Below are positions 1-40,887 of a stretch of DNA of 40,887 bases, in pieces. The stretch's first letter is position 1; each line of letters begins with the position of its first letter. This DNA comes from a virus, in IMG/VR virus record IMGVR_UViG_3300023254_000002, positions 1 through 40,887 of that record, one strand, 5' to 3'. Made by a program: the position numbers and the translations under genes. The notes below the pieces were generated by a model that did no database searches, was not told the DNA's origin, and worked only from the letters and a program-made list of their open reading frames with translations.

Positions 1-2309
1 TGTGTTATGATCTCTAATCCAAAAGTGGCTCTATGGCATTCAGTATTTTCCTTTATTACTTTTCCTTCCAGTTTAAAATGTTTACGTACATCTTTTATAA
101 ATCGAGTCCTTGTGGGGATTCTATTATTTTGTATTCCTAGTGAGTAACACCATTGTCTAAAAGAAGCATATAGAAAATCATTTCTAGTTTTAGACTTTTG
201 TATCAGAACACAGCACTCGTTTACAAAGGAAATAGGTAGATTTGATTCTATTAAAAGGGCTTCAACCTGTTTTTCCTGTTGACCATCTAAGTCACTGAAT
301 TCATAATTATTTTTTACCAATCTTTTTAATCCTTCTACCGCCCATTTAACTATACCTTCTATATTATCTTCAGAGATAAGCTTTTCTTTTAAATTTTTAT
401 CTCTTTGTTCTTTAGGAATTGAGCCTTTAAATTTGATTATACGTACACGATCGTAATAAGCTTTGTCCAGTTTTCGTATTCTGGGTATCTCATTGTTTAC
501 AAAGATATGTGTGGCTGTATTTTTTACAACTATTGCATTTTTAAATTTTTGTTCAGCTTGGAAATTATTATCACCTGTTAGTTGTTTAATAGTTCCGGAA
601 TCCTTTAGAAAATCTAAATCCTGTTCCTTGTTTACATTTAAAAGTTTACCTACAAGACCCCCAGTGGCAAATCTTTCATGATTACATATATCGGCAAATG
701 AGATTTGTGATGTTTGGTTTGCACCAATTATATGCTCGAGAATTTCAAGTGCTAGACTTTTACCTGAATTGCCTTCACCTGTTATGAAAAAGAAAGCTTT
801 TCCTTTTACCGATGTGGTCAATGCATACCCAAACATTTCCTGAAATATTGCATGTGAATTCTTATCTAAAACTTGATCTAGGAAAATATCCCATAATTTT
901 GATTTTGCGTTTTCATCATAATTATGATTAATTTTTAAGGTAAAATAATCTTTATAATGATGTTCTAAAGGTTTTAAATCCACTAATGTTATGTTTTTGA
1001 AAACAATAGTACAATCATGTTTATTAAAGTCTTTTCTTGTAGGAATTGAAAGTTGTATATTTTTTAATATTTCTTTTCTTTTTGTTGAGGTGTTGTACTT
1101 ATTAATTAAATGGTCATATGCCAGTTTTTCTATTTTAGTAGGGTCTATAATCTCATAATAGCCTTTTACGTAGCTATAAATATCCTCGTTAAATTTACAT
1201 AATCTTAAACCTTGATATCTTTGTAAAATCATTTCAGTGAATTTTACTAGGTCTAAAAACTTGCCTTCTTTTGGTGTGAATTTTTCAAGTTGTGTTTCCT
1301 CTTCAACTTCAGCATTAAAATCTTTGCTAGCCATTTCCATATCGTACCTCGCTTTACATTCTTTTTTGTTTAAAACAAAATTAGTCATTTTATCAAAATC
1401 ACCAGCAAACAAATGTATTCTTACAATATCGAAGGCATTTAATGCGTGTTGTTCTTGCTGTGCGGGGTCTGTAAAATCATAGGCGTAACAATAATTACTA
1501 GAAAAGTATTGTAAACCTGCTGGAGCACTACCATTTAAATAAGTGTACCTATCAGGCTTATCTATGCATGGCTCGTAAACATGTGATAAGAATTTATCCA
1601 GGACGTCAGGAAAAGGATAACAGGCACAAAAAGCCCCAATTATCCCACCTTTTTCAGCAGGGTCTGGTAGTAAATTAGTTGTGTCGGTTTTAGTATTTGC
1701 TAAATTTTGATATGTAAACCGATCAAATGCAAGATTTAGGTAATTATCAAGCCATTCCTGAGATTTATTCTCGTAAAAACAATATTCACCATTAGAAGGT
1801 AAACTCGGAAAATACATTAATCTATCGTGTTGGTCACAAGTCGTATCAAAAAGCGAAATATCAATTTTTTTCATTAAGTCATTAGAGGTTTGAACGTATT
1901 GAGTATACCCAAACGATTCCTTTAAAGGTATTATAAGTCTGAATTTAGGTTTCTCGGGTGTATGTGAATGAGTACTAACTAAAACCCATGTGAAATTACA
2001 TTTTTCTTTTAGTAATTTAAGAGTATTATCAAAAGATAAGCTATAATCTAAATCAAGACACATAACGTCTCGATATTCTATGGATACTTTATTTCGGCGA
2101 TTACCTTCTATTTTACCACCAACAAAAGCTGAACCATCTTTAAATTGCCCCTGTTCGATCTTTGTAGCTGAATGGTATTCTTTTACATTATGTCTTTTCC
2201 TCTGAGGTTTAAGGAAGAATCTTTTTAAAAATTCTTCCCAAGATAATTCTAAAGGTAACCAGTTTACACTTGTTTTGCTTGCCCCTATGCTAATCGTAAG
2301 TTTTCTCAT
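1..2309 (-). CDS. primase-helicase (AEP-type primase plus SF3 helicase), 3' end cut by window
   Basis: Replication primase fused to a superfamily 3 (D5/P4-like) helicase, which would prime and unwind phage DNA. I read it from the reverse strand: ATG at 2309, then 769 open codons to the window edge. Near residue 84 is an LDLDYS motif (the DxD of archaeo-eukaryotic-type primases), followed near residue 119 by STHSHTPEKPKFRLIIP, the usual second primase motif. A Walker A, GEGNSGKS, lies near residue 513, followed by helicase motifs and a C-terminal winged-helix-like segment ending in GLEIIT. That ending resembles the natural C-terminus of the family, so little is probably missing. The start overlaps the stop of the MazG-like gene (ATGA), so the two are translationally coupled. 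If the window ends are joined, the frame closes after 16 more codons at 40839. Confidence 0.88.
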   Translation of the reverse strand, partial: MRKLTISIGASKTSVNWLPLELSWEEFLKRFFLKPQRKRHNVKEYHSATKIEQGQFKDGSAFVGGKIEGNRRNKVSIEYRDVMCLDLDYSLSFDNTLKLLKEKCNFTWVLVSTHSHTPEKPKFRLIIPLKESFGYTQYVQTSNDLMKKIDISLFDTTCDQHDRLMYFPSLPSNGEYCFYENKSQEWLDNYLNLAFDRFTYQNLANTKTDTTNLLPDPAEKGGIIGAFCACYPFPDVLDKFLSHVYEPCIDKPDRYTYLNGSAPAGLQYFSSNYCYAYDFTDPAQQEQHALNAFDIVRIHLFAGDFDKMTNFVLNKKECKARYDMEMASKDFNAEVEEETQLEKFTPKEGKFLDLVKFTEMILQRYQGLRLCKFNEDIYSYVKGYYEIIDPTKIEKLAYDHLINKYNTSTKRKEILKNIQLSIPTRKDFNKHDCTIVFKNITLVDLKPLEHHYKDYFTLKINHNYDENAKSKLWDIFLDQVLDKNSHAIFQEMFGYALTTSVKGKAFFFITGEGNSGKSLALEILEHIIGANQTSQISFADICNHERFATGGLVGKLLNVNKEQDLDFLKDSGTIKQLTGDNNFQAEQKFKNAIVVKNTATHIFVNNEIPRIRKLDKAYYDRVRIIKFKGSIPKEQRDKNLKEKLISEDNIEGIVKWAVEGLKRLVKNNYEFSDLDGQQEKQVEALLIESNLPISFVNECCVLIQKSKTRNDFLYASFRQWCYSLGIQNNRIPTRTRFIKDVRKHFKLEGKVIKENTECHRATFGLEIIT

Positions 2310-2566
2310 CTTAAATCCCATCCCCGTTGTATCATTTTAACTATGTGATGACCTATACGAGCTTCTATTTTATCAGGAGTAGTAAATTTATAGAGTAAGT
2401 TTAAAGTGGCTTGTATGACATCTATACCCTCATCAATGAGCTTTTCTGTGTCTACACATCTTTCATTTGTTTCTTGCTGTAATTCTATTAATTCTTCAGC
2501 TATTTTTTCTAATTGTTTTATATTTGTCGTATCAGTCTCAAAAGTGGGTAATACTAGTTTCACCAT
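2306..2566 (-). CDS. MazG-like nucleotide pyrophosphohydrolase family protein
   Basis: Small all-alpha protein (about 86 aa) resembling phage MazG-like NTP pyrophosphohydrolases, which hydrolyse (d)NTPs to monophosphates or lower alarmone signals. The pattern EKIAEELIELQQE followed by LIDEGIDVIQATLNLLYK fits the family's ExxE-12-28-ExxD metal-binding helices. I start at ATG 2566 because AGGAAG lies 8 bases upstream; an upstream in-frame TTG has no such spacing. The last base pairs overlap the primase start (ATGA). It sits in the replication operon between an antirepressor-type gene and the primase, which suits a nucleotide-pool role. Family assignment is by motif only. Confidence 0.72.
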   Translation of the reverse strand: MVKLVLPTFETDTTNIKQLEKIAEELIELQQETNERCVDTEKLIDEGIDVIQATLNLLYKFTTPDKIEARIGHHIVKMIQRGWDLR

Positions 2567-2584
2567 TACCAAATCTTCCTTTCT

Positions 2585-3202
2585 TTATAATCCTAAAAAT
2601 AATCTTTCCAAAACTTCAATTGGATAACTGTTGACTTCGGAAAATCTTTCATCATTTGTTTTACATTTCTTGATTTCATACCCGTGTACTCTGCAATAAG
2701 CACTAGCACTTTTTCCACGATTCTTACAAGTTTGTAAGTTCCAATTTAGTCTGTGAGTTTGATTAAATTTCATAATAGTCCAGTGTTTCTCTGATTCATT
2801 GAGTTCTGTTTTTAGGTTTTCGTTAGCTGTAAGTAATAATTGATTCTTTTCCAACTCATCAGCATATAGTCTTAATGCTTCTACGTGACTAGGTAGTTTA
2901 GGTTGTTGTAATTCTTCTAACTTCTGGTTAACTTTTGCACGTACTATAGCGTCATAACGCATAGCAATTTGTTGTATACCGATTTTTGTAAGGACGTAGT
3001 AAGCGTTACTTATTGGTGTCTGTGTGTTAGTGTTTTCCACGAGCTCAAAATTGAGCTCGGAGAATTCCGCCATCCCCCCGGTTGTCAGTTTAGATATCTC
3101 ATCCCCAATATCTCTTAATACATTCTTATGCTCTTTCTCTGTCCACTCTGCTATATCCTTTGATGTGTATTGATTGTCATGATTTAATTTAATTAATTCC
3201 AT
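2585..3202 (-). CDS. Rha-type antirepressor/regulator, copy 1
   Basis: Phage regulatory protein of the Rha family (about 205 aa). The N-terminal half is a winged-helix domain (TSKDIAEWTEKEHKNVLRDI, then a wing and YVLTKIGIQQIAMRY). After a short coiled coil comes a C-terminal module shared with other genes here (WTIMKFN, ASAYCRVHGY, KKCKTNDERFSEVNSYP). I do not recognise that module as a named family; it carries three conserved cysteines. Start ATG 3202 is preceded by AAAGGTGG at good spacing; a longer GTG start at 3217 is less likely. DNA for the first half is nearly identical to the copy at 7659-8306 except for a 42-base block at 2999-3040. Rha proteins of lambdoid phages interfere with host or phage repression; the role here is inferred. 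Confidence 0.8.
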   Translation of the reverse strand: MELIKLNHDNQYTSKDIAEWTEKEHKNVLRDIGDEISKLTTGGMAEFSELNFELVENTNTQTPISNAYYVLTKIGIQQIAMRYDAIVRAKVNQKLEELQQPKLPSHVEALRLYADELEKNQLLLTANENLKTELNESEKHWTIMKFNQTHRLNWNLQTCKNRGKSASAYCRVHGYEIKKCKTNDERFSEVNSYPIEVLERLFLGL

Positions 3203-3204
3203 AT

Positions 3205-3903
3205 TTACCAAATCCACCTTTCTTTATAATCTTTTAATCCATTTGATAATTCTTTAACATCATCAAAAGTCCAACTTACATTTATATCTTTTGTTTTTAG
3301 GTCCTTAGATAATGTGTAATGGAATTCGACGTACCTATATAATAAAAGAAAGTCAATATTATTAAGACCATCTTTTGGTGATAAATGTAAGGATAAGCCG
3401 GCATTGGTGGCTAAAGAATGTTTGTATCGATATTCCGAAATAGCACAAGGGTATTTACTAATACAGTCAAAAATGATTTTATTTGTCAACCCAACTTTGT
3501 CACAATTATCTATTATTGTTTCTGTTGGTGTGAGCCCATTAGAAATGAATACTTTTTTATTTTTTAGCTTTTCATAAATTTCTATTTTGTGGGCTTCACC
3601 ACTTCCTATTTTGAAAAAATCTACGGATGAGTCATTTATTGGGAATCCATTTGTGAATAAAGTGATTCCGGTTTTCAGATCAAGAGATTTTGCATATTGC
3701 ATTAAATGTATTAATTCTTCTTTTTTTAAATGATTTTTTGCATAATAATTTACATTAAATCCAGATTCCGGATTTAATGAATTTACGTCGTAATATTGGA
3801 ATTTAACACCATAAACTTCTAAGTTGTATGCTTGGTCTATCATTTGTTTAGCTATTGTTGTACTTCCACAATGGTTAAGGCATAAATCTAAAATAACTTT
3901 CAT
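3205..3903 (-). CDS. neuB: NeuB-like N-acetylneuraminate (nonulosonate) synthase, short form
   Basis: TIM-barrel enzyme of the NeuB family, which condenses phosphoenolpyruvate with an N-acetylhexosamine (ManNAc for sialic acid) to form a nine-carbon acidic sugar. Visible motifs: NHCGS at 10-14, VKFQYYD at 33-39, FKIGSGEAHKIE at 97-108, SNGL at 121-124, FDCISKYPC at 145-153, GLSLHLSPKDG at 169-179 and FHYTL at 194-198. His173 and His195 line up with the two metal-binding histidines of NeuB. At 232 aa it is about 110 aa shorter than bacterial NeuB and lacks the C-terminal SAF (antifreeze-like) domain that normally supplies a substrate-binding arginine. ATG 3903 follows AGGAG by 6 bases and overlaps the upstream antirepressor stop (ATGA). 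The gene lies between two antirepressor-type genes in the replication operon, far from neuA and neuC. Confidence 0.82.
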   Translation of the reverse strand: MKVILDLCLNHCGSTTIAKQMIDQAYNLEVYGVKFQYYDVNSLNPESGFNVNYYAKNHLKKEELIHLMQYAKSLDLKTGITLFTNGFPINDSSVDFFKIGSGEAHKIEIYEKLKNKKVFISNGLTPTETIIDNCDKVGLTNKIIFDCISKYPCAISEYRYKHSLATNAGLSLHLSPKDGLNNIDFLLLYRYVEFHYTLSKDLKTKDINVSWTFDDVKELSNGLKDYKERWIW

Positions 3904-4535
3904 AAGATACTCCTATCTAAAAATAATTTTTCTAGCACTTCTAATGGGTAACTATTTACTTCTGAAAACCTTTCATCGTTTGTTTTACATTTCTTGATTT
4001 CATGCCCGTGCACTCTACAATAAGCAGATGCTTGCTTACCATTTCTTTTACATGTTGGCATGTCCCATTTTAACTTATAGAACTGATTGAACTTCATAAT
4101 AGTACAATGCTTCAAAGATGTATTTAATTCTGTTTTTAGGTTTTCGTTGGATTCTAGCAATTTTAATTTTTCCTCTTCAGCTGTGACTAGTGCCTTTAAG
4201 GCTTCAATGTAATTAGTTGGTTGTTGTAATGCTTTGAGTTTTTTCTCACATTCTATAAAATATAATCTAGCTTCTTTACCTTTTGGTGTTCTTTGAATCA
4301 TTGATATTTCCTTAGCCATGGAAATTATTAGGATATGGTCTGTCAAACCCTTGCCATGCCCTATTAGTCTTTTTTCACTAATAGGTGTGTAATCAATATT
4401 TTCCGCAAAACCATAATCAATCATTCTACTTATCCAGTGTGTATATTGTTCATTAATTTCTAAAAATGTATGTAATTCTCTACCAGATATAAGTTGTTCA
4501 TTTTGTGCATTTGTTGTAATTTTAATTAATTCCAT
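3900..4535 (-). CDS. AntA/AntB-type antirepressor with the shared C-terminal module
   Basis: Putative phage antirepressor (211 aa). The N-terminal domain is AntA-like: ISGRELHTFLEINEQYTHW, NIDYTPISE, GKGLTDHILIISMAKEISM and GKEARLYFIECEKKL. The C-terminal half (FNQFYKLKWDMPTCK, ASAYCRVHGHEIKKCK, ERFSEVNSYP) is the module that elsewhere in this genome follows a Rha domain, so the two halves have been shuffled. ATG 4535 is preceded by GAGGA at normal spacing; the stop overlaps the neuB start as ATGA, so the genes are coupled. Antirepressors of this type bind and inactivate repressors; no partner can be seen here. Confidence 0.83.
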   Translation of the reverse strand: MELIKITTNAQNEQLISGRELHTFLEINEQYTHWISRMIDYGFAENIDYTPISEKRLIGHGKGLTDHILIISMAKEISMIQRTPKGKEARLYFIECEKKLKALQQPTNYIEALKALVTAEEEKLKLLESNENLKTELNTSLKHCTIMKFNQFYKLKWDMPTCKRNGKQASAYCRVHGHEIKKCKTNDERFSEVNSYPLEVLEKLFLDRSIL

Positions 4536-4653
4536 CTACAATTCCTCACTTTATTTTTATTATTAAATTCTTTTTTGCTCTCGTAGTAGCTGTATACAAC
4601 CATCTAGAGTAATCTTTACCATGATAATCAGAAGCTAATACAAAAACATTTTC
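4532..4653. repeat. 122-bp direct duplication, copy 1 (partner 4895-5016)
   Basis: This 122-bp stretch matches 4895-5016 with about four differences. It covers the end of the helicase coding sequence, its stop, the ribosome-binding region and the first ATG of the next gene. Its presence here fuses helicase C-terminal codons onto an AntA fragment. Confidence 0.93.
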
Positions 4654-4898
4654 ACATAACATACATATTTGTTTTGCTATATCTAGTGTTATAATAAAAT
4701 CTGTCAACCCCTTACCTGTTCCTATTTCTCTTTCAACGGAAATAGGTGTGTAATCGATGTTTTCTAGCATACCGAACTTTTCGAATTTATGTTTAAAATA
4801 GTCAGTAAATTTATATTTAATTTCTAGAAAATCATGTAATTCGCGTCCACTTATTACTTGCTCACCATTCACGTTTGTATTAATTAAAATTAATCCAT
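4546..4898 (-). pseudogene. broken AntA antirepressor fused to a duplicated helicase C-terminus
   Basis: A decaying chimera. The ancestral start at 4898 reads ATG GAT TAA, whereas its intact paralogues read ATGGAATTAATT, so one A has been lost and the frame closes at once. An internal GTG/ATG near 4872 reopens an ORF with a good AntA N-terminus (GEQVISGRELHDFLE, NIDYTPISVE, GTGKGLTDFIITLDIAKQI). About 73 residues in, the protein switches to ENVFVLASDYHGKDYSRWLY and continues exactly as the C-terminus of the neighbouring helicase. The last 35 residues therefore come from the 122-bp duplication and remain in frame. The AntA C-terminal half is missing. A truncated product of about 108 aa could still be made by internal initiation, but I see no good Shine-Dalgarno sequence. 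Confidence 0.82.
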
Positions 4899-5016
4899 CT
4901 ACAATTCCTCACTTTATTTTTATTATTAAATTCTTTTTTGCTCTTGTCGTAGCTGTATACAACCATCTAGAGTAATCTTTGCCGTGATAATCAGAAGCTA
5001 ATACAAAAACATTTTC
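4895..5016. repeat. 122-bp direct duplication, copy 2 (the original helicase 3' end)
   Basis: Partner of 4532-4653. This copy is in its natural place: it encodes the C-terminal motif of the Dda/RecD-like helicase, its stop and the leader of the next gene. Confidence 0.93.
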
Positions 5017-6108
5017 CCACTCACCACCCTGTGCTTTGTGACATGTTATGGCATAGGCATAATCAATATGTACTAAATTTTTATACATATTCCACATTTT
5101 TACTTTCATCCACTGTTTTAATTCTTGATCTACTTCAAAAACAAAATCTGGGTCTATTAAATTATTCATTAGTACATCTAGTTTTTTCATTATACCAGAA
5201 CCATCAAGATATTCAACTATGATTTCTCTGTATAAAAGACCACATTCTAATTGCTCATCGCCTACACTAACTATTCTAAATTGTTCACCATTAAAAACTT
5301 TATGACTATAATTATTTTTACAAACTATTATCTTTTCGTTTGGCTCTAATATATTTACGTATTTTAGCTTATCTCTCACTCTTTTGTTTATATCCTGTCT
5401 GGTAGTATTTTTAAAAACAATTATCTGGTGATTTTCATTTGACCATTCCTTCAATTGTAATTTAACTTGTTTTTTTATACTCACTGAGCCGTAATCAGAT
5501 GTCTTATCAAAGCATACAAGATTAGTAACCGAATTACGTAGGGCATTAGCCAAACCTAATATTGGGTGGTCTTGCATTTGTCTAACTACTGTTGTCATAT
5601 TCGAAGTATAACAATCCTCACCTAATTTATTTATAAACATCTCTTTTGTAAAAGGCTTTATGGGTGGTAATTGCTTAAAATCACCTACAAATATTAGTTT
5701 TTTATCAGTTTTCAATAAATCTAAAAGTATTTCCTCAGATATCAAACTACACTCATCTACTATAAAACATTTTGCCTTTTTTATTTGTAGCTCTTTAGAG
5801 TTTGCTAGTTCTTCTTTTTCTTCTTCCTCATTATGAAAAAAATCTTTACTCATTTCAAATTTATAAATAAATTTATGTATCGTAGTGGAAACCACACCTG
5901 TACTTTTCTGTAGCACATTAGCCGCCGCACCTGTAAAGGCTAGGCAAGCTAATGTTAAGTTTTTTTCTTTTAGCATTTCTATAAATGTTTTTGTTATATA
6001 GGATTTTCCACTACCCGCTAAACCTTCTAATAAAAAGAATTGCTTATCCTGATTTAGCCATTTTTGAAATTCAGTTATCGCATTTTCTTGGCATTTTGTA
6101 TATTCCAT
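4909..6108 (-). CDS. Dda/RecD2-like superfamily 1B DNA helicase
   Basis: ATP-dependent 5'-3' type DNA helicase (399 aa) of the phage T4 Dda and RecD2 group. Motifs in order: Walker A GLAGSGKSYITK near residues 29-40, CLAFTGAAANVL (motif Ia), FIVDECSLIS (Walker B), FVGDFKQLPPI (motif III), and C-terminal ITCHKAQGGEWENVFV with YTATTRAKKNLII (motifs V and VI). It ends at the normal position for the family. It lies in the replication operon directly downstream of the SNF2-like helicase. Its last 36 codons are duplicated downstream in a chimeric pseudogene. Likely roles are fork progression or recombination-dependent replication. Confidence 0.92.
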   Translation of the reverse strand: MEYTKCQENAITEFQKWLNQDKQFFLLEGLAGSGKSYITKTFIEMLKEKNLTLACLAFTGAAANVLQKSTGVVSTTIHKFIYKFEMSKDFFHNEEEEKEELANSKELQIKKAKCFIVDECSLISEEILLDLLKTDKKLIFVGDFKQLPPIKPFTKEMFINKLGEDCYTSNMTTVVRQMQDHPILGLANALRNSVTNLVCFDKTSDYGSVSIKKQVKLQLKEWSNENHQIIVFKNTTRQDINKRVRDKLKYVNILEPNEKIIVCKNNYSHKVFNGEQFRIVSVGDEQLECGLLYREIIVEYLDGSGIMKKLDVLMNNLIDPDFVFEVDQELKQWMKVKMWNMYKNLVHIDYAYAITCHKAQGGEWENVFVLASDYHGKDYSRWLYTATTRAKKNLIIKIK

Positions 6109-6112
6109 ATTA

Positions 6113-7396
6113 TTACATCCCCAATTCTTTGAAAAGATTTAAAAATATTTGTTGGTTTGTGTCTTTTCTTTTTAGGCATTTTAATACATACTCATCAACA
6201 GTGTTTTCACATAATAGATAGTTTATAACAACTGGTTGTGTTTGACCCTGTCTGTGTAATCTAGCATTTGCTTGGTCGTGGAGTTCTAAACTCCAACAAG
6301 GTGTAAACCAAACTAGTGTTGAGCCACCTTTTTGTAAGTTTAAACCATAGGCACAACTCGCCGGATGCACAACTAATAAATCGTATTCCTTATTATTCCA
6401 TCCTGTAAAATCAGAATCGGTGTATGTTAGTTTTAGGGATTTACACAAATCAATTATTCTATTTTTTTCGTGAATAAACGCATAGCAAACCATTAATGGC
6501 TCGCCATTTTGCGCTTCTATTATTTCCTGTAGCATGCTTATCTTTTTGTTATTTGTTGTGGTGGTTTCCCTTTTTTCGTTATACACTTCACCTGAAGCAA
6601 TTTGTAACAGTTTACTCAAAAGTGAAGCACCATTAGCGGCTGTAATAACACTATTTTTGTACTTAAGTATGTAATCCCTTTTCATACTATGGTATAACGC
6701 ACGTTCACTGGGGCTTAATGCAACATTAACTTCATTATAAGTAATAGAGGGTAAGCCATCTCTTTTTTCCATTCGCATGACAATACCTTCTATTTTCTTG
6801 TATATTAATTCCTCAGCCTTTTCCCTGGGTTTGTAATCTATATACATACCTTTACTAATCGCATAAAAATACTCTTGTAAAAATTTTGTTTTGGATTTAA
6901 GTAATCTTTCACCTTGATCTATTAAATATATTTGTGACCAAATATCCTTTAAATGGTTACTAGTTGGTGTAGCAGTTAAACCAATAATATTGGTGTATTT
7001 GAATTTACGCAAAGCTTTAAAACGTTTGGTATTGCTTTCCTTAAAACTTGATAATTCATCGATTATAATTGTATCCCATTTTAAGTATCCAGTTTCTAGT
7101 AACCATACTATATTATCTCGTGATATAATATAGATGTCGACCTTTGTTTTTAATGATTCAAGCCTTGCTTTAGGATTGCCTATAACTAAAGAATAAGTTA
7201 TAGGCAATCCCCATTTTTCAATTTCATTATGCCATGTATGTGAAGCGACTCTTGCGGGGGCTATACATAATGTTTTACCTTTCATAGCCTTTAAACTAAT
7301 AATTGTTTTCCCCAAACCCATCTTCAAAAATAAAACACACTTTTTTTTTGCTTCTATGAATTCCACTGCTTTTTTTTGATATTCATGTAGTTCCAT
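6113..7396 (-). CDS. SNF2/DEAD-like superfamily 2 helicase
   Basis: Phage SF2 helicase/translocase of the SNF2-like class (427 aa). It opens with LHEYQKKAVEFI (Q-motif-like), then Walker A KMGLGKT near residue 25, IIDELSSFKE (DExx box), LTATPTSNHL (motif III), and C-terminal DQANARLHRQGQTQ (motif VI), followed by TVDEYVLKCL. Length fits the compact versions common in phages, where it usually neighbours a VRR-NUC nuclease, as here (stop-to-start gap of 6 bases). Probably acts in replication, repair or recombination of phage DNA. The start is preceded by only a weak GTGAG, suggesting coupling to the nuclease gene. Confidence 0.92.
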   Translation of the reverse strand: MELHEYQKKAVEFIEAKKKCVLFLKMGLGKTIISLKAMKGKTLCIAPARVASHTWHNEIEKWGLPITYSLVIGNPKARLESLKTKVDIYIISRDNIVWLLETGYLKWDTIIIDELSSFKESNTKRFKALRKFKYTNIIGLTATPTSNHLKDIWSQIYLIDQGERLLKSKTKFLQEYFYAISKGMYIDYKPREKAEELIYKKIEGIVMRMEKRDGLPSITYNEVNVALSPSERALYHSMKRDYILKYKNSVITAANGASLLSKLLQIASGEVYNEKRETTTTNNKKISMLQEIIEAQNGEPLMVCYAFIHEKNRIIDLCKSLKLTYTDSDFTGWNNKEYDLLVVHPASCAYGLNLQKGGSTLVWFTPCWSLELHDQANARLHRQGQTQPVVINYLLCENTVDEYVLKCLKRKDTNQQIFLNLFKELGM

Positions 7397-7402
7397 AATT
7401 TC

Positions 7403-7669
7403 TCACTTTCTTTCTAATATATTATCTACTTCAATTTTTGAAAAAATAACATAAGCTTCGTGACCTAAATTTTGTAATTCCAGTATTCTGTGTTTTTGTA
7501 TTTCGCTTATCCTCCCCTTAGACCTTTTGACTTCTACAAATATAATTCTGTTTTTGAGAATGATAAGTCTATCAGGTATACCAACTTCGGTATTCAGTTT
7601 CAATGTTTTACCTCTAAGTTTTTTAACTTGGAGGTTGAGGTATTTTTCGATATCCCTTTCAAGTTCCAT
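7403..7669 (-). CDS. VRR-NUC domain nuclease
   Basis: Small stand-alone VRR-NUC nuclease (88 aa) of the PD-(D/E)xK fold, which can cut branched DNA. The catalytic pattern is clear: GIPDRLIIL with the Asp, then IIFVEVKRSKGRIS containing the ExK pair, then Q and a conserved LGHEAYVI. The gene overlaps the 3' end of the Rha-type gene upstream by 11 bases and is followed closely by the SNF2-like helicase, the usual phage partner. Likely resolves replication or recombination intermediates. Confidence 0.9.
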   Translation of the reverse strand: MELERDIEKYLNLQVKKLRGKTLKLNTEVGIPDRLIILKNRIIFVEVKRSKGRISEIQKHRILELQNLGHEAYVIFSKIEVDNILERK

Positions 7670-8306
7670 TTTTTAGAAACAATTCTTCTAAAACGGTGTG
7701 GGGGTAAGAGTTAACTTCACTGAATCTTTCATCATTTGTTTTACATTTTTTAATCGCATAACCGTTAACTCTACAATACATACTAGCTCTTTTTCCATTG
7801 GATTTACACGTTTTCAAATCCCAACCTAGTTTGTAATTTGTATTGAACTTCATAATTGTCCAGTGGAGTTCTGATACGTTTAGTTCTGTTTTTAAGTTTT
7901 CCACTTTCACATCAGACAATTGTAGATTTTGTTGTAATTTTAACTTTTCGTCTTCGGCTATAACTAATGCTTTTAGGGCTTCAATGTAATTTGTTGGTAG
8001 TTTAGGTTGTTGTAATTCTTCTAACTTCTGGTTAACTTTTGCACGTACTATAGCGTCATAACGCATAGCAATTTGTTGTATACCGATTTTTGTAAGGACG
8101 TAATGTGTATTAGAAGGAAGGTTATCAGGGTTGCTATTTGAGCGAAGCTCAAAATTGAGCTCTGCGAATTCCGCCATCCCCCCGGTTGTCAGTTTAGATA
8201 TCTCATCCCCAATATCTCTTAATACATTCTTATGCTCTTTCTCTGTCCACTCTGCTATATCCTTTGATGTATATTTCTTGTCCTGATTTAATTTAATTAA
8301 TTCCAT
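7659..8306 (-). CDS. Rha-type antirepressor/regulator, copy 2
   Basis: Second full-length Rha-family gene (215 aa). Its N-terminal winged helix (TSKDIAEWTEKEHKNVLRDI) and the segment from YVLTKIGIQQIAMRY to KLEELQQPKLP are nearly identical in DNA to copy 1. Between them the wing block (8103-8144) is entirely different. The C-terminal module (WTIMKFN, RASMYCRVNGYAIKKCK, ERFSEVNSYP) is present. The leader with GAGGG upstream of ATG 8306 is shared with the truncated copy next to it. The gene sits between the VRR-NUC nuclease and DNA polymerase. Confidence 0.85.
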   Translation of the reverse strand: MELIKLNQDKKYTSKDIAEWTEKEHKNVLRDIGDEISKLTTGGMAEFAELNFELRSNSNPDNLPSNTHYVLTKIGIQQIAMRYDAIVRAKVNQKLEELQQPKLPTNYIEALKALVIAEDEKLKLQQNLQLSDVKVENLKTELNVSELHWTIMKFNTNYKLGWDLKTCKSNGKRASMYCRVNGYAIKKCKTNDERFSEVNSYPHTVLEELFLKNGT

Positions 8307-8338
8307 ATTATCCCTCTTCTTTCATATTTTAATTCCAT
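8202..8338. repeat. 137-bp direct repeat A (partner 8436-8572)
   Basis: Matches 8436-8572 at roughly 95%. It contains the first part of a Rha gene, its start codon, the ribosome-binding site and the end of the upstream reading frame. The pair shows that a tandem duplication placed a 5' Rha fragment before the complete gene. Confidence 0.9.
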
Positions 8339-8540
8339 CATAAGTTAAGTTATACATTTTGTTAGATTTACCAGAACTATCCTTATATTCACTCAGCTCA
8401 AATATGAGCTTACCTATTTCTCCCAATTTATTAGCCTCATCCTCAATATCTCTTAGTACATTCTTATGCTCTTTCCCTGTCCACTCAGCGATATCCTTTG
8501 ATGTATATTTCTTGTCTTGATTTAATTTAATTAATTCCAT
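8322..8540 (-). CDS. truncated Rha N-terminal domain, copy 3
   Basis: A 72-aa reading frame that holds only the winged-helix part of a Rha protein: TSKDIAEWTGKEHKNVLRDI, then FELSEYKDSSGKSNKMY at the wing, then NLTYDGIKI and stop. It lacks the coiled coil and the C-terminal module. Its start and leader are the same sequence as for the full gene at 7659-8306. It may be a decayed copy or a short functional DNA-binding protein that competes with the full-length paralogue; the sequence cannot decide. The wing residues differ again from copies 1 and 2. Confidence 0.6.
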   Translation of the reverse strand: MELIKLNQDKKYTSKDIAEWTGKEHKNVLRDIEDEANKLGEIGKLIFELSEYKDSSGKSNKMYNLTYDGIKI

Positions 8541-8572
8541 ATTATCCCTCTTCTTTCATATTTTAATTCCAT
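8436..8572. repeat. 137-bp direct repeat B (partner 8202-8338)
   Basis: Second copy of the tandem duplication. It begins within the truncated Rha frame and ends at the last codons of the small membrane protein at 8563-8700. Confidence 0.9.
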
Positions 8573-8700
8573 GGATTGGTGTACATACAAATTACAGTAA
8601 ATATCAAAGCAAAAAGACTAGCACTGATTAATACTTTTTGACGATAATACATTGCGATTGTATAGGTTACTATTGAACATATAAATCCTAATATAAGCAT
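8563..8700 (-). CDS. small membrane protein, 45 aa
   Basis: Short gene between DNA polymerase and the Rha copies. The product starts MLILGFICSIVTYTIAMYY and, after RQK, continues with a second hydrophobic stretch (LISASLFALIFTVICMY), so two membrane segments are likely. AAGGAAGAG, the last codons of the polymerase gene, lies just upstream of ATG 8700, giving a strong ribosome-binding site and translational coupling. I do not recognise a family. A two-segment protein this small could be a superinfection-exclusion or holin-like protein, but nothing in the sequence settles that. Confidence 0.6.
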   Translation of the reverse strand: MLILGFICSIVTYTIAMYYRQKVLISASLFALIFTVICMYTNPWN

Positions 8701-8705
8701 TTTTA

Positions 8706-10607
8706 TCACTCTTCCTTCATATAATATTTTGAACTAAACCCTTCACTCCTGAGTACTAAACCTGGTGCCCATTCAATGTTTTTATTCATTATGTATTTCA
8801 TATTGTCAACTTGATTACTTACAGTCACACAACATATTTCGTCATGGATGTGCATTGCTATATCAAAACCCACATTTGATAAATTAATTAAACTTTCAGC
8901 TAAACAATCACGTGCGACCGCTTGTGTGATGTTTTCTACAAATAAACCTCCCCAGGCAGGTTTTGTTTCCCATTTTTTAGTAGTTTGGTTTACCCCTTCA
9001 TATGTTATTTCATTGTTTTCAACTTTTGCTCTAAGGTATATGAGTGGTCTTCCCGAAGGTAATGTGATAATTAGACACCCTTTGGTTTTTCTAAACTTTA
9101 GATAAAGATACTTGGTTGGTATCCCAGTTTGTAAAGTATGTTTTATACAATTTTCAACCTCTTTCCAAAATTTTACTATCCTTTTATTAGCATTTCTCCA
9201 ATAATCTACAATTACCTTAGCTTTGTCATCCTCAAAGTCAGGAGCAAAATTTTGTATAGCCCTGATACCTCCACCGTAACCACATGCCAGTACAGCGGTC
9301 TTTCCCATAGAACGTTGTTCTTTTGTTACATCTTCCAATTTAACATCAAACATTTTTGAGGCTGTGGCTTCATATATTTTACCATCACCTTCAAATACTT
9401 CCATAACCCATTTTTCATTTGCGAGCCAGGCCAAAACTCTAGCCTCTATTGCGGAAAAATCAACTATAGAAAGTACATAATCCTCTTCGGGTATAAAAAC
9501 AGTTCTTAATAATTGTGATAATTCAAAAGGTGTTTTCTCTGTGATTTTAGCTGTACCATTTTTATATGATTCTCTTATACTATCTAAGTCTTCACCCAAT
9601 TTATTTTTTGGTAAATTGTGTATTTGGACTTTTCGCCCACTCCAACGACCTGTTCGTGAAGCCCCCAAAAATTGTAAAGTATTATGAAGAGAACCATTAT
9701 ATTCTGAATTTAACATTGTAATATATTTTTTTATTGAAGTTTTACTTAACTGTTGTCTTAGATCAAGCACTCTACATACATCCTTATCCTGTGCGAACAA
9801 GACTTTCAGTGAATCGATCGTATCTTTTGTAAGGCTGTCAACTTTGAAATTTGTTCTTTCCAATATCCAAGCTTTAAGTTGTGCCACACTGTTTGGATTA
9901 GATAAGCCTGTTATGATTCTTGCTTCATCCATACATAATTCTGCATGAGAAACAGAATAGTAAATCGCTGACTCTACTAATTGCTTATCTATTTTTACAC
10001 CTCTAGCATTTATTTTTCTGTCAAGTACACATAATCTTTTTTCAAATTCAGAGGGTTCTACCCACTCCAATTTTTTATAGAGTTCATATTCGACAGCCAC
10101 GTCTTGACCACAGTATTCTTTAAAAGTATCCCACTTAATTAAATCATGTTCCGGTAAATTTCGTGTTCGCCCACCATTTATTTTAGTAGCTTTGCAAGGC
10201 TTAGAAAAATATTTTATTAGTAGTGTGCCCTCATCCATTTTTTGGTTTGGTAATTTCAATATTTTAGCTACATCTTTCAAAGACCCAGGGAGTCCAGCTC
10301 TATAGCATTGTAACATTGTACATTCCCATTCTTCATAATTAAGTTTATGTCTTAAATAAACAGATAAGCAAGTTATTTCAAAAGTAGCATTATGCGCAAT
10401 TTTTAAATAATCAGGACTTAAAATTATATTAATTATTTCTTTAGGTATTTTAGTTTTCATTAGGTCTATAATTTTTATATCACCATCATCTATTTTGTAG
10501 GCTAGTAGTAAAATTTTAAAGGATTCGTGATTAGCGTATTTCATTACTGTACAATTTTTTAAGTCCAGTTCGCAAAAAGTTTCTATGTCTAGATGTATTT
10601 TTTTCAT
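8706..10607 (-). CDS. family A DNA polymerase with 3'-5' exonuclease domain
   Basis: Replicative phage DNA polymerase of family A (633 aa). The N-terminus carries exonuclease motif I (HLDIETF, residues 4-10) and later exonuclease-type motifs (HNATFEITCL; YCGQDVAVEYELY). The polymerase half has motif A (IVDFSAIEARVLAWLA), motif B region (GKTAVLACGYGGG) and motif C (MHIHDEICC). Length fits the short family A enzymes of siphoviruses and podoviruses. The start must be at or near 10607 because motif I begins at residue 4; the gene therefore overlaps the HTH gene upstream by 77 bases, unusually long. The family A type makes protein-primed replication unlikely. Confidence 0.97.
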   Translation of the reverse strand: MKKIHLDIETFCELDLKNCTVMKYANHESFKILLLAYKIDDGDIKIIDLMKTKIPKEIINIILSPDYLKIAHNATFEITCLSVYLRHKLNYEEWECTMLQCYRAGLPGSLKDVAKILKLPNQKMDEGTLLIKYFSKPCKATKINGGRTRNLPEHDLIKWDTFKEYCGQDVAVEYELYKKLEWVEPSEFEKRLCVLDRKINARGVKIDKQLVESAIYYSVSHAELCMDEARIITGLSNPNSVAQLKAWILERTNFKVDSLTKDTIDSLKVLFAQDKDVCRVLDLRQQLSKTSIKKYITMLNSEYNGSLHNTLQFLGASRTGRWSGRKVQIHNLPKNKLGEDLDSIRESYKNGTAKITEKTPFELSQLLRTVFIPEEDYVLSIVDFSAIEARVLAWLANEKWVMEVFEGDGKIYEATASKMFDVKLEDVTKEQRSMGKTAVLACGYGGGIRAIQNFAPDFEDDKAKVIVDYWRNANKRIVKFWKEVENCIKHTLQTGIPTKYLYLKFRKTKGCLIITLPSGRPLIYLRAKVENNEITYEGVNQTTKKWETKPAWGGLFVENITQAVARDCLAESLINLSNVGFDIAMHIHDEICCVTVSNQVDNMKYIMNKNIEWAPGLVLRSEGFSSKYYMKEE

Positions 10608-11013
10608 AGAATTTTTCCTTTCTTTTTAGTACTTTTGAAACGTTTTGAGTGGTACAAAATAGAGCTATCGCCATTTCTTTTTTAGTGCATTTATCATGTT
10701 GCATCTTATCAAGTTTTATATACATTTCTGTTTTTCGCATAAAACTTTTTAAAGTTTCAGTACTAAGGAGCTTGAATTTTTTAGTTATTTCTTGCTCAGA
10801 ATAACCTTTTTTCAACCAGTATTTAATAAATATATAGTCTAGTATTGTTAAGTCTGCTATATTTTTTCTTCGAACCCGTATTGAAGTTTTAGCCAGACAA
10901 TCTATACATTCTTCAGGTATATCACAATTAAGACATTTTTTGATAGTGTCGTTATCGTCTATGTAGGAATCAAATCTATAACCTGTAAAATATTGTTTTG
11001 TTTGTTTTAACAT
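10531..11013 (-). CDS. helix-turn-helix protein with a CxxC pair, upstream of polymerase
   Basis: Protein of 160 aa with a cysteine cluster (KKCLNCDIPEECIDCLAK, residues about 25-42) that could bind zinc, followed by two helix-turn-helix-like segments (GYSEQEITKKFKLLSTETLKSF and KKEMAIALFCTTQNVSKVLKR). It looks like a sigma-like or early regulatory DNA-binding protein, but I cannot name a family. Start ATG 11013 follows AGGTGGTG by a good spacing. The end overlaps the polymerase gene by 77 bases in a different frame. The start region is tandemly duplicated upstream and abuts an omega-RNA-like element. Confidence 0.75.
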   Translation of the reverse strand: MLKQTKQYFTGYRFDSYIDDNDTIKKCLNCDIPEECIDCLAKTSIRVRRKNIADLTILDYIFIKYWLKKGYSEQEITKKFKLLSTETLKSFMRKTEMYIKLDKMQHDKCTKKEMAIALFCTTQNVSKVLKRKEKFYEKNTSRHRNFLRTGLKKLYSNEIR

Positions 11014-11070
11014 TCTAATCACCACCTGTAAAAAAGGGTTTTGTTTGTTTTAACATTCTAATCACCAGCT
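10985..11070. repeat. 43-bp tandem duplication of the HTH gene start region
   Basis: Two adjacent 43-bp units, 10985-11027 and 11028-11070, match at 39 of 43 positions. The lower unit holds the ribosome-binding site, ATG and first codons of the HTH gene. The upper unit is a near copy that would encode only a 13-codon peptide beginning MLKQTK. Each unit ends (minus strand) in TTTTAC, and the upper unit begins exactly at the base after the GTTCAC end of the IS605-like element. Confidence 0.92.
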
Positions 11071-11178
11071 GTGAACTACTCACCACTTTAGAAGTGGGAG
11101 CTTCTTGCTTCATAGAAGTTGTTACTTACCAACTGTCTCCACAAGCTTGAATTCGGGCTATCCCAGCCCTACTAATTC
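11071..11178 (-). ncRNA. orphan IS200/IS605 right-end / TnpB omega-RNA-like element
   Basis: On the minus strand this region ends in AAGTGGTGAGTAGTTCAC, preceded by GAAGCAAGAAGCTCCCACTT and, further up, GTGGAGAC. From memory this matches the conserved 3' end of IS200/IS605 family elements, where the TnpB guide RNA (omega RNA) scaffold lies. Predicted stems: GGGCT/AGCCC, GTTG/CAAC and CCCACTT/AAGTGG. In TnpB systems the guide is the sequence directly after this end; here it starts AGCTGGTGATTAGAATG. No tnpB or tnpA gene is present in the window, so this is an orphan, a MITE-like remnant or a domesticated RNA. It lies in the leader of the HTH-polymerase transcript. Confidence 0.55.
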
Positions 11179-11193
11179 CATCATTTTTTTTAC

Positions 11194-11238
11194 AAATGTA
11201 ATATTATAAGCTTGGTTATCGCTAATAATATTACATTT
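11194..11238. other. 13-bp stem, 19-base loop inverted repeat
   Basis: Perfect arms AAATGTAATATTA and TAATATTACATTT enclose a 19-base loop. No T-run follows on either strand, so it is not a typical terminator. It lies just upstream of the omega-RNA-like element and overlaps a possible -10 box, so it could be an operator, a leader RNA hairpin or the left end of the transposon remnant. Confidence 0.7.
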
Positions 11239-11257
11239 AACAGTTAAAAATAAACAA
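11228..11257 (-). promoter_or_regulatory. possible promoter for the HTH-polymerase transcript
   Basis: On the minus strand TTGTTT and TAATAT are separated by 18 bases, directly after the terminator of the upstream gene. The -35 match is partial. Transcription from here would place the omega-RNA-like element in the 5' leader. Confidence 0.35.
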
Positions 11258-11293
11258 AAGGGTAAACAATTTATGCTTATCCTTTTGTTTATT
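11249..11293 (-). terminator. stem-loop terminator after the DUF2815 gene
   Basis: A 13-bp perfect stem (AATAAACAAAAGG with CCTTTTGTTTATT) around a 19-base loop starts 15 bases after the stop of the ssDNA-binding protein gene and is followed on the minus strand by ATTTTTAAC. It probably ends the transcript coming from the packaging and sugar genes. Confidence 0.65.
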
Positions 11294-11307
11294 GAAAAAG
11301 TGCTTAA

Positions 11308-11883
11308 CTACATCTCTTCGGTGTCGGTTTCTGTCTCAACTACGTCAAAATCTTCTTCTGCCGTAGCACCACCCCCTAATCTTTCACCATCTGCTAACTT
11401 TTGTATATTTCCGAGTCCAACAGCTATACCTTTTGATTTACCACTAAATGCATAAAATTCTAAAGAAACCCTACCATAGCAACCTGAATATAATGCATCT
11501 TGATCTATAATTCTATTAAGCGAAGAATCTACAACACCTGGTTGTCTAACTGCATTCGCATTTAAAAACCATTTGTTTTTATACAATTCTTCTCCGGCTT
11601 TTTCCTCATCTGTGTCACCACACCTAAGCGGTAATTTTAAATCTTTTGGTATTATTCCTTTTTTATTTGCTAATTTAGTTTTTCCGGTTTCAATTGCGGC
11701 TGTTACAGCCTTCTCAATAGATGCTATAGTTTGCTTGTCTGTTTTATCAATAATTATTTGACATGAATATTTTGGTTTTAATCCAGCGGTTATGTCCTCT
11801 TCTGATTGTGGTCTAGTTTCCCACACATAAACATAACTTAATCTCACTTTGCCTGTTACAACTCTTGTAATTGATTTTCCCAT
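11308..11883 (-). CDS. DUF2815 family single-stranded DNA-binding protein
   Basis: Protein of 191 aa matching the phage DUF2815 family, an OB-fold ssDNA-binding group comparable to T7 gp2.5. Features: GKVRLSYVYVWETRP near the start, YSCQIIIDKTDKQT, an AIETGKTKLANKKG segment, FLNANAVRQPGVVD, and YSGCYGRVSLEFYAF. The last 18 residues are strongly acidic (EEDFDVVETETDTEEM), as in ssDNA-binding proteins that recruit polymerase and helicase through a C-terminal tail. AAAGGGG precedes the ATG. It lies at the head of the replication region. Confidence 0.88.
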   Translation of the reverse strand: MGKSITRVVTGKVRLSYVYVWETRPQSEEDITAGLKPKYSCQIIIDKTDKQTIASIEKAVTAAIETGKTKLANKKGIIPKDLKLPLRCGDTDEEKAGEELYKNKWFLNANAVRQPGVVDSSLNRIIDQDALYSGCYGRVSLEFYAFSGKSKGIAVGLGNIQKLADGERLGGGATAEEDFDVVETETDTEEM

Positions 11884-11898
11884 AATTTTATTCCCCTT

Positions 11899-12093
11899 TT
11901 AGAATGTTTTTTTTGTTAATGTTATTTTACAATTTGGTCTTTTATCATTTTTTTGTTTGTATTTGTTTTTTTCAACTTCTATACAGATTATGCCGTGATG
12001 GTTATTTCCTATTAATTCCAATAAATTTTTTATATCAATGCAACCTTGTATAGTACCTTTTTCTGTTTTCCATAATCCGCTTTCAATTTCCAT
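11899..12093 (-). CDS. small conserved-looking phage protein, 64 aa
   Basis: Sixty-four-residue protein with no signal or membrane segment, rich in lysine toward the end (KNKYKQKNDKRPNCKITLTKK). AAAAGG precedes ATG 12093. It lies 15 bases upstream of the DUF2815 gene, a common place for a small accessory replication protein. I do not recognise the family. Confidence 0.65.
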   Translation of the reverse strand: MEIESGLWKTEKGTIQGCIDIKNLLELIGNNHHGIICIEVEKNKYKQKNDKRPNCKITLTKKTF

Positions 12094-12096
12094 AAT

Positions 12097-12489
12097 TTAT
12101 CCTTTTCTTACTTTTTTTAAAAGATTAGCGATCTCATCGGATTTATCGTTTTCAGATATATTGTTTTCTTTTTGTGTTATTTTTCGCCTTAGCCATGAAT
12201 CAACCATAGTAAGTAAACTTTTCAGCCCTGTAGTAAAAGCCATTTTTGACATCATTTTTTTTTCAATCAAATCAGCTATTTGCAACACCCCAAATTCAAT
12301 AACTTCTGAATACTTATCATTATCAGTGTCATAAACACCATCTGCATAATTATTCCAATCGATTGTGTTTAATTGTAAATGTAATTGGAGTCCATGAAAT
12401 GTTGGAAAAAAATCAATGTCACAATTGTTTATATACCTACGTATTTCATCGCTTAATTCTTCAGCATTATTGAAAATTGTATTCACCAC
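12097..12489 (-). CDS. hypothetical protein, about 130 aa, with an unclear start codon
   Basis: Unrecognised protein with an acidic N-terminal half and a basic C-terminal tail (SDEIANLLKKVRKG). The start is odd: the only GTG codons at 12489 and 12486 lie inside the Shine-Dalgarno sequence AAAGGTGG, and an in-frame stop lies just upstream. An ATT codon 8 bases after the Shine-Dalgarno is in frame and could be the true start. It follows the GT-like gene by 7 bases and precedes the 64-aa gene by 3 bases, so it belongs to the same operon. Confidence 0.7.
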   Translation of the reverse strand: MVNTIFNNAEELSDEIRRYINNCDIDFFPTFHGLQLHLQLNTIDWNNYADGVYDTDNDKYSEVIEFGVLQIADLIEKKMMSKMAFTTGLKSLLTMVDSWLRRKITQKENNISENDKSDEIANLLKKVRKG

Positions 12490-12496
12490 CTTTTAC

Positions 12497-13663
12497 TTAC
12501 ACAATATTATTTGATAAATTATAATTACACTCTGCTAATGCCCCTTGTAGACTTTGTATTCTTGCAAGGTTCTGTTTTTTTGCATGCTCGTAACTTTTTT
12601 GATTTATGAAGTTGTTTCGGGCTTCTATAGCTAGTTTTTCTTTTATCTCTTTATCTTTTGCATTATATTGTTCTAATATTTGTGTTAATTTTGTATTTTG
12701 TTCTTCTAGCATTTTAATAAATGTCGGCTTATCTTTTGTTTCCAACAATTTTATTATTTCGTTATTCTTATTTTGCGTTATTTCTATTTTAGCTATATCT
12801 TTTGACATTTGTTGCGTTTGAGCATTTGTTGTATTTGATATAGCTTCAAAATTTTTAACTATTTGTTCCCTTTGAAAATCTAAAGTTAATGTTTGAGCAT
12901 CTAACTCGTTGATCTGATTTTTTATAGTTGTTATCCTCTGTTTTGTTAAATTACGAGATGAGTTATCTGTTTCAAAGCCATAATCCTTAGGAAATTTACA
13001 TAATTCTGATGTTTTTGGAATAAGCACTTTTATACCTTCTCCTGCCGCAAGACCTATGAAGAAATTACAGCTACAACGTTGGAATGCGTATTCACTAGCC
13101 GCCGCCATATCAACCCCAAAAACATGAATCTCTTTATACCCCATAGCAATAGTTAATGCTAGCAACCAAGAAATTTGATTGGTATATTCCGTGAAACTTC
13201 CACCAACATCATTAATAATAAATTTACTATTAATCCAATCTTTAATTTCTTGTCTGGGAAAAGCTATACTGCTGGGAAACTCATCATAATGTTTTTGCAT
13301 AAAAAGTGGTAATTTTGTTGTTTTTAGGAATTCGTGATGTTCTGTATAATTTCTACTGGGTGAGTAAGGGTCATGTATCTCTGACCACAAAGTAAACCTT
13401 CTGTTTGTAGCTTGCATATATAATTCATTTATCCCTATGATGTCAAAAGTTTCATCCGAATAGGGAGCTTCTTTCCAACTCGGAGCGAAACCTATAATTG
13501 CAACTTTTTCTTTGGTTTTTAACTTTTGTATTTCGGGTGGTAATATTTTTCCAATTACAAAAGTTTTATTCTGAGATAAGCTTGCTTTTTTTTCTTTTTC
13601 ATCATTGGTCAGTTTAAGGGCGCCTGTAGCTTTTAATTTTGTTTTCTTCTCGTCAATTGTCAT
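12497..13663 (-). CDS. phage protein resembling DUF115/GT-42 glycosyltransferases, with C-terminal coiled coil
   Basis: 388-aa protein. The N-terminal half has AIIGFAPSWKEAPY and IIGINELYMQ, then GGSFTEYTNQISWLLALTIA, MGYKEIHVFGVDMA and a short IPKTSEL strand. From memory the arrangement parallels campylobacter CstII sialyltransferase (GT-42): GNGPSLKE, RCNQFYF, then IALGYKEIYLSGIDF. The same protein family is common in phages without assigned function, and the GT-42 catalytic histidine is not evident. The C-terminal 150 residues are a long coiled coil rich in Q, K and E. GGAGG precedes ATG 13663, which overlaps the methyltransferase gene by 11 bases. With neuA, neuB and neuC in the same genome, a role in transferring the sugar is attractive but unproven. 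Confidence 0.55.
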   Translation of the reverse strand: MTIDEKKTKLKATGALKLTNDEKEKKASLSQNKTFVIGKILPPEIQKLKTKEKVAIIGFAPSWKEAPYSDETFDIIGINELYMQATNRRFTLWSEIHDPYSPSRNYTEHHEFLKTTKLPLFMQKHYDEFPSSIAFPRQEIKDWINSKFIINDVGGSFTEYTNQISWLLALTIAMGYKEIHVFGVDMAAASEYAFQRCSCNFFIGLAAGEGIKVLIPKTSELCKFPKDYGFETDNSSRNLTKQRITTIKNQINELDAQTLTLDFQREQIVKNFEAISNTTNAQTQQMSKDIAKIEITQNKNNEIIKLLETKDKPTFIKMLEEQNTKLTQILEQYNAKDKEIKEKLAIEARNNFINQKSYEHAKKQNLARIQSLQGALAECNYNLSNNIV

Positions 13664-14489
13664 TGAAAACCTCCAAATATTTTGAAATTGTGTCTTTGAG
13701 TTTTACATAATTTTTTATTTCAGGTAAACAATTTGATCTGTATTGTGTCCAATCTTTTTTATAAGGTTCACCTCTATAAAATAGTTTAAGATAAATTTTA
13801 CTACCCATTCTTTCATTGAATTCACCTTTGTCAATTTCTTCCCAACCTGCTTTGGTATGAGTCCTATAAAGTGAGTAGTTAGTAAAATGATAAATGTGAG
13901 CTCTAGAAAACCATTGGTCATTGGGCATTGTTATACTATTACTTATCAAGTTTGGCACAGATAAGTAAAGTGTTTTTGCTAAAGTACTTAAGTATTCTAG
14001 GAATTGAACTGGGTTATAAACGTGCTCTAATGTATTCATACAAATCAAATTATCGAATCGTAGAGGTCTATCCTGTTGTTCCAAAGATGGGTCTAGTGTA
14101 AACATAGGAGTACGAAAAGTTTTTTCCAATATACTTTGTTGTGTTAGACTACCACCTCCAACTATTAGTGTTGTACCCCTTAATGGTTTATCCTGATTTT
14201 GAATAAATTCTATCATATTAGTAGTATGAAGTACCACATCATACTCAGGGCAAGGGTACAGCTTACGATAAGGACTTATTCCATTTTGTTCTTTGTAAAA
14301 ATAGTCTAACGATTCTGCTGTCAATGGATTATACACTTGTGCAAGACCACAATCACACAATACATTAATTGTATGTATTGGTTTTCCCTCATCATCTTTT
14401 AATTTATTATTTTTTGTACTTACCCAGATTGTGTTTTCCAATGATAGATTTCTGCCACATAAAAAGCACTTGTGATTTTCGGTTTTCAT
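13653..14489 (-). CDS. SAM-dependent methyltransferase with N-terminal zinc-binding motif
   Basis: 278-aa class I methyltransferase of the kind found in sugar and O-antigen clusters. The N-terminus has a CFLCG / CDCGLAQVYNP pair of cysteine motifs (zinc-binding domain of the NovU/TylCIII-like group). The SAM-binding part includes GTTLIVGGGSLTQQ, DNLICMNTLEHVYNP and LYLSVPNL, followed by AHIYHFTNYSLYR. The likely methyl acceptor is a sugar or lipid-linked sugar. I start at ATG 14489, which overlaps the upstream stop (ATGA) behind AAAGGA; a longer in-frame start at 14525 would overlap the upstream gene by 40 bases. The first loop, GGGS, is a variant of the usual GxGxG. Confidence 0.78.
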   Translation of the reverse strand: MKTENHKCFLCGRNLSLENTIWVSTKNNKLKDDEGKPIHTINVLCDCGLAQVYNPLTAESLDYFYKEQNGISPYRKLYPCPEYDVVLHTTNMIEFIQNQDKPLRGTTLIVGGGSLTQQSILEKTFRTPMFTLDPSLEQQDRPLRFDNLICMNTLEHVYNPVQFLEYLSTLAKTLYLSVPNLISNSITMPNDQWFSRAHIYHFTNYSLYRTHTKAGWEEIDKGEFNERMGSKIYLKLFYRGEPYKKDWTQYRSNCLPEIKNYVKLKDTISKYLEVFNDN

Positions 14490-15283
14490 AATTCCATAAT
14501 TTCCTTTCTCAATTTTTCTAGACAATACATATCTGTTAATACTCTGGACTCATTACTTTTTCCTGAAATATGATTAGTTATTAAGCCTCTATTTTCAGAT
14601 ACTAAAATATTGAATTCTTTCTTTTGTTTTTTTGTATAACTTTCAGTAACATCAAGTGCAAACCCTTTTACTTTTTCTTTTTTTAAAGATTTTAAAAGGT
14701 CATCGGCATTCAAAACATTTGATCTAGAAGTATTAATTATTAAGGGTTTATTATTTTTTATAAAACCTAGTTTTTCACCATTGATAAAATTAGAATTATC
14801 TTCGGTATTATTGATGTGTATTGTTATGATATCTGCTATAGAAAAATAATATTTCATTTTGTGTAGGTTATGTTTGTCGATTCCCAAAATTTCACAATCA
14901 AAACCATTCAATAAAAATCTAAGTTGTGTACCCACTCTCCCCCTTGAGCCTAAAATACAAATTTGCTTGCCTCTTATTTCTTGATTCATTATTTTACTTA
15001 ATTGAAGTAATAAAGAAAGAGTATGTTCTGCTGTAGACCAAACGTTTTTAGCCAAGAAATCTTTATCGTCTAAAAAAATTATTTTATCAAATTCAGGTAA
15101 ATGCGATATGTCAGTCTGGGGGCAAACGACAAATTTTAAATTTGGAAAAGCTTCAGGTATACAAAAACTATTCATGTGAGTGTATATAATATCACAATCC
15201 AAAGTTGTAGTTGTAGTTATTCCTAAAAGTTCAATTCCTTTTTCAAATTCTTTAGTAGGTTTATTAAGAAATTTAATTTTCAT
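14486..15283 (-). CDS. D-2-hydroxyacid dehydrogenase-like NAD-binding protein
   Basis: 265-aa member of the D-isomer-specific 2-hydroxyacid dehydrogenase superfamily. The NAD-binding core is clear: VWSTAEHTLSLLLQL, GKQICILGSRGRVGTQL (Rossmann loop), DIITIHINNTEDN, PLIINTSRSNVLNADDLL with the substrate-binding Arg, GFALDVTE and TNHISG with the catalytic His. It is shorter than typical enzymes (about 310-330 aa), with the N-terminal substrate domain reduced. Coupled by ATGA overlaps to terminase upstream and methyltransferase downstream. Its position with sugar-type genes suggests oxidation or reduction of a sugar-acid intermediate. Confidence 0.8.
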   Translation of the reverse strand: MKIKFLNKPTKEFEKGIELLGITTTTTLDCDIIYTHMNSFCIPEAFPNLKFVVCPQTDISHLPEFDKIIFLDDKDFLAKNVWSTAEHTLSLLLQLSKIMNQEIRGKQICILGSRGRVGTQLRFLLNGFDCEILGIDKHNLHKMKYYFSIADIITIHINNTEDNSNFINGEKLGFIKNNKPLIINTSRSNVLNADDLLKSLKKEKVKGFALDVTESYTKKQKKEFNILVSENRGLITNHISGKSNESRVLTDMYCLEKLRKEIMEL

Positions 15284-17007
15284 AATCTTTCACCCTCAAT
15301 CAATTTAACTTGTCCTGAATTTACCATTTTTCTAATCTGCATCATATTATAACCTTTCATTTTAAGATAAGCTAAACTCGTTGTGCCCTTGACACCTTTT
15401 TCAACATTTGAACCAATAAGAAGTTTCCTATACATTAAATCGTTTATACCCTGTGATACCGCATCTACGATGTCGTCAAATTTTCCTAGTGGGAAGGTTC
15501 CGAATTGCGCTAGTAGTTCAGAGCCCCAGTCAAATAAAGAAGGATGTGGTAAATACACATTACCTGATTCAATAGGTGGGCTTATTGCCACTACCCTAGA
15601 TTCTTTAGTATTCCCGCTAGTTCCTGCTTGTTTTATGGGAATGATGCCCGTCATTTTTCTGCTTAAAATCTGAATAACTGCCGCGCCATTTGCCTTTTCT
15701 TCGATTAAATGCCTTTTTATCTTTGGGTATAATTTATTGAACACTTCTATAGATTGTATTGTTTCAATAATATTCATTTGTTTATTTACACAATCAAGTA
15801 TAAATATGTTTGATTCTTTTCTAGCCATTACCACACCTGCTACTTTATCAGAAGTAGTTGTATCTTTGAAACTACAATCCCAGGATTGAATTATTTCGTC
15901 AAAGTCTTCTGGTAGTTTTATTGCTTTTGTATATCCGATTTCACCATTTTCATTTGTAGTTTTAATCATAGGTAGTGTATTATTGGTATTTGGTTGCCAA
16001 TATCGCCACCAATAATTTTTAACCAGATTACCTTCTTCGGCAGTAGGTTTCCCCTGAAACAGAGCATACCATGACCGCATACCTTCTTCTTTTATGAATA
16101 CTTTTTTAAATTTTTGCATCCATTTTGTATCTTTACCGATTTCAGGAAAAAGGGATTCACCCTTTTTTCTACCTAAGATATCATTATCCTCGGCTTCCAT
16201 TGGAATATTTACAACCGTTACTCCACTTTCACTAGCGGCTATTTGTGCGGCTAAATCCTCATGGTGCCATCTAGTCATGATGACAATAAGTTTACCTTTT
16301 GCACTAAGTCTAGTTTTGATTGAATTTAAATACTCATCCCAAATTTTATCTCTTCTAACTTGACTTTCTGCTTCTGAACGGTTCTTAACAGGGTCATCAA
16401 TGACTATAAGGTCCGCAGGGTTTCCTGTTATCCCCGCAAGAATACCTCTAGATATCATACTTCCTTTGTGCTTATCTACTTCGAATTCTTGATCTGTATT
16501 TCTGGTGGGGCTTAATCTAATTCCAAATAGTTCTTCTCCAAACTCTTCTATCTTTTGTCGATTTCTCCTCCCAAACCTTTTTGAAAGGCTGTCCCCATAA
16601 GAAACTTCAATCACTTTTCTTGTTGGATATTTTCCTAAGTAAAAAGCTGGTAGAGTTTCAGTAATCATAGTACTCTTACCATTTTGAGGTGGAATTGACA
16701 ATATAAGGATATCAGATATTTCCCCAGAAGCCGAGATAAGTTTGTCGGTCAATAGTTTATCCACTAAATCACAAATGTAAATACAGTGTTTTCCTGGATA
16801 CCAAATTAATGCTTTTTTTTCTTTTGGGTTTAAGTTTTTATGATTAGTTAGTAGCTCTCTGTTATGAACATAGTAGACATACTTTAAATAGCTACCAGTT
16901 TTTTCATTTAGTAGATAATCCTCATATAACATATTTGCTACTTTTTTTTCTTGTAAACTCAAAGTATCATATTTTTTTAGTATTAATTCAATATCTTTTT
17001 TAGTCAT
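15280..17007 (-). CDS. terL: terminase large subunit
   Basis: Packaging motor ATPase and nuclease, about 575 aa. ATPase motifs: LSIPPQNGKSTMI (Walker A, near residue 105), IVIDDPVKN (Walker B), IVIMTRWHHED (coupling motif). Nuclease motifs: IIQSWDCSF, HLIEEKANG and FDDIVDAVSQ. ATG 17007 has only a weak Shine-Dalgarno and may be reached by coupling from the RHH gene; a TTG at 17016 is the alternative. The stop overlaps the dehydrogenase start (ATGA). Together with the portal this defines the packaging module; no clear small terminase was recognised, though one of the small upstream genes may serve. Confidence 0.95.
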   Translation of the reverse strand: MTKKDIELILKKYDTLSLQEKKVANMLYEDYLLNEKTGSYLKYVYYVHNRELLTNHKNLNPKEKKALIWYPGKHCIYICDLVDKLLTDKLISASGEISDILILSIPPQNGKSTMITETLPAFYLGKYPTRKVIEVSYGDSLSKRFGRRNRQKIEEFGEELFGIRLSPTRNTDQEFEVDKHKGSMISRGILAGITGNPADLIVIDDPVKNRSEAESQVRRDKIWDEYLNSIKTRLSAKGKLIVIMTRWHHEDLAAQIAASESGVTVVNIPMEAEDNDILGRKKGESLFPEIGKDTKWMQKFKKVFIKEEGMRSWYALFQGKPTAEEGNLVKNYWWRYWQPNTNNTLPMIKTTNENGEIGYTKAIKLPEDFDEIIQSWDCSFKDTTTSDKVAGVVMARKESNIFILDCVNKQMNIIETIQSIEVFNKLYPKIKRHLIEEKANGAAVIQILSRKMTGIIPIKQAGTSGNTKESRVVAISPPIESGNVYLPHPSLFDWGSELLAQFGTFPLGKFDDIVDAVSQGINDLMYRKLLIGSNVEKGVKGTTSLAYLKMKGYNMMQIRKMVNSGQVKLIEGERL

Positions 17008-17017
17008 ATCACACAAC

Positions 17018-17254
17018 TCAATCCAATTTATTTATCATTTCCTTCAAGAATGGTATTAGCCCTTTTCTAGTACTGTTATTAACCAATTGATCGTTTGTCA
17101 TATCTTTTAGAAGCGCATGTCTAATTCTTACAGCCTGACGGATATACTCCGCGCGATCACCAGACTCGATCTCGTCAAAAAGTTTTCTGTAATTTTCAGT
17201 TATTCTGAATTGCACTATGTTTCTATCTGGATTGGTTTTATTGTTGCCCTTCAC
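17018..17254 (-). CDS. ribbon-helix-helix-like small protein upstream of terminase
   Basis: 78-aa protein with a ribbon-helix-helix look: VQFRITENYRKLFDEI, then DRAEYIRQAVRIRHALLK. Starts at GTG 17254 behind GGAGG with 9 bases spacing. Overlaps the upstream gene by 17 bases and ends 10 bases before the terminase start. It could be a DNA-binding regulator or a small terminase analogue; its position directly before the large terminase makes the second idea worth keeping. Confidence 0.7.
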   Translation of the reverse strand: MKGNNKTNPDRNIVQFRITENYRKLFDEIESGDRAEYIRQAVRIRHALLKDMTNDQLVNNSTRKGLIPFLKEMINKLD

Positions 17255-17600
17255 TAAAAAATTCCTCCAATTTCTCTACATATTTTTCTTTTGAGGTTCC
17301 ATTTTTGTATGGAATATGGTACACCTCACCAATTGATTTTAGAACAGACAAGTCTATAGTGTTCCAATCGCTAATGGCTATACCTAAAACATTATCAGGT
17401 ATTGATGATATTAGAACATACAAACCATTTTTTAGATAACCTATTTTTCTTAAATTACCACCATGAAATCTAGGATTTAGGCAAAGCCCCTTATATGAAT
17501 AATATGTAAGTTCATGGTCTATGAATTCAAAGGTTGTATTTTTATAGTCGAATCCAAGTACATTTCCTAAAAATTGTTTAAATTCAATTTTGTCTTTCAT
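17238..17600 (-). CDS. hypothetical protein, 120 aa
   Basis: Unrecognised protein with a beta-rich middle (LTYYSYKGLCLNPRF, LRKIGYLKNGLYVLISS) and a helical acidic C-terminus. I start at ATG 17600, one base after the stop of the zinc-ribbon gene, so translation is probably by re-initiation; no good Shine-Dalgarno is visible. A longer frame from GTG 17708 would overlap the upstream gene by 107 bases and lacks a binding site, so I reject that start. Confidence 0.7.
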   Translation of the reverse strand: MKDKIEFKQFLGNVLGFDYKNTTFEFIDHELTYYSYKGLCLNPRFHGGNLRKIGYLKNGLYVLISSIPDNVLGIAISDWNTIDLSVLKSIGEVYHIPYKNGTSKEKYVEKLEEFFSEGQQ

Positions 17601-17601
17601 C

Positions 17602-17958
17602 TTATTTGTCGGGTATAAATAACACCCTATCCTTTCCAATTTTAGTTTTTTGTGCTTCCGATAGTGATCTAAAAGTATGCCCTGAGGAATCGATATCAAG
17701 ACCTTCACTTAAGTACTCAGCATAAGACCTGGGATTAACTGTGTAAGTACCACATACATCACAATAAGCTAATTTTTCATTTGGTCTTTTTGAATGTGTC
17801 CATAGACCTAGCCTTTCACACCCAGAACATACTGGGAGTTTAACGAAAGGAAACCTATTTTCAATGAGACACATTCGTTTTACTTTTTCAGAGGTTAATA
17901 TGTGTTTTAAATGTGGACTATCTTTCATTACTTTTAGTAAAATATTATTTTTTGTCAT
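17602..17958 (-). CDS. zinc-ribbon-like hypothetical protein, 118 aa
   Basis: Protein with two cysteine pairs, CSGC and CDVC, about 20 residues apart (residues about 44-69), forming a likely zinc ribbon. The remainder is basic, with YAEYLSEGLDIDSSGHTF after the ribbon. AAGGAAAC precedes ATG 17958, whose bases overlap the stop of the upstream membrane-protein gene (ATGA). Role unknown; position between NeuA and terminase suggests a packaging or regulatory accessory protein. Confidence 0.72.
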   Translation of the reverse strand: MTKNNILLKVMKDSPHLKHILTSEKVKRMCLIENRFPFVKLPVCSGCERLGLWTHSKRPNEKLAYCDVCGTYTVNPRSYAEYLSEGLDIDSSGHTFRSLSEAQKTKIGKDRVLFIPDK

Positions 17959-18161
17959 GACCGTTTCCTTCTTGTGTAAAACCCATTTGAATCTTTGTAT
18001 TCTTCGAGCCTATCATTTTCTCTGTTTTTTTCGAGATTAGCTAGTCTTAAATTAATATTTGCTAAGAAGTTACGTATAACATATAAAAGATAAAATATAC
18101 CAACCCAGTTAAGTACCAGGGCTATTACGATAAATATTATTACTAAATTAATTTTTACCAC
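17955..18161 (-). CDS. small single-pass membrane protein, about 68 aa
   Basis: N-terminal hydrophobic segment (LVIIFIVIALVLNWVGIFYL) followed by a charged coiled-coil-like tail ending in RRKRS, so one membrane segment with a basic cytoplasmic tail is likely. No ATG is available: GTG 18161 lies within the Shine-Dalgarno GGGGTGG, and an in-frame ATT follows at about 5 bases. Overlaps the end of neuA by 14 bases. The shape recalls Rz/i-spanin or holin-accessory proteins but there is no direct evidence. Confidence 0.65.
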   Translation of the reverse strand: MVKINLVIIFIVIALVLNWVGIFYLLYVIRNFLANINLRLANLEKNRENDRLEEYKDSNGFYTRRKRS

Positions 18162-18756
18162 CCCAATCTAATAATAGTTCAGCCATTTTCCAATCATTTT
18201 CATCATTTATATCAATACATCTATGAAAAGGTAATTCATATTTTAGGTGTTCTTTCGGTAATAAAATACCTTTTCTTATGTTTTCTACAGAAGTAAGTAT
18301 TATAGAACCATCGCGTTGAAAAATATTTTTTGCGCCTAATGTGTCTTCATTTTTGATAAAACTGTATTTACCACTAACAACTGACAACCCATCTTTATGC
18401 AGTTTAATAACACTGTTAATATCTTCTTCATCAATAAGAGGATTCGTTGGTTGTAGCAACATTACGGCTTCAAATGTGTAAGTATTCAAATAATCTAATG
18501 CGTGGTTCACTATGTCACATATAGATGTTTCATCTGAATCTAAATGTTCAGGTCTTTTTATGCGCTTTGTAGTGTATAGGTACAGGTTTAATATTCTTTG
18601 TGAACTTGATGATAATGCCGTTACATCTAGGTTACTCCAATAAGCTATTTCAGCGACAGCTTCTGGTAAAGTCCGCTCTAGCTTATTCATTTTCTTTATG
18701 TTTTTTTTGGGGCATCTTAAGCTTGTCTCTTTTGCAATTATTAAACCCAGAATCAT
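18148..18756 (-). CDS. neuA: NeuA-like CMP-N-acylneuraminate cytidylyltransferase
   Basis: Sugar-activating enzyme of the NeuA/KdsB family (202 aa), which couples CTP and a nonulosonic acid to give a CMP-sugar. IIAKETSLRCPKKN (residues 6-19) replaces the usual ARGGSKRLPGKN loop. Then RPEHLDSDETSICDIVNHAL (69-88), MLLQPTNPLIDEEDI (99-113), QRDGSIIL (147-154, the NGAIY equivalent), LPFHRCIDINDENDW (175-189) and MAELLL. This order and spacing match CMP-sialic acid synthetase; the P-loop is altered, so activity needs proof. ATG 18756 follows GAGGGGGG; GTG 18759 is the alternative. It follows the portal stop immediately, an unusual home for neuA, and is far from neuB and neuC. Confidence 0.85.
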   Translation of the reverse strand: MILGLIIAKETSLRCPKKNIKKMNKLERTLPEAVAEIAYWSNLDVTALSSSSQRILNLYLYTTKRIKRPEHLDSDETSICDIVNHALDYLNTYTFEAVMLLQPTNPLIDEEDINSVIKLHKDGLSVVSGKYSFIKNEDTLGAKNIFQRDGSIILTSVENIRKGILLPKEHLKYELPFHRCIDINDENDWKMAELLLDWGGKN

Positions 18757-18759
18757 CAC

Positions 18760-20586
18760 TCATAAACCCCCCTCATTTTTTATTGAGTTTGCTAAATTCT
18801 GAGCGGGCATTTGATCGAGACTACCTGTTGAGGGCTGTTGGGCGTTTGGTTGAGCACCTATTGGTTGTGAAAACATTTTTTGTGCCTCACTATCATCAAG
18901 AGATAAGCCTAAATAAGTTTTAATGAATTCTCTTAATTCCTGCCAGGTGATTACGGGTTTTGGTTGTCCCTGTTCATCAATAGATTGCATTTGTGATAGT
19001 TTTTCAACCATACTGTATAGGAAGGATGGTGTCTTTGGCATTCCGGCACCTATAGTAATTTCAATATTGTACTCCGGATTTTTTTCTATATCTGTCATTT
19101 CATATTTTGGCATTTCAGAGTCTGGATGGAGTGCCATATATTCACGCGTGAAACCTGCTCCTGCGGGTTTCATTACTCTAACTTTATCTTTTGATAAATC
19201 CACATAATGGTACTCATCCTTTTTGCCAGTACTAAAGTATTTTCCAGTGTGATACTCTTGTGCTAAACACACCATATATTCACAAACATCTTGTATAGTA
19301 TCTTGGAATTGTGTCTGTTTCTGATAAGCGCATTTTATACCCTGTTTTTGATTTATTGAGGCTTCTGTCGCTGTACCACCTTGTGATTGACCAATCATCA
19401 TATCTGAAAACCGAACTACTCTTTGTGATTCGCTCCTGATATAATCTAGTAATCGCCACCATGCATCATTCACCCCACCATAATTTACTGTACGAATAGG
19501 TTCCATGTTTGGTGAGGAATCATAATAAACGGGCGCAAATGAGTCCTCATCAAAACTATCAATGTCTACATTCGTATTACTGTCTACTAATACAGCTGGT
19601 GGTCTAGCCGCAATTTGAATCTTATCATATAAATTATTTATCATTTTTTGGAGTGGTAATAACAACTCACCATCACCAAAACCATACAAGCTACTTTCTT
19701 CTTGATAAACTCCGGTTACAAAATATGGGTATCTATCAAAAACTTTTGAATAATATGATTTTTTTTGTACCTTATTGTTTTTTTGATTATCTTTTCTTGT
19801 ACCAACTTTATGACTGTCGTATAACAGTAATCCGTCATGTGAAAATTCTTCTACTCTTAAAATACCATCTGGTTTTGACCACCTTTGAATCAGTGTCCAG
19901 GCATTCTCAGAGTCAAAAGGAATTTCTCTATCAAATACTTTCCCATCCCAGTATTGATTAACGCCATAATCAATACTGTCGGCTTTTTCTTTACCATAGA
20001 ATTTTTTTGCGGCTTCATATCCCATATTAATTGTTTCATAAATATACTCTGAATTTTCAATAGCCTCTGAATCTAAACTCCCTATTATCGAATCAAAATA
20101 CACTTTATCTATACTGGGTGTTTCAAGTTTGCATAAGCCATATCCACCAAAAGCAGTTTCATCAAAACAAACTTTAAATATACCTATACCAAATTTTATT
20201 CTTCTTCTTTCGTGTGTTTCTTGTTTTTTGTTAAAATGATTTTTCCTTAATGTCCAATCCAAAAATAATTTTACACCTTTTGCATATTCCAAAGATGCAG
20301 GGTCTTCTGCTTTTACTGCTGTTGCAAAATCTTGTTCAAGCATCTCAGCAATTTCCCCTTCGACCGTTGAACATATTATATTCATTTTTGAATTTGGCAT
20401 TTTTGGTCTATCGTCTTGTTTATTTGCATAGTATTTGTCAATCTCAGACCATTTTTCTCTTTCACTATCTAATCGCGAACTCGCAATTTGTATTTCTGAC
20501 ACATACTTATTTATTCGTGTCTTTTCCTCTTCTGTCATGAAATTATCACGTTGTAGTTCTTTACTCGCACGCCATTCGTTGTTCAT
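18760..20586 (-). CDS. portal protein (P22-like podovirus type)
   Basis: 608-aa portal, the dodecameric ring at the packaging vertex. Features: an N-terminal helical segment, PNSKMNIICSTVEGEIAEML, RIKFGIGIFKVCFDE, FDRYPYFVTGVYQE, GDGELLLPLQKMINNLYDKI and AARPPAVLVD, all typical of P22-type portals. The C-terminus is Q/P/N-rich. I start at ATG 20586 with AAAGGA 10 bases upstream; a longer frame adds 12 residues without support. The gene is preceded by a 36-bp palindrome and immediately followed by neuA. Confidence 0.88.
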   Translation of the reverse strand: MNNEWRASKELQRDNFMTEEEKTRINKYVSEIQIASSRLDSEREKWSEIDKYYANKQDDRPKMPNSKMNIICSTVEGEIAEMLEQDFATAVKAEDPASLEYAKGVKLFLDWTLRKNHFNKKQETHERRRIKFGIGIFKVCFDETAFGGYGLCKLETPSIDKVYFDSIIGSLDSEAIENSEYIYETINMGYEAAKKFYGKEKADSIDYGVNQYWDGKVFDREIPFDSENAWTLIQRWSKPDGILRVEEFSHDGLLLYDSHKVGTRKDNQKNNKVQKKSYYSKVFDRYPYFVTGVYQEESSLYGFGDGELLLPLQKMINNLYDKIQIAARPPAVLVDSNTNVDIDSFDEDSFAPVYYDSSPNMEPIRTVNYGGVNDAWWRLLDYIRSESQRVVRFSDMMIGQSQGGTATEASINQKQGIKCAYQKQTQFQDTIQDVCEYMVCLAQEYHTGKYFSTGKKDEYHYVDLSKDKVRVMKPAGAGFTREYMALHPDSEMPKYEMTDIEKNPEYNIEITIGAGMPKTPSFLYSMVEKLSQMQSIDEQGQPKPVITWQELREFIKTYLGLSLDDSEAQKMFSQPIGAQPNAQQPSTGSLDQMPAQNLANSIKNEGGL

Positions 20587-20611
20587 TAAAAAAATTTCCT
20601 TTCTTATCGTG

Positions 20612-20647
20612 TTTCTACACACAGATAAGCTTATCTGTGTGTAGAAA
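20612..20647. other. 36-bp perfect palindrome before the portal gene
   Basis: TTTCTACACACAGATAAG is followed directly by its exact reverse complement, 18 + 18 with no loop. It lies in the 65-base gap between the DUF6745-like gene and portal. No T-run follows, so a simple terminator is unlikely; a dimeric-protein binding site, RNA processing stem or cruciform is possible. Confidence 0.95.
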
Positions 20648-20651
20648 AGAT

Positions 20652-21689
20652 TTAGGACTGTATTACAGGTATAAAATCGGGTCTAAATTTATATAGTGTT
20701 TTCTCAAATGCTTCTTTTACCGTTTTACATGTTGGGTGAACTTGTAGATAATAATCTTTGTAAATTATTTTATCATCTGCTTTTTTTTGTTTCAATATAC
20801 TTTTTAATGTATCTTCTAATTCTTTTTTAAATTCATTTGTTAATCTTGTGGACTCTTGATATGATAAAGTTTTTTTATTCTTATCAATTAGTACTACATC
20901 ACCGTGTCTATAGCAATTTGTGATATGTTTGTATTTTTTATCTTTTTGTAAATACCTATAAACATCATTTATCTCTTGTTTTGATAAATTCAAAGTAACT
21001 TCGGGTGTTGTATTTACAACTTTTATAAATTTTTGGATATCTCCGTTTACATCTCTTAATTCACTTTGTACTAATGTACCCCAATCATTGGAATCTAAAA
21101 CCTTTAAATCCAAATTTTCGATTCCAAACTTAGCCATTAATACCCTTTGTAATTCTTTATTAGTGCATGATAAAACTTCATTTTTTGTTATAGTCTCAGG
21201 GTTAAATATAATTCTATCTTCGCAGGGTATACCATTCCAAAAACAAAATCCGGTTCCATCGCAAAACTCAATCGCGTATGTATCATTATTGTGTAATTGT
21301 TTTGCATTATTCAGCCATAATTTTGTTGGTCTTTGTATACAGATAGCTTGCCTCTCATATAGTACCACTTCACCAAGATTAATTAATAAATCCCAGTTTT
21401 TAGTTTTTTCTTTAACCTCCGGAATAAAATGCGAAAAATAATTGTAGAATGCCATGGCATCGTAGTTATATAATGAAAATGTTATGTCCGGTGATTTACC
21501 AAGATAATCGATTAAACTTTTTCTAGAAGCTAGGATTAAAACTTCAGGCATTTTTAATCCTAGATTGCTGTATACTTGTGAAATTATATTTTCAGCGAAT
21601 TTTTGTGTGTATTGTTCTGTTGATAAACCCAGTTTTATGTATTTATCTCTAACTTTTTCCATCAATTCTGTGTCAACTGTTTCAATCAT
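20652..21689 (-). CDS. DUF6745-like protein
   Basis: 345-aa protein. The central part resembles the DUF6745 family (WDLLINLGEVVLYERQAICI, RPTKLWLNNAKQLHN, EFCDGTGFCFWNGIPC, then IFNPETITKNEVLSCTNKEL and LMAKFGIENL). Function of the family is not known to me; the GTGFCFWNG type motif recurs in many phage and actinobacterial proteins. It stands between a TTG-started small gene and the portal gene. AAAGGCGG lies upstream of ATG 21689. Confidence 0.65.
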   Translation of the reverse strand: MIETVDTELMEKVRDKYIKLGLSTEQYTQKFAENIISQVYSNLGLKMPEVLILASRKSLIDYLGKSPDITFSLYNYDAMAFYNYFSHFIPEVKEKTKNWDLLINLGEVVLYERQAICIQRPTKLWLNNAKQLHNNDTYAIEFCDGTGFCFWNGIPCEDRIIFNPETITKNEVLSCTNKELQRVLMAKFGIENLDLKVLDSNDWGTLVQSELRDVNGDIQKFIKVVNTTPEVTLNLSKQEINDVYRYLQKDKKYKHITNCYRHGDVVLIDKNKKTLSYQESTRLTNEFKKELEDTLKSILKQKKADDKIIYKDYYLQVHPTCKTVKEAFEKTLYKFRPDFIPVIQS

Positions 21690-21707
21690 CGATTAGCCGC
21701 CGCCTTT

Positions 21708-21974
21708 CTAATCTACTACTTTTCTGTTTTCTCTACTTAAAGGATTGTATTCTTCTTGAATATATACTTCAAATTCGGTTTTAGCCGGTAACAAGACTAC
21801 ACCATGTTCTTGATGGTCTAACTCAATCTCTTCTTTTGTACTTAAAATCCTTTTTCCGTTTTTATCTTCGAATAACTCAGCTTGTGCGTCTGTGCATAGG
21901 ATAGAGTGGTGGTGCCCTGTGATTTCACCTAATGCCAAAGTAATAATACCGTTTTTGTTTTCAATCTTTTTCAA
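21708..21974 (-). CDS. small beta-rich protein, TTG start, partner of the DUF6745-like gene
   Basis: 88-aa protein with EITGHHHSI near residue 20, a likely metal-type histidine cluster, and EHGVVLLPAKTEFEVYIQEEY toward the end. The start codon is TTG at 21974 behind GGAG with 9 bases spacing; no ATG fits. It overlaps the end of the RHH-like gene by 14 bases. From memory, small proteins with this HHH/EHG pattern accompany DUF6745 proteins in other phages; role unknown. Confidence 0.7.
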   Translation of the reverse strand: MKKIENKNGIITLALGEITGHHHSILCTDAQAELFEDKNGKRILSTKEEIELDHQEHGVVLLPAKTEFEVYIQEEYNPLSRENRKVVD

Positions 21975-22116
21975 TTAATACATCTCCATTCATTATTTTT
22001 TTTATTAAAAAGCATAAACTAGAAGAATAAGATAAGCCAGAATTTTTAGCAAAATTGTTAATGTAAGCATCTACGTCGTTCTTTACTGAGACATTATGGG
22101 TAACCGTTTTGCGCAT
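21961..22116 (-). CDS. small ribbon-helix-helix-like protein, 51 aa
   Basis: Short gene with AAAGGA about 10 bases before ATG 22116. The product begins KTVTHNVSVKNDVDAYINNF and ends in a helix (SSSLCFLIKKIMNGDV), the beta-strand plus two-helix layout of ribbon-helix-helix DNA-binding proteins. It is the first gene after the promoter at 22154-22183 and could autoregulate that operon. Overlaps the next gene by 14 bases. Confidence 0.6.
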   Translation of the reverse strand: MRKTVTHNVSVKNDVDAYINNFAKNSGLSYSSSLCFLIKKIMNGDVLIEKD

Positions 22117-22153
22117 TAAATGTTTTTCCTTTCCTTTTTTTTATCGTAACTTT

Positions 22154-22183
22154 ATATTACTACAAAATACTACTCATTGTCAA
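22154..22183 (-). promoter_or_regulatory. promoter for the portal-NeuA-terminase operon
   Basis: On the minus strand TTGACA (22178-22183) and TAATAT (22154-22159) are separated by 18 bases. The -35 box lies within the last codons of the upstream ejection-protein gene. Confidence 0.65.
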
Positions 22184-24068
22184 CAGTTTTTAAAAATTTT
22201 TCTTTTGCCTGTTCTTTGAAAAAATCTAAATAGGTCTGTATTATATAAGCTTTGCTTGAATCATCATCTGTCGTTTTATAAAAAGTGTCATTCAGGGCTG
22301 ATTTATAAGCGGCTTTTTGGCTTTGACCTAATATTTTTTGCCAATCCGAAAATTGTTTATTGTTAGTAATTGTAAATTGTTTCCCTTCGTATGATATTTT
22401 TTTTGAAGGGATATAAGGTAAAACTTTTACATCTGAGGTTGATTTAAATACCCTATTAATTTCTTTTAGTATACCTCTATTATTACTCTTTGTTCTAACG
22501 GAAGGTGAAAATAGTGTTTCTGCTGGGTTCATATCTGATTTAACAATTTCACCTAAAATATTATACCTTTTCGGCATTGTCTCTTTTAACCCTGGTATAT
22601 ATTGAATAACTCTATTATAATATGATTTCAATATGTTATTATCATAAGTTTCTACAAAATCGGGGTCTATTGCCTGTGCTGTTTTTTTAAGTAATGTTGG
22701 TTCCATAATTAAAGTAGATAGTAATAAATTTTCACTTACATTCTTAGTGGTATCATATCCTGATAATGTATTAATTAGTGTCCTAAATAATGATTGTGAA
22801 ATAAATGCATCACCTGAAGCTTCTATGGCGGCTGTTACTTTATTTATGCCTTTTTCATTTTTTGATCGGTCGTAAGCATCTGCCGCCATAGCGAAAAGTG
22901 TGCCAACTGGGTCTGCCCAATTTATTGCGTAATAATTATTTCCAACTTTTAACTGATATTCTCTTTGACCTTGCAATTCTGAAAACTTTTGTTCTTTACT
23001 ACCAATTTTTTTTGGGCTAGGTGTGATAATCCCTTTAGAGGCTAAAACTGTACCTAGTGTTAATATGCCTGTTCCGGATATAAATTTTGAAACACGATCA
23101 ACAAATAATCTTTGATCAAATTTCCCAGTTGTATGAGTCTCTCCCATTTGTGCGACTAATTTCCCTAACACAATCGGTGTGTGGTCTGCAATTTTATTTA
23201 ATATACTTCCTGGGGTTTGCACAAAAGGAAAAAAGGATTCCATCAAAATATTTAGACCTGGAATATCAGCAGTAACTCTTTTTATAGCCCCTGCAGTTTC
23301 TGAAATTTTATTTTTATCCATAAATACTTTATCCAATGCATATCTCATTACTTCAGTTTGTTGCTCCAGAGTTAATTTATTTGTATTTCCCAACTTCATT
23401 AATTCGCTTGCCCTTGCACTCATAGCGGCTTCGAAAAAGGGTATGTCCCCCAACGCTAATCCTTGACGTACTGTTTGATCTAACGTATTCAGCACTTTTG
23501 ATATGGGACTATTACTTCTAAATATCTTTCCAGAACCTTTTATCTCCAGTTGACCTGCTGTAGTAAGAGATAAGTTAACTTTTTCTTTGTAACCTCTAAT
23601 CCAAGTTTTAACACCGTTAATAAAACCTTTTCCATAACTATCCCACTTAGTAAAAGGTGAAAAAGCATAATTCGATTCTTGTTTTGTAACTAATGAAGTT
23701 AATTTATCTATTATCGGGGCTATTGTACTTTCTTCTATACCTGATATGCCGACACTCAGTGCATTTCCAGCGACATTACGTATCATGGTAGCAGGATTTA
23801 ATAGTGTACTAATCCGAATTAGTGCTTTAACTTTTTCTAAGTAAGTCACTTTCTCAAAAGAAGACATTGCAATATTTAATTTCGACAAAGCTATCCTTCC
23901 CTCAATACTACTAGTACCGTGTTCTCTCAAAACAGAAGCTAAATCCCATATTTCTTTTTGTGAAGCCTCATCTAGTGTGCCTACTTTACCTCGTATTTTA
24001 GTCAAAAAAGCTTCTTGTTTTTTTAACTCCGTAGATAGTAATAATTTTATTTCATCACATACACTCAT
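22170..24068 (-). CDS. large ejection-type protein, resembling the C-terminal part of phage polyvalent proteins
   Basis: About 632 aa. Near residue 90 it has LLNPATMIRNVAGNALS, which resembles the NPRTHIRN(L/I)VGN motif of large phage polyvalent proteins; then LDQTVRQGLALGDIPFFEAA and FFPFVQTPGSILNKI, and a hydrophobic stretch near SGTGILTLGTVLASKGI. In podoviruses such proteins sit in the virion and are ejected with DNA. The start ATG 24068 shares bases with the stop of the 886-aa gene (TAATG). That junction cuts between two segments normally contiguous in polyvalent proteins, so the gene is probably one half of a split protein. Confidence 0.68.
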   Translation of the reverse strand: MSVCDEIKLLLSTELKKQEAFLTKIRGKVGTLDEASQKEIWDLASVLREHGTSSIEGRIALSKLNIAMSSFEKVTYLEKVKALIRISTLLNPATMIRNVAGNALSVGISGIEESTIAPIIDKLTSLVTKQESNYAFSPFTKWDSYGKGFINGVKTWIRGYKEKVNLSLTTAGQLEIKGSGKIFRSNSPISKVLNTLDQTVRQGLALGDIPFFEAAMSARASELMKLGNTNKLTLEQQTEVMRYALDKVFMDKNKISETAGAIKRVTADIPGLNILMESFFPFVQTPGSILNKIADHTPIVLGKLVAQMGETHTTGKFDQRLFVDRVSKFISGTGILTLGTVLASKGIITPSPKKIGSKEQKFSELQGQREYQLKVGNNYYAINWADPVGTLFAMAADAYDRSKNEKGINKVTAAIEASGDAFISQSLFRTLINTLSGYDTTKNVSENLLLSTLIMEPTLLKKTAQAIDPDFVETYDNNILKSYYNRVIQYIPGLKETMPKRYNILGEIVKSDMNPAETLFSPSVRTKSNNRGILKEINRVFKSTSDVKVLPYIPSKKISYEGKQFTITNNKQFSDWQKILGQSQKAAYKSALNDTFYKTTDDDSSKAYIIQTYLDFFKEQAKEKFLKTVDNE

Positions 24069-26728
24069 TACATTTTGCACCCTTTCGATCTTAATTGTTT
24101 CTGTATCTGTTTTATCCTCGCAGTCAATGTGTTATACTCAGAATTATACTTTTCGAATTCTGGATGTTTTGATAGTTTCATTTCTGATAAAAGTTGTCTT
24201 TCAGTTTTACTTGCTAGAGAATTTACTTTTAATTTTTTAGCAAGGGCTAATATGCCGCTGGGTGATCTTCGATTCCACATTGTTAATGCTTGTATGTTTT
24301 GACCGGCTATGGATGATTCTTTAGTAAGAACTTCTAGTACCTCAGAAACTTTTTTGAAATCTTTTATATTCTCATAATGTTCCATTAGTGCCAAAGATTT
24401 AGATACATCAAGTGAAGTCCATTTACCTTTTGATACTTGCTTTTTATGTAAATCTGATAGTACTTTTTCTGAATTAGCATTAACATGTCCTACAGCTTTT
24501 TCCCAATCACCTTGGTTAGTTGTTGTCTCATACTCAGTTGGTAGTCTTTTGCTTATCTCTTTTTTTGTGCCTTTTTGTGTTATCTCCGACTTAACTACCG
24601 TGGACTCAAATTTACTTTCTTTTGTGGGCATAACCTCTTTGGGTTTAATTCGTTTTACTCTTATAGGTCTAACTTGTTTTGTTTCTGCCTGTTTAGTCTC
24701 TTTAATCTCTGTTGGTCTAATTTGTTTAACTTCTGTTGGTTTAACTTCTGTTGGTTTAGTCTCTTTAATCTCTGTTGGTCTAATTTGTTTAACTTCTGCT
24801 TGATTAACTGCCTTAACATTTTTAACTTCTGCTGGTTTAACTTCTGTTGGTTTAGTCTCTTTAATCTCTGTTTGTTTAACCTGTTTAAACTCCCCACTAG
24901 GTTCAATCTGTTTAGTTTCTTTGTACTTAACATTTTTTACAGAACCACCTTTTACAGAACCGCCCATGTTTATTATTTTTTCTGGTATTTTTATATCATT
25001 TATTTTAGTATTTTTTATAATATCCAATTCTTTTTTTTGTGTTTTTAAATCTTCACTTAATTTTTTTATGTCAATACCTGTATTTTTTTTGATTTCTGCT
25101 ATGCCATTTTTATCTAATGCCAAAATATGTTTTCCGGTTTGTTCTTTAATCACAATTTTGGCATTATCAAATTTCTCTTGTGTTTTTGCAAGGGTTTCTG
25201 TTTTTTCTTTTATCAATTTTTGTTTATAAATTTGTTTATCTGATACATTTTGTGCCGCTTTTTGTATTTTTTCGTTTCTTATTGCCTTTTCTACTTGAAT
25301 TTTTTCTACTAAAGGTTTATTGTTTTCAGCTTTTATTATTTTTTCTTGTTTAGCTATTGGTTGTTCATTAAGCACTCTAACATTTTCATTGTTACGTAAT
25401 TTGTACTGTTGATTTTCTACTTGAGCCTTAGCTACTTGTAATTTTTCATTAAGTGCAGGGATATCAACTCCAGTTTCAGCTTTTACTTTATCAACATTCA
25501 TGTATTTTAATTCTTCGCCGTATTTTTCTTTAGCTGGAATTAAGGCTTGATCTATATCTTTTTGAGTACGTACTAGATTATTTTTATAGGATTCCAATTC
25601 TTGATTAGGTGTCATTTTAGTTGGTAATCTTTCTAAATTTACATTAGCCTCATTACCAACTGATGAACTAATTGGTTTTGTTGGTACTAATTCGTCTACA
25701 GCTTTTGTTAATGCTCCTTTAGCTTTTACTAAACCCCCTGCCGCACCACCTATAGCACCACCCAATATAGCAAAACTTCCAGCTACCTCAGCTGTATGTT
25801 TTGCAGTTTCACCTAAGTTATAGCCTCTGGCTCCTGATTCAGACAAGCCAATAGGTACACCAGAGGCTAAACCTCCGGTAGCTCCTTTTATCACACCACC
25901 TATAACAGGTTTTTCAAGTACTTGCGCACCTTTTAGTAATCCTTTTTCTATTAGTTTGGGTGTTAATTCAGAGGCTATTTTTTCACCTAATTTAAAAGCA
26001 CTAGCCCCTCCTGATTGGGGAGCCATATATCCAAGGGTTTGACCGATTAAATCCGCTATAGTATTTTTAACATCACTTCCAGTATCATACCCATTTGGCA
26101 TTGTTTCACCTAATGCTGTGTTTTGTATATTTTGGCTTACTCTTTCTGTAAAGGATGTTGGCTTAGTCATAAAATCATAATTGGATTTTACAGTTTCACC
26201 CAATTTATTAGAATACTCTTTTGCAAATGCTCTTGTGTCCATAGAAGGTGAAATTTTATTTGTTTTATAGCCTTGTGCTTTTAAATCAGATTGAGTAAAT
26301 ACATTAGTATAATCTGTGCTCAGTTTTTTTCCATTCTTATCAGTATAGTATGCTTTTTTATTTTGAATTTTATTTAGTTTTATTATGGTGGCTTGTCCTT
26401 TTTCATCATCCATCAACATAGCATATTGACCTGTGGATGTTTTATCATAATTCTTATTTACGTTTGCTGTAGCTAAAGGTGAACCATATGTTTTAGTATA
26501 GGGTTCTTCTTTTACGGGTTTAATTAATTCTGTAGCAGGTTGATAATTTACACTTTTTGTCATAAGACTCTTTTTATACGTATCTGAAAAAGGTGGTGTA
26601 GACTTAGTAGTTGTCCTATAATCTTCTACTGATTGTTGGTAAGCCTTATCATTTTCATCCTTTATATCTTGAAAAAGTTTGGCTCTACGTTGTTGTCCCA
26701 TAGAACCCATATAATCTCTTATACCCAT
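24068..26728 (-). CDS. large ejection-type protein with glycine-rich membrane-like segment and KTE repeats
   Basis: 886 aa. N-terminus MGIRDYMGSMGQQRRAKLFQ is followed by a polar region. Residues about 215-345 hold an alanine/glycine-rich stretch (GVIKGATGGLASGVPIGL; AGSFAILGGAIGGAAGGLV) that could span or insert in a membrane. The middle is a long K/E/Q coiled coil. Around 24657-24905 lies a degenerate PTEVK/PTEIKETK repeat. The C-terminus (SSIAGQNIQALTMWNRRSPSG) resembles the stretch preceding the NPRTHIRN motif of polyvalent proteins, which here begins the next gene. AAAGGTGA precedes the ATG. Likely an internal virion protein delivered into the host. Confidence 0.68.
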   Translation of the reverse strand: MGIRDYMGSMGQQRRAKLFQDIKDENDKAYQQSVEDYRTTTKSTPPFSDTYKKSLMTKSVNYQPATELIKPVKEEPYTKTYGSPLATANVNKNYDKTSTGQYAMLMDDEKGQATIIKLNKIQNKKAYYTDKNGKKLSTDYTNVFTQSDLKAQGYKTNKISPSMDTRAFAKEYSNKLGETVKSNYDFMTKPTSFTERVSQNIQNTALGETMPNGYDTGSDVKNTIADLIGQTLGYMAPQSGGASAFKLGEKIASELTPKLIEKGLLKGAQVLEKPVIGGVIKGATGGLASGVPIGLSESGARGYNLGETAKHTAEVAGSFAILGGAIGGAAGGLVKAKGALTKAVDELVPTKPISSSVGNEANVNLERLPTKMTPNQELESYKNNLVRTQKDIDQALIPAKEKYGEELKYMNVDKVKAETGVDIPALNEKLQVAKAQVENQQYKLRNNENVRVLNEQPIAKQEKIIKAENNKPLVEKIQVEKAIRNEKIQKAAQNVSDKQIYKQKLIKEKTETLAKTQEKFDNAKIVIKEQTGKHILALDKNGIAEIKKNTGIDIKKLSEDLKTQKKELDIIKNTKINDIKIPEKIINMGGSVKGGSVKNVKYKETKQIEPSGEFKQVKQTEIKETKPTEVKPAEVKNVKAVNQAEVKQIRPTEIKETKPTEVKPTEVKQIRPTEIKETKQAETKQVRPIRVKRIKPKEVMPTKESKFESTVVKSEITQKGTKKEISKRLPTEYETTTNQGDWEKAVGHVNANSEKVLSDLHKKQVSKGKWTSLDVSKSLALMEHYENIKDFKKVSEVLEVLTKESSIAGQNIQALTMWNRRSPSGILALAKKLKVNSLASKTERQLLSEMKLSKHPEFEKYNSEYNTLTARIKQIQKQLRSKGCKM
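24657..24905. repeat. degenerate short tandem repeat within the 886-aa ejection protein
   Basis: Repeating units encode variations of PTEVK, PTEIKETK and KQIRPTE. Part of the pattern (about 24695-24790) repeats almost exactly at about 24838-24880. Lysine/threonine/glutamate repeats probably form a flexible or coiled linker. Confidence 0.8.
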
Positions 26729-26761
26729 AGTTGCGAATCACCTTTCTATCTGTTTTTACTA

Positions 26762-26785
26762 ATTATATCATATTGGTGTTGACAA
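26762..26785 (-). promoter_or_regulatory. extended -10 promoter for the ejection-protein genes
   Basis: On the minus strand TTGTCAA, 5 bases, then ATATGATATAAT, which includes the extended -10 TGATATAAT (-10 at 26762-26767). The TTGTCA box lies only 12 bases before the -10, so the TG of the extended -10 probably carries recognition. The same arrangement recurs before neuC. Confidence 0.68.
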
Positions 26786-26847
26786 ATCACAGAAATTATA
26801 TTTAGCTAGAAAAGTAATAAAACAAGCCAACAATAAATAAATAGGTT

Positions 26848-26986
26848 GGAATACTTCCGTTTGAAACGGAGAAAACAGAAAAAGGGAAAAGAGGGAGGTA
26901 GACCTACAGAAGGAATACTCACTTTTGAAAATGTCCTAACTTCTGGAAAAAGAGGAAAAAAGTATTTTTGCAAGAAACCAAATTAA
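26848..26986 (+). pseudogene. two degenerate copies of the Rha wing region in the intergenic leader
   Basis: Two stretches, 26848-26901 and 26912-26986, translate as GILPFETEKTEKGKRG and GILTFENVLTSGKRGKKY. Both resemble GVLHFENVPNSGEKGGG of the Rha-type gene that follows (27196 onward). They lie in different frames and have no starts, so they look like decayed partial duplications. The rest of this 330-base gap holds the minus promoter near 26762, a short TCCGTTT-G-AAACGGA inverted repeat at 26856-26870, and the plus promoter at 27009. Confidence 0.5.
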
Positions 26987-27008
26987 AAAGAGTCAAATAA
27001 ATTGGCTC

Positions 27009-27037
27009 TTTACTTTATAGGGTAAATGCGTTATAAT
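27009..27037 (+). promoter_or_regulatory. promoter for the plus-strand Rha-type gene
   Basis: TTTACT and TATAAT with 17 bases between, about 24 bases before the start codon. AAAGGTGG follows as the ribosome-binding site. Confidence 0.65.
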
Positions 27038-27060
27038 TACAATTAGTAAAGGTGGTGTAA

Positions 27061-27804
27061 ATGGTGGAAAATTTAGTGATTATTAAAAATAATGAAGTGT
27101 ATGTTGATACTGATGTGTTAGCAAAAAAATTAAATAGACAACACAAGGTAATTTATAATTTGGTAAATGTATACAAAGAAGAGTTGCAAATGTTGGGGGT
27201 TCTTCACTTTGAAAATGTTCCAAATTCTGGAGAAAAAGGCGGAGGAACTAAAAAGATATATTCATTAAACAAAAAACAATACATTTTTCTAATTACAAAT
27301 ATGAGAACTAAAGCAAGCGAATTGGATACAGTTATGAAGGCAAAGTTGGAAATAGCAGATCAATTTGTTAATATGGAAAATTGGATACTTAGCCAAAAAA
27401 CCATGAAAGCAAATGAAGAATACAAATTAAGCAGGGGTAAAAGTATTCTAGGTAGAAAACAAGAAACCGACACAATTAAAGAATTTATAGAGTATGCAAA
27501 ATCACAAGGAAGTCAATCAGCGGATAAATACTATATGATTTTTAGTAAAATGGAAAATTCAGCGTTTTTCATTTTACTGGAAAAGTTTAAAAATGTAAGA
27601 GAAATATTAAGTATAGATCAATTGTCTAAGATAATAATAGCTGACATGATAGTTAAACAGGCAATCGTAGAAGGCATGCAACAAAAATTATTTTATAAAG
27701 ATATTTTCCAGTTAGCAAAAAAAAGAGTGGTCGAATTAAGTAATAGTTTGGGCTTTAAAGAAATCCTACCTGGTGTGAAATTCACACAAATTGAAGCAAA
27801 ATAG
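27061..27804 (+). CDS. Rha-type regulator with a distinct C-terminal domain
   Basis: 247-aa regulator on the opposite strand to its neighbours. The N-terminal half is a Rha-like winged helix: VYVDTDVLAKKLNRQHKVIY, a wing GVLHFENVPNSGEKGGG, then IYSLNKKQYIFLITNMRTK. Residues about 110-247 (KSILGRKQETDTIKEFIEYAK through LPGVKFTQIEAK) are not the cysteine module of the other copies and are unfamiliar to me. It is alone in its transcript, with its own promoter and a shared bidirectional terminator. Its stand-alone position opposite the late genes suggests a regulatory switch. Confidence 0.75.
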   Translation: MVENLVIIKNNEVYVDTDVLAKKLNRQHKVIYNLVNVYKEELQMLGVLHFENVPNSGEKGGGTKKIYSLNKKQYIFLITNMRTKASELDTVMKAKLEIADQFVNMENWILSQKTMKANEEYKLSRGKSILGRKQETDTIKEFIEYAKSQGSQSADKYYMIFSKMENSAFFILLEKFKNVREILSIDQLSKIIIADMIVKQAIVEGMQQKLFYKDIFQLAKKRVVELSNSLGFKEILPGVKFTQIEAK

Positions 27805-27839
27805 AAGGATAAGCCAAGTGGCTTATCCTTCTATTTTGC
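27796..27839. terminator. bidirectional terminator containing both converging stop codons
   Basis: A 21-bp perfect stem with a 2-base centre spans the ends of two convergent genes. Each gene ends GCA AAA TAG inside its own arm, so both proteins end in Ala-Lys by symmetry. A short run of T follows the arm on each strand (CTATTTT). Confidence 0.85.
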
Positions 27840-30134
27840 CTGATTTTTTATAGCATTATCATAATCTTTATTAGTGATTCCGTATTTTGTTTCGATTATT
27901 TTCAGTGTAGCTCCATTTACACCATTTTGGGCCTGATCTAAAAGATAATTAGCTACATCCGTTTTTTTCAAAGTTGTCTTTTTCCCTTTACCATTTTTTT
28001 CGTATAAATTGTTATCCACATATGAAGAAATAGCAGAACTTATATCTTTGTTTACTTTACCTTCTGGGAACTCTTCATTACTCAGCATTTTTTGCGCCTG
28101 TTTTTCTTCAGCTTTGTATCTACTTTTCACACTATTTATAACGGCATTACTGTTATTCGATTTTGAAATTTGCTTATCTCTCTCTTTATAGATAGCACTA
28201 ATCATGTCAGCATCTGTCATTTTACTCAAGTTTTTACCCTTGAGTGCATTAGTGACTACAGAAGTGCCGCCACCATGCTGTACCGCCGTAGACCAAATTA
28301 CATCCTGCAAAGCAGAACTCCTTTTTGTTACATCCAAACCTAATGTTTTCTTAACATTATCAACTAATGGCTGGTAATGTGTTTCTTCTATAAATTTCTT
28401 TTGCGTTTCTAAAAATGTTTCTCCACTTTGATTAGCTAATGCTTTCCAGTTTTTATCAAAAGTGGAATCTGCTTTTTTAGCCCCATTTGCCATTAATGCC
28501 TTATATGTTGACGGGTCATTATCTTTAGTCCAATTGATAAACGATTGAAGTGTGCCTGTGTTATTTGCTATTTGCCAAGCTCCATAAGACTTACCACCCA
28601 CATCACCGGAATTATTTGCTATAGTACCCGGGTTACCATTGGACTCATAAGTCGAGCTCAAAGAACCTAAAGATTTTGATATACCGTTTTCCAAATTGTA
28701 TTTTTTATACAACATTTCCACATCTTGTTTACCTGATGCATTCAATTTATCCATGTCATACCCGTGTTGTACGGCGAATTGTTCTAATGTATTTTGTTGT
28801 TCAATACCTTTATTCTGTACATTAAATTGTTGTTCTTGTGCATTAATACGTTTTGTACTATTCTCTCTATCTATAACTAATTTTTGTTCATTTTTGTATT
28901 CAGTATCTAATTTCTTTTGGTCATACTCATTATTTTTAGCCATTATAACAAGTTCATTTTTTTGTTTTAAGGCTTCTTGTTTCGCCCACCCTACTTCCGA
29001 ACCAACAGGCAAGCCCAATAATTTACTGGATTCATTATCGACCACACCTGTGGCATCCATTTTTTTATAAGCATTATCTATTTCATTTTGTTTCTGCTCT
29101 AAATCCAACTTTTTATTTTCAAAAGCTCTATTTTGTTCTTCTACTATATTAGCTCTGGTAGTTTTATATAATTCTAAATCTTGTGAACTTAGATTATTAA
29201 TATAATCACCCTTCTTTAATAATCTGTCGTATGTGTCAGAATTACGTTGATACATACTGTTATCCCAGTTCGTCATTGTTTGGGCTAATTGTAATTTTCT
29301 GTTATAATCCTCATTTTGTCTTGTGTAATATGCTGACTCATATTGTGGTATTAATTTACCCATTTCCTGTGCAACATTTGAAGCTGTTTCCCCTGAGTAC
29401 AGCATACCCCTTTTTGCCATTCCCTCTTGTACTTGTTGTTGTACTTGTTGTTGGCTTATGTTTAAAGATTGATCTGTATTTGGGTTATACGGTGTTACAT
29501 TTCCTTGATTTTTTAATAATGTATTCATGTAATCAGTTAACTCTGGTGATGTTTGGTATTGTGGTGTATTATTAAGTTGATTTAAAGTATCTTGTTTTTG
29601 TGTGGCATAAGTGTCAGGAGGTGTAAGAGGTTGTTTAAATGACTGTACCAACTTGTCTACAGCTTCACCAGAACCCATATACCTACCATTCACATTAGAA
29701 AATCCATATTGGTTAGGATTAACTGGTGTTCCATTAACTAGAATAGATTTTGAATTCGGGTCATAACCTACTTGAAAACCATTTTTCTCTAATTGTTCCC
29801 TTACACTTATTTGATGCGTGGGATTAATACTTTTAAGTACTTTATCGTATTGATCTGGTGTTCCGGTATAACTACCATTTACTAATTTTAATCCTTGTTT
29901 GGATACATCATAAGGGTTATTATTTATAAGAACTCCTTGATTCGGATTCCAATCAACATTATACCCCAAATTTGTAGCATAATCACGAAAAGTTTGTAAT
30001 TGCGGAGTAGTTGGTGTACTTGTTGGTGTACTTGTTGGTGTGTTATTAATTGTTGGTACCGTAGCTGGTGGGGTGTTAGGAATATTATTTTTGTTATTAC
30101 CTAACCCTCGTATGAATTCGTCAAAATTAGCCAT
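27831..30134 (-). CDS. ejection-type protein with peptidoglycan-cleaving domain
   Basis: About 767 aa. N-terminus is P/T/N-rich linker, then two similar domains of about 55 residues (LGYNVDWNPNQGVLINNNPY and NGFQVGYDPNSKSILVNGTP, each followed by VNGxYxG). A long Q/N-rich coiled coil follows. Near residue 490 a hydrolase-like domain begins: TYESNGNPGTIANNSGDVGGKSYGAWQ with SYGAWQ, later ALQDVIWSTAVQHGGG and TDADMISAIYKERD. This resembles the VgrG3-type/lysozyme-like C-terminal domain of phage virion hydrolases. It probably cuts the cell wall locally during DNA entry. The start ATG overlaps the previous gene by 8 bases. Confidence 0.78.
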   Translation of the reverse strand: MANFDEFIRGLGNNKNNIPNTPPATVPTINNTPTSTPTSTPTTPQLQTFRDYATNLGYNVDWNPNQGVLINNNPYDVSKQGLKLVNGSYTGTPDQYDKVLKSINPTHQISVREQLEKNGFQVGYDPNSKSILVNGTPVNPNQYGFSNVNGRYMGSGEAVDKLVQSFKQPLTPPDTYATQKQDTLNQLNNTPQYQTSPELTDYMNTLLKNQGNVTPYNPNTDQSLNISQQQVQQQVQEGMAKRGMLYSGETASNVAQEMGKLIPQYESAYYTRQNEDYNRKLQLAQTMTNWDNSMYQRNSDTYDRLLKKGDYINNLSSQDLELYKTTRANIVEEQNRAFENKKLDLEQKQNEIDNAYKKMDATGVVDNESSKLLGLPVGSEVGWAKQEALKQKNELVIMAKNNEYDQKKLDTEYKNEQKLVIDRENSTKRINAQEQQFNVQNKGIEQQNTLEQFAVQHGYDMDKLNASGKQDVEMLYKKYNLENGISKSLGSLSSTYESNGNPGTIANNSGDVGGKSYGAWQIANNTGTLQSFINWTKDNDPSTYKALMANGAKKADSTFDKNWKALANQSGETFLETQKKFIEETHYQPLVDNVKKTLGLDVTKRSSALQDVIWSTAVQHGGGTSVVTNALKGKNLSKMTDADMISAIYKERDKQISKSNNSNAVINSVKSRYKAEEKQAQKMLSNEEFPEGKVNKDISSAISSYVDNNLYEKNGKGKKTTLKKTDVANYLLDQAQNGVNGATLKIIETKYGITNKDYDNAIKNQAK

Positions 30135-31581
30135 CACGATCGCCTCTCTTTAAAGTCTTAACATAAAGACCTTTAATTTTTTTATGTCCTGTACCATAAA
30201 CCTTAAATTTATTTATCATAGAACCCTTAGCCTGGGTATAAGGTAACATTAATCTAGTTTTGGTTAATTCAGTTTGATTTAAAAATGTAGAATCAATTGT
30301 TGACCATGTAGGTGATACAATGTTAGTCGATACATTGACTCCTATAGTTGCCGATGTGGTACCTAGATGTTCTAACCACATACTTTTAACTACACCATCT
30401 TTTGATGGGTCTTCAGTTTTAAAACCTTTTGTAATGAAATTCCAATTTATTACAGTTGAATTTCCAGTAGAGGTTATGTCATACCCGGTTTTACTTGTTG
30501 AATACATTTCCCAAATTGTACCACCATTTTTAAGACCATATAATTTACCTTGTATAGTGGTAAATGAAAACCAGTAATCATTTTCTACAAACCAAGTTTG
30601 CTTGTCTGTGTCATATACAACTAATTTATTATTGAAATTTTGACCTGCGCCTGAGGGGAATGAAATATATAATTTAGTTCCTTGTGCGCCCATTACTGCA
30701 AAAGCGCCACTATATTCAAAATCCATAGTTTTAAATAAATTATCTACTTTTTGACTTATTTTCTTAGGAATACCACCAGTATATTGGTACAAACCTGATT
30801 TATGCAACCAATATAAAGAATTATTGCATTCACAAAAACATCTACTTCCAATACAACCTATACTGTTGGATATATCTACCAGATTAAAATCATCAGGTGA
30901 TGACCCATAAAGTTCATGAAAAGTGTTGGCTGTCCAGATTAATATGTGCCCTTGAAAAGCGGTTATAGCTTTTATATTGCCTTTTGCATTTGTAATTGTA
31001 ATACTCCCAGCATCCAATGAAGTTATCCAATCAGTCACAGATGATAATGCACTGTGTTTTACTGTACGTTTATCACTTGTAACACCAAAAACTCTGTATT
31101 TGTTGCATGCAAACATTATACTTCTTGGAGCATTCGACGTCAAACTCAGATATGTTGAGCCATCCCATGAATAAATTTGGTCTCCCGATGAATTGGACTG
31201 TGCGCAAATAGTATGCTTATCTGTCTGTCGAGTCAACTCTACAAAACTGTTCGCTTGATAAGTTGGTGTCATACTTGTAGATATGTATGTCCAAATCGTT
31301 GAACCTGGGTCCGCATATTTCCAATTAACACCATCTATAGCCATTATATATTGGTCATTACGTTGACCTATAGATGCATCACTGCCTAATGCCGGTAATT
31401 TCAATTGAATCCTGTCATTTCTTGTACGGATTACAGGTGTATCATCCGAACACATATTAAGTACATCCGTTAATTCATAATCATTCAAAACACTTTCGTC
31501 AATATCTAAATTTAATCCAGCACCAAATTGTTTTACACTTGTAGTGATTTTTCTATTACTGTTTATTTTCCAATAAGCCAT
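30127..31581 (-). CDS. P22 gp10-like packaged-DNA stabilisation / tail hub protein (beta-propeller)
   Basis: 484 aa, all-beta. Pattern ADDESVLNDYELTDVLNM-like start (GLNLDIDESVLNDYELTDVL), repeated W-containing blades (GVNWKYADPG, IYSWDGSTYL, ILIWTANTFHELYGSSPDDF), SLYWLHKSGLYQYTGG, and YDTDKQTWFVENDYW. This order fits podovirus gp10/tail-nozzle-type propellers closing the portal channel. Starts at ATG 31581, one base after the stop of the connector gene, with a weak binding site, so translation is coupled. Confidence 0.75.
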   Translation of the reverse strand: MAYWKINSNRKITTSVKQFGAGLNLDIDESVLNDYELTDVLNMCSDDTPVIRTRNDRIQLKLPALGSDASIGQRNDQYIMAIDGVNWKYADPGSTIWTYISTSMTPTYQANSFVELTRQTDKHTICAQSNSSGDQIYSWDGSTYLSLTSNAPRSIMFACNKYRVFGVTSDKRTVKHSALSSVTDWITSLDAGSITITNAKGNIKAITAFQGHILIWTANTFHELYGSSPDDFNLVDISNSIGCIGSRCFCECNNSLYWLHKSGLYQYTGGIPKKISQKVDNLFKTMDFEYSGAFAVMGAQGTKLYISFPSGAGQNFNNKLVVYDTDKQTWFVENDYWFSFTTIQGKLYGLKNGGTIWEMYSTSKTGYDITSTGNSTVINWNFITKGFKTEDPSKDGVVKSMWLEHLGTTSATIGVNVSTNIVSPTWSTIDSTFLNQTELTKTRLMLPYTQAKGSMINKFKVYGTGHKKIKGLYVKTLKRGDRDG

Positions 31582-31582
31582 T

Positions 31583-32257
31583 TTACCACGTCCAATCCTT
31601 ATAAGATATCCGATCACCTCTTTGCTTCTGTTGTTTTTGTTTATTCCTTAATTTTACTGTTTTTTGCTTTTCTATACTCTCATACTCCCAGTTATTTGCC
31701 ATGTCTATATCCGGGTAATCACCAGATTTTGCTATTTTTGAGATTAATTTTATTTTTAACAATTCCTCATAATCTGGGTCTAGTGTGAGGTAAGTCGTTG
31801 AATCTGAAGTAGTGTAAACCGTGGGCGCAATTTGATATCTTAATTTTACAATATGCCCCGTTTCATCCGATGTAGGTGTTGGGAAAACACCAAAATACCC
31901 ATTAAGACCGTCATAATAACAATTACCTTCATAATCATCATTTAGCCCTTTATAGCTATAGGATGTACCGTTACACGTACTCGTGTAAGCCCCTGTCGAT
32001 TGGTTTACTAGAAATTTACGTATATCTTGTATACTAACATTGTTAGGTAAGCTATAAGAACTCACACCTGATGTTAGGGTTATACACCCAGTTAGTGTAG
32101 TACTCAATGGTGAAAATTCAGTTGTCATAGTAAAAGGTTTTATATCCTTTAGTATATCATTAACCATTAAATATTTAGTTGCACTTGAAATATTATTTGG
32201 GTATATCTCATCCGCATAAGATATAATATTACCAACTGTTAAATGTGTTATTGACAT
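31583..32257 (-). CDS. putative head-tail connector / adaptor protein
   Basis: 224 aa. A helical N-terminus (TVGNIISYADEIYPNNISSATKYLMVNDIL) is followed by a beta-rich central part (LTSGVSSYSLPNNVSIQDIR, YDGLNGYFGVFPTPTSD) and a charged helical tail. The layout resembles podovirus adaptor proteins that join portal to tail. GGAGGTG precedes ATG 32257. Between the tail protein and the gp10-like protein, its order also suits a connector. Recognition is by layout more than by a firm motif. Confidence 0.58.
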   Translation of the reverse strand: MSITHLTVGNIISYADEIYPNNISSATKYLMVNDILKDIKPFTMTTEFSPLSTTLTGCITLTSGVSSYSLPNNVSIQDIRKFLVNQSTGAYTSTCNGTSYSYKGLNDDYEGNCYYDGLNGYFGVFPTPTSDETGHIVKLRYQIAPTVYTTSDSTTYLTLDPDYEELLKIKLISKIAKSGDYPDIDMANNWEYESIEKQKTVKLRNKQKQQKQRGDRISYKDWTW

Positions 32258-32262
32258 TTTTT

Positions 32263-33741
32263 TTACACCTCCGAACTTATTGTAAAATCTTGTATTACGT
32301 ATTTATTTCGCCTACACAATGATTCACCCTGTGAAGTATCAAAACGTCCAACTACAGCCCTACCCAATAAATCAGAAGTACAATTATCCATAACCATAGT
32401 TAATGTACCCTCAATTGCTGTCGTGCTTACCTCAGTTATATTTGCAGTTAATATGTACTTAGTGGGGTCTGTGCTTTTTCTTTTTGTTAGTGTAAGTGAA
32501 TGATAAGTTCCACTCCCATAATATGCCCTATATTTAGTCGTCTCAACTCTAGATAAGTTACCATTAATAACACTAACTAATTTAGCCCCACCCAGCCCAT
32601 CGGTTGACATGTAGAAACCTGCATAATTGTTTATGTCTGAGTACCACCCGACAAATGGTGTAAGGCTTGTAGTAAAAGCTCGCGCTACTCCTACTGGGTC
32701 GTATTCTATGTATAATTTCATTTCATCATAGTAATTATCTTTAGCAAGATAAATTTGGTCTAGATTCCTACTTGGGTTTATATCATTATCTTTTGTGTAA
32801 ATCCTATACTTTTTTTTACCAGCTACTGGTAACATATTATCCATTTGTATGACACCCAAGTTACCTGCTGGGTTTGATTCTACTATGGCATCCACATAAC
32901 CTGATACTGGATTCATCTTGCCTAAACCGGCAAGTACGGTTGAACCCGCACTGCTCGGTGGCACAACCTCAATTGCAGTAAAAGAAATATAACCTGGTGA
33001 CACTGCGTTTGTTGTGTGATGTGCTCTAAACCGCCATAAAACAGTATTAGCGTTTGGGTTAAAAGGTGTAGCTCCTAGCTGAACACCATCAGCTAATCTT
33101 TTTACATAATGCCTATCCATAAAAGTTGTACCCCTGGTACCACTTGAATCATCCATATTAAATTGTATAGCCTGATCTGTCACAGATGTAGTGTTAGCTA
33201 ATATCAAATGTATATCACTCGATGCCCCCATAGATTCAAAATAATAAGTCTCATAATATATTGATATTAAGCTATCGCTTGAATTGTAAATTGTCTCGTT
33301 ACCTTTTTGCCCGGTACTTAAATTTATCATTGAATCTGGCAAATTAAATTGTGGAATTTGCCTTTGGAAAGTCATGGGGCTCTTTGTTGTAGGGTATACG
33401 ATTATAGTATTGCAATCTGAACCTAATGGGAAAGATTGCCAGGATACAGTAAGATTACTTAAAAATAAGGGGCTGCTAGAATAATTAGTAGAAAAACCAT
33501 AACGTGTAGAGGGGCATATAATTTCATACGTGTTACTCCAGGCATCCATTATAAAATCATACATATTAACATCAGGGGTACCTGACCCTGTCACAAAATT
33601 ATTAATAGTAGTTTGAGTTAAATTCTTAGGTTCTATATTACTTAAAATATGGCTTAAATCCTTTTGTAACCTGACTAAAGAATCAGGTGATACCGAACCA
33701 TCATCTTCTAACCTTATAGCATTTAATTCCACATCTGCCAT
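32263..33741 (-). CDS. putative tail fibre / adhesin structural protein
   Basis: 492-aa beta-rich protein with no cysteine-rich region and no signal peptide. The N-terminus (LEDDGSVSPDSLVRLQKDLSHIL) contains a short coiled coil, as in trimeric virion fibres; the body is rich in S, T, N, Y and aromatic residues. I cannot assign a family. It has its own promoter and is insulated by a strong terminator, so its expression may be controlled separately from the head genes. AAAGGTGG precedes ATG 33741. Confidence 0.55.
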   Translation of the reverse strand: MADVELNAIRLEDDGSVSPDSLVRLQKDLSHILSNIEPKNLTQTTINNFVTGSGTPDVNMYDFIMDAWSNTYEIICPSTRYGFSTNYSSSPLFLSNLTVSWQSFPLGSDCNTIIVYPTTKSPMTFQRQIPQFNLPDSMINLSTGQKGNETIYNSSDSLISIYYETYYFESMGASSDIHLILANTTSVTDQAIQFNMDDSSGTRGTTFMDRHYVKRLADGVQLGATPFNPNANTVLWRFRAHHTTNAVSPGYISFTAIEVVPPSSAGSTVLAGLGKMNPVSGYVDAIVESNPAGNLGVIQMDNMLPVAGKKKYRIYTKDNDINPSRNLDQIYLAKDNYYDEMKLYIEYDPVGVARAFTTSLTPFVGWYSDINNYAGFYMSTDGLGGAKLVSVINGNLSRVETTKYRAYYGSGTYHSLTLTKRKSTDPTKYILTANITEVSTTAIEGTLTMVMDNCTSDLLGRAVVGRFDTSQGESLCRRNKYVIQDFTISSEV

Positions 33742-33766
33742 TTACTTCACCACCTTTGTTATTAAT

Positions 33767-33775
33767 ATTATATCA
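33767..33775 (-). promoter_or_regulatory. extended -10 promoter before the tail-fibre-like gene
   Basis: TGATATAAT on the minus strand, immediately after the terminator stem. A TTGTAA lies upstream but not at standard spacing, so this is an extended -10 type. Confidence 0.55.
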
Positions 33776-33778
33776 TGT

Positions 33779-33828
33779 AATTTTACAAAAAACACATTAT
33801 AACCACATAATGTGTTTTTTGTAAAATT
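33779..33828. terminator. bidirectional rho-independent terminator between structural genes
   Basis: Perfect 22-bp stem around a 6-base loop. The inner part ACACATTAT/ATAATGTGT is flanked by A6 and T6 runs on both strands, the classic bidirectional layout. It would stop the head-gene transcript before the tail gene. Confidence 0.88.
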
Positions 33829-33857
33829 GACAATTTATTTTACAGCTATGTATAAGT

Positions 33858-34154
33858 CTAGGTATAATCCCACACTATTCCTTTATACACGCTTGTAGTA
33901 GAATCCCCGAAAAGAGATAGGTAATTTGATACTTGTAAATTTAGTACATCACCCTCAGCTAGAAGAAAAGAATTAGTTGATGTGGGTGATGTAGTTAAAG
34001 TATTAATGTATATATTACCAGTACTACAAGAAATAGTAAGGTCAAAAAAACCACCATAAGTCGTTGAGCTTAGTACCGTTATGCCTGTACTTGAAATAGT
34101 GTTTGGTATAATATATTTTATTTTTTTTGATATTTCTTTACCCCACTCTATCAT
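33858..34154 (-). CDS. hypothetical structural-region protein, 98 aa
   Basis: Beta-rich protein of 98 aa with ISSTGITVLSSTTYGGFFDL and a T/S-rich middle (NTLTTSPTSTNSFLL). Its ATG overlaps the end of the small gene at 34138-34290 by 17 bases. Unrecognised; its position among head and tail genes suggests a minor virion protein. The terminator follows its end by about 30 bases. Confidence 0.65.
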   Translation of the reverse strand: MIEWGKEISKKIKYIIPNTISSTGITVLSSTTYGGFFDLTISCSTGNIYINTLTTSPTSTNSFLLAEGDVLNLQVSNYLSLFGDSTTSVYKGIVWDYT

Positions 34155-34290
34155 CGTCTACCACCTTACCTAACTTATCTATTTCTGAATATATTAATTG
34201 TAATAATTCGACAAGCCTAAAAGCTTCCTGCCCTGTTATCTGTGTGCGTTGAAGCATTACAGCAATATCTTGTAAATCTTTTATACTCAT
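34138..34290 (-). CDS. small protein, 50 aa
   Basis: Starts at ATG 34290 behind AAAGGGG with good spacing. The product is mostly helical: SIKDLQDIAVMLQRTQITGQ, then EAFRLVELLQLIYSEIDKLG. It overlaps the next gene by 17 bases. No family recognised; size and place match small accessory proteins of phage structural operons. Confidence 0.62.
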   Translation of the reverse strand: MSIKDLQDIAVMLQRTQITGQEAFRLVELLQLIYSEIDKLGKVVDDDRVG

Positions 34291-34352
34291 ATTGACCCCT
34301 TTCTACACTTTTAGTGTTTTACTCTTTAATATTAGTTACTATTTTCTTTATT

Positions 34353-34739
34353 CTATAGAATAAATTTTATTCTAGGTATTGCCATTAATATTATTTGGGC
34401 AACAATACTACCTTTAGTAATTGTAATCTCATGGTTAGTGTTGTTAGTTGCAACTATAGCAAATTCCTCATCATTGTCATTATAGTTTATAGTTCCAGGC
34501 ATTGAGTCTATTGTTAAATCTAAATCTAACGGATTTGTAGTATTCTTAGGTCTTACCTGAATCTCTGTGCCAAATGGAACTGCGATTTTAAAACCTGTAG
34601 GTATCAAAGCAGATGTATTCTTTGGAATTATAACCTCTGTGGCTGCATACACAGCCATTCCTGCATCATTTGGACTAATATAACTGGGTAGTTTAGCATC
34701 TGTTCTTATTTTTTTAGCACCAACATTTATTACTCCCAT
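34353..34739 (-). CDS. dUTPase-fold protein, degenerate
   Basis: 128-aa trimeric dUTPase-like protein. Motif 1 is DAGMAVYA (usual DAGxDLxA), motif 2 VRPKNTT (usual PRSGLA), motif 3 TIDSMPGTINYNDNDEE (usual GVIDxDYRG), motif 4 GSIVAQIIL (usual GDRIAQLI). Motif 5, the glycine-rich P-loop arm at the C-terminus, is absent. The motif 1 Asp and motif 3 region have diverged, so enzymatic activity is uncertain. It stands among structural genes, not replication genes, which also hints at a non-metabolic use. AAGGAGTGA precedes the start. A 19-base near-palindrome (34356-34374) lies at its 3' end. Confidence 0.8.
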   Translation of the reverse strand: MGVINVGAKKIRTDAKLPSYISPNDAGMAVYAATEVIIPKNTSALIPTGFKIAVPFGTEIQVRPKNTTNPLDLDLTIDSMPGTINYNDNDEEFAIVATNNTNHEITITKGSIVAQIILMAIPRIKFIL

Positions 34740-34752
34740 TAGTTATCACTCC

Positions 34753-35451
34753 TTATCCACTAATATAAGTTAACAACATTTTATACAATGCGCCATTGAT
34801 CTTTACAGTTAAAGTTCTATCTGAAGTTTCGGCTGCTGTTGCTACTGCTTGCTCTGTACAAAAACCTAATGTAGAGTTTGCTCCTGCTGTGGAGTATATA
34901 GATATTTGATCTGCCGAATTAGTTGTGGCATCTGTACCTTGTTTAATAGATAATCCACCAACTTGTGAAGTTTCAAACGTTGTAGTTCCTATACCTATAT
35001 TACCAGCACTATTTATAGTTTGTCTAATCACTCCATTAGTAGCTAAATATATTGGTTTTGCTCCGTCTTGTGTAATAAATAATCCTGAATTAGATGATTC
35101 ACTGCCTATATAACTTAAACCTGCTAGCGCTACCCCGGCATAAGTACCTGCATAGTTAGATGATAGCGTTTGTAAAATTGTACCACCTACATCTGCCGAC
35201 GTTCTAATACCTGCTGTAGCTGCTACCCCTGTATTAGGATTTGAAACTGTAAATCTATTATCCGCATTTAATGAAGTACTTAATGTATTACTACTTACAA
35301 TATTTTTAGAACTATCTAATTGAAGCATAGTTGAAGCTGTTAAATTACTTAAATTTACTGTACCCGAGAATGTTGCACCTGATAAACTGGCTTTAAGACC
35401 TAATAAACCCACTATTTTAGATAGTATACTAGGTCTATATGAACAACTCAT
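34753..35451 (-). CDS. tail/head fibre-like protein, 232 aa
   Basis: S/T/A-rich beta protein. Begins with SYRPSILSKIVGLLGLKASL, followed by GATFSGTVNLSNLTASTMLQ and LDSSKNIVSSNTL, a pattern used by many phage fibre proteins ahead of a trimeric shaft. Later GVIRQTINSAGNIGIGTTTF is the common fibre motif preceding the tip. Short for a tail fibre, so perhaps a head fibre or capsid-attached adhesin. Preceded and followed by structural genes. Confidence 0.65.
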   Translation of the reverse strand: MSCSYRPSILSKIVGLLGLKASLSGATFSGTVNLSNLTASTMLQLDSSKNIVSSNTLSTSLNADNRFTVSNPNTGVAATAGIRTSADVGGTILQTLSSNYAGTYAGVALAGLSYIGSESSNSGLFITQDGAKPIYLATNGVIRQTINSAGNIGIGTTTFETSQVGGLSIKQGTDATTNSADQISIYSTAGANSTLGFCTEQAVATAAETSDRTLTVKINGALYKMLLTYISG

Positions 35452-35473
35452 TTAAATCACTTCCTTTTCTCGT

Positions 35474-35872
35474 CTAAGAACTTAAACTCACACCACCTAA
35501 TGACCCAATCAGCCCCCATAATGCCGTACTAAGACCTATTAATTCAACTGAACTTGGTGTTGCCTGTGTTGTAAAAGTCAAAATGTGTGGCGTGTCTGTG
35601 GCTGTTGCTGTTGAGTAGGCTATTGTTACACCTAAATTCACCGAAACGGCGGCAGTAGAAGACTTATTTATGATTACTTTTCTTACACCTGTCAAAGGAG
35701 CCTTCATTGTAGTATAACTTCTAGCCGCTATACCATCTAACAATGTTACACCATGCGAAGTTATAACCGTATCCGAAGAACTCACAACTTGTACTTGTGA
35801 ACTCGCAGGCATGTTAGATGAGCCAAAGTAGAAATCATTATATGTGCTACCACCTAAAATTGTCTTTCCCAT
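35474..35872 (-). CDS. hypothetical structural protein, 132 aa
   Basis: S/T/A-rich protein beginning MGKTILGGSTYNDFYFGSS. Contains VRKVIINKSSTAAVSVNLGV and SSVELIGLSTALWGLIGSLG. No known motif recognised. Its position between the small membrane protein and the fibre-like gene suggests a minor virion component or fibre partner. Confidence 0.6.
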   Translation of the reverse strand: MGKTILGGSTYNDFYFGSSNMPASSQVQVVSSSDTVITSHGVTLLDGIAARSYTTMKAPLTGVRKVIINKSSTAAVSVNLGVTIAYSTATATDTPHILTFTTQATPSSVELIGLSTALWGLIGSLGGVSLSS

Positions 35873-35889
35873 TATATCACTTCCTTTTT

Positions 35890-36195
35890 TTATTTAAATT
35901 TAATTAAAGTTAATAAATCATTAGCCTTGTAAACAACTAAAGCAATTGCACTCAAAACTGTAACACATTTAGTAATCAAACTGAAATAAAACTTCTTATC
36001 TGTTCGGATATCTACTAATGTGTTATCTAATGTTTTAGTTAAAAGATCCTGCATATATTTATTATGCCTCTCAGCCTCTGTCCTATAACCCAATATAATG
36101 TCTGACATTGTGTCAAGTTTATTGTTAACTAAATCTATTTTAGTCGATAAATTACTTATTTGTTTAGTGTGTTCTTCACATAACACATTATCCAT
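35890..36195 (-). CDS. coiled-coil protein with C-terminal membrane segment (holin-like)
   Basis: 101 aa. Polar N-terminal coiled coil (ISNLSTKIDLVNNKLDTMSD) then one hydrophobic segment (FSLITKCVTVLSAIALVVYK) near the C-terminus. This resembles XhlA-type and other single-pass holin-associated proteins, but lies among head genes well away from the amidase. I start at ATG 36195 behind GGAGGTAA; a longer frame from 36234 is less likely. Confidence 0.65.
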   Translation of the reverse strand: MDNVLCEEHTKQISNLSTKIDLVNNKLDTMSDIILGYRTEAERHNKYMQDLLTKTLDNTLVDIRTDKKFYFSLITKCVTVLSAIALVVYKANDLLTLIKFK

Positions 36196-36245
36196 AAAAA
36201 TTACCTCCAACGTAGCAGTGTTAGGTAAAAACAACAGGAGTTTTA

Positions 36246-37151
36246 TTAAACCCCTGCATTATAGAAACATCCCATAGCTGGTTTACATCCAAAATTCCAA
36301 AGCGCGCAAAAGTTAAAATACAAATTCTTGGTGTAAATTTTGTCCTCGTCCATTGAGAATGTTTCCGGTTGTACTTCCTGGTAAATAACTGGATTCTCAA
36401 AAGAAGCATCCCACATAAGCCAAGCGGTTTCACTTGATATAAAAGTAGAATAAGACCACTTTATATTTCTGGGTAAAACATTTTTTGTGTTAGATATTTC
36501 ACCAGGTTTATTTACTGATTCATATATTGCTTCTATGTCCATCTGATTAACTGCACTAGTCAAAGCATTAGTTGGATTAATTTTCATTTTTCCACCCGCG
36601 TGATTTTTCCATCCACGTCTAAAAGCATTTATCATTGCCTTATGTGCGTTAGGATTAGCAATACTTGCGGCAGTTTGAGTGTTGTCGACTACATCTGCTG
36701 AATTAACCAAAGGATGTGAAGCACTAACCAGAGCAACCCCATCTGCTAATGTGATGCTTGTGCAATTATCAATCCAATATATTGCTTCTTGCTCTTTAAC
36801 CTCTCTTGCTGTTCTTGCCAATTCTTTAGCTTGTGCTGAATTAACAACACCATATAAATCCAAAGTCTTAGCTTTATAACTATATGAATATCCATTTGCC
36901 CACATTTCAGTAGTTATACTAGTCTGATAAGCTTGTGTCAATTTATTGTAATTAATAGAATCTCCCTCAGCTAATTTACCACCATTTGCTATATTACCAA
37001 CACTATCATAAGTTTCTTTCTCTTTATCAGATTTCTTTGTTACACAGAAATTTGTGTATTCAACTGGATAACTGTTGAAATTTTCCATAAATACTTCTCT
37101 TTGCCCAGTTTCTAAAAAACGAGCTATGTCCGCTGTCATTACAAATGCCAT
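36246..37151 (-). CDS. major capsid protein
   Basis: 301 aa. N-terminus MTADIARFLETGQREVFMEN, then KLTQAYQTSITTEMWANGYSYS (the E-loop/spine-helix region), AKELARTAREVKEQEAIYWI, and a KMKINPTNALTSAVNQMDIE to C-terminal domain with ETAWLMWDASFENPV. The layout matches HK97-fold capsid proteins of the Mu gpT/podovirus type. It follows the scaffold and small head gene in the classic order. Length is typical of a fold without insertion domain. Confidence 0.82.
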   Translation of the reverse strand: MAFVMTADIARFLETGQREVFMENFNSYPVEYTNFCVTKKSDKEKETYDSVGNIANGGKLAEGDSINYNKLTQAYQTSITTEMWANGYSYSYKAKTLDLYGVVNSAQAKELARTAREVKEQEAIYWIDNCTSITLADGVALVSASHPLVNSADVVDNTQTAASIANPNAHKAMINAFRRGWKNHAGGKMKINPTNALTSAVNQMDIEAIYESVNKPGEISNTKNVLPRNIKWSYSTFISSETAWLMWDASFENPVIYQEVQPETFSMDEDKIYTKNLYFNFCALWNFGCKPAMGCFYNAGV

Positions 37152-37178
37152 TTTATTACCACCTTTCCTTTTCTTTAA

Positions 37179-37691
37179 TTATATATCTTTAATTCCCAAA
37201 CCTGATGCTGTACTACTTACAATTGATACTGGTGCTTCGATATAAACCATTCTTCTAGCTGTTGAGAAGCCGTTAATTCTAAATACTGTAGCACTTGCTC
37301 CTGCTGGTGAATTAGCTAATGTGCCCATGCTTATCTTTGCTCCAGCGATTGTTGCGGCTGTAGACAAGCCAACATATTTGCCAATATCTGTAGACGATGG
37401 ATGTGCGGTTGAATATAATGTCGAATAACTCATTTCATATTGCAATCCTGTTATGAAGGGCTCAACATAAAATGGTGTGGTACTGGAAACAGGTACACCT
37501 GTAGATTGCACTACTGCTAAATAACCAACTAAATTCTGATAATCCGTACTTCCTAATGCTAAACCATACCTGTTACTCGATTTTGTGATTAGTTTGCCTA
37601 TGTCTGTTGATTTGATATTACCGCCTGTACTTGCTACACTATAGCATTTAAGGTAAGGTACTTGTGCGCCTCTTACTTGACATTTTGCCAT
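37179..37691 (-). CDS. putative head decoration protein, 170 aa
   Basis: S/T/G-rich beta protein between scaffold and capsid, where decoration or cement proteins usually lie. Begins AKCQVRGAQVPYLKCYSVAS and has TDIGKLITKSSNRYGLALGS and ISMGTLANSPAGASATVFR. Two conserved-looking TDIGK repeats (near residues 30 and 101) suggest a duplicated fold. Assignment rests on gene order and composition. Confidence 0.6.
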   Translation of the reverse strand: MAKCQVRGAQVPYLKCYSVASTGGNIKSTDIGKLITKSSNRYGLALGSTDYQNLVGYLAVVQSTGVPVSSTTPFYVEPFITGLQYEMSYSTLYSTAHPSSTDIGKYVGLSTAATIAGAKISMGTLANSPAGASATVFRINGFSTARRMVYIEAPVSIVSSTASGLGIKDI

Positions 37692-37711
37692 GTAATCAAC
37701 TCCTTATAAAA

Positions 37712-38440
37712 TTATTTTTTTGATTTGAAATACTTTTCTGCCGTCCATTTTTTGTCAGGTTGGTATTTTTGTAACATTGCTAATGCTTTTTTATCATCTG
37801 CATCCAATTTAAATTTTGATTCCATCCTGCCATTGCCCGAACTAGTTGTAGGCTGTGCATTATTACTTAATTTCTTCTTTGGTGTAAGATTATCTTCTAT
37901 TTTATTTTCTTGTAAAATCCTATTCAATCCCCCACGAGCCTTTATGTAAGCTAGTTCTAAAGTTAAGCCTTTGTTAGCTTTTAATTCTTTAGTTATATCT
38001 TTTTCCCAGTTGATTGCATCTTTATAGAGTGGGTTCTCTTTAATCAAATCTTGTATATCTTCTTTCAGATTATCTTGTTTCTTAATCCCTAGAAGCTGAC
38101 TTTTCATGTCTGCAATATCGTCTGAAATCAAATCAGCTAAATCTGGGTCAAATCCTTTAGATTTATACTTTTCTTTTATCGAGTTTTTGAATATTTTAAT
38201 ATCATCATCAAACTTTTTTTCATTTAATGTGTTTTCCAATTCTTTAGCTTTTCGTTTCATCTCCATGTATTTTTTTAATGAGACTTTTTCCTCTGGTGCT
38301 TCTTCTGTTGCTTCCTCTTCTATGACCTCTTCTGTTGCTTCCTCTTCTATGACCTCTTCTGTTGCTTCCTCTTCTATGACCTCTTCCGTCGTTCCATCTT
38401 CTTCTACTTCAAGGTTGTCTAATTTTTCATTCTCATCCAT
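37712..38440 (-). CDS. head scaffold protein
   Basis: 242 aa. N-terminus is strongly acidic with three repeats of TEEVIEEEA, the middle a charged coiled coil (YMEMKRKAKELENTLNEKKF, then KNSIKEKYKSKGFDPDLADL) and the C-terminus basic with DDKKALAMLQKYQPDKKW. This acidic-helical-basic layout immediately ahead of decoration and capsid genes is typical for scaffold proteins that guide procapsid assembly. I start at ATG 38440 with GGAGG 8 bases upstream; a longer TTG frame lacks support. Confidence 0.78.
   Translation of the reverse strand: MDENEKLDNLEVEEDGTTEEVIEEEATEEVIEEEATEEVIEEEATEEAPEEKVSLKKYMEMKRKAKELENTLNEKKFDDDIKIFKNSIKEKYKSKGFDPDLADLISDDIADMKSQLLGIKKQDNLKEDIQDLIKENPLYKDAINWEKDITKELKANKGLTLELAYIKARGGLNRILQENKIEDNLTPKKKLSNNAQPTTSSGNGRMESKFKLDADDKKALAMLQKYQPDKKWTAEKYFKSKK
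38301..38381. repeat. three tandem 27-bp repeats in the scaffold gene
   Basis: Three near-identical 27-bp units (38301-38327, 38328-38354, 38355-38381) encode TEEVIEEEA three times. A fourth partial unit follows. Copy number could vary between isolates through slippage. Confidence 0.93.
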
Positions 38441-38490
38441 AATAAAATCCTCCAAAATTTAAAGTTTATAACACACTCCTGTGCAATCCT

Positions 38491-38520
38491 ACTTTACCTT
38501 ATATATACTATACTTGTCAA
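38491..38520 (-). promoter_or_regulatory. promoter of the late head operon
   Basis: TTGACA (38515-38520) with an 18-base spacer to TAAAGT (38491-38496) on the minus strand, upstream of the scaffold gene. The -10 match is moderate. The -35 site overlaps the -35-like box of the divergent neuC promoter. Confidence 0.5.
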
Positions 38521-38537
38521 TGTGTATATGATATAAT
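38514..38537 (+). promoter_or_regulatory. extended -10 promoter of the neuC-amidase operon
   Basis: TTGTCAA, 5 bases, then ATATGATATAAT; the extended -10 TGATATAAT (TG at 38529) begins about 38 bases before the neuC start. The same motif lies at 26762-26785. Confidence 0.65.
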
Positions 38538-38568
38538 AGAAAATAAAAAAAATGGATGTAAGTGTAAA

Positions 38569-39555
38569 ATGAAAATTTGTATATTCGTAGGCTCTAGGGC
38601 TAATTATGGCAGGCTTTATTCAATAATAAAATTATTAAAAAGTACACATGATATAATCCTAATTGGTGGGTGTACACTAAATAATATAAAAAGTCAAGTG
38701 GAATTTGAAATAAATTATTGGGTAGAAGCCGATTTGTATAATGATACTTTTGATAATCGTAATTTAACGATGTCCTTAATAGCAATACAATGCGGTAGTA
38801 TACTAAAAAATGAGAAACCCGATTTGTGCATTTGCCATGGTGATAGATTTGAAGTATTAGGCTTTGCACAAGCCTCAAGTTCGCAAGAGATTAAATTGAT
38901 GCATTTAGAAGCTGGTGAAAAAAGTGGTATGTATGATGATAAAATAAGATATGCTATATCTAGCTTATCTGATATTTTATTAGCGCCAACTATTAGATCA
39001 AAAAACAATTTAAAATTCTTTACAAAAAAACTTATATATAATGTAGGCAGTCCAATTGTGGATTATATATATTCCCTTAAATTGGAAAAGTCTTCACATG
39101 AAAAAGTGTTGGTGTTATTCAACCCAACAAATTTAAAAGATTTAGAAAAACTAATTAATATAATTACCAAGCTTGATAAAAAAATAGTATGGGTTAATCC
39201 TAATATTGACCCAGGTCACAAAGAAATTACTAAAAGGATAAAAACTTTAGAGAATATTGAATTTATAAAAAATGTTAAATTACCAGATTTTATAAATTTA
39301 TTGAATGATTGTAGGTTTGCCATAGGGAATTCAAGTGCTGGATTAAAAGAGGCAAGTGTATTAGGTGTACCTTTTATAATGGTTGGTACAAGACAAAAAG
39401 ATAGGGAGTTTGGTTTAAATGTAATTAAAAGTAATTGTCTAGACCTAGTTAGCTTACCTCTCCGTTATCATTATAATGGCTTTATTGGTAATGGTGATAC
39501 GGCTAACAGAGTTTTAGAAATAATAAACGAAAAGGTGGTAGTAAAAAATGATTAA
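38569..39555 (+). CDS. neuC: NeuC-like UDP-N-acetylglucosamine 2-epimerase (hydrolysing)
   Basis: 328-aa enzyme of the NeuC/WecB family. The hydrolysing members convert UDP-GlcNAc (or related) to ManNAc (or related) and UDP, the first step of nonulosonic acid synthesis. Visible motifs: GSRANYGRL (start), ICHGDRFEVLGFAQA, LMHLEAGEKSGMYDDKIRYA, GSPIVDYIYSL, NSSAGLKEASVLGVPFIMVG and RQKDREFG. These cover both Rossmann domains and the UDP-binding site. It is shorter than bacterial NeuC (about 370-390 aa). ATG 38569 follows a weak GGATG. The end overlaps the amidase start by 8 bases. It is transcribed on the plus strand from its own promoter, apart from neuB and neuA. Confidence 0.88.
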   Translation: MKICIFVGSRANYGRLYSIIKLLKSTHDIILIGGCTLNNIKSQVEFEINYWVEADLYNDTFDNRNLTMSLIAIQCGSILKNEKPDLCICHGDRFEVLGFAQASSSQEIKLMHLEAGEKSGMYDDKIRYAISSLSDILLAPTIRSKNNLKFFTKKLIYNVGSPIVDYIYSLKLEKSSHEKVLVLFNPTNLKDLEKLINIITKLDKKIVWVNPNIDPGHKEITKRIKTLENIEFIKNVKLPDFINLLNDCRFAIGNSSAGLKEASVLGVPFIMVGTRQKDREFGLNVIKSNCLDLVSLPLRYHYNGFIGNGDTANRVLEIINEKVVVKND

Positions 39556-40090
39556 AGTATTCATATCCCCAAGTCAACAAAGGTGGAATCCCTGTTGTTT
39601 AGGGGATACCGAACAACAACATATGTTTGAAATAGGAAAAGTATTGTTAGAGAAATTACAAAAAGATGGGAGGTTTACACCAAAAATAATGGATAAGTTA
39701 ACGGGTGGAACAGAAGCAGAAACACTTGTAGCTACAGTGAATACAGCAAATACGTTTAACCCTGATATATATGTTTCATTACATAGTGATGCTGGATATA
39801 ATGCCCATGGGTGTAGTGTGTTTGCTTATAGTAAAAATTCAAAAGGTGCTGACTTAGCACAATGCATTTATAACACAGTAAGTATTTTAACACCATGGAA
39901 AGATATTGGGGTAACTTACAGACCTGAACTATATGAACTGAGAAAACCAAAATGCCCTGCTGTTTTGTGTGAGGTAAGTTTCCACGACCAAAAGACCGAA
40001 GCCCAATTTATTCATTACCAAAAAAGACAAATAGCTGATGCTATATATGTAGGAATTCTTAATTACTATCATTTACAATACCCAAAATAG
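39548..40090 (+). CDS. N-acetylmuramoyl-L-alanine amidase endolysin (Amidase_3 type)
   Basis: 180-aa zinc amidase that cuts the bond between MurNAc and L-Ala of peptidoglycan for host lysis. Zinc and catalytic residues: Glu22 (DTEQQHMF), His79 (YVSLHSDAG) and Glu142 (PAVLCEVSFHD). The first metal histidine (usual DPGHGG) is replaced by SPSQQ, a variation seen in clostridial phage amidases. No cell-wall-binding domain is attached. AAAAGGTGG precedes ATG 39548. It follows neuC, so lysis and sugar synthesis are co-transcribed. A holin was not clearly identified nearby. Confidence 0.92.
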   Translation: MIKVFISPSQQRWNPCCLGDTEQQHMFEIGKVLLEKLQKDGRFTPKIMDKLTGGTEAETLVATVNTANTFNPDIYVSLHSDAGYNAHGCSVFAYSKNSKGADLAQCIYNTVSILTPWKDIGVTYRPELYELRKPKCPAVLCEVSFHDQKTEAQFIHYQKRQIADAIYVGILNYYHLQYPK

Positions 40091-40098
40091 TAAAAAAA

Positions 40099-40116
40099 AC
40101 AGGCTATATAGCCTGT
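40099..40116 (-). terminator. stem-loop terminator between amidase and the Rha-type gene
   Basis: ACAGGCTATATAGCCTGT is an 18-base perfect palindrome. On the minus strand it is followed by TTTTTTTT, making a good terminator for the Rha-type gene; it may also end the amidase transcript. Confidence 0.8.
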
Positions 40117-40117
40117 A

Positions 40118-40651
40118 TTATCCATTTCTGTAGTTTGGAGTCTTATCGTTGAGAAGTAGCGATAAGATTTCTTTTTGTAAAATACGTATGTCGTTTTCTA
40201 ATCTTGTTATTTTCTTTATTGCGTTTCCATATTTACCCATTACAGAAGCTTCTCGTCCAGGAAGAATTCGACCGTGAACCCGTTTTACTGAAGCTATTTG
40301 GTTTTCGAGAAGTTTCTTTTCCTTTTGATGGTTTTTAATGAAATTTTGGACGAATATGTATCTTGTATGCGCACTATATCTAGATGACAATTGTAAAAGT
40401 CCCGCCATTGTAAGTGTAAAATATGCGTTTGATCTCAGGTCTCTTGAGTTAGCTAGAATTAAGGTGTTTTCTTGGAATAAAAATAATAAGCCAGGATTAA
40501 TGCACGCTTCCTCGAGTTTTGAAATTTCGTCTCTTATGTCTTTCATTACATTCCAATGATTCTTTTCTGTCATTTTGGCTATGTCGCGTGATGTAATCTG
40601 ACTGTAGTTTGTTAATTTCTGTAAACTTTTCTCGTCAATCGTTTTTTTCAA
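40118..40651 (-). CDS. Rha-type antirepressor/regulator, divergent copy
   Basis: 177-aa Rha-like protein with a winged helix (TSRDIAKMTEKNHWNVMKDI, wing, YFTLTMAGLLQLSSRYSAHT) and a basic C-terminal coiled coil (KKITRLENDIRILQKEILSL). Lacks the cysteine module. Start is TTG 40651 behind GGAAATGG; no ATG fits. It overlaps the RHH gene by 17 bases in a different frame. Together they look like an early regulatory operon. Confidence 0.78.
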   Translation of the reverse strand: MKKTIDEKSLQKLTNYSQITSRDIAKMTEKNHWNVMKDIRDEISKLEEACINPGLLFLFQENTLILANSRDLRSNAYFTLTMAGLLQLSSRYSAHTRYIFVQNFIKNHQKEKKLLENQIASVKRVHGRILPGREASVMGKYGNAIKKITRLENDIRILQKEILSLLLNDKTPNYRNG

Positions 40652-40778
40652 TTTTTTCCATTTCCTTTCTAATTAGATTTTCGATGAATGCATTAAGTCT
40701 CACATTAGTCTCAAGACTTCTGATTTTAGCCCATTTAACGACTTCGTCATCGATGTGTACTGTCATAGCTCTAGTCAT
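40635..40778 (-). CDS. ribbon-helix-helix DNA-binding protein (CopG/Arc-like), 47 aa
   Basis: Compact RHH regulator: AMTVHIDDEVVKWAKIRSLE and NVRLNAFIENLIRKEMEKIE follow the beta-strand plus two-helix pattern. I start at ATG 40778 with AAAGGT 9 bases upstream; longer frames lack a binding site. First gene after the promoter at 40820-40848. Probably autoregulates this small operon with the Rha-type gene. Confidence 0.75.
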   Translation of the reverse strand: MTRAMTVHIDDEVVKWAKIRSLETNVRLNAFIENLIRKEMEKIEKND

Positions 40779-40819
40779 AGAAATCAACCTTTCCATAATT
40801 AATTTTTGGTTATGTATTA

Positions 40820-40848
40820 ATATTACCATAGGAATTAATTATTGTAAA
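40820..40848 (-). promoter_or_regulatory. promoter of the RHH-Rha operon
   Basis: TTTACA (40843-40848), 17 bases, then TAATAT (40820-40825) on the minus strand. If the window ends are joined, this promoter overlaps the end of the primase gene. Confidence 0.6.
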
Positions 40849-40887
40849 TAATAAAATAATAAAATAACAAAATAACAAAATAACACA
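40849..40887. repeat. AT-rich 8-bp tandem repeat at the window end
   Basis: About five units of AATAAAAT/AACAAAAT run up to the right edge. The last 8 bases, ATAACACA, are the reverse complement of the first 8 bases of the window. Confidence 0.85.

Follow-up and report, generated by a model that had tools for sequence, protein, structure and literature searches.

The PATE of Halanaerobium hydrogeniformans, about 271 nt long, consists of a left-end remnant, the last part of tnpB and a full right end, and has no tnpA (PMC7290912). In the ISDra2 and SisTnpB7 systems (PMC8612924, PMC10097598, PMC11043419), which encode the nuclease, the guide starts directly after UUCAC; the target-adjacent motif (TAM) of SisTnpB7 is TTTAA (PMC11043419), and the ISDra2 omega-RNA has a GAA/UUC pseudoknot beside the guide (PMC10097598). 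The TldR repressors of phages use a phage-borne TnpB-type guide RNA, and the nuclease-dead protein is encoded beside it (PMC13418256).

The DNA analysed here (the window) is the whole virus record IMGVR_UViG_3300023254_000002, 40,887 nt. The same omega-RNA core, the end GTTCAC and the left motif TTTTAAC are found in the window, in the IS of YS40_Isch (MK257744) and its second copy, in TMA and in IMGVR_UViG_3300044959_000348 (G001). The YS40_Isch IS has full tnpA and tnpB, unlike the window, and in the TMA and G001 copies the tnpA promoter is fused straight to the scaffold, a left-end sequence that the window does not have. PATEs reportedly encode omega-RNAs (Meers 2023, Altae-Tran 2021, Wiegand 2024), and this was not used as evidence. 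The window element is likened here to the H. hydrogeniformans PATE, being shorter (173 nt), with no recognised typical left-end TnpA hairpin and with what appears to be an internal tnpB hairpin kept instead. Its guide position directly follows UUCAC as in ISDra2 and SisTnpB7, its family shares the TTTAA TAM with SisTnpB7, and a pairing beside its guide resembles the ISDra2 pseudoknot. It also resembles the TldR loci in being phage-borne; however, neither a nuclease nor a nuclease-dead relative is encoded in the window.

We consider it probable that the locus is a tnpB-less IS200/IS605 derivative with an omega-RNA in a gene leader, whose guide matches itself through a 43-bp duplication, and for which no regulatory role is needed. 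This reading is built on scaffold homology, a conserved fold, the absence of tnpB and the tandem duplication. The features of the locus are as follows.

11308 to 11883, minus strand: upstream gene for a Gp2.5-like/DUF2815 ssDNA-binding protein (phrog_112, E 1.4e-55)
11249 to 11293, minus strand: terminator-like inverted repeat (20-nt arms, 90% complementary) where the Gp2.5-like gene ends, with a T-rich tract after it
11244 to 11250, minus strand: TTTTTAA, the putative left flank/TAM at the insertion point; same motif at the proven TMA left boundary
11071 to 11243, minus strand: putative tnpB-less IS200/IS605 derivative, 173 nt, C...TTCAC; left boundary by analogy, right boundary well supported
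11194 to 11238, minus strand: palindrome with 18-nt arms (94% complementary) and a 9-nt loop, GATAACCAA; probable tnpB hairpin remnant (Asn-Gln codons)
11071 to 11173, minus strand: omega-RNA scaffold core (tnpB end and right end), five structural elements, from cmsearch, covariation and blastn
11028 to 11070, minus strand: copy A of the 43-bp tandem repeat, at the omega-RNA guide position; holds a ribosome-binding site, an ATG and a 13-codon ORF
10985 to 11027, minus strand: copy B of the 43-bp tandem repeat, the supposed target; includes the HTH gene's ribosome-binding site and first codons, with TTTAC before the copy
10531 to 11013, minus strand: gene for an HTH-like protein, family unassigned; overlaps the start of the DNA polymerase gene
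8706 to 10607, minus strand: family A DNA polymerase (phrog_17, E 1.1e-124)

The element occupies the leader that separates the Gp2.5-like gene from the HTH-polymerase operon, the ATG of the HTH gene being at 11013 on the minus strand. The Gp2.5-like and polymerase genes are 700 nt apart in the window, whereas they lie close together in most of 82 measurable loci, and the scaffold is absent from 84 phage loci with related polymerases (E up to 1). The collections searched contain no close relative of the window phage. The HTH-like gene has no match in PHROGs, no significant match in Pfam and no relative among the phages and IMG/VR. No sigma-70-like promoter was called in the leader, and the consensus scanner made no call at the terminator-like repeat (11249..11293).

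Parts of a nonulosonic (sialic-type) acid pathway are spread over the phage genome: a NeuB-family gene (3205-3903, minus strand), a cytidylyltransferase-like gene (CTP_transf_3; 18148-18759, minus strand) and a UDP-GlcNAc 2-epimerase gene (38569-39555, plus strand). Three Rha-domain genes (2585-3217, 7659-8306, 40118-40651 (-)), a fourth Rha-like/antirepressor gene (27061-27804 (+)) and an AntA antirepressor (3900-4535) represent an unusual multiplication of phage regulatory genes.

A sequence-only reading of this DNA had described an orphan omega-RNA-like element with no tnpB in the window. All the sequences that it quoted are present on the minus strand, and both statements are borne out by the homology, the fold and the gene content described below. 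It had also proposed a covariance-model search. No omega-RNA model of Rfam matches the window at gathering or permissive thresholds; Rfam also misses the bona fide relatives of the scaffold, so this null result is uninformative and is not counted against omega-RNA identity. A model built from the relatives finds a single place in the window, 11173-11071 (-), at 93.3 bits (E 4e-23); it was trained on seven sequences including the window itself, and independent support comes from the covariation and from the match by blastn.

By blastn against the phage collection only Thermus phages matched (74.5% identity to YS40_Isch/TMA, E 2e-9), and the scaffold core shares 75-78% identity with the YS40_Isch IS605 end and with copies lacking tnpB in other phages. 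The YS40_Isch match is the 3' end of tnpB in an intact tnpA-tnpB IS605 element; the TMA match lies in a stretch without tnpB nearby. Pattern scans detected two tnpB-less copies in G001, a 170-kb contig, and single copies in further viral contigs and in a Bathyarchaeota MAG. The similarity starts at about TTAGTAGGG and stops at TTCAC in all relatives found by blastn or pattern scan.

The RNAalifold consensus of the seven sequences has 33 pairs, with 96.9% of cells paired against at most 45% in slid versions of the fold, and two-sided changes were observed at 6 pairs versus 2.4 expected in shuffles. Several of these are private to the window, among them a C-G to U-A change at both 31/70 and 43/53 (alignment columns) and one from C-G to A-U at 41/61. 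The foldable scaffold ends in GUUCAC, and the GAAUU/AGUUC pairing adjoins the guide directly, in the same position as the ISDra2 pseudoknot. The tnpB C-terminal frame is open in YS40_Isch and meets a TAG after five codons in the window, which together with the pairing-preserving changes indicates that the fold persisted through the loss of coding, at least for some time. In the alignment to YS40_Isch the scaffold overlaps the tnpB 3' end and ends at the right cleavage site, with the guide directly 3'. Judged by its sequence and fold, 11173-11071 (-) is a genuine TnpB omega-RNA scaffold, for which RNA production and TnpB binding are predicted.

The TnpB domains PF07282 and PF01385 are absent from the whole record, the record contains no TldR gene, and the tnpA and/or tnpB required of an autonomous IS200/IS605 element were not found in it. 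The locus is best read as a non-autonomous, PATE-like tnpB-less IS200/IS605 derivative that would carry an omega-RNA; the transposon scar offered earlier as one option agrees with this in that a tnpB-less IS200/IS605 right end is supported. For the host or the parental IS, the pattern scan of the genome collection gave only the Bathyarchaeota MAG, and plasmids gave none.

This MAG (G002, e.g. L151-L170) has about 20 dispersed scaffold copies of the same type without an adjoining TnpB C-terminal domain, all sharing about 140 nt of sequence upstream and differing in their 3' flanks, and only about five other copies adjoin a tnpB; the former are a multi-copy tnpB-less omega-RNA family in an archaeon. 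G001 (e.g. L022-L026) has at least five copies of another omega-RNA-like right end, of the GAAGCTGCCACTTCTTGAAGTGGTAGTAGTTCACT type, at least two of which adjoin tnpB fragments. A second, larger TnpB-like protein is present in YS40-type Thermus phages (MK257744, 121220-121411; AP011617, 112845-113030), in open frames of 518 and 494 aa, away from any IS end seen here.

A precise empty site is known for the TMA relative of the element. YS40 has TTTTAA/TCAGAATG where TMA has TTTTAA/CTTATG...GTTCAC/TCAGAATG (slashes mark the junctions), which gives TTTAA as the target motif and a guide that begins right after TTCAC. This site rules out TTAC, the IS608-type site named earlier as the target-adjacent motif, for the scaffold family. 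In TMA, the element consists of the YS40_Isch IS left end (TTGAAA...TATAAT, promoter-like, before tnpA) fused to the tnpB 3' end, and the copies in TMA and G001 and the second YS40_Isch copy all have a left end joined to the tnpB 3' end with no tnpB between.

In the window, the left motif TTTTTAA (11250-11244) is followed by C, and by analogy the left boundary would be at 11243, giving the 173-nt element. Compared with the two ends of a PATE, the right end is clear and the left end is marked by the TTTTTAA/C motif only. Since no canonical left end with a typical TnpA-binding hairpin is recognised in the window, the left boundary is drawn by analogy and the element is at most putatively mobile. 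The scaffold reaches about 11173 and the element probably extends to 11243, past the limit of 11178 first proposed. The predicted empty site would be ...TTTATTTTTAA/AGCTGGTGATTAG....

The left part of the element is occupied by the palindrome 11194-11238, whose apical loop C-GATAACCAA-G is found at a single place in the record. Searching nine viral records for CGAWAAYCAAG gave seven sites. Four lie 5' of a tnpB-less omega-RNA (the window; the YS40_Isch second copy, 40070; G008, 56868; G009, 24468), one is inside the G010 tnpB, coding Ser-Glu-Asn-Gln, and the remaining two, homologous to each other, have no relation to omega-RNAs. The stems of the four omega-RNA-linked hairpins differ and the loop (11211-11221 in the window) is conserved among these tnpB-less elements. 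The TMA and G001 copies lack the hairpin, which is therefore not required by all tnpB-less elements.

Against synonymous codon shuffles, the hairpin within tnpB scored 0/500 in YS40_Isch, 0/400 in both Geobacillus phage E3 and Enterococcus phage EFP01 (each gene's most extreme position) and 7/400 in Enterocloster phage CB473P3; in 10 of 14 tnpB genes no hairpin was stronger than synonymous codon choice at p<0.02. The tnpB hairpin is centred on Asn-Gln/His codons in the RuvC Glu-motif region in YS40_Isch (L001), E3 (L202), EFP01 (L196) and CB473P3 (L205). An unrestricted local alignment of the window left part with the YS40_Isch second copy was not significant (190/600 shuffles), and the hairpin argument draws only on the exact loop motif and its position, being partly post hoc in that the motif was noticed before the search. 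The window element probably combines a hairpin from inside tnpB with the 3' end of that gene and the right end. At least three distinct lineages have kept the hairpin, given that the YS40_Isch and G008 copies are closely related, and this suggests a cis function. We tentatively consider, as possible rather than likely, that tnpB-less phage omega-RNAs of this type are a maintained class with a 5' C-GAWAAYCAA-G hairpin, derived from the structured Ser-Glu-Asn-Gln codons of tnpB and acting in cis, and RNAs working with TnpB in trans.

The same data bear on the idea that the locus is nothing but a scar, the decayed remains of an IS605 right end that is truncated at its 5' side, lacks any RNA function and was retained by chance, which we regard as unlikely. 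The missing promoter call, the lack of a recognisable left end and the lost tnpB frame agree with it, and a single phage copy needs no function; the differences from the relatives nevertheless preserve pairing (columns 31/70, 43/53 and 41/61), although these changes could predate tnpB loss, and the loop 11211-11221 is conserved among tnpB-less elements.

The minus-strand right end GAAGCAAGAAGCTCCC...AAGTGGTGAGTAGTTCAC stops at 11071. The guide-position sequence that follows, AGCTGGTGATTAGAATGTTA (11070-11051, minus strand), has one mismatch to the supposed target AGGTGGTGATTAGAATGTTA (11027-11008, minus strand), with 0 such matches expected by chance; the target covers the HTH gene's ribosome-binding site and its ATG (11013), and TTTAC precedes the target. 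The 19/20 match reported earlier is real in these respects, but it is part of a tandem duplication of the leader and the HTH gene start, 11070-11028 and 11027-10985, identical at 39/43 positions (mismatches at 3, 34, 35 and 37), and the match between copies A and B extends beyond 20 bases and beyond any guide length. The guide-target match is a by-product of this duplication and gives no evidence of targeting. A second guide copy nearby, with up to 2 mismatches, was found at none of the 21 other scaffold 3' ends tested locally, which come from the tnpB-less elements found here and the archaeal MAG, so self-targeting is no property of this class.

The unit ends share a 10-nt direct repeat, TTTTACAGGT (11033 and 10990), the usual slippage substrate, so simple slippage is possible. 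TTTTTAA joined to AGCTGGTG gives TTTTTAAAGCTGGTG, with two differences only from TTTTTACAGGTGGTG of copy B, and this near-identity makes insertion of the element into the first unit of a pre-existing repeat a natural reading of the sequence. Under the preferred explanation, an IS200/IS605 derivative in the leader keeps a foldable omega-RNA scaffold, and the phage sequence after the scaffold automatically becomes the guide. Insertion into a repeat with TTTTACAGGT ends, or slippage next to it, would place the guide flank within the 43-bp tandem duplication, with a near-identical second copy 43 bp on. The omega-RNA, if made by read-through, could serve a TnpB supplied in trans, for which copy B, with TTTAC and the mismatch at guide position 3, would be a poor target.

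Alternatively, the element itself may have made the duplication by aberrant IS605 excision or insertion, with TTTTTTAC as a surrogate right cleavage site replacing TTCAC and 43 bp of flank carried along. In its favour, the exact borders of copy A are TTCAC and TTTAC, two motifs with a single base difference, and copy B has TTTAC on both sides; we consider it unlikely all the same, since the 10-nt repeat permits ordinary slippage and the other scaffold ends examined offered no parallel.

A role in translation, in which a 13-residue leader peptide of copy A (MLKQTKPFFTGGD) couples translation to the HTH gene, is distinctly unlikely. The copy A ORF (11056-11015, minus strand) does have its own ribosome-binding site, ATG and in-frame stop, the stop being one base before the HTH ATG, but duplicating a gene start yields such an ORF automatically and no relatives of the HTH gene were found.

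For targeting of copy B, published TnpB data are relevant. In SisTnpB7, altering the -1 A ranked second in strength of effect, and where the TAM was weak any mismatch caused a dramatic drop in editing (PMC11043419); in ISDra2 TnpB, TAM-proximal double mismatches abolish cutting (PMC10097598). Copy B has TTTAC rather than TTTAA and the guide mismatches it at position 3, so that poor or no cutting is predicted, and a seed match next to the family TAM, as a TldR or TnpB regulator would have, was not found. The proposal that a phage-domesticated guide RNA lets a TnpB or TldR supplied in trans silence or cut the HTH-polymerase operon, as the sequence-only reading had suggested, is highly improbable: the near-match does have the correct strand, a T-rich TAM-like motif on its 5' side and a position over the ribosome-binding site, a TldR seed may need no more than 6 nt and gRNAs acting in trans may come from tldR loci that lack a functional gene (PMC13418256), but the tandem duplication fully explains the match, TTTAC is not the family TAM, the position-3 mismatch falls inside the TldR seed, the record has neither tnpB nor tldR, and the other tested scaffold ends show no second guide copy. 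The element is probably not a switch for the HTH gene.

As a tnpB-less IS605 derivative with an omega-RNA scaffold, the element is of an ordinary kind, and it adds to the phage examples of such elements. An attractive guide-target story can arise without targeting, when tandem duplication of the omega-RNA flank yields a self-match. The locus also points to a tnpB-embedded hairpin kept by several reduced elements, which deserves follow-up. If a maintained class of tnpB-less phage omega-RNAs does exist, the hairpin would be a stabiliser or a TnpB- or TnpA-binding site, at the RNA or DNA level, and the TnpB acting in trans would come from co-resident elements or hosts.
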